Shown here: positions 1-64,000 of the stretch, in pieces | Numbering within the stretch: the first letter of the stretch is position 1 | How the letters are laid out: each line of letters begins with the position of its first letter | Assembly (NCBI GenBank): GCA_947172415.1 | Contig: OX359197.1 | Coordinates: forward strand, 6,573,673-6,637,672 | Direction: 5' to 3' | Source of the DNA: Chondrosia reniformis | Lineage: Eukaryota > Porifera > Demospongiae > Chondrillida > Chondrillidae | DNA: 64,000 nt | Program-made: the position numbers and the translations under genes | Notes under the pieces: model-generated | What the model saw: the letters and a program-made list of their open reading frames with translations, nothing else | Told to the model about the DNA's origin: nothing | Databases searched by the model: none

Positions 1-1
1 G

Positions 2-841
2 CAAAAGAAGTTTAAGGGTAGCTACAACACTAATGATGACCTATGGGTGAGCACTCCCACTAACACTCTACCTGGACAGAACCAGCCATCTAATGATGGT
101 CAGGAGACCCCTGTCCCCCTGGGTAGGGAGCTAATGAGCCCTGGGGAGAGACCACAAACTCCTCCTCGAACTGAAGACAGAGAAAAGCCTCTAAATCCAC
201 AAGATGGTAGATACTTTACTTCAAGACAGTCTAATGGGGCCACTGGAACTACTGGTAGTCATTATGATTCTCTCCAACCACTATCCTCTCATCCAGACTT
301 TAGTGCTCAGCAAACATCTTGGAATCCTTATGCTGCGCCTCTCATCCATCAAGTAGGTGAGGATGGAAAAACAGCTAGTGATGAAACAGGAGTGGAAAAG
401 GGGAATTCCAGCCACCTGTATGAAGATCCCTATGTAGTGGATAGCAAAAAGCGTTCCAAATCAATGCCAACTCCGAAGATGGGTCCATCTGACTATGTCC
501 TTCCCAGTCCTGACAGACCATCAGAGTCTCCCTATTATCAGTTCGGAGAGACGCCTCAATATGCCAACACTTTGGACGCCAACCGCCTGAAATCTGTTGC
601 CAATGAACAGGAGAAGAGTGCTCTACAATATAGCAATATCAGCATGTCATCCAGTCTTAACAATGGATATGACACTCCTAAGAAGTTCCCTACACATTAC
701 AACTCCACCTCTGGGAGCAGCAACCTCCAGTCCTTCAACTACGAGATAATGTCACCAAAAAGTACGGGACATACTTCACCATTTATCTATGAATCCCAAC
801 CCATTCCTCTTGAAGGTGCTACAAGCAAGAAGCAAGAATGA
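2..841 (+). CDS. 3'-terminal exon of a protein with a multi-tyrosine docking tail
   Basis: The frame is open from base 2 and ends at a TGA at 839-841, so this is the last coding exon of a gene starting left of the window. The roughly 280 residues are polar, rich in Ser, Pro and Asn, with no membrane segment, as in a cytoplasmic tail or adaptor. Many tyrosines sit in recognisable SH2 contexts: YEDP, YVLP and YDTP (YxxP, Crk-like), YSNI (YxN, Grb2-like) and YEIM (YxxM, PI3K p85-like). Motif meanings come from known SH2 preferences; use in this protein is inferred. The upstream part is missing, so I cannot say whether it is a receptor tail or a soluble scaffold. No ATG start belongs in this exon. 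Confidence 0.75.
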   Translation, partial: QKKFKGSYNTNDDLWVSTPTNTLPGQNQPSNDGQETPVPLGRELMSPGERPQTPPRTEDREKPLNPQDGRYFTSRQSNGATGTTGSHYDSLQPLSSHPDFSAQQTSWNPYAAPLIHQVGEDGKTASDETGVEKGNSSHLYEDPYVVDSKKRSKSMPTPKMGPSDYVLPSPDRPSESPYYQFGETPQYANTLDANRLKSVANEQEKSALQYSNISMSSSLNNGYDTPKKFPTHYNSTSGSSNLQSFNYEIMSPKSTGHTSPFIYESQPIPLEGATSKKQE

Positions 842-1113
842 CTTCTCAATCTAAACATGGCAGGTCCATGTACACTGACAGTCTTTGAAGTGCATTAGTT
901 TCAAACCTATATGATAATTCTATGTATACAATAATATACACATACATGTCTACATATGTGCATATGTATATACTGTAGATGTAGTCTTAGTTTTGTTTAT
1001 GAGGAAATTAGATCAATTTAACTCCAATTTAATATAAGCCAACTAAATCAATGAAAACTACAATAATAATGGTATTAATTAGAGAACAACTGCCCGTGTT
1101 GTATAAGTCAGGT

Positions 1114-2460
1114 TCACTTGCTTCTCCCCAGCTTCTTAACTTCCTCATTATCTTGAGCATCTTTGTCAGCTATAGCCTTTTGTTCGGCCTCCAACTCCAG
1201 CTTGAATTTGGTTGCCAAATCACGTACATTTCTTCTTGCGTCTTTCAGGGTTGGGTTCTCCTGGAGGTATCCATACAAATCTTTCTGTGTCTCCATGATC
1301 TTAAGTCGGTAAATCCCACATACATCGTCAAGAGCTACCCATTGGGCATAGTATTCAATGGCTTGCTTTTTGAAAGCATTGCTGGTCCATACTTTAAGGC
1401 GTTTTGTTTCGGACATCTTCATTGCTCTTTCAATCATTTTCTGCATCTTCTCTTTGGCCAACTGCTCACAATGTGTCTGCATCTGTTTCCAGAACAATGC
1501 TGCCTTCATCATAACAGCTGATAGCTTTTGGAGACCTCCCATTGCACTATGGAGTGCTTCAATTGCTACCCCAGCTAATTCAGAATCATCTTTGCAGTTT
1601 TCAATTTTTTTGGTAAATTCAGCAATATCCTGGAGGGCACTTCGTCTGGCATCTCTCTGCTTCTTCATTTCTTCAAGGTGTTTCAGCTTCTCCTCTCTTG
1701 CATCTCTAGCTTGGTCATATTCTTGGTCTAAATCAAAGGCTTTAAGTCCTACAGGTGCTAGAAACGCATTTGCTATGCGCTTTAAAGGATTACTAGCGCT
1801 GGCTTCCTTTGCCTCCTGCTTAGCTTCTGCTTTTTTGAATTTTTCCTCATACAGGGCAAAGTCTTCTTCTGCAGCCTTCTTGCTTTCTTCAGCTCTCTTT
1901 TTATCAGCTTCAATTTCCTTCTCTTTCTTTTCAATTTCCTTCTTCCTCTCTTCTTCAGATCCCTTTGTCTGCATAGTTTTCTTCAAAGCAACTTCTACAT
2001 TCTTAGATTCATTATCAAAATCAGTGTGAAGCTGGTCAGCGGCTGTTGCCATGTCCTTAGCTATATCTGTCACTGCACTGAGTGTCTCTATAGCCATTTC
2101 TTCAAGGCCATCAAGAAGAAATTCATAGGTGCCTTGAAGATCACCAAGTATGCTGCTGGAGGCCTGTTTAAATTTGGCCACTGTGACAGCAGATTTGTCA
2201 CATAGCTTGGTAACATTGTATCCAATTTCTCTTATTTGAATCTGTAGATCGGTGTATCCAGCAACTCCATTGTAAGCAATACGTACAAAGTTTCCAACTC
2301 TCCCTAGGTCAGACACTAAAGCTGGAAGGTCTACGGATCCAAGGAGCAATCCTTTCTGTTTCACTACCACTTTGGAATGGCTAGGAGGGAGTTCTACGAT
2401 TGAGTAAGTTTCATCAAGTAGAACAACTTCTTTGCTACCTGTACCATCGTACTCTTCCAT
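1114..2460 (-). CDS. Intronless alpha-helical coiled-coil protein, unknown function
   Basis: One uninterrupted 448-codon frame from ATG (complement of 2458-2460) to TGA (complement of 1114-1116), with no splice needed. Residues about 1-60 look globular. About 85-150 are amphipathic helix, and about 165-215 are a highly charged Glu/Lys coiled coil. A short linker with SNPLKRIANAFLAP follows, then a second coiled coil (about 245-290) and further helices to the C-terminus. There is no signal peptide and no clear membrane segment. Two long helical arms joined by a less polar linker recall alpha-helical pore-former-like folds, but this is only an architectural impression. It is divergently paired with the coiled-coil gene at 2973-3890. 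I do not recognise the family. Confidence 0.8.
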   Translation of the reverse strand: MEEYDGTGSKEVVLLDETYSIVELPPSHSKVVVKQKGLLLGSVDLPALVSDLGRVGNFVRIAYNGVAGYTDLQIQIREIGYNVTKLCDKSAVTVAKFKQASSSILGDLQGTYEFLLDGLEEMAIETLSAVTDIAKDMATAADQLHTDFDNESKNVEVALKKTMQTKGSEEERKKEIEKKEKEIEADKKRAEESKKAAEEDFALYEEKFKKAEAKQEAKEASASNPLKRIANAFLAPVGLKAFDLDQEYDQARDAREEKLKHLEEMKKQRDARRSALQDIAEFTKKIENCKDDSELAGVAIEALHSAMGGLQKLSAVMMKAALFWKQMQTHCEQLAKEKMQKMIERAMKMSETKRLKVWTSNAFKKQAIEYYAQWVALDDVCGIYRLKIMETQKDLYGYLQENPTLKDARRNVRDLATKFKLELEAEQKAIADKDAQDNEEVKKLGRSK

Positions 2461-2972
2461 AATCTGCCAGTCACTTTTAAGATCTAGAGCGTTCTGATTT
2501 GCTAAATTCTGGTGGATGACTTGAGTTCTAGAACCAGGTCCTTTTATAGAGCCCCAAAAGCTCTTGCAAAGTTTTCCAAGAAACTATTATTTTAATATAC
2601 CAAGAAACAAGAAATGCTTACTCAGTTTCTAAGTAAAACCTCAGCTTACAATATTCAATTATATTGATCTAATTCTGTTGTGGTTTCAATTTAACTTGCA
2701 TTGCCAGTTATAATTTAAAAGTGACACCTTATATATATAATTATGAAACAGTACAAGTAAATATACAATTAGGTATTGAAATATATAAAATGGCAAATTG
2801 AAATAGCGTGTTCTTAGAAATTTGAATATACCCTATATATCTCTATAACTTGATATTCCAAGTACAAACAGAGAAGTGCGAGTATATATATACAGTGCAA
2901 GTTATATACATGTACGGCACGGGCACCTAGCTGTAACGGACTACATTGGACAGTGCAGATCCAGCTATAGGA
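2461..2972. promoter_or_regulatory. Shared divergent upstream region
   Basis: These 512 bases separate the start codons of two head-to-head intronless genes and must contain both 5' leaders and promoters. The region is AT-rich with several TATATA tracts (about 2730-2750, 2830-2845 and 2883-2893). No other coding potential is visible. The promoter role is inferred from arrangement only. Confidence 0.4.
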
Positions 2973-3890
2973 ATGGCAGATAAAAGTTTAACTAATGGAT
3001 TTGAATGTTTAAAACTGGTGTCGCAGGTCGTAACAGATTTACAAATCAATCCCAAAGCTGCTGAGATACAACTTGGTAGTATCAAAGCCATCGTTCCCAC
3101 TTATCTAGATCAAATAAAGGGTAAGGTACAGGAATTTGAGAACAAAAGCGAGGATTTGAAGCGCCGCGAATATCAGCTTGAAAGAAACATTAACGACAAA
3201 GAGCGTGAGCAAGATTCTCTTAGAAAGAAGAACCGAGACATAGAGGTTGATATAGCTCGTGAACGAGCACTCCTTTACGATTTTTCAGCAAGAAAGCGGA
3301 AAGCGGAGAGCGATAAGCAAGATGCGGAAAGTAAAAAGGATGCTGCCGTGGTTGGTACAGTTGGTGGCGCAGCAGCTGCGATCACTCTTGGAGTAATATT
3401 TCCCCCCAGTTTATTTATTACTGTTCCAACTGTTGCTGCTGTTGGTACAACGACAATCGTAGCTGCAGACAAGGAAATCAGTTCCTGTAGAGAGAGGATT
3501 TCGAGTCTGGAAAGGTCAATTAGTAGAAGCGAAGCAGATATTAGATCGAACAACACTAAAATAGACCGCAACAATGATGCTATCTCCGAGTTAAAGGTAC
3601 AGCAGACCAGATTAGTACAAGAGCGAGGGGAGTTAAGGGAAACAATTGTTTTCCTGCTGAAAGGAGTGGAATACTTTGAACTACTTAGAGTCGGTGTAGA
3701 AGGTGGAGAAAGCAAGACATCTACTTTGCAGAATATCGTAAAAAAGGTGAATGCTAAACAGAAGTTTAAGGTTTTCAGTAGCAAAGGCGGAGAGGTAGTA
3801 GTTAACTCCTTTGTTGAGGCCTGGAAGCAGGTGGAAAGCAAGCTATTAGACGGGGATGGCAGCAACTTTCTAGCTGTTAAATTTAATTAA
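2973..3890 (+). CDS. Intronless coiled-coil protein with a hydrophobic hairpin
   Basis: 305 codons from the first in-frame ATG (2973) to TAA at 3888-3890; upstream in-frame codons lack an ATG. Residues about 45-125 form a long charged coiled coil. About 125-165 is strongly hydrophobic, beginning VVGTVGGAAAAITLGVIF, with a Pro-Pro turn and a second hydrophobic run (TVPTVAAVGTTTIVAA). About 170-225 is a second coiled coil, then a compact C-terminal region. A hydrophobic hairpin between two antiparallel coiled coils is the layout of several membrane-inserting alpha-helical proteins, so membrane insertion is a reasonable guess, but no named family is recognised. It has no signal peptide, and its neighbour on the other strand is also intronless and coiled-coil. 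Confidence 0.8.
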   Translation: MADKSLTNGFECLKLVSQVVTDLQINPKAAEIQLGSIKAIVPTYLDQIKGKVQEFENKSEDLKRREYQLERNINDKEREQDSLRKKNRDIEVDIARERALLYDFSARKRKAESDKQDAESKKDAAVVGTVGGAAAAITLGVIFPPSLFITVPTVAAVGTTTIVAADKEISSCRERISSLERSISRSEADIRSNNTKIDRNNDAISELKVQQTRLVQERGELRETIVFLLKGVEYFELLRVGVEGGESKTSTLQNIVKKVNAKQKFKVFSSKGGEVVVNSFVEAWKQVESKLLDGDGSNFLAVKFN

Positions 3891-4196
3891 TTGAGCTAGG
3901 CATATATAGACATATATATAGCAGCAACATTATACACTAAAAGCTATAGGGCACCTATACTATTTTTGTCTAAACACACATATATAACTCAATCATGTTA
4001 ATTGTAATTGCTTATAGAGTGTGAATAATATATCTAAATTTTAATTCTTTATAAAATCGTGGCTACATGTAGAAGATTCACAAAAACACAGCTAGCTATA
4101 GCTGGTCCTCCACTATAGCTATATGATTCTATATAGTCTTCAAACCATGCACATCAAATAGGTATATATGAAGAGTACTGCACTACCTGGTAATTA
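3891..4196. other. Intergenic, no gene seen
   Basis: AT-rich spacer with TATATA tracts between the coiled-coil gene and the transposon's left end. It probably contains the 3' UTR of the upstream gene. Nothing else is supported. Confidence 0.5.
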
Positions 4197-4575
4197 GAGT
4201 AAGTGATTGAAATTCGGACACCAGGTCAAATCGGACACTTGTACAACTGCCTCTAAAGCCTAAACGAGGTTTCTTGTGCATGATCTCATACCCCGTGGTC
4301 CTGCTAATTTGCCGACCAACTTTGGTACGCTGAGCTTTAGCAACACGGGAGCAAAGCACCATTAACGACGATGTCCGGATATAGGGAACATCGGACATAT
4401 TAACTAAGCGTCGGACAAAAGCGATTTTCTTCTACTTAAGACTCATAAATTGCTCTCCTTACACTTAAAACTTATTCGAGAGCTTTACTAAGGTTTTGGA
4501 AACCAATTTAACGCCATGTGGGCGGTTAAGGCTGACTGGATGATGTCATTAAAATGGAGGGCGAAAGTTGTCGAT
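4197..4575 (+). repeat. Left terminal inverted repeat
   Basis: It matches the reverse complement of 8747-9125 over its full length with few differences; the inner edge shows GCGAAAGTTGTCGAT against GCGAAAATTATCGAT. Both copies carry the same incidental 71-codon frame. Confidence 0.85.
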
Positions 4576-4701
4576 TAGGTTTCTAAGCTGAAAATTAACC
4601 TTTAACCTGTACCGAAGTTTCTTCGAGCATTTACTACGCATGCGCAAAAGATTTGCATGCCTCCCTTGCGGTTTTTAACGTTTTTCATATGAAAATTTTC
4701 T

Positions 4702-5025
4702 GCTTGGTAGGTTAGTCCCAATTTTCTCACACTGCATCTAATCGTTTTGTTTAAATCATCTAACGGATTCCCATCTAACTGTAGATCCTAAAGGCTGTTT
4801 GTCACAAGTTAAGTCAGAGGTGTCTTTACTTGGTAGGTTAACAAAATAATCCTAATTTGTTCTTCACACTGCATGCCTCTAATAATTTTGTTTAAATTGT
4901 CTAAATGTAGATCCTATAAAGACTGTTTGTTGTTGTTTGTCACAAGTTAAGTCGGAGAGGTGTCTTTACTTGGTAGGTTAGAAAATTAGTCCTAATTGGT
5001 TCTTAACACTGCTTCTAATCACTAA
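4702..5025 (+). repeat. Tandem repeat inside the transposon, about 2.5 copies
   Basis: Unit marked by CTTGGTAGGTTA at about 4703, 4829 and 4969, giving periods near 127 and 140 bases. Shared blocks include GTCACAAGTTAAGTC and AGGTGTCTTTACTTGGTAGG. Subterminal repeats like this are often transposase-binding arrays; that role is inferred. Confidence 0.7.
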
Positions 5026-6005
5026 ACTTCACAACCCTTTCGTTCAAGCATAAAAAGATTTTATATAGGTTAATTCACAGCTCTTGATTGCAGGATAAAA
5101 AGAAGTTTTATTTTATGCATGCACATGCAACCTCAAATTAAACTTCACAATCAGTCTCTACATATTATTTGCATTGTGGGAAAACTAGCTGCCTGATATA
5201 TTGCTAATTAATTGTTGATCAGGGTCAAGAAACATCCACAAATATATATCAATGAAATCACCTTTTTAGTATAATTTCATAGTATAATGCTTCTAAACAC
5301 AATTTATTCCGAAAGAAATAATAAATATGCATAGAACGCAATCTGAAAATTAAGTCCCTTGAAATTAAGGAGCTATATGATATTACTATGACTACAAAGC
5401 ATGCATGTCATATGGTTAATTGTGACAACAGAAACGCAGGTGTTAAGGTTAATTCCCAGTCTGCGATTATCTTATTAATTTTACCAATATTCCATGCAGT
5501 CCATGAACTATCTGGTCATTACTATATTATACAAATCATTGACAATTAAAACTCTGCCAAGGACTCAGCATTATACTGCATGCACTTTCATTTTTGGGGT
5601 GCCACAGGTGCCCCAATATTGTTTTCATAAATTATGTTAACGTATGGCTTCCTGTTCGTAACCTTGTATATATCTATCACCAAAATGGTGGACGTTCGGC
5701 TGGCTTTCGTTTTCTAGCTTAAAACTATAGCTTTCTCTTCCTTAGCGTCGAACATTAAACGAACGAAAAGGATTTAGAAACCACCTTTACTTATATTATG
5801 TAATGTAAAGCCTGCGTAAAAACGTTTTCTACAAGATATAGCCTTGAAAAATTTAAGGCAATCAAGCGACGGCCAGATGCGGTTAACCGGACATCTAAAA
5901 ACTACATATAAGCCAAGTGGTTCGAGTTTGCTGGGGGCGCAAGGTGCCCCACAAGTTTTTTAAACTCGATCGAACTACTTGTTTGTTTAAACATTTGTTT
6001 TTTAG
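5026..6005. other. Transposon interior without coding potential
   Basis: AT-rich sequence with no usable frame. A short inverted repeat, GGGGTGCCACAGGTGCCCC, lies near 5597, and a related GGTGCCCCAC occurs near 5942. A likely splice acceptor (TTTTTTAG) lies just before 6006. Confidence 0.5.
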
Positions 6006-6785
6006 ATGTTACCTCTTAGCCAAAGAGTGCTGTATTCCAATTCTGCATGTGAAGTAGAGCATAAGCCTCTAAATGTGTTGCCATCTAGGCAAGGACGTGA
6101 TAAAGCATGGGATTCCAAAAAGCTAGAAAGAGCTGTTAAGGCTGTTTGTTGCGATGGAGCCACTATATACGACAAGCTGCCGAAGCTTATGGTATCCCGA
6201 AGAGTACGCTTGATGACCGAATTAGTGGAAAGATACTTGGTGGTGGTACAAATTCAAGGTACCTAACTGATGATGAAGAACAGGAACTTGTGTCCTTTAT
6301 CATTGGTTGTGCCACTATTGGGTATGCAAAGACGGTAAAGGAGATTCTTGCGGTAGTTCAGCGGATTCTGGCAGCTCGAGGGACTTATCGTCCTATTTCT
6401 TATGGTTGGTGGGAAGCCTTCAAAAAGAGGCACCCTAATCTCTCCCTTATAGGATCCCTGCTTCCTTATCAAAGCCAAGGGCAATGGCCTCAAACAGGGC
6501 TGTATTAGATCATTATTTTGATCTTTTAGAAGAAACGTTAGTAGAAAATAATATGAAAGACATGCAGTCCTTGCCAAATCTATAACATGGATGAAAGCGG
6601 TATGCCTCTTGCGCCTAAGCCTTTAGAGACAATTCATGAAAAAGGAACAAAAAAACGCATTTACCATGACATCTTCAGCGAAGACCCAAATTACCATTGT
6701 AACATGTGTAAACGCTGCAGGGCAATGTTTGCCCCCCATGCATATAAGTGGGTAGTATTTGGAGGCAGGACAAATAACAGCACCT
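6006..6785 (+). pseudogene. pogo/Tigger-type transposase, N-terminal and early DDE remains
   Basis: Three frames together read like a CENP-B/pogo-type transposase. A helix-turn-helix segment contains EAYGIPKSTLDDRISGK. It is followed by the usual LTDDEEQELVSF and GYAKT region (about 6170-6400), the first catalytic block NMDESGMPLAPKP (about 6583-6625), and ITIVTCVNAAGQCLPPM (about 6690-6742). Frame changes are needed near 6150-6170, before 6583 and near 6690, and the frame reading the last block hits a stop soon after it. The next block of the domain is on the opposite strand (6786-6990). This copy cannot make an active transposase. Confidence 0.8.
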
Positions 6786-6990
6786 AGCTGCTCCTCAGCG
6801 GCCATTGTAATGGCCTCAGGGGAATAATGAGAGGTATGGCCATCAAGTAAGATGAGTAATGGCCTTACAGGTGGTGCATAACGCAAAAAATGCCTCTTGA
6901 ACCACTTCTCAAAGAGGTGTTGGTCCATCCAGCCTTTCCCTGAAAGACCATATATGGTTCCAGGTACTTCTATTGTTAGTTCAGGTCTCA
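6786..6990 (-). pseudogene. Inverted transposase block carrying the second catalytic Asp
   Basis: On the minus strand this reads PGTIYGLSGKGWMDQ, then LFEKWFKRHFLRYAPP and RPLLILLDGHTSHYSPEAI, the standard pogo/Tigger block with the second catalytic Asp in LLDGHTSHY. It should follow the QCLPPM block of 6006-6785 on the same strand, but here it runs head-on towards it. A local inversion is the simplest explanation; two opposed, separately truncated copies are possible. Confidence 0.75.
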
Positions 6991-7076
6991 GTTGCTTCCA
7001 ATCCCAAATCTATACATGTGCATGTACATATATATCTATAGTATGTCTTTGTAACTCCTTTTTGTAGTTACTATGT

Positions 7077-8264
7077 TGGCCTGATGGGTGTGACAAAGAA
7101 AAAGGCTCCTTCCACCACCCTTAGGGGTGGACGGAATGTCTCCATCAGAGGTGTCCTAAAACAGAAGAATGGTGTTGCCGGTAAGGAGAAAAACCTGCTT
7201 GCATATATATAAAGCATACAAAGCTTTTGTTTATATAATTGGATCGTGATCAAGTGATCAGTTCTTGGATGTATATATATACAATTTAGGTTTAGTGAGT
7301 TTTGTATAAAATGACCAGTTTCTGATAAATAATATAGATGTTGACCAGGAGGGTGAACTATATAAGGCTACAGCAATCGAGGTTTCATGTGAAACTGATG
7401 AATCTGAATATACATCAGCAACATGGTGGCAAAAGGATTTAGATTTGACATCACAGGAGCGAGAAATACTGCTTTCTGGGTAAGAATTAAATGATCGTAT
7501 CATTAATGCAGGACAGAAGCTGTTGAAAAATCAGTTTAATCATATTCATAGGTTCCAAAGCACTCTTTTAGGATATCGGCTGAAATTTGAGCCAATATCA
7601 GTAAAGTTAGACAGTGTTCAGATATTTCATACAGGTATATGATTGACTGTATATATGTGACATTGTGTAAATTATACTCATGCATGCAGTCCTGCATTTT
7701 GTGTTATATATATTTTATATAGGAAGTATAAAATCACTGGATTTGCATCTCAACAGTTGGTAGTAGAGGAATGATCCATGTTATGGACAGTCTAGGAACT
7801 TCTCTGCCCCTGAACAGAAAGAGTTTTGCAAATTTGCAAAGCCTATTCTGTTGCTCCATCAAGTTCTCTGAAGGTCAAAAAGCTCTCAGTTCAGCAACAA
7901 CAAGGTGCAGTGGACTGTGGGGTGTACTGCATTGTATATGCAACCAAAACCTGCCTTGGAAATGATGTCACAAGTGTTGCTTTTGATCAAAAGAGAGCAC
8001 GTAAACATTTGTTCCAGTGTTTTCAAGATGGCAAAATGAATGCATTTCCTAGAAGCCCCATGCAGAACTGTTCAGCGAACTGTTAGCAAAATACAGAGTT
8101 TCAAACTCTACTGTGTATGCAGAATGCCTGCAGACTACGATACTGAAATGGTACAATGCAGTGGATGTTGTAAACGCTGGTATCACTTTTCATGTGTGGG
8201 TGTGAAGTATCCAGTCCCTGAGATGTGGAAGTGCTCAAAATGCAAGCCTGCTGAATTTTTATGA
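7077..8264 (+). pseudogene. Broken Ulp1-type (C48) protease with C-terminal PHD finger
   Basis: A basic N-terminal piece (VTKKKAPSTTLRGG, about 7089-7130) is followed by a protease domain spread over several frames. ELNDRIINAGQKLLKNQF begins just after an in-frame TAA at about 7480, then VQIFHTG, then MIHVMDSLGTSLPL (about 7771), then a frame change and the DCGVYCIVYA block with the catalytic-type Asp and Cys (about 7913-7942). Another frame change leads to a PHD finger (LYCVCRMP...MVQCSGC...WYHFSC...WKCSKC, about 8107-8253) with its C4HC3 ligands intact. Ulp1/PHD proteins of this kind are encoded by DNA transposons in many invertebrates. At least one stop and two frameshifts make it non-functional. 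Confidence 0.75.
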
Positions 8265-8380
8265 CTTAACCTTTCAATAGTAGACTGTTTTTGCTTAGCT
8301 ATAACAAACAGAAACTATTATGTAAACTTATACTTTCTTACTTTATTTTGACTTTGACAGTGGCCAAAATTGCTTTTTAG

Positions 8381-8430
8381 TAATTGTGAGTGCCGCCGGC
8401 ACTGCGATTTTTACTGGCGGCGTTCACAAT
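8381..8430. repeat. GC-rich imperfect hairpin
   Basis: AATTGTGAGTGCCGCC pairs with GGCGGCGTTCACAATT across an 18-base loop. It lies just downstream of the PHD-finger stop inside the transposon and could be the end of a nested element. Confidence 0.5.
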
Positions 8431-8615
8431 TGTGTGTTTGCAAAGATTGAAAATGTTTAGCTATATTCCTGCAAAATAAGCATGAATTAAATTATTCATG
8501 GTCCAAACTGGATAGAAATGCAGTGTATATATATCAACTGCAGTTTGTTCTTCTCTAGCAAAATAGCTTATGTATATATATATGACTGTTGCGAAACCTA
8601 AAACTGCTAGGGTAT

Positions 8616-8659
<44 letters not shown>

Positions 8660-8722
8660 ATTGGCGGGTGAACAATCCGATATTTGGCGAATTCTGCTTC
8701 GCAGTGGTAGGAAGAGCCGACA

Positions 8723-8776
8723 TCATTAAAATGGAGGGCGAAAATTATCGATAATTTTCGCCCTCCATTTTAATGA
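8723..8776. repeat. Perfect 54-bp palindrome at the right TIR inner edge
   Basis: The sequence is self-complementary without a spacer, centred on TATCGATA (centre between 8749 and 8750). Its right half is the inner end of the right TIR; its left half is a second, inverted copy of those bases. The left TIR has no such extra copy. Confidence 0.9.
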
Positions 8777-9125
8777 CGTCATCCAGTCAGCCTTAACCGC
8801 CCACATGGCGTTAAATTGGTTTCCAAAACCTTAGTAAAGCTCTCGAATAAGTTTTAAGTGTAAGGAGAGCAATTTATGAGTCTTAAGTAGAAGAAAATCG
8901 CTTTTGTCCGACGCTTAGTTAATATGTCCGATGTTCCCTATATCCGGACATCGTCGTTAATGGTGCTTTGCTCCCGTGTTGCTAAAGCTCAGCGTACCAA
9001 AGTTGGTCGGCAAATTAGCAGGACCACGGGGTATGAGATCATGCACAAGAAACCTCGTTTAGGCTTTAGAGGCAGTTGTACAAGTGTCCGATTTGACCTG
9101 GTGTCCGAATTTCAATCACTTACTC
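8747..9125 (-). repeat. Right terminal inverted repeat
   Basis: Reverse-complement partner of 4197-4575 with the same length, followed by TA. It ends CAATCACTTACTC. Confidence 0.85.
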
Positions 9126-9892
9126 TATTAATTATAACACGCATACACACACATGCACAATTGCACAAACACAATGTCATGTAATATATAAATGAAAGAA
9201 GTGCATGGAATAGAATTGAGGCTTTTTAATTTATTACAGACTATTAAAGCAATAAGCATGTAGGAAATGTATATATATATTATTTTTTTCATGCTGAAGG
9301 AAAATCAGATAGCTATTTTCGACAACTGACTCAGCAGAACTGACCATGGTCAATAAATTATTGCTATAAAATTCTGGGTGTGAATATATTATAGCCGCAT
9401 CTTGCATGGCGTGTGATTCCCTGCATGTGTGCGTATAGGATGTATATAGGGGAAAGGACCGACCGTATCGCGGGGTAACCACTAAGTGCCACTATAACCC
9501 AAGAATTACACTTTTCTTCTGAAGAAGTAAGACCGAGTATATATATAGAAGACGACTTTAGAAGAATGATATATCTAGATTTGAGTCATGTATATGATAA
9601 CTTTGTTTCGCAGCGGAATCGTGTGGCATTGTTGGTAGAAATATCTTAGATGTAGACCACGTATACGTAGATGATTGTAGAATCTACATTTATACTTAGT
9701 CTATTATAGCATAGAAACTTCATATGTGACTAATATAAATACTATTAGCCTTTCATTTATTATTATGTATAACATGATTTAGCAGTTCAGGAATGTACTG
9801 TGAACTAGTTGGGGGCGCTGTGAAGACTTTCTTGCTTTCAATACTTCTTTGGCTAATCAAATGTACATTTACAAGTTAGTCTTAAATTTATA

Positions 9893-9934
<42 letters not shown>

Positions 9935-10178
9935 AGTGCCCATGCATGTATATACATTAAGGTGTAGATAAATGCCAACCAGTTCTGGTTAAGGGGCAGG
10001 GCTATCCTTATTTTATCAAATTTTATATACGTATGAAATTTTCCACATTATGCATATAATTCACATCATCATATTCTCAAAATGCATGCAAGCCTTAGCT
10101 TGCTATAGCACACTTAAGAACCTTTGTTGTGATGTTAGGTTTTTATGTGAAATTAACTGCAGCTGGTTCTTCCCATAG
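9126..10178. other. Spacer with a (TTA)n microsatellite
   Basis: No coding exon is supported here. A pure TTA tract runs from about 9892 to 9933. Receptor gene A needs an upstream signal-peptide exon ending in phase 1, and I could not identify one in this stretch. Confidence 0.5.
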
Positions 10179-13100
10179 GTCAAGTTTCTGAACACAATTG
10201 TTCAGCTGTATACACGAGCAAACTTACCCTCTCCTGCAACGTGGAGACTGAAGCTCTTATCTGGAGACACAATGGATCTATAGTAACTACTACTCCATCC
10301 TCTGATTTCACCACCTATAAGATATCAGAAGGGGCCCACAACCTAGTGCTAACTAATATCAAACTAGATGCCTCAGGTGTTTATACGTGCTCCTCGGAAT
10401 TATCAGGAACTGTTAGAATGTTCAGGGTTGAGGTCAGAGGTCAGTGCTTTAAAACTACACAAACTGCAAAATATTTGTTTTCAAAATGAGTGTATATATA
10501 AATATGTGAGTGCATATATATTTACACTGTATAACTCACTATTTCAGAGTCATTTCAGACTGTTTAGAGAATAATATGCCATACTCTGAAGTTTTATGAT
10601 TTTGGTGAATTGTTGTATTAATTATCTATTATGATATAGAATGTGGACCGCTCTCGCTCTATCACTAAGTACATAAAACATGTAGTCATTAATTCACATA
10701 TTAATGAGATATGATGAATATCCCATGCAAAATATACATATAATTACTAAATATTGAGCTGATCAATAATGGTTGAGTTGAGTTTTCTGTTATATAGCCA
10801 TGCTTGAAAAGGTTATATGTTATGATGCTGAAGAATGTGGTCGCTATATGGAAGATGTCTCTTCAAGTAATCTTAACTACAGTGCTAGATTGAATTTCAG
10901 TATTGTAAAACCAGCCAGTCAAAACCCTCACTATCTCACACCAGAAAACACCAAGGAAATATTTTGGTATATTGTCAGTTATGGACGTACTTATATACCA
11001 ATCAAGTGTCAACTGTGTTCTCTTGCTTCCTGCTCTGAGGATGTGTGTTACAAAACTAATCAGCAGTCATCCTTTCTGAATAATAACATTGAGAAGATTA
11101 TTGTTAATCAGCTATCAGGCAAACTTGGTAGATATCTCTATTTGAATCTATATACATTAGCTGATATCATAGGAGCCAATGAGACAGCTACCTTGGTTTA
11201 TGCAGCTGTAGTAACAGATCGATCAAGCACATGTGGTCCTGAAAATGGCAGGATTAGAACTTCTACCATACGTCTCTTCACATATAAACTTTCAAATTTG
11301 GTGCAATCACCACTCACTTCCAGTGAGTTGAGATATGCCACATGTATATAGATATAAATTTAAACCTATTAGAATTTTTCTAGGATATGCATGATTAAAT
11401 CATTTAGCAAACTCTTAGAAAGTACAGTTTGTGGTATTTATAATTTAATTAACAGCACTAGTCAGATTGCCTGATCACATTTGGGATTTTGTTAACAACA
11501 CAAAGTACATGGATTTCCACTAAAGGGAAATTTGTGAATGAAAGGTGTCTGAGATCATAAAATGTGATATACCTATATCTCTAGTACATATACGTAGGCA
11601 TGCATATTTACATTGTGGAGGTATTAATACCTCAATGTATATAGATTTTCAAGATAGCTAGTTAATATATCCAATCCATCTTTACTTTCATCTATATATT
11701 ATATATCTTCATGCACCTTTTCCTACTATATTTACAAGCACATAGCCTCTCATGTTCTCTGTATAGTTCCCCTCCTGATTATTTGTCACATTCTGGTTAT
11801 ATTTTACAACATTGCTTTAATCCTTTCTAATATTACATAATATCCCTAGAATCTAAGATTTAGATCAGGATGAAAGAAAGAGACTCCAAGACCTGTATCT
11901 TCATCCAAAGCTCTCTCCAATTTTAGTTCCCCTATTGGCCTTGATACAGAGTAGGCACAGCATGTAGGAAAATGGTGCATTAGATTTTTCATGATCCATC
12001 AATCTAATTCTTATATGTTAAGCTGAATAGGTTCTTTGAATATATATACCTACGTATATATAGCTACTCATTATCTCTATATATGCCTTCATAAATGTTC
12101 TTGATCTAAATTACCTTTATGTAGCCTATGCAGGGCCTTCCTCCATCCTTCTCATGAATCCTTCAAGTAGCCATACCAACAATGTAAAGCCATCAAGTGC
12201 AGTCTCCTTGACTCCTTCAAGTAAGCCTATTTATATTTATTTTATATTAATATTCAGTCTATGCATGTGTATATTACATTTTACCACTACTAATGATAAG
12301 TACCCTATAAGTTCAGGATGTTACTATAGCTAGATGTCTGAATGATGTTATATGTATTAATCATTTTCATATGTCACTCAAACACTTTACATTTATACAC
12401 ATGTAAAATTATATGAATTATTTAAACTCCTATTAATAGGTATATATTCAAGAATACAAATTTGGTATGTATTCATAGAAAGATGAGAGCCGTGTTATTT
12501 TCCTTCCATTGGACCAGATAGTTGGCTCTAGCTGGGAATTCCACTGATGTACACATGACCAACCTATGAAACACAATTATACTTTTGACCTGACAAATTT
12601 ATATAACAGCCAAACTTAGAGAGCTTTGTATGAGGATATTTACAAAAGCCTTATATTTAATTTTCTCTTACTTCTTTTGCTCCATTGACATAATTATATA
12701 GGTGGCTGTTTCTGGGAATAACACTCTTCATCAATGATTCAACATATGAATAGTATACATGATTAATCTATATTTTAATAACATTTATGTAATAGTTATA
12801 CACTCTGCCCCTAGGCTTTTCCAAGCTTTTAGGCTGTTTACTGAGTTATTGGTGGGATATCGCATTGTATAACTATAATAAGAGGCCAAAGTGCCTCTTA
12901 TTATAGTTATACAATGGTTGTGGAATATAATTTGACTCGGTTGCCCCAGCAATGGAGTGTATATAGCTTTATATTGGTCTCATCTTATTGAGAATAATGT
13001 AACTAAGAGTACACGGATTTTACCAATATGACATTTCATGACATGTATCATTAATTGCATATTTTTTCTTCTCGTACAGGTAATGAAGTTTCTCCTGGTG

Positions 13101-14200
13101 ATAATGGTGTGGTAATTGCAGTAGCTGTTTCAGCTAGTGCAACTCTACTTCTACTTTTGTTGATTATTCTAATCATGATTATTGTAGTCATGGCAACAGG
13201 ATGTAAATGTAAACACAATAAAGTTATCCTAATGAAGCCGAGAAGAGAGAGACCAAGGCCCTACCCAAGGCCTGAGGTGCTGTTTCTAGGGAGCCTACCC
13301 AATGAAAATGGGCACAGGAATGGTATGTTCTCGTGTATGTATGTATAAGATTATTCATATCTGATAATCAAACCACAACTGTTATGTATCAATATAAAAA
13401 CTCTTGACATGGTTATATATTTGTAGAGAAAACATTTAATAAATGAATTAATCAAAACAAATTTTAATGAGTAACACATTTTTGCCTGCCACCAGCTTCA
13501 TCAAGTGTGAAGAGCTGACCAGTAGAGATAGTATTCATATCATTGTATATAGTATACCTCTTTCAAACCCTGGTAATACAGTCACCCACATAACCAGCTA
13601 TTTTAAATCCCATAGGTTGACCAGATTAGAAAGGTTCTGCTGTACTATTAGAGTTATTCAACATAGCCAGTGCTAGTTACTAGCCAATATGTATACCTAT
13701 AAAAACAAACAAATGATTTGAAACATATCCAGGTCGCAGTAAATGTATATAGTCATTATAACAATAATATGACAGTGCTCTAGCATGTAACAGTAATAGC
13801 TGGAAGTATGCAGCATTGCTATTAAGGCAATGAGTCTTTAATTTAGTTATTTAATACTTTAACGACCAATTCGTAATGTATATGGTATTTACAATTTGTT
13901 TAAGGCAACTCCTTGGGAGAACCATCAAGAATTGATGTTGATAACAACAGTGGACCAAGTGACAACAGTATTGGTTCAAGTGGAGTGCTTTTGAGGCAAC
14001 ACGAACATGAAAGGGGGCGTGTACCTTTACCACATGGGGGCGGGTCCAGAAACAGACCTAGGACTTTACCAGAGCTGCCAAATGCAACCAACCATGCAAG
14101 ACCAAGGAATGTTAGTTTAGAAGACAGAGTACACCGGTCTTCCCTCACTACAGATAGCCCATTAATGGATTTATCTGGAGAAGTAGTACATATTGTTTGA
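10179..14200 (+). CDS. Receptor A: Ig-like single-pass membrane protein, 5' end missing
   Basis: Exons by splice signals: 10179-10439, 10798-11322, 12125-12220, 13080-13322, 13905-14200. All internal boundaries are phase 1. Exon 1 is an Ig domain with LSCNVETEALIWRHNG and ASGVYTCSSE, giving the Cys-Trp-Cys core. Exon 2 (175 residues) is a Cys-containing extracellular domain that I do not recognise. Exon 3 is a Ser/Pro-rich stalk. Exon 4 has a transmembrane helix (VVIAVAVSASATLLLLLL and onward) followed by a basic, proline-rich juxtamembrane stretch (RRERPRPYPRPEV). Exon 5 completes a polar tail. The signal-peptide exon was not found. It is the first of four tandem receptor genes, and its tail differs from those of B and C. 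Confidence 0.75.
11870..11980 (+). repeat. Interspersed repeat copy (family R1)
   Basis: It shares TCTTCATCCAAAGCTCTC and GAGTAGGCACAGCATGTAGG with copies near 17078-17230 (reverse), 24851-25030, 29469-29622, 39437-39555 and 39796-39872 (reverse). It lies in an intron of receptor A. Short, AT-flanked and non-coding, it is probably a MITE or SINE-like family. Confidence 0.6.
12863..12916. repeat. Perfect 24-bp hairpin with 6-base loop
   Basis: CATTGTATAACTATAATAAG plus AGGC is exactly repeated in inverse after the loop CAAAGT. It lies in the intron before the receptor A membrane exon. It could be a small foldback element or a structured RNA; nothing decides between these. Confidence 0.8.
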
Positions 14201-14392
14201 AAGAATTTTCATTTAGGCCAACATTATACTTATACATTCATTATTCTCCCAAACTGCATTTTATGTATCTTATAATAACCTTATATACAGCATACGTACG
14301 CTATTTATCTTATTACGCCAAAGGTCATCAGGTCGACTACTTCCGCTTGGTATGGGTGGAGTTATAAAAAATATTTCCCCTGACTCTTTTAG

Positions 14393-14468
14393 GATCCTCT
14401 TCCCTTGTTCCTGTTAGGGAAACTCTTCGTGAGCTTGCTCAAATATCTCTTCTTCGAAGGAATACAAG
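14393..14468 (+). other. Exon-like segment, possible 5' leader exon of receptor B
   Basis: 76 bases framed by a pyrimidine-rich acceptor (CTGACTCTTTTAG) and a strong donor (GTGAGTAAG). Read from its third base it encodes SSLVPVRETLRELAQISL, loosely like a SOCS-box helix. The next acceptor (CCACAG) ends directly before receptor B's ATG at 15368, so this may simply be non-coding leader. If translated, its frame stops shortly after joining 15368. Confidence 0.35.
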
Positions 14469-15367
14469 GTGAGTAAGCCTATACAATGTTAATGGGAACT
14501 ATTCAACTCGATATTTCCAACGCACAGTTGATATACATTGCGGCAACGTAAGTTTCACAATTGAACGGGCAGGTGTACGAGTTTGTATAGAGTAGTAAGC
14601 CTATTAGTTGCAAAGGAACTTTAGCCATTAGTTTCGTGCCAGATAACCTGCTCAATTAAATTTGAAGATGTTCAATGTACTGTTTAAACAAGAACGGAAG
14701 CATAGATTAAACTAGCTGCAAGATGTGACATTACTATCTCTGTTTACTTATTATCTATATACTATCTCAATTTGATTCAAACCGACTTTGTCGAACGTAT
14801 CTCCACTAAATACAATCAGAATATAGGTTTTACCTTCTCACACATGTACACTCACAGAGATTTGGAATTTGAAAAAGTTTTACCTTATCAAAACCGAATA
14901 TTTATTTGTGCTAAAATTGAAACTTATGAAATAGAATTTCAATAGTCAGTCACTACTGTGTGTGATTGTGTAGCAATATACATGTATTTTAAATCCTATA
15001 GACTAGGTTAGTAGACTTGTGCTCTATTTCGGAAATATATGGAGTTTGTAAAGATATGTTTTTGATGGGGACATTTTAAAGGAATATATAGTGTATGGGA
15101 AATCCCTATGTCAGCAATTGTTACCTACCCTTTCCTGAAAATATAGCATTTGTATATATAATTTTAAATGATTGACTATCGAAGGATGGTAGTCTTAACT
15201 GATATTGTAAGTATTACCTACTCAAAAAAGTGTTATGTATTATATAGCAAACTGTAGGCTTCTATTCATTAATCTATGCCAAAGTACAAAGGTCAAATCC
15301 ATACTGTGATCATTACCTAGTGGTGATTGAAGCTTCAGGATTTCTTTGTCCGTTTCTGTCTCCACAG
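14469..15367. other. Probable leader intron or intergenic sequence
   Basis: AT-rich sequence with no coding potential, between the exon-like segment and the receptor B start. Nothing else is seen. Confidence 0.4.
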
Positions 15368-18300
15368 ATGTTTTCAATGTTCAAATCTTTGTTTTTGATT
15401 TTACTTGTTCCAGTTGGTAAGTGTTAATATGTACTTTATTACTGTAATGTATGCTGATATAGAAGTATTAAAATGCTTTACTTAAGGCAAACCTGACCAT
15501 TCTCAGCTGCATGATTTTCATTCTTGATTTGGTTTCATATTTGTTTTTACTTCAGTGTATTGGGTGAATGAGTTTCAAGTTTGATGACTATTAAATTTTA
15601 ATTCTGAATCCATCTAGCTGCATAATGTAACCATCTCGCTGTAGACTGTACCCATATAGATTTAGATTGTAATCACCTTCTTTTCTTATTGTTCAGATGG
15701 AAGTACAGATTCTAAGTATGTATTTCAGAATTGTCCTTTTAACGTTGAATGTACAATTGTAAGACCAGATGCAACAACGTTCTGGTGCTACCACAGCAAT
15801 CCAACAAGTATTGAACGACAGAAAAATCGCACATTAAGGGTTCAACCCATTCTGTTAGGAAGACAAAACTCACTATACTGCTGTTATACTAGTAATCCAG
15901 GTTCGTGCAGTTACGAGGGAACCAACTGCATCTCAACAGGACATTCAATTAATGTTACATTTTATGGTGAGTGATTGGATGTGACAATTTGTATTTGCAG
16001 AGATTTTCTTTAGGTAGGGGAGGGGCATGCCAGAGAGAAATAGAAGGGTGGAAGAGGGGAAGGGCAGAAAAGAGAGAATTGATGATCTGTTTTGAGGGTT
16101 GGATTCATGTACAATAGGATCTGACATTTCAAAGTTTAAACTAAGGAATGATGATAAGCAGATAATGAATTACACCAAACCAGCCAAGTGACCACAGTGT
16201 AATCTTGGCTGGGAGACTGAAGTCCTATTAAATTGGCAACCAGTGACTGCCTCCCAGTCATGCAAGATGGAAAATAGTTTCTATTGATTAGTTACTTATC
16301 ATTTCAAAGTTTCTTCTTACCCATTTCACCTAGTAAAGCCCTTCATGTAATTCTAGGGATTTTCCTGGGAACTTTGCTAAGTACCAACCTCTTATAAATT
16401 CAAAACATATTGTTGTGTGTGCCAGGGGCAGATCTAGAAATTGTAGGGCAAGTGGGTTGCTAAGTTTTATAATAGCATAACAACAGAAAACAGTTTGGAT
16501 AGTATTTTGCCAACAAAATTAAAACTCAGTACTTCAGCACACCGAGGAGCCTCCCCCTAAATTTGCCATTTTGTGCTAGCTATAGTTTACTGTTCTTTTG
16601 TGACGGTATATAGGTAATCTAGAAATGATGTGTTTTGTTGATGTAGCACATGCAACAATTCAAGAAGAACGTTGCTCTCCTGGAAATACCTGCAATGTTC
16701 CCATCAGTGGTTCTCAAAGTGCAACCTTACAGCCAAGAATTACCAGTTATCCTGAATCCTCTTCGTCCCTCAGCAGAAATCCTGTAACACCAAAGTGGAC
16801 ACTGATGTATGATGGAAATTCTGTTGAATGTATGGATTCACAGTGTTCTAGAGGTCTAAAAGTACCAAAGATTGGACTTCATGTAAACTTTACTGATGGT
16901 GATGACAATCAAAAGAATGCGATAGTGTCTTTGGAAACAGACATGAGTATCTCCCAAACTGCACTACTTACATTTGAAATCATCAATGCTGATTCACCTG
17001 CAATTGAGTCATGTTCCCAACCGACTTCATTAACCTCAACGGTGACCTACACACTTCAATGTGAGTTGTGTATATACATGAATAATCTGCATTTTCCTAT
17101 ATGCTATGCCTACTCTGTAATAAAATTAAAAGCCTATAAGGAACTACGTCTGGTGGAGCTTTGGGATGAGGATACAGGAGTCTTCTCCTGCTCCACGGGC
17201 CAGACAGTTGCTTCTGGGAATTTCACCCTTCAAGCCTAAAGTTAGCACAATAAAGATGTACCTATTTGTGGCTTTCATTTAATTCCTCTTCTCCTTTGTT
17301 TGTAGTGTCAGCTGCCATGCCAACACCCACATCTACTTCTCAAAAATGTGAGTGAAACCATTTACATTAATAGGTTGAGCTGCAGGAATTTCCCCTATTA
17401 TTTTGTATAAGGTACTGCTATATGACTATTGTTGCCTAGTAACAGAGCACTGGCGTGGTCAAGCCCAGTTGTCCTAGGTTCAATTCCCAGCGATTGCTTC
17501 TTTTCTTTTTGTGTTTATTCCCTTTTTATGTTTGCCTGTGAATACTTGTGGTTGATTATCACTTTAATTGTTCACTGGAACCTCATCTTTGGACACCTTC
17601 CTCTGGTGAGGATGTAACTATATTGTTACAAGCTAGGCTTACCTTAGGGACTAAGTCTATTTAAACTATATCATGCTGGTCTCTCTGGTCGCAGGTAAGG
17701 AGTATATAGTATTTAGACCAAATTGCAGACATACCTATGCCTCTAATTGCATTCCTATATAGTCTGCACCATAATCCTCTCAAGGGATCCCTTTAATTCT
17801 AAAAACCATTCAAATTAACTTAAACCTTCAGATGCATATGAAAGCATATGCATATGTACATTGTATATATACTGGGAATGGCATATTGACAGGAATTGCG
17901 TGGGAGTTTCTGTGGCCGGAAACTGAGAGGTGTTAGGGACTTTTTAATGGCATCCTTTGGGAAGGGAAAGCACAGTGCTGATTCACTGGAGTTACCCATG
18001 AGCTATTTGAAAAACAAGAATAATGGCCTCATACCATTAGGGGGAACTTTTATCAATGTTTATTCCAGAACTTTAACAATTTGACCTGTGTGTGGACATG
18101 TTATGGGGATAAATAGTTGTATAAATATTGTAAAAATGGACATATAATTATTCTTTTAATTTATTGTTTGTAAACATACAAACTCTGTTCTTGATCTCTT
18201 TGTAGTTACCACCAGCCCAGGGCCAACTATTGCACCTATTAAAAAAGAAGGTCAGCCTTTTTTAAACTTGACTTTTGAACTTGAAGTTTTGAACTTGAAT

Positions 18301-19064
18301 GCTATGATTATGTACATGTACATAATCATAGCATTCATTCACAACAGCTGCAAGCTGCACCTCCAGCTTGTGTATATTCAATCTATGAGATATTTAGTCC
18401 ATTTATAGTATACAGAATATTAAATTTATAATACTGTAGAATACCTGTTGCTTTTGGTTAAGGAGTTAACTGTAGCTACAAAATGTGGAAGTTCAAACAT
18501 TTGACGATAAATTTATGTAATAGTAATAATAGTTCCTCAGTGTGTATTATGTTTTTCTTATGCTTTTCACTATTAGTTGTTGCTAGTACATCAGCTCCTG
18601 TTGGACTAATAGCTGGTGTGACAGTTGGAGTGATAGCATTGCTGATATTGCTAGCAACAGTAATAATCACCATTGTTGTATCATTAGTTGCAGTTAGACG
18701 TCGAAACAAGTCTTCATTATCCATTGAATCTTTCTCTTCTCATCAAGAGAATGGTAATGCTGAGAGAAGAACATGTGAGCAAAGTGGAACTAAGGAAAGA
18801 ACTACAGCTACATTTATTAGCAATGGAAATGGGCATATTACACCACAAGCATTAATTATACCTGATTCAGTGACTTCAAGAGATTTTGCTGATAGCTTTC
18901 GACTAGCTACTAAAGCATCCTCCAATGCTGAATATGAGAATAAATCAGATTCTATAAATAGCAACTCTGATGATGACATAATCTCCATATCTCATTATCC
19001 ATCATTCTCAGGGAGGAAGAAGACTGGGGCTGATGATAATGATAACAGACCATATGAATGTTAA
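15368..19064 (+). CDS. Receptor B: secretory signal, Ig-like ectodomain, stalk, TM, tail
   Basis: Exons 15368-15416, 15697-15966, 16647-17060, 17306-17347, 18206-18250, 18577-19064 give 435 residues, every junction phase 1. Exon 1 is a signal peptide (MFSMFKSLFLILLVPV). Exon 2 is a compact Cys-rich Ig-like domain (FNVECTIV, TTFWCYH, LYCCYTS). Exon 3 is a second extracellular domain with TPKWTLMYDGNSVEC. Exons 4 and 5 are tiny Thr/Pro stalk exons of 14 and 15 codons, suited to alternative stalk length. Exon 6 carries the membrane helix (GVIALLILLATVIITIVV) and a tail containing NGNGHITP and DDIISISHYPSF, closely shared with receptor C. The ligand is unknown. Confidence 0.8.
17078..17230 (-). 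repeat. Interspersed repeat copy (family R1), reverse orientation
   Basis: The reverse complement reads TTCCCAGAAGCAACTGTCTG, GAGAAGACTCCTGTATCCTC and GAGTAGGCATAGCATATAGG, matching the other R1 copies. It starts about 17 bases inside the intron after receptor B exon 3 and supplies an in-frame extension if that donor is skipped. Confidence 0.6.
17431..17627 (+). repeat. tRNA-derived SINE-like element
   Basis: The head has a tRNA-like layout: GCCTAGTAACAGAGCACTGG resembles the D arm/A box, and GGTTCAATTCC matches the RNA polymerase III B box, about 35 bases downstream. A T-rich stretch and unrelated tail follow. It lies within a receptor B intron. No full cloverleaf with CCA acceptor is evident, so I do not call a functional tRNA. 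Confidence 0.45.
18296..18337. repeat. Perfect 42-bp palindrome
   Basis: Self-complementary around GTACATGTAC, with no spacer. It sits in the intron between the second stalk exon and the TM exon of receptor B. Confidence 0.85.
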
Positions 19065-19372
19065 GTGCAGTCTATTAGCTGTAGTTAACTTTATAACTGA
19101 CTTATATCATATCTACCATCATATGACATTGTAAAATGTATTGTTTTATTTCATTTGAATAATCTTCATAATAGTCAGTTAGGGAGCAGTCTTAATGACC
19201 AGCTGATTTGGTGATGAAAGTATTATTTTGTAATTGGGTAATTACCCATCTATGTAAAAATCAAATACGTACATACTCACTTTATAGTAGAGTTTTGATT
19301 GCATGGCTGCATTATATAAAACGTCGTATGATATATTACTATACTAGTTCTCCAGTTTCAGAAGCTTGAATT
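19065..19372. other. Intergenic between receptors B and C
   Basis: 308 AT-rich bases holding the B 3' end and the C promoter and leader. No further feature is seen. Confidence 0.5.
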
Positions 19373-22011
19373 ATGGATTTGATTGGCATAGCCTTCACAA
19401 TTTGTACTTTATTTTTACCTTGTCTGTCACAGAGCTTAGATGTCTGTAATAATGTTATAGATACTCCGCCGGAATATCCATTTATCCTCGACACACACGA
19501 TACGAACATAAACCTTAGATGTACTTATCATTCTGGAAGCGAAACGCCATACATCAGTCAAGAGAATATAGTTCTTGAGTGGTATAGAAATGGAGAACGT
19601 ATCACCAACGCGACGACAGTAATAAACGGAGCAGAAGTAACTGTTAGATTGCAACTCAATGGAAAAACTGTAGATGGAAATCTTAGTATAACTTTGCGTC
19701 AAAACACTGTTAAGCAAAGGGCTTTGATAGAAAGCAACTTTACCTGTAAATGTAGCGGTTCGAACAAGAAAGGAAATTCTGTTCTAATTGGTAAGTTAAA
19801 GGTATACGTTTATGATCCATATAAATGTAATGAAGCTCGTAATATAACATATCATTTCGCTTTACACATGCAGTGCTACCACAATTAAACGAATCTCTTC
19901 AAAGTGTGTACCTTATTGATATTGGACAAGAAGAAGCAACAACAGCAACCATTTCTAGTCAGATTGAGTTGGGAGCAAATCGTTTGCATCAAGTGTACAT
20001 AACAGAATGGTTTGATGAGTCTGATCACCTCTTAGTCAGATATCCACCTGATGATCCACCATATAGCTTGCCATTATGTGGTGGAGGGAGGTATTGTATC
20101 GATGAAAACTTGGACTTACAAATACATAATGTGACATACAGAGAACAAGCATTCAAACAAACAGTTAGACTTCTTGCAGAAGGAAATAAACCACCTTATC
20201 AAATATCTTCAAAAGTGAAGCTGATTCCATACAGTGAGTTAGAATAGAGTATGCATTTTAAGAGACTCAGATATACGTATAATATGTCTCCATGCCTACA
20301 TATACAAATAGACTATATGCATTTCACTGTGCTTTGTATCATATCTAGTCAGTGTGTATGATTGAAGTACAATTATTAACAGATTGTCCATTATTCTGCT
20401 ATCCAGTCCAACCCAAAATTAAGGACCAACCTTCACAACCAAGTCACAAGTACATAATATTTAATGGCAGTAATAGCAATTTCTCGCCACTCAATTATAC
20501 TACCACAGTATATCCACAGTCTTATTTCAATGCAAAATGGCTGCTCAATGGTACTGTCGTTCAGCAGGACACTTTCATTCCAATGAATGCTACAACTGTA
20601 CAAGATCCACTCCATCAACCAGTACTCAATCATGATCAGATCAGCCAAACTAAGGAACTGACCATATTCAATGTGACATACAGTGCAGTTCTGAGGATAC
20701 CTGGAGATGGCCCAGTGACTAAGGATGTTTACAGTGAAGACAACAGAACTGTACTTTATCATGTCCTTCCCTTTGGTAAGTACATAACAGGAAGCTTCCA
20801 GTCACAATCATTTAATCTGATCTTTCGTGTGTTTTGTTGATTTATACAGAGTAATAAATATGAAGGTATTTTAACTGTTTTTGACTAAATTATTTAGATG
20901 AGACAGACTTTACAGTGACATATGAATGTCTTGAGAACCAGAAGAATGAAATTAAAATGATAATTGAGTATCTAAAGCAAATACCTGTTCAATTCCCATT
21001 CAAAGTTTGGTTCTCTGTTATAAGAGAAGGGGAGACTAAAAGATACAGTAGGATTGGGGAAAATGGTACAGATATACAAACAGAGATATATGAACTTGAT
21101 GAGAGTGTCTCAAGTGGATCACGACTTCAAACAACAATTGTGTTTAGTAGCGACAACCAAGAAGTGAGAGTTGGTTCCACTTATAAGGAGTATGAAGACA
21201 TTGGTTCTTGTAAGTTGAAGATCTAATGAGATATACCGTACATCAATACAGTGGATTCTGTGTGAACAATCACCTGCAGCTCTTTGAGATATACATATAT
21301 GTATGTACATACTAAGAATATACCTCAAATCCATATACAGTATAATATGTCCCTGTCCATTTACATGTACCATGTCACATTACTGTACAATGCATCAGAT
21401 AATAATGTATGAAAAAACATTTGTTGACCGTATACTTTAATACCATATAACAAAGTTTATTATATTATGTATGTATATCTTATATATAAGATAATTACAA
21501 GGATCTTCCTCTCTATATATATATATATGCTCTAGGTCCTGATCATGAACCAGCTCATTTGGAACTCATAATTGCTATTCCTGTTGGAATGGTGTTATTG
21601 CTAGCAGCAGTAATAATCATCATTGTTATATCATTGTGTGCAGTAAAGTATCAAAACAAGTCTTCATCATTAGCTGCAGCAGTAGTCTCCTCATCAAAAC
21701 AAAATGGAGTTGACAGTACAAGAAGTAAATTTGAACAAAGTAAAATTCCAATAGGTGTAGAAAATGAAGCAGTTGGCAATGGAAATGGACATGCTACACC
21801 ACCACAGCTTATGAGTAATTCTATAAGATCAAGTGATTTTGCCAATAACTTTCAACTATTCACAAAATCATTTTTTAATACTGAAAATGAGAATAAATCA
21901 GAATCTATAAATAGCAACTCTGGTGATGACATCATCTCCATATCTCATTATCCATCATTCTCAGAGAGAAAGAAGACTAGTGACATTGACACTATACCAC
22001 ATGAGTGTTAA
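19373..22011 (+). CDS. Receptor C: Ig-like single-pass membrane protein
   Basis: Exons 19373-19790, 19874-20233, 20407-20775, 20898-21209, 21536-22011 give 644 residues, all junctions phase 1. Exon 1 joins a signal peptide (ending CLSQS) to a V-type Ig domain with INLRCTYHSGS, VLEWYRNGE and SNFTCKCSG. Exons 2 and 3 each look like a further Ig-like domain (TEWFDESD with CGGGRYC; NAKWLLNGT), and exon 4 is a beta-rich membrane-proximal domain I do not recognise. Many NxT/S sites are present. Exon 5 has the TM helix (GMVLLLAAVIIIIVISL) and a tail with NGNGHATPP and DDIISISHYPSF, matching receptor B. The ectodomain is nearly the same as receptor D's. Confidence 0.85.
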
Positions 22012-23324
22012 GCATACATTAATTAACTTGCATATATACGTACATAGTAAAGTTTAAACTGATTTAGTATTTGGATCATTATTAACATGACATGCATAAT
22101 ATTATACGTTTGCAATTATTTGACAATGAATTATATATATTTATATAGTAAGTTAAATTGCTATCAAGTGATACTATAGAGAGATGTTTAATGCCCAACT
22201 TCTATATATATGTAGATTGAGAACAAGTGAACACTTTATATGCATCAATGATTTATATTTACATATACAGTAGCTATGGTTCTTTCCTTCTATGTACATA
22301 TATATACGTATATATGATTCTTAATTTATCACAAAATATACTATATTGATATATACACGTAAATTTAAATAGCAATATTAAATATTTAATATGGTAAATG
22401 TAGGGATTCACAACATTTAACTGTATTATACCTCTTGAGAGGTGGGGCAGGTGTAGGGATATATACGTACATACCCATACTCCAAACAACAAAGTGGGGA
22501 TGTCAGGTACATGCATGTAGTAAAAGGTACTATTGTAGGGACTTTTATAGCTAAAACTTAAGGTAAAGGGTAATTTAGAGTATTCTCTGCATAAATTTGA
22601 AATTTGCTAGCATGCAATTGCAAGTGACACTACCTGTAAATAAAATGCATATTTCAGTCCCCATCTATAGTGAATATATATATATGCACACATAGGTCAA
22701 TCACCTATATAGGCCTTACTAACAAGGTATATTTGATTAGCAATCCTTATTATATAATCTATCATTAAGGTGAGAATCTGATTCAGTAATTATAATTGAA
22801 TGTTTTGACTATATATATTTCAACAGCAATAACAATTTTTAAGTATAATACTCTATATTGATTGATATTGATATATAATTGATTATTCTATATATATAAA
22901 GACTCTAGATCTGGTGCAATTGAACAGATATACAATTCACATTAATGGTAATGTATTATTATAACAATTGCATATATATACTGGCACTATATATACCTAG
23001 AGTTATTCAAATTATAAAGTAATGTAATCACTTCTTCAATCAATCAAGCCCTCCTATTTATAGGAGGGCTGACACTGTTAGCCACTTTAATTTACAAGGG
23101 TATATACCAGCATTTCTTGTCACATTATATACTCACAGATTTTAGCATTAAGAAATGCGTTTCTGATTTGGTGTTATACAGTCTATTATAATGTATCACA
23201 ACACTGCCTCGATATGACGTCATCGTTTGTTACCTAATTAATTATGCAATGTCATGTACATAAAAATCCTGTAATAAAAACTCTTGTTGCCCAGCACTAG
23301 TGCATCCAGTATATTTGAAGTAGA
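22012..23324. other. Intergenic between receptors C and D
   Basis: AT-rich, with many TATATA tracts and no supported gene. A small hairpin, AGCCCTCCTA/TAGGAGGGCT, lies near 23046-23069. The region should hold the receptor D promoter. Confidence 0.5.
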
Positions 23325-26175
23325 ATGATTTTAATTAGCAAAATCATCACTATCTGTATTTTTCTACAATCTTGTCTGTCGCAGAGCTTAGATGTCTGTA
23401 ACAATATTACTGATACTCCACCGGAATATCCATTTATCCTCGACACACACGATACGGAAATAAGCCTTAAATGTTCTTATACTTCTGGAAGCTTCACACA
23501 ATACGTCAGTCAAGAGAATATAGCTCTCGAGTGGTATAGAAATGGAGAACGTATCATCAACGCGACGACAGTAATAAACGGAGCAGAAGTAACTGTTAGA
23601 TTGCAACTCAATGGAAAGACTGTAGATGGAAATCTTAGTATAACTTTGCGTCAAAACACTGTTAAGCAAAGGGCTTTGATAGAAGGCAACTTTACCTGTA
23701 AATGTAGCGGTTCGAACAAGAAAGGAAATTCTACTCTAATTGGTAAGCTATAGAGGCGATATTTTCCCGAGTCGCAAGATGTCCAAATTATTAGCTTAGG
23801 CAACTTTGTATATGCATCTCCCATCATCAGTGGTAGAGTACACTGTAAAAGTCTATAGCTATATTCGAATCATTATCTATACATACTGCATGAAAAATCT
23901 ATCACGATCGCAACAAATAATCCTTATCATTTCATGAAAAATCTGATACACCATTTATGGTACAAGATCATTTTAGCAGGTGTTGATGTGATTTAAATAT
24001 TGAATTAAGCTAGACACTGTCAGAGGATAAAATTGAATTAAGAGCTCAGGTTGGCATGTGTTGTGCATGGTTGGTTTGTATTATATTGAGTCGAGTAAAA
24101 TTTGATGAGGAATATATACGGTTGTTAGGATAAAGCTTTGATATGGCAATATATAGCAGTATAGCATAGTATGACAAAACGGATTCTCTTGGAGATAGAT
24201 ATGATTAAACTGGGAGGCACCATACCCTAAAACTTTGAATATATTTGTATACTCCAATCACTTAATAAGTATACACCACAAGGTGTATAGAATATATATA
24301 GTGAATGAGCATGGATGATATATATAGCAAATCCATCAATTATTAAATGTATCATTTCGCTGTACACAGTGCTGCCACAATTAAACGAATCTCTTCAAAG
24401 TGTGCACCTTATTGATATTGGACAAGAAGAAGCAACAACGGTAACCATTTCTAGTCAGATTGAGTTGGGAGCAAATCGTTTACATCAAGTGTACCAGACA
24501 GAATGGTTTGATGGGTCAGATCGCCTCTTAGTCAGATATCCACCTGATGATCCACCATATAGCTTGCCATTATGTGGTGGAGGGAGGTATTGTATAGATG
24601 AAAACTTGGACTTACAAATACGTAATGTGACATACAGAGAAGGTGCTGAACAAGTGTTTAAACAAAGAGTTACAGTTCGTCTAGAAAGATATAGACCACC
24701 TTATCAAATATCTTCAACAGTGAAGCTGATTTTATACAGTAAGCTAGTTTTGCATGGAATATATATGAAAAGCTACTTGCCGCATATCATACATAGGACA
24801 GGTAAATAACATGCTTTAAATTTCAGTTTCTGTTATTGTACATACATATGAGAGATCAAGAATAAGACAAAAATTCCCAGGGTCACTTATGTAGGTTGGA
24901 ATTCCCAGAAACAGCTGTGGAGAATAGGAAAAGTAGAAGGAGAAAACTCCTTGTATCCTCGCCCAAAACTCTCACTAGGTATATAGGCCTTAACTCTAAA
25001 CTGACATAGCATGCAAGAAAATTAGTGTGTATTAGATTACTGTCTTAAGTTGCATTGTATACATATATGTACTTGTAGAAATGCTTAAGATATAATATAT
25101 GTAGTTGCCAATTTTTCTGCTATCCAGTTCAACCTCAAATTAAGGACCAACCTTCACAACCAAGTCACAAGTACATAATATTTAGTGGCAGTAATAGCAA
25201 TTTCTCGCCACTCAATTATACTACCACAGTATACCCACACTCTTATTTCAATGCAAAATGGCTGCTCAATGGTACTGTTGTTCAACAGGACACTTTCATT
25301 CCAATGAATGCTACAACTGTACAAGATCCACTCCGTCAACAAGTACTCAATCAGATCAACCAAACTAAGGAACTGACCATATTCAATGTGACATACAGTG
25401 CAGTTCTGAGGATACCTGGAGATGGCCCAGTGACTAAGGATGTTTACAGTGAAGACAACAGAACTGTACTTTATCATGTCCTTCCCTTTGGTAAGTCCAT
25501 AACAGGAAGCTTCCAGTCACAATCATTTAATCTGATCTTTCGTGTGTATATACAGAGTAACAAATATGAAGGTATTATAACCGTTTTTGACTAAATTATT
25601 TAGATGAGACAGACTTTACAGTGACATATGAATGTCTTGAGAACCAGAAGAATGAAATTAAAATAAAAGTTAAATATTCTAAGAAAATACCAGATTCAAA
25701 ACAATTTGCATTCAAAGTTTGGTTCTCTGTTGAAAGAGAAGGCGAGATTAAAAGATACAGCAGAATTGGGGACCGTGATGTACATGTACAAACAGAGATA
25801 TATGAACTTGATGAGAACATCTTCAGTGGAGTATGGCTTCAAATAATAATTGTGTTTGTCAATGACAACCAAGAAGTGAGAAGCAACTCAACTTATAAAG
25901 AGTGTAAATCCTGTGAAATACAGGTAAAAAATAAACTCTCTAATAGCACCAACATTAATGGGATGCAGTTAGGGAACGGTGGTACATCTCTCCTGATATC
26001 TGTTTCAACCTGTAGTGCTGTGCTGATACTGGCATTAATTATTGCAACTTTACTAGTAACAATATGCTTTTTGAGGTTACATCAGAGAAACCTTAGAAAA
26101 TCAGCTGTTGACCAAAGTGCAATGATGGATCTAGAATCATTCCCTGGTTATGACGCCAATGTGAAGGGACTTTGA
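23325..26175 (+). CDS. Receptor D: paralogue of C with a short unrelated tail
   Basis: Exons 23325-23742, 24370-24738, 25128-25490, 25604-26175 give 573 residues, internal junctions phase 1. Signal peptide (ending CLSQS), Ig domain and the next three extracellular segments are very close to C; the C-to-D differences include GEIKRYSRIG against GETKRYSRIG, and an extra REGAEQVF insert in exon 2. The fourth exon does not stop at C's donor but reads on through a different TM helix (AVLILALIIATLLVTICF) and a tail of only about 35 residues (LESFPGYDANVKGL). It lacks the shared B/C tail block. This looks like a decoy, adaptor-dependent or differently signalling partner of C. Confidence 0.85.
24851..25030 (+). 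repeat. Interspersed repeat copy (family R1)
   Basis: It contains ATTCCCAGAAACAGCTGTGG and CTGACATAGCATGCAAG, in receptor D's intron 2. One of the longer R1 copies. Confidence 0.6.
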
Positions 26176-26691
26176 GTGGGGAAAGTGAAACTTGAACCAA
26201 CCGCATTATCTATACATACGTCACACTCTCTCTATATAGGGTAACTTTCTGTGCTGACTAATGTAGCTTAAAAAACACTTAGGTAGCTTTCAGTGTAGCC
26301 ATAAAAAATAATTTTGAATTTGTATGAATGCTGAATCATGCAATTTATTTCAGGTTTGCATTAGTATGGTCACATAAGGGATTCAAGGGAGAGCACTGTG
26401 CATGTTTTAATACAAAACAAAAGATAAAAAGAAGTTAAAAATGTATATACGTACATCAGAAGTATTATAAAGCTTTGGAACTTTGGCTATTATCACACCT
26501 TAAGAAGCCTGTTATAGGCAAAACATTGTATATTCCACATAATGATTGACAATTTATTGACTTATAGCTCAACTATATATGATTGTGTCAAAAAAATCCC
26601 ATATAGACCATAAAGAATATAAAGTATATACACATACTAAAGCATATAATGTACATGTTCATATAACATTGAGAATTCTTTATCCTAGGAA
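26176..26691. other. Convergent intergenic region
   Basis: It lies between the 3' end of receptor D and the 3' end of the minus-strand membrane protein. AT-rich, presumably both 3' UTRs; nothing else is seen. Confidence 0.5.
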
Positions 26692-28713
26692 TTAATCACT
26701 TGCTGTAAGTATTTGAAATGTCACTTCATTTCCTCCTCCTTTAATTAATTTAGGTGTTTGGTCAAATGTTGGGTTAGTTGCAGTAAATGTAACTCGAGCT
26801 GTGGAATTATCAGTACTTGCAACCTGCTTCCTGTTTCTGAAGCAAGAAGCAAAAGATGACCAGCGTGAGGCTAATTTATCCTTTATGGTTAGTGAAGTCA
26901 TTCTATGATCTTCTGATCCTGTAAAGAGAAGGCTGTTTCTCATTGAATTGTGATCATGCCGCTCTACCTCATTGTCTTGGTCTTCACTGCTATTTTCATC
27001 ACTTTGCCTGCCTATTGCACCATAATTCTGTACATTTTGAACATGGTGTTTTCCAAATCTTTTTATTGCACAGTATATAATTGGCATTATCAGGAAATAG
27101 AGCAATGGGACGAATATTAAAATTTGTTGAATTGTAAAAAAGAACTTATTTGGCTCCTGCAAGTTGATATACACTTTATGGTAACTATACAGTATGATGC
27201 CATTTAAAAGCAGAATTATGCTGTACACAATAGAATCCCATATATTCAGCCATTTTAATTTGTAAGGTTGACATATAAGAGTAAACATCAGATAAACTGC
27301 TGTAAGGCACATCTGAGGGACATATTGATCAACCAAGTCAAGAAATGCATAAGTACATCCTGTGAGAGCTCTAAATAGGAACAATAATCCTCCGAAGAAG
27401 TAATATTTGTGTTTAAAGCATTCAGTGTAGATATCCATAAATGTGCCAAGTGGCTTTGTAAGGAATTTAATTTTTTGGCAACACTTGCATTTAAACAATG
27501 GTTTATAAATAAGGAGCATTAAGGCTGGAATGACTGTGAATATGATTATGATGAATAAGGCTGGTAATGCATAAGGCAAATGATCCTCTCCAAAATATGT
27601 CCACTCTGGATTTAGTAAAAAACGTGTTTCAATATCACCTTTGCTTTGAAAGTTTGCCTGACTTATCAGAAGAAATGAAATGTAGGAAATTTTTGCATAC
27701 GAGAGCAGCAGAAAGGTACAGAGGCCCCTCTTTATACTAGTAGAATGCCTCCCCATGGCATGCTGTATTCGCGCTACTAGAGCATGACATTTTTTCATCA
27801 TCCAATATACACAACAACAGCATGTAGGTTCCCTACGGTATAGCAGTTGGAGCATATAAACTATTATTATGAATACTACAGGAAGAAAGCCTGGAATGTA
27901 TTGGAACACAAGATAGAACATATCACCAGTGCCTTCTTTAACACACAAGGGTGGAAAAACAGGGAGAGTGGAAATGAACTCCATGCTGAAAAGGGAATAC
28001 AACCAGGTAACCCAAGATAACATGGATAAGTCACTACTACCAGAGGCCCCGTCAGTCAAATCTAAGATTCCATTGGCATAGTAGTTCATGTTCCGAAACG
28101 TGTGAGCAAATAAGAGAAACGTATTCATCGGACCACTAACCAGAGGTATGTCCAAAATTAAAAACACAGCCACCAATAATATCATTGGTAATATCTCAGC
28201 TGACATCCAGATAAACACGGCCAGAACTGTATTTATCTCACCGCATTCAGCACATTCCAAGTCGGGCTTGTTAATAGACACCCCGTATCCTTCTGCACAT
28301 GCTGAGCAAACTAAGCCAATGCGATTTTTCCCTTTGCAGAAGGTAACATTCAAGTCACCAAAATATTCTGGCAAAGTTATTCCACTGATATTTCCGATGC
28401 AATGATGATACAAGCAGTGGGCCGTAGCAAATTGGTCGTTCCCCTGTTTATCTTTGACGAGACCAGCCCATTCTGTAGCACGAATTACACCTCTAAGGGT
28501 CTCTTTACCCGTCTGTTCGGATTTTAAAATGTGACAGTAAGCAATTGAAGTAAACCTCTCTAAGTTTCTGTCGGTCGTTGGGTATGGTACATTACCACAG
28601 ACGCAGCTGTTGGATGCTACAGCAAAAGTCCCCGGTGAACAGGCAGGTTCAATGGCTTCACTTGCCGCAACTGGTACAGTGAGGAGTAGTAAGACCCGCA
28701 GTGGATAGTCCAT
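26692..28713 (-). CDS. Intronless multi-pass membrane protein with Cys-rich N-terminus
   Basis: One 673-codon frame from ATG (complement of 28711-28713). A signal peptide (MDYPLRVLLLLTVPVAASEA) leads into a 150-residue extracellular region with paired cysteines, ending GLVCSACAEGYGVSIN and CAEC, an EGF-like or receptor-type motif. About ten hydrophobic helices follow, from AVFIWMSAEILPMILLVAVF to LIFVPLLYFLIMPIIYCAI. The tail of about 120 residues is acidic then Ser/Thr-rich. Large sponge and protist membrane proteins with a GLVC-type Cys motif before a polytopic C-terminal region are similar in plan; the function is unknown and I assign no symbol. It is divergent from PPP1R42. Confidence 0.8.
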   Translation of the reverse strand: MDYPLRVLLLLTVPVAASEAIEPACSPGTFAVASNSCVCGNVPYPTTDRNLERFTSIAYCHILKSEQTGKETLRGVIRATEWAGLVKDKQGNDQFATAHCLYHHCIGNISGITLPEYFGDLNVTFCKGKNRIGLVCSACAEGYGVSINKPDLECAECGEINTVLAVFIWMSAEILPMILLVAVFLILDIPLVSGPMNTFLLFAHTFRNMNYYANGILDLTDGASGSSDLSMLSWVTWLYSLFSMEFISTLPVFPPLCVKEGTGDMFYLVFQYIPGFLPVVFIIIVYMLQLLYRREPTCCCCVYWMMKKCHALVARIQHAMGRHSTSIKRGLCTFLLLSYAKISYISFLLISQANFQSKGDIETRFLLNPEWTYFGEDHLPYALPALFIIIIFTVIPALMLLIYKPLFKCKCCQKIKFLTKPLGTFMDIYTECFKHKYYFFGGLLFLFRALTGCTYAFLDLVDQYVPQMCLTAVYLMFTLICQPYKLKWLNIWDSIVYSIILLLNGIILYSYHKVYINLQEPNKFFFTIQQILIFVPLLYFLIMPIIYCAIKRFGKHHVQNVQNYGAIGRQSDENSSEDQDNEVERHDHNSMRNSLLFTGSEDHRMTSLTIKDKLASRWSSFASCFRNRKQVASTDNSTARVTFTATNPTFDQTPKLIKGGGNEVTFQILTASD

Positions 28714-28902
28714 AACAGGCGTATACGGTGTCCGGAAACTTCTTCAAAGGCGATTATGGCACGATAATGGAGCAGATTCATGTTTGATATCGTGATATCG
28801 ATTAATCGTCTTCTTTTCTTTTTTGCACGATACTATTATCCGATAGGTAGGTTCTTGATTGTTGTTGCTATGGAAACGTGTCTCTATTGAGCAAAAGGAA
28901 GG
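28714..28902. promoter_or_regulatory. Short bidirectional promoter
   Basis: Only 189 bases separate the ATGs of the minus-strand membrane protein and PPP1R42, so both promoters and leaders must overlap here. A local inverted repeat, GATATCGTGATATC, lies at about 28787-28800. The role is inferred from arrangement. Confidence 0.5.
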
Positions 28903-31066
<2,164 letters not shown>

Positions 31067-31580
31067 GTCACTAAGGGTTGAAACTTCTATTTCAAGAACT
31101 GCTGTTGCTGTTGCTCAATAACTTTTTTAGTCTTCCATGATCTCAACAGATGCTCCCCATCATTTGTGTTTGTGTAGGAATCAAGGAAGGAATAAAACTA
31201 AGAGAGTTCCTCGTTCTGAAGCAGATCAACATTATGATTACAAAATTTCTTTTTTACGGACAATCCCACCCGTGGGTCTGGTGGGCACCTGAAAGGGAGC
31301 CCCCGACCCCCTGGGGGTGGGAGATCTTAAATTTGTATGATATTATAAAGTTCTTCTTTAATAATACATTGATTGCATTGGATTTGTTAGGGATAGATTT
31401 CCATGACCATGCAATAGTCCACATATGAATGCTAATCTAGTGGTCATAAACGACGAGTTATTGCTTGAAATCGGAAGCGGAAGTACTAACACAAAGTCTG
31501 TATGTTGCGTCGGCCATTTTAATTGCAGCTCCGATCATCCTAATGAATATTGCCGACTGCAAATAGACGGACAAGGCGAG

Positions 31581-34265
31581 ATGGCAAAAAGGTAAGTCGT
31601 CATAGTGTAATACTGAGATGGACATGGCTTATGTAGTACAGTACACAAGGTTTTCCCTATAGAGACATCTGTTGAGCTATTGTAAACTTAATCTTATAAC
31701 AAAGTGAGTTATCCGACCTTTTGACCTCTCAACATACAGTGCGTTCAGGCCAAACCAAGAGCTGACCAAGGTATGTCAAGAGCTGTGGGAGCTAGACAGC
31801 AACAGGCTGAGTCCGGGGGTCGATTACAAGATCGATCTGCAGGTACGAGTGGGGTGGATAATAGTACTCTACCAGCAAGTGTACTGTACAAGCTATGGTC
31901 TACTCTATAGTGATGCTATTTCCACCTCTCCGAAATATGCTTACGTTGCATTCCAGTTTGACAGACCATGGGTGTACAGGATATATCATTGTGCATTGTC
32001 CTAAATAGACAGTTTATGCATAAAGGATTGTTAAATATAGTACTCTTGCCCAACTGGCTACTCCAAAGGAGTAGAGAGGAAAAAATATCATATTTAAATC
32101 CAAATGATGTCATTGTGATCTCCTACTCTCCTGTCCTGCCCCTTTAGGGTTGGACGAAGAGCTATCGGAGGGAAGATAGGGCCAGGGATCCACTCTTTGT
32201 GTTTGTGAAGCAAGAGGTACTAGAGAGGCCAACGTTTAAGACCTTTATTGCTCTTCTGGACAACTATGAAGCTTCAACAGGTAACTAGCCACTGCTCATG
32301 AGCTGGTATACCCGTAGGGCACTGGTGCCACTGTAAAGTTCTGTTAATATTTACTGAGCCAACCAATTGCAAGATATGCCTAGCTATAGGCTACTACAGT
32401 GTATACGTATGTTTAATATATTATGTAGTGTAATTACAAATATCTGCATAATTTAAAACTCTTAAAATTCCTATAATCAGCAAATTTTGTACCCATGACC
32501 CTCCTAGGGGCCATATGAATTATTTACATTATTGATTAGCATATATACAGTTACATAAGTGAGTATATAAACATACTTATATATCTATGTAGGTGAGAGT
32601 GAGGTGGTAACAAAAGAGGAGGTTGAGGAGAATAGACGCTTTATTGATGCCATCGTGGAGACCAAGGTCATTCAACATGCTTACAAGTACCTCTGTTCCA
32701 AGGGAAAGGCCAAGTCAACAAAGAGAGAATTTAAGTATCAGCTCTATGACATTTGGTTCAAACTCTATCGCAGAACTAAAGGTTGTCGAGCCCTGGACTC
32801 GTCAGGATTTGAGCATGTCTTTGTGGGAGAGACTAGAGGAGGTAAGAGTGAAACAAGTTCAGTCGTGTTTGAACAACTCACTGTTGTTGTATGACTTACT
32901 GAAGGTTCTGAGGTTCTTGGATTTCACAACTGGATCCAGTTTTACCTCCAGGAGAAGTGTGGTAATGTAGACTATCAAGGTTATATCATTGGGAAGAAGG
33001 TATATAAATGAGTTTATCTGTATAACATTTGCAATGTTGCATGGTACCTTATCACATCTCATACCAAACCACAACTGTTTATTCATAGTACACCCATGCA
33101 TGCTTACAATGGATTTAATACCACCTTTGCTAGACATATAGGAACACTACCATTTCAGCTAATAATTCTTGGCCATATCTAGTCCATTCTAATGCAATCA
33201 TTTGAACTGCTTAACTTCTGTTGCTATGTGATGACCTCATGGTGGTGACTTGATTTTGTTAGCTTCTTCTATGATCTGATATCTCATGAACATCTTTGTT
33301 CAGTGTGACTCAAAGGGTTAATTGGTAATAGCGATAAATTAGATTCTTATAAATTGCTAAATTATCACAGTAGTAGCCAAACATATACCATTACCAGCAA
33401 TAGACAGCTTTAACTAGTCATCATCCTTTAGCTGTATATTGCTGGTAATGGTGTATGCTGGTTTAAGGAGGCCCCTCATAGACATACATCGGAGGTAATG
33501 ATGTGGAGATGATACTTGTTATGATGTCTACTTATAGGGATGATATGATTCTATGGATCTCATTGGCTGAGCCATACAACTGTATAGTCTCATTAAATCA
33601 GTTGGTTATCATATCTTAGCAACGCTATGTATACATAGGCGTGCTTCCGACACCTATGGTATATGTATAAAACATCATATTCCTGTTCGTGATAGACATT
33701 CTAATATAATAGATTAACTTGTTCATGTGTTCCATAGATAATACCTTGTTCCAGTTACATTTCACAATCTACCTGTGGAGTTTGTATATACAGTGTATAC
33801 TACATCTTGTATACTCTCAGTATAACTCTGTTCATGATTAGTATAACTCTGGTTATGATTAGTATAACTACATACTTATTGTGGGAGTTTGTAGTCTATT
33901 TTGACATCTATAACCATTTATGTTATGTACATTTGGCTTAATATTATGCATTTGGACTTTAAATTTTAATTGTAACACTTGTGGTAGTATACTCAGTAAA
34001 CTGATACCATCTCTTTCTGTAGCCTGAAGAAGGGGCAAACAGTCACTTGATCACCATCCAGTTTAAGTGGAATAGAGACGTCAAACCCATGGGGAGCACA
34101 TTCATGGGGACCAGCCCAGAGTTTGAGGTCGCCCTCTACACCATTCTGTTTCTCTGCGGGGAGAGCGGAGAGAACCATGTCACTATTGACGGCCATGACA
34201 TCATCCTCACTGTGTTCCATCACGGGATCAACCTGGGCACCTCATTTCCTAAAGCGTGTTCTTAA
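31581..34265 (+). CDS. ENDOU: EndoU-family poly(U)-specific endoribonuclease
   Basis: Exons 31581-31591, 31740-31842, 32148-32280, 32593-32841, 32905-32999, 34023-34265 give 277 residues. The fourth intron is only 63 bases. The EndoU (XendoU) domain fills the whole protein: ELWELDSNRLSPGVDY, FIALLDNYEASTGESEVVT, SSGFEHVFVGE with the first catalytic His, GFHNWIQFY with the second, and FKWNRDVKPMGSTFMGTSPE with the conserved Lys. Family members cleave RNA at uridines in a Mn2+-dependent manner. Unlike human ENDOU it has no signal peptide and no somatomedin-B repeats, so it is probably intracellular. The ATG at 31581 was chosen because it starts the conserved frame; upstream frames in that exon are not conserved. 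Confidence 0.9.
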
Positions 34266-34535
34266 TCTGCAGCAATTAAAGAGACAAAATAGCTATTATT
34301 TTATGTCATCTATTTTTTGTAGCTTAACAGAGTATTTAGAGACAGCTGTGATTGGAAAGTCTTGTACATTCATTTAGAAAATTGTAATCAATTTAGTTAT
34401 TGCGGTTAAGAGGTGTAAATTAAATGGCGTCCTAATGTGGTTTGTGTTTAAAAGGTTTCCAATAAAGCTTGCCAAATTACGTATACACCCAGCAGTTTGC
34501 GAATAGACGATCGTAAGTACAAGTCTTTAGCAACC

Positions 34536-42856
<8,321 letters not shown>

Positions 42857-43944
42857 GTCAGTTAGTACACAAACCTGTGCACACCAACTGTACTTGTCTA
42901 ACATACTGTATTCCTTCAATTATGGTTAAATTCAAATTTACTTATTGATTAAGGCATGCTACAATATATAAAAGTGAAAAGGCGTTCATTACAGTGTCTT
43001 TTCCTATTCCAACTTCCATTTTCATAATTAGAAATTGGAATAAAGGATCTTCTCACTTTAGTACTTTATTTTGAATTGATTTGGATCAGAAGTTTGCAGT
43101 GCCTACATTGATCATTGTCTGTCCCTGTTTGTAGGGTATCTACACATTGGAGATAAGAAACCACAATGCTTACTCCCTTATTCATTACTCATAGTTCCAT
43201 ATGAAATATGTTGCCATTTTTATTCCTTCCCATTTGTAACAAAATTTGAACTGGATCCATTCATTAAATTTTTGTATATTATTACTCAACTTGTCATTCT
43301 GTATTGGTTAAGTAAAATATTGCTCTGAACATCACCGAGTGGCTAGTGTATTAATCATGTCATCTTTTACATCGTTCTTGGAAAATAGTGAAGTATATAT
43401 GGATGCAAGGCTGCACCTAGATGCACCTAAATTTGGTGAACTTGTATTTGACTAGGACTACTATACAGTCACTTTCTTGTTCTTTTTGAGACTTGTTTCT
43501 TAGGATGCCCCACAGGAATCAATGGATTTATATAAGTGGTTTCATATTTATATATACAGCCATCCCTACTACAGTAGCTGTTAGAAGCAGGAGATTCCTA
43601 ATCATGCAGTGATTTATACTTTGTATTATTTGGAATGCATTCTTATATAGTAAAGGTTAATCCCAGCTAGGCCTTATGCATGCATGCACATTGTTGCAAA
43701 ACCTATCCACCCTTCCATGACCACGTAAACTATATATGGACAATTTATTAAGCTAGCCTGCATTTTCAGGTATGTATATTAACCAATTAAACTATTAATC
43801 ACTCTAGGCAGTCAGTGATGTGAATAGTAATTTCTTTCAATGTGGAACTTTAGGAAGTGAAACATATTTTACATATTTAACATATTAACACGTTTCTTTA
43901 ATTTCATCATAGTTTATATAACATGGCAAACAGATCATTGCCAC
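42857..43944. other. Intergenic downstream of the Src-family gene
   Basis: AT-rich; contains the kinase 3' UTR. No open frame of interest or RNA gene is seen. Confidence 0.5.
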
Positions 43945-44088
43945 TAGCTACAATTCATGAAAACATCTTTTGATTGGTGATGCAAATGCATCTTTAATCC
44001 TCCTTTTATAATGAATGACATAGTAACTGAGTTTGACAAATAAATACCACATTCCGCCAACCAATAGATGTTTTCATGAATTATAGCT
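43945..44088. mobile_element. Small MITE-like element
   Basis: The left end AATTCATGAAAACATC and its inverse GATGTTTTCATGAATT lie about 130 bases apart, within longer imperfect TIRs (TTGATTGG against CCAATAG). There is no coding capacity. It ends about 120 bases before the glycosyltransferase start and may contribute promoter sequence. Confidence 0.65.
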
Positions 44089-44207
44089 CAACCTCTTTCA
44101 TTTGGGGATTCCCAAAAGAAGCCACTTAAGGTCAACAAACGGACATTGCGTAATATTTTTAGCAAGGCTGACTGTGCTGGTCTGGTCAAGCTGAAATTCG
44201 AAGCGAA

Positions 44208-45824
44208 ATGCATCTAGTAATTCTGCACGGCTACGTTCTGCGGGGAACCGGGTCTAATATTTATTCCACTAACGTTGCCAAGTCATGGAGGAGCATGGGC
44301 CACGCGATAACCATTGTTTGTCAAGAGCTCAAGCCAGACACCTTGGACTATGTGGACGAGTACTTTATTGGAACGGAAAACATCCCCAAGACCGCTCCTT
44401 CCCCGGGAAATATTCGTGTGGTTGTACCAGATATTGATAAGTTACTTCTGGTGTACGTCTATAACAAATATGAAGGGTTTACTGTAAAGGAGCTTCGTGA
44501 TCCGTCTTGTTCATTAGAAGAGATTGAAAACCACATCGAAAAGACGGCTGCTGGATTGCGCAGGGTACTCGAACAGGGTGTCGATCGTGTACTCTCCAAC
44601 CATACGCTCCTCAGCCCCGTGATAGCCAAGCGGGCGAGCCAGGACACAGGAGTTGCTTACGATGTTAAAGTTCACGGGAGTGCCATAACGTATGCGTTAA
44701 AGGTGCGCCCAGAGCTGATGAAATATGCCGTAGAAGGACTGAAGTATTGTGACAAGATCGTGGCAGGCACTAGTTACATCTCAAAACTTTTGGAGGAGAC
44801 ATTTGCCGACGTAAAAGATGAGATCCAGCTCGGCCGAAAGACAGTCATTATTCCACCCGGTATGGACCCAGATGTATTTCAGCTCCTGGGAGATGTGAAA
44901 ACCAATCAGGAGAATTTCCTTTCGAAGGTCAAAGAATTCATCTCTCGCAAGCCTGGAGGAAGACACCACTCAAGGGTTCAGCTGCCAGCGGACCCTGCCC
45001 ACCAGGCCGACCTGAGGGGTAGCCTAATGTCACTGGCAGACAGCTATGACCAGTGGGCAGTCGACTCTGATCTGCCAGAGAGGTGGCAGTGGGTGTCGGC
45101 CGATGAGCCAATTATCTGCTATTTTGGCGCCTACCTGAACACTAAGGGAATTGGGGAGATATTGGCTGGGTTTTCCACCATCTTGGACCAGATACCAAAG
45201 GCGCGGCTCTTTGTGATGGGATATGGGAGCTACAGAGAGCAAATGGAAGGAATGCTCGATTCACTTGTTGCGGGTGATGTGGAGTCATTCATTGCTTTTG
45301 CTCAAGCTGGTGGGTTTGTGGATGCTACAAGTGAACAGCTCCGTGGTACCTTTAGAAAGATGTCTCCGGAAGAGCGTAAGAGGATCATGATCACAGGAAT
45401 GCTTGAACACAGCCAGCTCCGGGAGATACTTCCTTTGGTCAGCGTTGTCATAGTATCCACCAAATGTGCAGAGGCATTTGGTATGGTCCTCGTGGAGGCA
45501 ATGTCTTCTGGAGTGTTTCCGGTGGCTAACTACCACTCTGGCATCACCGATGTGCTGGATGTAGTCAAGAGGGTGGACCCCAGTCTGGAGGACGTGATGC
45601 ACATGGAGGTTCACCCGGGAGGGAAGCATGGTCAGGCAGATGGAGCTCACATGATTGCAGACATTCCCAAGTACGTCATGAGGGCACTGAGCTATCTCTA
45701 TCCCAATGGCTACAGTGACAACACCCAGAGAGCAAAGGTGGCAAATAAATTAAGGAGTATTTCCATTGAGTACTTTTCGTGGTCCAAAATATGCAAGTCA
45801 CTCTCGGAACCTCTCCACAAGTAA
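44208..45824 (+). CDS. Intronless family-4 glycosyltransferase, probable bacterial origin
   Basis: 538 uninterrupted codons from ATG 44208 to TAA. The N-terminal Rossmann half begins MHLVILHGYVLRGTGSNIYS, with the Gly-rich turn typical of GT4 enzymes, and has AYDVKVHGSAITYALK. The C-terminal half has PIICYFGAYLNTKGIGEIL, RLFVMGYGSYRE, and the EX7E signature in AEAFGMVLVEAMSSGVFPVA followed by GITDVLD. GT4 enzymes transfer sugar from a nucleotide donor with retention. There is no signal peptide or membrane helix. A single exon, higher G+C than its flanks and prokaryote-like motifs contrast with the intron-rich neighbours, so horizontal transfer is inferred. Donor and acceptor sugars are unknown. 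Confidence 0.85.
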   Translation: MHLVILHGYVLRGTGSNIYSTNVAKSWRSMGHAITIVCQELKPDTLDYVDEYFIGTENIPKTAPSPGNIRVVVPDIDKLLLVYVYNKYEGFTVKELRDPSCSLEEIENHIEKTAAGLRRVLEQGVDRVLSNHTLLSPVIAKRASQDTGVAYDVKVHGSAITYALKVRPELMKYAVEGLKYCDKIVAGTSYISKLLEETFADVKDEIQLGRKTVIIPPGMDPDVFQLLGDVKTNQENFLSKVKEFISRKPGGRHHSRVQLPADPAHQADLRGSLMSLADSYDQWAVDSDLPERWQWVSADEPIICYFGAYLNTKGIGEILAGFSTILDQIPKARLFVMGYGSYREQMEGMLDSLVAGDVESFIAFAQAGGFVDATSEQLRGTFRKMSPEERKRIMITGMLEHSQLREILPLVSVVIVSTKCAEAFGMVLVEAMSSGVFPVANYHSGITDVLDVVKRVDPSLEDVMHMEVHPGGKHGQADGAHMIADIPKYVMRALSYLYPNGYSDNTQRAKVANKLRSISIEYFSWSKICKSLSEPLHK

Positions 45825-46052
45825 ATGTTAGCTTTCCACCCATCAAATTCTAACTGATCTAAAATTGTACTAGCCTCTGTTATTTCTACGTAGGTATAAC
45901 ATTCAAACGCTTTTTCTTTATGAATGAATACTATAGGTTATGTAATTAATTGTACAATTTATTCTCTTAAGACACTGAACCAAACAATGCGAGTCGTGTG
46001 GGTTGCCGAGGCGTGGCTATTCGAACTACGTATAGTTTTGGTTCCATCAGCC

Positions 46053-47380
46053 ATGGATTCTGTATTAGTGCTGCAGATTAATATTTTGTCAACGTTAATC
46101 TCGTGTGAGTTTAGCAGGATCTAATTTACGTTAAACCATTGCTACAGTCTCTTGTATCTCAATCTTAGCAGGAGCTATCGGACAAATGATATCTCCAAGC
46201 GGGCCGGTCGATGTACGGGAGGGAGGTACCGTATCGTTCAACTGTACGAGTGAGGGCTCAACAACGCAAGATATTCTAGTCCAGTTAAATGACTTTTATA
46301 TTCTAGCAAGTCAAAACCTTCTAGATATCACTGCGATTAATGACGGGTCTGCCATTACGTTCGGACCAGTAACGACAGATCACGTTGATGGGCGGCTAAG
46401 ATGCGATTTTGTTCTACTACCAATGGGTGGTAGGTACTCTAATGAGATAGTTTTAAACGTCTTAAGTAAGTATGCCCCCGCCAACGTTACCATTTTTGCA
46501 GGAATGCAGTTTATGTGATATTCTTTACTTTTTCAGTTTCTCCAGTCGTCACTCCCAATTCTACTGACACAACTGTGGTAGAGGAGATGGCTTTGGATAT
46601 TCCACTGACCATCACTGGAAATCCATTTCCATTAAGCACAAATGCTGCTATAACTAAAGATGGAGTCACAGTACAGGATGACAGGATTACTGTTAACATT
46701 GGGAGTGGGAATGGAGCATCTACCTTTAGGATACAAAATGTTATTCGTACTGACAGTGGGTCTTATACACTAAATGTGACTACTACTGTAGGAAGTGGTT
46801 CGGCTGTCTTCAACTTGGATGTGCAGTGTAAGTGTATCAGATTATTGCATGGTCTACTGGTACATAGAGCTGTGTTTATGTTAAATGATCAGACTATGTA
46901 ATAATTTATGTAAAAAAGAATTATACATGTTACTTAATAATCTATTTCCGACAGATAAACCAGAATTTGCTTCAGTTCCTCCAAGTATGCAAAGTGTTAA
47001 AGCTTCTAATACTTTCACATTCAACTGTACTCCATCAGCTGCCAACCCTCCACCTAGTAGTTATGTGTTTGAGAGAGATGGAGCAGGCATCACAGAAGGA
47101 GTGGGTGGACCCGTCTTAACTGTCTCTTCTCTCCAGAGAAGTGAAAATAGTGGAAATTACACTTGCACGGTCACTAATGATGTTGGAAGTGTTACTATAG
47201 CAACATATGTAAATGTTCTTGGTGAGCTAGTTAATAGAATACAATAATTATTGTTGCTTGATGGACTACATTTATACATGACATTGCGTAGCTCCTACCA
47301 CTGCTCCGAGACAGCTGATCATGATGTCAGCTTTCAAAACTTTGAATTCTAAAATTATCAACGAATTCTATATATGCTAA
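46053..47380 (+). CDS. J1: truncated Ig-domain duplicate, possibly secreted
   Basis: Exons 46053-46104 (signal peptide MDSVLVLQINILSTLIS), 46169-46465, 46537-46827, 46955-47221 and a short last exon 47292-47380 give 331 residues. The three Ig domains match J2 almost base for base (for example NSTDTTVVEEM, FTFNCTPSAANPPPSSY, SGNYTCTVTNDVGS). The last exon starts like J2's first FN3 exon (TAPRQL) but departs after about 35 bases and stops (...NEFYIC). No TM helix remains. It is either an expressed soluble receptor, an alternative 5' part spliced into J2 exons (all phase 1), or a decaying duplicate. The acceptor at 46168 was chosen because the next AG would create TGA at the junction. Confidence 0.65.
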
Positions 47381-47475
47381 AACCAAGCCCAATCATGCAT
47401 ATGGTAAATGACCCGAGTCGTGTATGTGGCCGGGGCGGGGCTATTCAATCGATTTTCAGGTGATCCCCATTAGCC

Positions 47476-49959
47476 ATGAATTCTGTATTAGTGCTGCAGA
47501 TCGTGTCAACGTTAATCTCGTGTGAGTTTAGCAGGATCTAGTTATCGTTAAACCATCGCTACAGTCTCTTGTATCTCGATCTTAGCAGGGGTTATCGGAC
47601 AAATGATATTTCCAAGCGGGCCGGTCGATGTGCTGGAGGGAGGTACCGTATCGTTCAACTGTACGAGTGACGGATCCGTACAAGAAGATATTCTATCACA
47701 ATTTAACAGATTAGATATTTTTGCCAATCAAAATCTCTTAGTCGTCACTGCGATTCCTGACGGAGCCGCTTTCACATTCGGACCAGTAACGGTAGATCAC
47801 GATGGTGGGCGGTTGAGATGCGACTTTATACTCTTGCCAATGGAAAGTAGATTCACTGATGAAATAATCTTAAATGTCTTAAGTGAGTTATATATATTAG
47901 GAACCATCTGTTTTGAAATAAATATAACATTGATCAATATTCTTCTGGATACACTTTTCAAACTTCTGTATTTTTCAGTTCTTCCAGTCGTCACTCCCAA
48001 TTCTACTGACACAACTGTGGTAGAGGAGATGGATCTGGAAATTCCACTGACCATCACTGGAAATCCATTTCCATTAAGCACAAATGCTGCTATAACTAAA
48101 GATGGAGTCACAGTACAGGATGACAGGATTACTGTTAACATTGGGAGTGGGAATGGAGCATCTACCTTTAGGATACAAAATGTTATTCGTACTGACAGTG
48201 GGTCTTATACACTAAATGTGACTACTACTGTAGGAAGTGGTTTGGCTGTCTTCAACTTGGATGTGCAGTGTAAGTGTACCAGATTATTGCATGGTCTACT
48301 GGTACATAGAGCTGTGTTTATGTTAAATGATCATGATCAGACTATGTAATAATTTATGTAAATAAGAATTATACATGTTACTTAATAATCTATTTCTGAC
48401 AGATAAACCAGAATTTGCTTCAGTTCCTCCAAGTATGCAAAGTGTTAAAGCTTCTAATACTTTCACATTCAACTGTACTCCATCAGCTGCCAACCCTCCA
48501 CCTAGTAGTTATGTGTTTGAGAGAGATGGAGCAGGCATCACAGAAGGAGTGAGTGGATCCATCCTAACTGTCTCTTCTCTCCAGAGAAGTGAAAATAGTG
48601 GAAATTACACTTGCACGGTCACTAATGATGTTGGAAGTGTTACCATAGCAACATATGTAAATGTTCTTGGTGAGCTAGTTAATACAACTGCTGCTTGATG
48701 GTCTACAATCACATGTACATCACATTGCGTAGCTCCTCCCACTGCTCCGAGACAGCTGATGTCCGCCGTTAGTGGTGCATTCACTGTTGTTCTCAATTGG
48801 GACCAACCATTGGATAATGGAGGATCTAGTCAACCTCTTTTGTATTCTGTGAGAGTCACTAACGACACTTTTAACATGTCATTCAACTCAACATCAACCA
48901 GGTTGACCTTAACTATGGGCAGTGGAATATGGCACAGCACAATGTATACTGTGACAGTATCAGCTGAGAATGAATATGGAATTGGACCTCCATCAGTTAC
49001 TGATTTTACTACAGTAGACTCGAGTGAGTTTGTATATACCCGTTGTGTGTTGTGAGGTGTACATTAATACAGTGTGTGTTTGTGGTGTATGTAGCTCCGA
49101 TAATTGAGAGTATTTCCACTGAATCACTCTCCCTCACTCTTTCACTTGATGTTGTCTTGTTGACTGACGGAGGAAGAATGGTGGATAATTACACTGTAAG
49201 TGCAGATTTATTGACAGCATTTCAACTTTTGTTGACCTGTGCATTCTCCCATTATAGATTGCGTTGACTTCCAGCAGTAGCAGTCAGTACAACACTACTG
49301 TCATCATTGTATTTAGTGACATTGAGAGTCCATTTAGTGTTCCAGTTTCTCAAGGAGAGACCTACAGTGTGACAGTCACTGCTGCTAATAGCGTCGGAGA
49401 GAGTGACCCTGTCACAGCTACAACTGTTACATTGGAGCAGCCAGGTGAGAAGTGGTGTATATATATAATCCAAGGTTATTCTGTGTGATATATACTGTAT
49501 GGCATTGTTCATTAGTTACACCTCCTGATGAGACAAGTAACACAGTGGGTGTGGCAGTGGGCATGGTGCTAGGAGGATTCCTCTTTGGAGTGCTAATTAC
49601 AGCAGCTAGTATGATTGGAATATACTTTTGTTGCATTAAGTGTTGCCATAGAAACAGTGAGTAGAAGTTAATTAGTATAATGATTATGTTTTGACCGCTT
49701 CAACTAAATTATAAGGTTTCTGTAAAAATTACTGTTCAAATAAGCTTTTTAATATTACATGTGATATCCATGTGCAGACAGTCATTACAGTGTCAACAAG
49801 ATGTCAAAAGAGCAAGAGACAGTTTATGAAGAATGTGCCCTCAAAGATGTGAAAATTGAGGCTAATCCATCTTACGGTGTACCACCTCAACTGGTCAGCT
49901 CAGGCAGAGAACAGAAAGGTCAAAGTGCAAAGGACTCGAAAGAAACTGAATACCTATGA
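47476..49959 (+). CDS. J2: three-Ig, two-FN3 single-pass receptor
   Basis: Exons 47476-47521, 47586-47882, 47979-48269, 48403-48669, 48733-49023, 49095-49195, 49258-49444, 49516-49656, 49778-49959 give 600 residues. Order: signal peptide (MNSVLVLQIVSTLIS); Ig1; Ig2 (RTDSGSYTLNV); Ig3 (NFTCT-like core, GNYTCTVTN); FN3-1 (LNWDQPLDNGGSSQPLLYSV); FN3-2 split by a 62-base intron. The TM helix follows (GMVLGGFLFGVLITAASMIG), then a Cys-rich inner edge (CCIKCC). The roughly 65-residue tail has SHYSVNK, VYEECALKD, NPSYGVP and a C-terminal TEYL. The Ig-Ig-Ig-FN3-FN3-TM layout resembles cell-adhesion receptors. YEEC resembles the Src SH2 preference YEEI, and NPSY is an NPxY PTB or endocytosis motif. 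Confidence 0.9.
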
Positions 49960-50439
49960 AATTGTTTTATACGTTGACTAGAACCATAAATGATATTTCT
50001 TTGATTTATCAATATTTATGCTTTCTCTGTGTATTTATAAACCATTCCAGTCACTGAATCTGTTTCAATATGTATAAATAAGCAATAAACTATTCAATGC
50101 ATCAATTATATAATTGCTGGTTCTATTATTTTGCTTGATAATGCTAGGATTATAGTTCATATTCAAGCAATGAATAAGTATGTCATGCGTGATGTTATTT
50201 ACTGAGGGGCAGTGTAATATATATAGCAACATTGTGTTTGCATAGTCGAAGACCTTTCTATAAAGGTTATATTAATTATGCAAATTGCAATTATTTAAAA
50301 TGGCGGTGACGATAAATTTATTCACTGCCAGTTTTCCAATTGGTAGTCAAAGTGTATAATACCCAGGAAATATCTGTTCGGTTTGTCTGCATTTCTGTCG
50401 AGAGTTTAACCAATTTATCAAACAGGTCTGCGAAGCCCC
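49960..50439. other. Intergenic between J2 and K
   Basis: J2's 3' UTR (AATAAA near 50083) and K's promoter. No other feature is seen. Confidence 0.5.
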
Positions 50440-52874
50440 ATGATGCTGTGTCGTGTGCAACTGATATTTCTTGTAGTCTGCATTTATACAAGTAAACATG
50501 GACTGTTGATATTATACGCTGCAGGTAAATACTACCCTTTCGTCTTCTGTCCATCTATTTAGTGTCACTTGAAATATGTTCCGCAGAGGTGGTCTTTACG
50601 AACCATTCTACGGATGATGTGATAGTTGTAATTGGAGGATCCGTTCAGTTCCACTGCAGCGCCACGTCTGATGGTACTATAACACCAGTCACCTGGGGAA
50701 TACAGACAGTCGGTTCGGGAGCTCCTGATATTTTTCTAAGTAACAAAACCTTTAGAGATACATCCACTTTCGTGAGTGTCGGAAGCGAATTTCGTTCTCC
50801 TCTGACTCTGACGAACGTATCTAAGGAGCTGGACGGAGCAACAGTGTTTTGTAGAGCATCGGATACTTTAGTAGTGCACCTGCAGCCGCAACCAAGACCT
50901 GTAATTACAGTTCTCTGTGAGTCAATCAGTAGAATTGATAGATATATGCATAACAGTTAAGAAGGAAAGATTAATATTTCACCAAAATAACATTATATAG
51001 GTCCACCCAACATCACCGCAGATTCGACTATGGAAAGTTCTGTGGAAGGAGCAATGTTGACTTTCCGTTTCTTGATTAGCAATACACACCCTAGCAGCAA
51101 CCTCACAGTAACTAAAGATGGACAAACTGTTAGTGGAGGAAGAATTAACATTGATGGAACAGGCTTGACAATCAATACTGTGAATCGCACTGACAGCGGA
51201 AACTACACCATCATGGTGACTACATTAGCTGGGAGTGACTCCATCTCATTCTATTTAGATGTGTACTGTGAGTTTATATACAAACATTATTATAGGGATT
51301 AGTATTATTTTTCTCCCATCAAATTAGATTTGGCAGAGTTTTCTAACTTTAGCAGAGTTGAGGAGATTGTACAAGGAAACAGTTTCACATTCAACTGTAC
51401 TCCATCAGCTGCCAACCCTCCACCTAGTAGTTATGTGTTTGAGAGAGATGGAGCAGGCATCACAGAAGGAGTGAGTGGATCCATTTTAACTGTCTCTTCT
51501 CTGAAGAGAAGTGAAAATAGTGGAAATTACACTTGCACGGTCACTAATGATGTTGGAAGTGTTACCATAGCAACATATGTAAATATTCTTGGTGAGCTAG
51601 TTAATACAACTGCTGCTTGATGGACTACAATCACATGTACATCACATTGCGTAGCTCCTCCCACTGCTCCGAGACAGCTGATGTCTGCCGTTAGCAGTGC
51701 ATTCACTGTTGTTCTCAATTGGGACCAACCATTGGATAATGGAGGATCTAGTCAACCTCTTTTGTATTCTGTGAGAGTGACTAACGACACTTTTAACATG
51801 TCATTCAACTCAACATCAACCAGGTTGACCTTAACTATGGGCAGCGGAATATGGCACAGCACAATGTATACTGTGACAGTATCAGCTGAGAATGAATATG
51901 GAATTGGACCTCCATCAGTTACTGACTTTACTACAGTAGACTCGAGTGAGTTCCTACCTGTTGTGTGTTGTGAGGTGTATGTGAATATAGTGTGTGTTTG
52001 TGGTGTATAACTCCGATAATTGAGAGTATTTCTACTGAGTCACTCTCCCTCACTCTTTCACTTGATGTTGTCTTGTTGACTGACGGAGGAAGAATGGTGG
52101 ATAATTACACTGTAAGTGCAGATTTATTGACAGCATTTCGACTTTTGTTGACCTGTGCAATTCTCCCATTAAAGATTGCGTTGACTTCCAGCAGTAGCAG
52201 TCAGTACAATACTACCGTCATCATCGTATTTAGTGACGTTGAGAGTCCATTTAGTGTTCCAGTTTCTCAAGGAGAGACCTACAGTGTGACAGTCACTGCT
52301 GCTAATAGCGTCGGAGAGAGTGACCCTGTCACAGCTACAACTGTTACATCGGAGCAGCCAGGTGAGAAGTGGTGTATATATATAATCCAACTGCTACTCC
52401 ATGTGATATATACTTTATGGCATTGTTCATTAGTTACACCTCCTGATGAGACAAGTAACACAGTGGGTGTGGCAGTGGGTGTGGTGCTAGGAGGATTCCT
52501 CTTTGGAGTGCTAATTACTGCAGCTAGTATGATTGGAATATACTTTTGTTGCATCAAGTGTTGCCATAGAAACAGTGAGTAGAAGTTAATTAGTATAATG
52601 ATTATGTTTTGACCGCTTCAACTAAATTATAAGGTTTCTATAAATATTACTGTTCAAATAAGCTTTTTAATATTACATGTGATATCCATGTGCAGACAGT
52701 CATTACAGTGTCAACAAGATGTCAAAAGAACAAGAGACAGTTTATGAAGAATGTGCCCTCAAAGATGTGAAGGTTGAGGCTAACCCGTCTTACGGTGTAC
52801 CATCTCAACTGGTCAGCTTAGGCAGAGAACAGAAAGGTCAAAGTGCAAAGGACTCTGAAACTGACTACCTATAA
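50440..52874 (+). CDS. K: chimeric Ig/FN3 receptor with a lost splice acceptor
   Basis: Exons 50440-50524, 50563-50916, 51001-51267, 51328-51591, 51655-51945, (52011-52111), 52175-52361, 52434-52574, 52696-52874. With all of them it would be 622 residues. Signal peptide MMLCRVQLIFLVVC; Ig1 and Ig2 are diverged from J2. From about base 51383 inside Ig3 to the end it is almost identical to J2. The acceptor of the FN3-2 first half reads AA at 52009-52010 where J2 has AG, so that exon probably cannot be joined normally. Skipping both FN3-2 pieces joins 51945 to 52434 in phase 1 and keeps the TM and tail. Tail motifs YSVN, YEEC, NPSY and TDYL are retained. Confidence 0.8.
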
Positions 52875-53144
52875 AGTGTTAATACTGTATATTATACTGA
52901 TCATGTGCATTATAAATCAGCTACACATAAGATGTGTTCAATTGTTTCTCTACATATATATACAGTTACAGACAGACATACTCTACATATGTTCAATTGC
53001 ATGTGTCTCTATATACATACAGTTACAATCCAATATAAGTCAGTAATATTATGTTTCAACAACTTGTAGCATGCAGCTGAGCCAAAAATATTATTAATAA
53101 TATTATTATGATATCCAATTGTAATATATATTCAGTAAGTTACG

Positions 53145-54307
53145 CTATTCTTCACGACACAGGTAAAGTATAGAAGATTTGGAAGTTCCAATGATTTCAA
53201 ATGAGTCATCCTTTAAAGGGGCTTGAGGTTCTAAACAATCGCATGGTAAAGAAGAATAGGGTTTATATTATTAAATTATGTAACGGATACAGCAAACTTA
53301 CTTTGGTTGTCTGATGTAAAGATGTTTGGAGCTGACTCTCTTATCATCTTTATCTCATCTTTCAATGTAAGAATTGTTGTAAGTGCTTCTCTATAGATCT
53401 GCTTCTACAAATATATAATCCTATTCATATTGTATGTCATATTGTATAGCAAATTAAGCCATACTTTACACATGATTTGGGAAAGTTTAAATACATATGT
53501 ACATACGTATATAACAATAAAAAGACACCAGCCTATATAATAGAGTTCTTCAATGTAATTACCTTTTCTTCACTTAGTAGTTTTCTCTTCTTGCTGTACT
53601 TTTTACTAACATTTGTCACTTTGTCTAGTTGGGCTGGCTGCGAAGGATCCAATTCATAAACGCTTAAAGTGTTTCCATCACCAGTTACTGACGGCTGTCG
53701 GGGAGGGGCTGGAGGAAGGCTAGACGGGTGTGAAAGAACCACATTAGTTGGGTTAGCTGAATCAGTTGAGGAAGGGGAACTAGCTCCAATGGTCAAAGGA
53801 GGGGAACTTGAAGGTGATTGAGGAGATACTATTGAGTGATGGAGTTTGCTGTTAATTCTGCTGATATTGCATGTTGACTTGCTTGTAGATAGTGGTATTG
53901 TCATGGCTCTCAATCTGCTAGTCAGAGAAGTGGGAGCATACCTCCACGACCTCTTGTGCTTTGCAGAAACCTTTTTAGAGTTAGACTGCTTCGAAATCCC
54001 CCGAGTCGTGGCCGTGGTCCTCACAGGGGTACTGTTTGAGACCTTCTGTATACCGACTTGAGGAGATGAAGCGTTGTTACACGGAGCTGCTAATTCAAAG
54101 AAAAATCCTTCAAATCCGCAATATTTCTGCTCTCTCTCCTTCTTGTCTCCAGAAGGAGTAGCGGACTAAACGGAGTTAAGAGACTGAACTACATTTAACA
54201 GGAACCAGATAAATGTGACCTAGACTTACATTAGAAGTGATACTACTACTACAGGATAGTTGACTATCAGTTTTAAAAGGAGGTTGGAACGCCGTTCGGT
54301 TGCTCAT
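53145..54307 (-). CDS. Small basic Ser/Pro-rich protein, unknown
   Basis: Minus-strand exons 54307-54230, 54165-53563, 53404-53302, 53230-53145, with consistent phases (0, 0, 1), give 289 residues. The N-terminus MSNRTAFQPPFKTDSQ leads to a Cys/Phe motif, KYCGFEGFFFELAAP. A basic region (SKKVSAKHKRSW) and a Ser/Pro-rich disordered middle follow. A KKYSKKRKLLSEE basic patch precedes a short amphipathic helix (YREALTTILTLKDEIKMIR) and an acidic C-terminus. The pattern suggests a nuclear or chromatin regulator; the GFEGFF motif resembles short docking peptides of cohesin regulators, but that is weak and I assign no family. Its start lies about 370 bases from the divergent protease gene start. 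Confidence 0.7.
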
Positions 54308-54678
54308 TTTTCTACCGCGAAATAGGACGTTAGCGCGTGGATGATGTCACTAGATTAAAAATGGTTGTCTCACTTTTGCAAAACTTGGAAAATATTCAAG
54401 CAAGGGATCAAATTGGCAAACGAGGCACCTCCAAGGCACCACAAAGACAGTGGCTAGGTATCCCCTATTGTGATAAAGGGATGTCATCAGTTATATAGAT
54501 GTGCCCGGTTCGTCGGATTTGCATGACGGAAACGAGAGGGAAACGGAAGGAATTCCCCTTCGGAAAATGCTTGTGACACCATAGTCTATATATAGTGCCA
54601 CCTATTTGTGCTTGCATCATTAGCCGCGCCCTACCTGAGAGTATATACATCTACTGTGAGTGATCATTGCTTAGGAAG
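54308..54678. promoter_or_regulatory. Divergent upstream region
   Basis: 371 bases between the minus-strand unknown gene start and the plus-strand protease gene start, presumably with both promoters. No coding potential is supported. Confidence 0.4.
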
Positions 54679-57600
54679 ATGACCGATCGAGAAGTCCCAA
54701 ACCTAGACTCAAGTTAGTGCCTGAGAATCAGACGATATAAATTTGTCCGTAAAGTCGAGTTTTGTCACTTTAAATGTATTAAATAATCACAGCGGAACGG
54801 ATTAATTTAGGAAGTAGATCATATTTTGAGGAATCGACTTTGATTGTAAGAGTAAAGAATTCGAAGTACTATTGATACTTCATAGTAGATACAGTCAGAG
54901 TATATGTGGTCTGTCAATATACGTAGTTTGTCCATCTAGGCTATAAAAGTTCATTTCTGGAAATCCATAGATCTAGTCATCTAGCTGTCCATGTTACTTA
55001 CAGTTCATGTATCATTGATAATTCTTTTAGTGCTAACACCTGAGGAAGAGATTCCCTACTTTCAGGATCCAGGTATGTCAATTTGATACAGCATGGGAAA
55101 CCTAATTTAAAATTACTTTCTTTTTGTTGTATGAACCATGCATGCCAAGAAATTGATGGTAAAATAAAGAGAACAAACAATTAAAATTTCTACTGTTCTT
55201 ACTTGTATATTCAGCTGTTCCGCCAAAGGAGGAATCTCAGCCACCAGCTGCAGGTATTTTGTATAGCCTCTCAGTAACCATGCTAAGCCTTATATGAGAG
55301 ATGTGCATGTTTCTAGATCCAATTATCAAATCAGCTACTACTAATAGCACCAAGACATCTGAAAAAGACAAATCTACTCAAGTAAGCTTAAGGAAATATA
55401 TGCATATGTGATATGTTGTGTTTGCTAGGTACGTATTTAACCTTTAAATGACTGCAAGTAATTAAGCTTAGTAACTTCTTAATATATTATATTATATATT
55501 GTTGTTATTATCATTTAATATATTAGGAATCAACCAGTAAATTTGTTCCAGACAAAGGCTCACTAACGTATGATATGGTAAGACCGGGTGCCACTGGTGC
55601 TTCAGATGAAGGCTCTGTTAAATATAAGCGTGCTCAATCTTCAATGCCTATAGCTAGTGAGTACGTGCACATTTACAGTTTTAGTGATTATCTGAAATTG
55701 TCTTAAATTACATGTTTTACTTTTATAGATGAACCTTCTGAAGCCTCTTTTCCTTTGCAACCTGATGTTATATCTGCACGTATGTCTCCAATGTTGTGTA
55801 TTATTGTACTTTGACCCCACTTGCATGATGTATTTCTCATTTTAATTGTATAGCTGCCCCTAAAGAAGAACCAGGTCCACCCAGAATTAAAAGTCAACAA
55901 GAAGAAACACAGCATGATAGACAATCAGGTTAACATTATGTATAAAGAATGTAGACAACTTGAGAGTAGTACTGTACGTAGGAGTGAGAATGCCTATTAG
56001 TTTAGTAGCTTAATAGGCTATATACAACCAACTACTGCATGTACTGTAACTAATTTAGTTGTCAGTACAAGAGATCCCTTTTAATTGGAATTGTCTACAT
56101 ATATAATATGGTGAATCTTTAGTATTACTGTGTGCACATCTCATGTATTAGCAACCGGTCAAGCTAGGGAAACTAGGGAGCATCTCTTCAATATTGCATT
56201 TTGGATTAGTAGGGAAGATCATATTCAAAAAAATAGTGCTGCTGTACTTGCTATGGATTTGGGTGTTTTTAGCTATTTTCATTCCAAAGCAAAACATTTT
56301 GCATTAGAAAAGCAGGCATTCACCATAATGTGGGAATGGATAAAGGAGATGAAGTTTAACATATCTCAGGATCAATCAACCATAGATGAAATCTTAATTA
56401 ATGTTTTTCTAAAAAGGCGATTCTACCAGACTATAGGGGAAGCGTTTGTGCAAGGTCGTGAAGGTATGTTTATATATTTATTATATTACTATTATTATTA
56501 GAGTGATACGTGTATGTACTTTTTAGAAAGAAACACAAGGCCAAGCTGGGGCCCATGAGTCACTATACATCTATCTATATAGGTAATACATGAATAATCG
56601 ATGTGATAATCAAACCACAAGTAATAATCAATGAAACATCATAAAGAGGGAAAAACACGAAAGAAGCAATTGCTGGGAATTGTAATCGTAATCGTAATCG
56701 TAATCGTAATCAGAAACATGTATGCTCATGGTAATAAAAAAATTAAGTTTTTATGTATAGTCACTAAAAGCCATGCAAGCATAGTTACAATAGTTAGATT
56801 GAAGGCAGGACTCGTGACCTGCAGTCATTATTGGCAAGTGTAAATGAGTCAAATCTGACGGGTCTCCCTTGACGAGATCTGTCTCCTCTGATTGCATTGA
56901 TCGAGGATTTGAGGAGGGCAAAGTTGATCTTGATGCGAATCCATGAGATCACCTGACCATATGGCTCACCTCGCTTCGCTGAGATCAGGTCAGCCAGATG
57001 CTTGTATGCCACTGCTGTAGACTTGCTCGTCCCTCCAAAGATCAAGAAGACAAGGGGAGTGAAGGAGCTCATCTCTACCTCTCTGATGCATTCTTCATAC
57101 TGCCTACGCTTTCCCCGCTCTTGCAATCGGTATACTGCTTCCAGGGAGGAGTTGCGATAGCTTTGGGCAGTTGGATTGCAGATCCTTACGTCAAAAAATG
57201 CCCTTTGACTATCGTTCTATGACGTAATAACTTTTTCTCTATACATGTGTGTACTGTGCTGGCTTAGTATTATTATTATATTATATATAAACATGTATGC
57301 TTAGTCTCTAATATTATTAATCAGCTGCTATACGTATATATATATATACAACTCTTCATCTTCATCTGCTGGACTTTCTGAGCTTAATAACAAATCACAT
57401 TGTTACATATCTGCATAGGGTTCCAACTTCATATTCAATCATTTTGATTAAAGTTATCAATCATTCCTAAGAACATTTCTATCATTATGTAATATGGTTG
57501 AAGTATCATCTGCAATTGAGGGACTATATATCCTCACAATTGCTGTAGTCTAGCCTATATATTACAAGATGTAAAGAAGGTTATAGGAAGATTATATATA

Positions 57601-60201
57601 TATGTGTATACCTTTGGTATATATGAGGTTCATTATCCATTGTTGTTTTTGTTTTATACAGCCATTATTGCAAATATAAGAAGTGAACCTCAGTATGGTA
57701 TGTATCTTTGCATGTATACCGCTAACTCTAGTTAGAAGACTTATTCAGTTGGCCACTGTTAGCTTTTGATTGACCTTCCTATATGACAGGTTTATAGTGT
57801 TAAATAGAAAGGTTAAGATGCTATACTATCCTTATTTCTTTGGTGTCCTCAGATTATTATAAGTTTAAGAAGCCAACAAATGCAATAGAAGTTAGAGGAA
57901 CAGGTGTTAAGTTTCGAAGTTAGTAATTGGTACCAGTCTTATCATATACATACCATATACGTACTTCCAGAAATATTATTTGATATGAGTGTCTTGTATA
58001 TATTGTGTGTCACTATAGTACATGTAAATGGACAGTGAAGCTGCAGGCTGTAATTTATTATTGTCGTTTTGATTTTTGTTAGTTGAATTGAACAAGCATG
58101 TAGAAGAATATCAGAAAAGGTATCCCCAAACACAAAGAAGAATAGATGGATCAGAAATGCCCCCAATTAATGGACTATTATCAGTATCCCTTGGCATAGG
58201 GAAAACATATTTGTAAGTAAAATCATAGTACAATAGAACTTATCTGACCCCCCTGTGTTGGTAGTACACTGGAAAGAATATTCAGATACATCACTGAAGT
58301 GAAGTAATTCTTCTACAAATGGCTAGTAAATTATACCCTATACTGTATTACAATAATGTGTATACATTATTCTTTAGCTAGAAAAGAAGTTCATCATGGC
58401 CATTCTCTTTTGCCAGCTTTCCATATCAATTATGTAAACATAGCACTTCTACTGTTCTAGAACCAATTTGCTTCATGTAGAGCATTTTCAAAATAGGGTT
58501 GCCTATTTAAAAAAGTCAACGACAATTTAGAATTAATTTGTATGTGTGAATGCTGTACAGAATTGTAGTTCTAGCACTGTTTCATATTTTTAGTATTACA
58601 GTGCATACAACACAGTAATATAACTTATTTTTAATATTACTTAGAAATGGAGTTGGATCTGGTACCTGCTTCTTCATAGAACTACCAGGAAAGCAATTTG
58701 TACTGGTAACTTGCTGTCACAACATATTATCAAAGGAGATGGGCAGAGCATATAAGTACAAAACTACTACAGAGTCTAAAGTTTTAGAAGCTATCAAGGA
58801 GAATTTTTCTAACTTGAAGATTAGAGTGCCAAATCAGTCATTTGCCTTTGATTCTGCACGTAGGGAATATTCATTGGATCAAATCTGCAGTAAATGGCCT
58901 GACCCTCTATTTCATGCAGTTAAGGTTAGTACAGAATATATCCTGCATAAGAGTCTGCCTATACTTTAGTCACCAAATACCTTTGAAAACAAAGTATTTT
59001 TACATTGCAAATCGGCCACTACATGCATAAAGATTTCCTAGGTACGTATATGATGTATATGTAATTCAGATTCAAATATTAGAAAATGAGTCTATTTCTT
59101 ATTTATATGAAACTTGCATTATTATAATATTCTCTATGTATGGATATATGTATATCTATTATACAATATGCAGGTTGCTGATATGATTGGGATAAAAGTT
59201 AAGGATCCGAAAGAATTTGGGTCAAATGTCAACCCTATGCCAGTTAATCCCGAAAGGTATAATGAAAAGAATGGGCCGCTTGTGGCATTTGGCTCTTATA
59301 TCATGATAGTTCAGTGCCCTGACACTTATGTGAGACATTCTCAGGGAACTGTAGTGGAGTGTGAAGGTAAAGTTTCAGCTCAGCAGTATACACATGTATA
59401 TATGTGTGATTACCTTTTGAATTATCAATATATATACTCCTGCTTGATGTTGTTGCATGCATGATAATAAGGGAGTCAAATTAATCTTTTTAAGTTTTTA
59501 TTCAGGAAGCTAAGTACGTACATGCACAACTATAACCTTATCCCTCATATATCTGGACGTTTACAATCTTTCAACTCAATTTTAATGGTTATATATGTAT
59601 ATACCATAGCTATATGGTTTTATGGTTATGATATATGTACGTATAATATATAGACCTTTAGGAAGGAATTTAAAGATGATGCAACCAGTATGCCTACCAT
59701 TAATTGCATGCTATGCTTATAAACCTAATTGCATCATACTATACAAAATTGACCAATCTAAAAGGAAAAGTGATTCACAGCAGAATAATAGTTGCCATTT
59801 TATATAGAGACTTAAGGGTTAGACATAAGTCTGTACATCTCTAGTTTCTATTTTAGTCATCAATTTGATTGTGTGATAAAAGTGAGCCAAAGAATTATAT
59901 ACACAATAAAGGTTAGGTATACAGTTTAGATAACTATAAGCATAAACAAATCAAAATGTGCAATACATAGAATTACTATACATTTTAATTTAAAACATGT
60001 TACTTCATGGCTATAGGAATTCGAAGAATTGGATACGATTGCAGCACTGAAAGTGGATCATCTGGAGCGCCTATACTGTACAACTCTGAGCAAGATTGCA
60101 TTGTGGTTGGTGTTCATACAAAATACGATAACCCTTTGAACTACGGAAGCCTGCTTACCAAGTCATTTCTTGATAAACTGATGGACTTAAATAAACTATA
60201 A
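54679..60201 (+). CDS. Death-fold domain fused to a trypsin-like serine protease
   Basis: Fourteen exons: 54679-54712, 55031-55072, 55215-55253, 55317-55381, 55527-55656, 55729-55779, 55854-55928, 56152-56463, 57662-57697, 57853-57918, 58083-58212, 58645-58924, 59174-59366, 60017-60201. They give 545 residues with every phase matching. Residues 1-145 are a disordered Pro/Glu-rich linker from many tiny phase-1 exons. About 146-249 is an all-helical domain of death-domain type (EKQAFTIMWEWIKE, STIDEILINVFLKRRFYQTI). From about 325 is a trypsin-like peptidase: GVGSGTCFFIEL, the His block VLVTCCHNIL, and the Ser block STESGSSGAPILY followed by VVGVHT. The Asp of the triad is not certain. The Ser block recalls FAM111/HtrA-like peptidases. 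No signal peptide, so intracellular. Confidence 0.8.
56681..56711 (+). repeat. (TAATCG)n microsatellite
   Basis: About five copies of a 6-base unit in the intron after the death-fold exon. Confidence 0.85.
56794..57190 (-). mobile_element. Reverse-transcriptase-element fragment (C-terminal part)
   Basis: The minus strand encodes QERGKRRQYEECIREVEMSS, FTPLVFLIFGGTSKSTAVAY and KINFALLKSSINAIRGDRS, preceded by NPTAQSYRNSSLEAVYRL. This is the pattern seen downstream of the reverse transcriptase in non-LTR elements (re-worked RExxKRRxYxxRxxxVE, sFTPLVF and LLRS...RGsR blocks). Only this piece is present, in antisense inside the protease gene's intron. G+C is higher than in the surrounding intron. 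Confidence 0.65.
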
Positions 60202-60632
60202 CCTGTAGTACGTACATTGAATTACCCTGTATTTTCATGCCACCCCCTACTTAGAGAGTACTAGTAACATTATCCTTTCAAATTGATGTACTATATTATG
60301 TACATATACATTTCAACAATATAAAAGACAAAATGCATCGAATTTTACTTTGAAGAAGTGGAACCATGTTATGTATATATTGAACAAACATGATTAATTT
60401 AACTACAAATCAATTAATATAATGTATATAACAAAAATAAGACGTGCAAACCAAATATGGTAATAAATTCATACAGTGTATTTGACAGCTAATGGAATGT
60501 CTAGAAGTGCATGACCAGAGAAGATTATCAAAATGGTAAGTATTGTACAGTATTCACTCGGGTTTCTAATTAGTTTTATTAAGCAATAGTAACAGGCATA
60601 CAGTAAATGGTCGCGCGGAAGCATTTGGAATG
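60202..60632. other. Convergent intergenic region
   Basis: It lies between the stop codons of the protease gene and the minus-strand gene N; AT-rich, presumably overlapping 3' UTRs. Confidence 0.5.
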
Positions 60633-62903
60633 TTAGCGGCCAAAGACAAGAGCAGGATTGAAATCCTTGGTCTCCTCCTGACAGAGGAGGATTGGGGAGT
60701 CACTCCGATATTGGTTGACAGGCATTGGAGAGGAGGGAGGAGTAAAGTATTCCTGCAAATACTCATTACCTAATCTACCACCAGGATCCGGATCCTCCAC
60801 TGCACGGAAAAAGTGATATTCTTCTGTTTCACTCAGTGTGGAATCAGCAACTTGATGCATGTTCTTTTCTTTTTCAGACCAGAACAGATCATTATTTACT
60901 GTAGTAGAGTCATCATGATCTGTAGGAACCAACTCGTTACTCTCTTGCATTATTTTTAAACTTGGATTAAGTTTTGTTTTTCTCTCAAAACGATCATAAC
61001 TTGACCTAGGATCAGTTTTAGTGGATAACTGCTGGTCATTACGGGGCCTTTGACTAGGTTTGATGGCTATCACGTGCACCTTATCACCATCGTCATCATG
61101 CACTGGCACGGAAGCTTCTTTATAGTATACGTATTCATGAGCTTCTTCTTCAGCCATTCCTATGTGTTCTTTGTCCTTGTCTGGGTGCTTTGCTTGTTTT
61201 TGCTTGTGCCTTTTAATTTTAGGATCAGAGGATGGTGATTCCTTAGTATTTTCTGGTGGTTTTTGTTGGCCTTTCAGTTGCTCTGAGTTGGCAGTGGCTA
61301 GCATTTCATGACTATTTCTGCTTGCAGTAGCCTTTGGTTGTGAAGTAGCTATCTTCTTCTGGTCTTTTCCTCTAATGCAGCTGGAAGCTCCTTGAAAAGG
61401 AGTTTTTGGCTTGGTACCTGACCTAACTAATTCACTTTTATCACATGCCTTCTCTGTGACTTCTTGAGTGGTTACTGTGTATCCACTAGCAACGCTTTCC
61501 TTTGAATCAGTGACATTAATCTTTTCATCTAGGTTATTACTATGGCTAATGTGTGCAATGGATTCTACTTGTACTTCTGTTTTTCTTCCTGAGCACTCCA
61601 AAGAATATTCTTTCACAACAGGATTCTAAACATTAAGAAACACACACAGCAGCAATTTCCAACCAAAACATAATATAGAATTTATAATTACCGTCCTCTA
61701 GAATGTACATCATTCACTCTATTAAGTAAAAAACCTCAGTGGGTTGTTTTCCTATGTTTCTGGAAGTACCAGTCTGCAGTGGAGTTGCAAAATCATTCCT
61801 GTCTAATGGCTTACCTAGATACTCCTGGCTAGAAACCTGTGTGTACATAAACCAACAATTATAAATGTATTTAATTTATAGCATCAGAACCACATACGTA
61901 CATAATACATAACACGTACGTATAAGATACCAATCAAATATGTAAAATGAAATAATCTTTCAAAAGTATCATGACTGTAGAAGACCCTCATGGTCGAAAC
62001 GTCTGACAGCCAAGAACAACAAAAAAAACTGCGTCTTTAAACGCTCTAAAAGTTGAAAAATGATACCTTCAAATTTTAAGTTCGAAGCAATTAGAAGGAA
62101 TCCTTATGCTATTAAAATGAAATAACTTACATTCTTAATTTCCAGTGCTTTCTGTATGGAATCTTCACATTTGGAGATAATAAACTTCGGTATCTGAATG
62201 TTTAGAAATTATAAAACACTATAATGACTATATAGGTCTACTGTATACAGAGATTTGAATTTTGTATAAATGTGATAAAAACAGATAGCTTTTGAGACGT
62301 TTATATACAAACTGTATATAACTAGTTGGAGATAAGTTGCACAAACTCTTTGCAATGTTCTGATGGTATGTAGCTACAAATAATCACTGGAAAATATTAT
62401 GCCAGGCCAACCAAACGAACTTTAAGTTACTTAGGGATTATCCATACTCATCACTTCTGTGTTTGGGTGCATCATGGATAGCTCAAGTAGGGATGGTACA
62501 TAAACAACAGCAAATATGTAGTTAAATCAAAAATTGTTGATTTATTAGGTGTTAATTGAATAGGCCAAACATGTTTTTTGACCAATGTACTCTCTGATAA
62601 TCTTGAACTTAATCAAATGTTCACATAAAGAAAGAAATGTATTCTTACTGATTCTGGCAGCTCAGATGCTGTATCTGAAATAACAAAAATGTCCAACTGT
62701 AAATAGCTTGTCTTTTGCCTAGCTGCCTTTGGATTGGATGCATGTGAGATAGGCTGAAGGTTCCACGCTTTCAATTCAGTTACACCAATGGTGAGTTTTG
62801 CAGCTGCCGTCAATGCCGAAATGATTGCTTTGTTACTCACTCCTTTGTGCCCAAAGTGATTTATCTGTAAGTGTACTGTAATCTTCTTCTTGCTTTGATA
62901 CAT
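60633..62903 (-). CDS. Gene N: unknown protein, 5' end uncertain
   Basis: Minus-strand exons 62903-62649 (or starting earlier), 62193-62131, 61836-61735, 61625-60633, all joined in phase 0, give about 470 residues. The first part looks structured and conserved (ITVHLQINHFGHKGVSNKAI, AAKLTIGVTELKAWNLQP, ARQKTSYLQLDIFVI). The last exon (331 codons) is charged and disordered, with KIKRHKQKQAKHPDKDKE, a Tyr patch EYVYYKE and proline-rich PPSSPMPVN. I do not recognise the family. ATG 62903 is the first Met in the exon, but an acceptor-like CCAG about 20 bases upstream also fits the frame, so another exon may lie further upstream. A stop in frame at 62967-62969 bounds the exon. Confidence 0.6.
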
Positions 62904-62969
62904 TCTAATTTCTATACAATTCGCAATAACTGGATTATGGTGTGATATTGTACAAATCAATACACATCA

Positions 62970-64000
62970 CTGTATAGCATGTATAGTTCAAGCAGATCGA
63001 AATGATCATAAGAATCCAACCAGAGAGCTACTGAATTACCAGGGCTCTGCGAGCTATATAATAATATAATCCGCCCGAAATTCTCCGAAATTTAGTGGCG
63101 AATCCGGGGGGGGGGGGGGGGGGGGCTCAAATCCTAGGCCTGTCCAGCTTAAATCCTAATAAATCTGTAGCTAAAAAGATTCAAATTACTAGTCTAAAGA
63201 AATTTTCATCCAGTCTCAGAATTAAGGAATGTATGGGGATCATTAATAGGCTAGAAAGATCCACTTTTATTTCGACAGCTATTTTTTACTAAAAATAGTT
63301 CGTTCCCACATGACTAGAATAATTATGTCACGATTTCCCGGTTTGTTGGCGCACTTTAACCTGTTGGCAAAACAAATAGGGCGGAAGGTATTCAGATGAA
63401 GTTTTTTTCGTTTTTAACAGCCTATCAGTTGTTGTGCTGTAAATTTCGCTGCATTACACTCCCAGATCCCTATTTCTTTGAGCCATCTCAGAAACATTAG
63501 CATATACCCCCTGGAAAAAAATTGGATCCGCCCTTGCAAATCCATATCTATCAGTGGCCAACACTATCTTTATCGGGACCACACGATTCTCTAATTGGCG
63601 CGCTTCAATATCCATACCAAAAACGACTCAAAGTTCTCACAAATTATTGATTATTAACACTTACTTTCTTTCACAGGGAAAACAATAGGAAGGATTATCT
63701 TCTATCAAAGCTTTTTCTCTTCACAAAAATGAGTATATATTATAATATGTATATGTAGTATAAACGTTTATTAATAAAAAAATATGATGGGAACTTGTAC
63801 TGTCTATTATACGCAATAATAATAGTATACTGTACATATATATAATAATGTTTGCATGTTTGATTAGAAAATGGCATCCAAAAGGCAAATGATTCCCCTT
63901 CTTGCCAAGTGAGTATATAGTCATGTTTTGACCAAGTATCTAACGAGGTGATGTATAGTTCTGCAGTCCAGGCCACAGCTATTTTGCTTCCATGTTCTTT
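62970..64000. other. Right-end region, mostly non-coding
   Basis: It contains a 20-G homopolymer (63106-63125) and unassigned AT-rich sequence. Near the end, 63871-63908 could be a small plus-strand first exon (MASKRQMIPLLA, donor GTGAGT). The opposite strand is also open from 64000 to about 63850 (AVAWTAELYITSLDTWSK), so the coding strand there is undecided. Confidence 0.35.

Follow-up and report, generated by a model that had tools for sequence, protein, structure and literature searches.

We somewhat favour the reading that a gene on the forward strand of the window (the whole stretch of 64,000 nucleotides analysed here, chromosome C9:6573673-6637672 of the Chondrosia reniformis assembly) encodes a cytosolic, death-fold-gated serine protease. 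It would belong to a sponge family whose chains end in a PA-clan protease, which is preceded by a conserved linker and, ahead of this, by one or two death-fold domains. The observations behind this reading are the gene anatomy, the protease family, the catalytic residues, the paralogues that carry a Death domain and a protease in the same chain, and the catalytically degenerate members of a paralogue array. The single unusual gene has led to an array of putative death-fold-gated serine proteases. In the textbook view of animals, death-fold signalling has caspases or kinases as its endpoint; Chondrosia reniformis may own a serine-protease counterpart of the death-triggering caspases.

Gene model and protease domain

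The initial annotation had described one phase-consistent gene of 14 exons. An independently rebuilt model agrees with it: all 13 introns are of the GT-AG type, the phases close on the stop codon and the predicted protein has 540 residues (Table 1). A crude gene finder of our own, for which open frames from Chondrosia reniformis served as the training set, recovered both ends exactly for 10 of the 14 exons (2-9, 11 and 12) and shifted one end in the other four (1, 10, 13 and 14). It also put in false exons, which came from the flanking genes and from the repeat in intron 8.

Table 1. Features of the window gene and its intron 8 repeat, in positions of the window.
Feature	Position	Strand	Description	Basis
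Whole gene	54679..60201	+	14 exons, 540 aa	rebuilt model and gene-finder recovery
Exons 1-7, singly	54679-54712, 55031-55072, 55215-55253, 55317-55381, 55527-55656, 55729-55779, 55854-55928	+
Exons 1-7, together	54679..55928	+	N-terminal part, Pro/Ser/Glu-rich, probably disordered	composition of translation
Exon 8	56152..56463	+	312 bp, phase 1-1, residues 146-249, helical, putative divergent Death-type domain
Intron 8 repeat	56732..57216		repeat	genome matches
Exons 9-10	57662-57697, 57853-57903	+	short linker exons, phase 1-1
Exon 11	58083..58212	+	phase 1-2, pre-protease linker common to paralogues
Exon 12	58645..58924	+	phase 2-0, protease with catalytic His347 (58718-58720)
Exon 13	59174..59366	+	phase 0-1, protease with presumed catalytic Asp418 (59180-59182)
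Exon 14	60017..60201	+	phase 1-stop, protease with catalytic Ser495 (60061-60063) in GSSGAP

By profile and motif comparison, the product of exons 12-14 is a PA-clan serine protease, and its triad residues are in place. A serine protease had been proposed from the blocks TCCHN (residues 344-348) and GSSGAP (residues 493-498), and His347, Asp418 and Ser495 are found in order and in aligned places. We take Asp418 to be the catalytic aspartate, on the basis of the alignment and of the HtrA-type pattern. With the three exons alone, Pfam Trypsin_2 (PF13365) gave a nearly full-length match at E 5.6e-5 and 24.3 bits, which is below the curated cut-off of 27.6; the whole window protein matched at E 6e-4, also under this cut-off. 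A family profile of six members (the window protease and five array proteases) was compared with the PDB, where glutamyl endopeptidases were found best with E 7.9e-5 and Spl proteases followed at E 1.4e-3.

The highest hydropathy over 19 residues of the window protein is 1.14 and the N-terminus is hydrophilic, not hydrophobic, with no obvious export signal. On these grounds the protein should be cytosolic, in line with the intracellular protease that had been suggested. Proteins of the Trypsin_2, glutamyl endopeptidase and Spl types are bacterial secreted proteins or of the HtrA type, and are not known to carry a death-type domain. In contrast, the sponge protease is predicted to be cytosolic and is preceded by an N-terminal helical domain. 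By the profile comparisons, protease fold and catalytic blocks would be the same in all of them (PF13365; PDB 4jcn, 4k1s).

A copy of exon 14, with no upstream exons detectable, lies at C9:6644694, 11 kb downstream of the window gene. Comparison over 52 codons gave pN 0.25 and pS 0.78, with dS saturated, indicating that the window protease has been under purifying selection.

The paralogue array on chromosome 11

A tblastn search of the genome with the window protein gave a match at C11:230685 (E 3.1e-4). In the 69.5 kb read around it a tandem array of related proteases was found, and more members of the array family occur at C11:210 kb, 377-401 kb and 2.445 Mb. The window gene stands alone on C9, apart from this array. 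Models that run from the death exon to the protease were made for three genes of the array. Gene F (C11:265286-269782) was taken entire from the gene finder; in E (from C11:260319) we placed the 3' end manually, and in C (C11:235522-238950) we trimmed it manually. Pfam Death matches in the same chain as the protease with 32.4 bits in C, 25.3 in E and 26.8 in F, all above the cut-off of 22.6, and does not match in the window protein. The Trypsin_2 scores of the three (17.7, 21.7 and 18.1 bits, respectively) are all below the cut-off of 27.6. Since Death and the same protease share the predicted chains of C, E and F, the pairing of death fold and serine protease is a design that recurs in this genome and is not unique to the window gene.

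Each of the three genes contains a second death-like exon, which reaches z 5.2-5.5 in an end-to-end fit to the Death profile, with 0 of 150 shuffles as high; in Pfam, this exon has no match of its own (E2, F2). Near C11:377 kb, a model at C11:381094-377138 shows two CARD-looking exons ahead of the protease. There "CARD-like" is a description by eye, as Pfam CARD has no match in this model and its first domain is without PDB support. For array exons in general the CARD label was rejected; two weak Pfam CARD matches with E 0.011 and 0.088 are below the cut-off.

The exons of linker and protease have identical phases (1-2, 2-0, 0-1 and 1-) in the window gene and in C, E and F, and the protease phases of the array models near C11:377 kb and 400 kb are as in the window gene. 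Similar to exon 8, both death-type exons in each of C, E and F are single exons of phase 1-1, and the second one of gene C has the same length of 312 bp. Linker and protease of the window gene are homologous to those of the array (alignment A1) and agree with them in intron phase, which places the gene in the array family.

This anatomy also bears on the number of transcripts. Intron 8 has 1198 bases and contains the repeat given in Table 1; among 50 listed matches, 24 other than itself cover most of the repeat at 90-97% identity. At a harsher intron penalty the gene finder broke the gene there and missed exons 7 and 9-11. Intron size, many-copy repeat and break, together with a methionine in exon 11 (residue 304), would suit two transcripts, one with exons 1-8 and a short tail and the other from a protease gene of its own, beginning in exon 11 or farther upstream. 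We consider this improbable, since the phases join through introns 8-10, exon 11 starts in phase 1, within a codon, and in C, E and F death exon, linker and protease follow one another on a single strand in identical phases. Phase continuity and paralogue anatomy thus point towards one transcript of the window gene.

In the alignment A1 of six protease sequences, the catalytic His is kept in four and the Ser in five, whereas the presumed Asp is kept in three (window, E and F). The protease of gene C is without the catalytic His, and a model at C11:246782-251173 that carries a Death exon (C11:247803) is without His, Asp and Ser. Judging from the losses of His and Ser in A1, catalytically degenerate array members exist. 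The window protein could likewise be a dead regulator, a pseudo-protease acting as brake or decoy, as the loss of His in two and of Ser in one of the six sequences may suggest. However, it keeps His, Asp and Ser in the aligned places and exon 14 appears to be under purifying selection, and we regard this alternative as very improbable.

The domain encoded by exon 8

The initial annotation had seen a helical, death-type domain in residues 146-249, joined to the protease in one chain. These residues correspond exactly to exon 8. The name "death-type" is an interpretation, and the combined chain finds its support in paralogy, by the Pfam Death matches of C, E and F above the cut-off, whereas exon 8 itself gave no significant local match.

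In Pfam no Death match was obtained for exon 8. The best match was SWIB with E 0.11, which was rejected as it is under the cut-off and without other support. Three queries to NCBIfam gave no match, and a genome search for copies of exon 8 returned itself alone. Against a profile built from 40 Death exons of Chondrosia reniformis, local hmmsearch gave 2.1 bits, which is at shuffle level and not significant (line 107 in a list with 2000 shuffles, line 237 with 5000). With the profile of the second death-like domain of C, E and F, exon 8 was placed on line 3558 of 4960. In hhalign with three profiles, 30, 41 and 143 of 150 shuffles scored equally high, again not significant.

End-to-end fits to Death profiles gave z 1.8-2.6 and beat most shuffles. 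In one fit z was 2.57, and 2 of 300 shuffles scored equally high; three Death profiles gave z 2.45, 1.83 and 2.16 (8, 20 and 11 of 400 shuffles as high). For the reversed exon z was -0.32. Among 157 decoy segments, nine scored as high as exon 8 end-to-end on the 40-exon profile; they comprise five of the Death exons listed for the genome, one more Death-looking frame and three segments that are not Death, namely one CARD-like exon and two others. A CARD-like assignment of exon 8 itself was rejected, since the end-to-end z is -0.78 and 302 of 400 shuffles scored equally high. The structure prediction called for in the initial annotation showed four helices, at an uninformative pLDDT of 48.2 and 48.3 in two AlphaFold runs without relatives and with different boundaries. 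The invariant Trp of helix 4 is retained (alignment A2), at an identity of 10-17% to the death domains of the paralogues.

Taken alone, the weakly Death-like sequence of exon 8 would fit a divergent Death domain, and no more can be read from it. A death fold is nevertheless probable, mainly from the position of the exon in a family that bears the pairing. In principle, exon 8 could also encode a helical domain of other descent, or a death fold so far decayed that it no longer works, so that the window gene would have left the death-fold pathway of its paralogues. The missing profile match, the local hmmsearch and hhalign scores at shuffle level, the low identity to the paralogue death domains and the lone position of the gene off the C11 array would be in accordance with this. 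On the other hand, position in the chain, single-exon structure, phase and length class match the death exons of C, E and F, the end-to-end Death fit beats most shuffles, which the CARD-like fit does not, and the helix-4 Trp is retained. We therefore judge such a loss or replacement rather doubtful, and prefer the divergent death fold.

Possible mechanism and known systems

For a death-fold-gated protease the most likely course is recruitment through the death fold, clustering and proximity activation. A death-fold sensor or adaptor upstream would oligomerise, and the oligomer would recruit the window protein by homotypic contact with its exon 8 domain. The recruited protease domains would then crowd together, whereby their autoinhibition could be released. 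As part of an immune or cell-death response, the freed proteases might cleave one another or some protein further downstream. The earlier functional idea of a death-fold-activated protease fits this scheme. Gasdermin as a substrate was rejected, as Pfam Gasdermin (PF04598) has no match in the Chondrosia reniformis genome.

The genome holds at least 150 Death exons (150 of the 220 candidates scored), and 19 caspase matches were found at E 0.001. Animal initiator caspases carry DED or CARD prodomains, and cFLIP is an inactive relative of caspase-8. Similar to these, the sponge family would gate a protease by a death-fold prodomain and has presumably inactive paralogues beside putatively active ones. 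In contrast, caspases are C14 cysteine proteases, which this genome has as well, whereas the sponge protease is a PA-clan serine enzyme. If the reading is true, active and inactive members side by side would allow a caspase-8/cFLIP-like comparison in another protease clan.

Fusions of death-fold and trypsin-like domains are already known from bacteria, according to two reports (PMC8195603, PMC13236601). The first describes the bacterial death-like domains bDLD1 and bDLD3 fused to a trypsin-like peptidase (Kaur et al. 2021, PMC8195603). As in the sponge, a death-superfamily adaptor and a trypsin-like effector share one chain, and a role in defence is predicted. The bacterial proteins are operon-linked with MoxR-vWA or STAND parts, whereas the sponge has a multi-exon animal gene in a paralogous family. 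For the TRADD-N proteins of Amphimedon, section 10 of that report gives caspase, PNPase and HD effectors and no trypsin. The second report (PMC13236601) treats bacterial CARD-NLR systems with a CARD-trypsin-like protein, LypA, and the Lysobacter system of Wein et al. 2025. In LypA, an N-terminal death-superfamily domain is likewise followed by a trypsin-like serine peptidase, which drives cell death. However, LypA has an ATPase domain at its C-terminus and is accompanied by the gene of an NLR-like partner; the sponge chain is without these and ends at the protease. Trypsin-like proteases are further described to activate pro-nucleases in bacterial immunity (PMC12799240). In the titles, abstracts and passages of the open-access literature covered, no animal Death-trypsin pairing was recognised.

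A broader idea, which we put forward as a tentative possibility, is that sponges have a second, caspase-independent death-protease system. It would consist of trypsin-like proteases gated by Death or CARD domains, in a tandem family that is expanding, with active members beside inactive decoys, as the animal counterpart of the bacterial CARD-trypsin and death-like-trypsin anti-phage systems, and the window gene would be a dispersed active member. With a trypsin-like serine protease at its end, such a sponge family would link animal inflammasome-type signalling to these bacterial systems, and it would become testable whether the Death-trypsin pairing was inherited, acquired or invented twice.

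In a search of prokaryote genomes for relatives of the window protein, none of 29 pattern matches was confirmed, and in viral contigs none were found. With LmuA of PADLOC a weak similarity of the protease was observed, which is absent in gene E but reaches E 1.6e-4 over 27 residues in the window protein and 4.1e-5 in gene F.

Death-fold and protease genes on chromosome C11

Genes pairing a death fold with a trypsin-like protease, paralogous to the window gene, are arranged as a tandem array on chromosome C11 (C11:215001-284500). Catalytic residues have been lost in some members of this array; the gene at C11:246782-251173 retains its Death exon and is missing His, Asp and Ser altogether. Genome-wide, Death exons number at least 150, and many of those listed are clustered, on chromosomes C2, C10 and C13.

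The array also contains near-identical copies of an exon of about 200 codons (see table), for which the sole Pfam match was DUF6717 (E 0.008, one copy). Behind it lies another exon that is likewise repeated. In the minus-strand C11 gene model the protease appears intact, with the same phases as the family, and the CARD label of the preceding exons was unsupported by Pfam or PDB searches.

Features in the window, on C9 and on C11

Features and their positions
Feature	Position	Remark
Gene model, two CARD-looking exons, then protease	C11:381094-377138	minus strand
Exon of ~200 codons, 3 near-identical copies in array	C11:221880-222469, 227043-227632, 242411-242923	sequence KDLCWLPLGINNIQVNT...
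Copy of last protease exon	C9:6644694-6644861	61% identical
Retroelement-looking repeat, intron 8 of window gene	window 56732-57216	many genome-wide copies
Exons reading as SH2, then tyrosine-kinase-type domain	window 40860-42853	by eye
Tandemly repeated receptor-like frames, two sets	window 19370-26172 and 46135-52579	Ig-/Fn3-looking by eye

The C9 copy of the last protease exon retains GSSGAP, and no upstream exons of it were detectable. It adjoins a minus-strand frame with an abundant QPPAIN/QPQAIN repeat. Within the window, long stretches of the receptor-like frames are near-identical.
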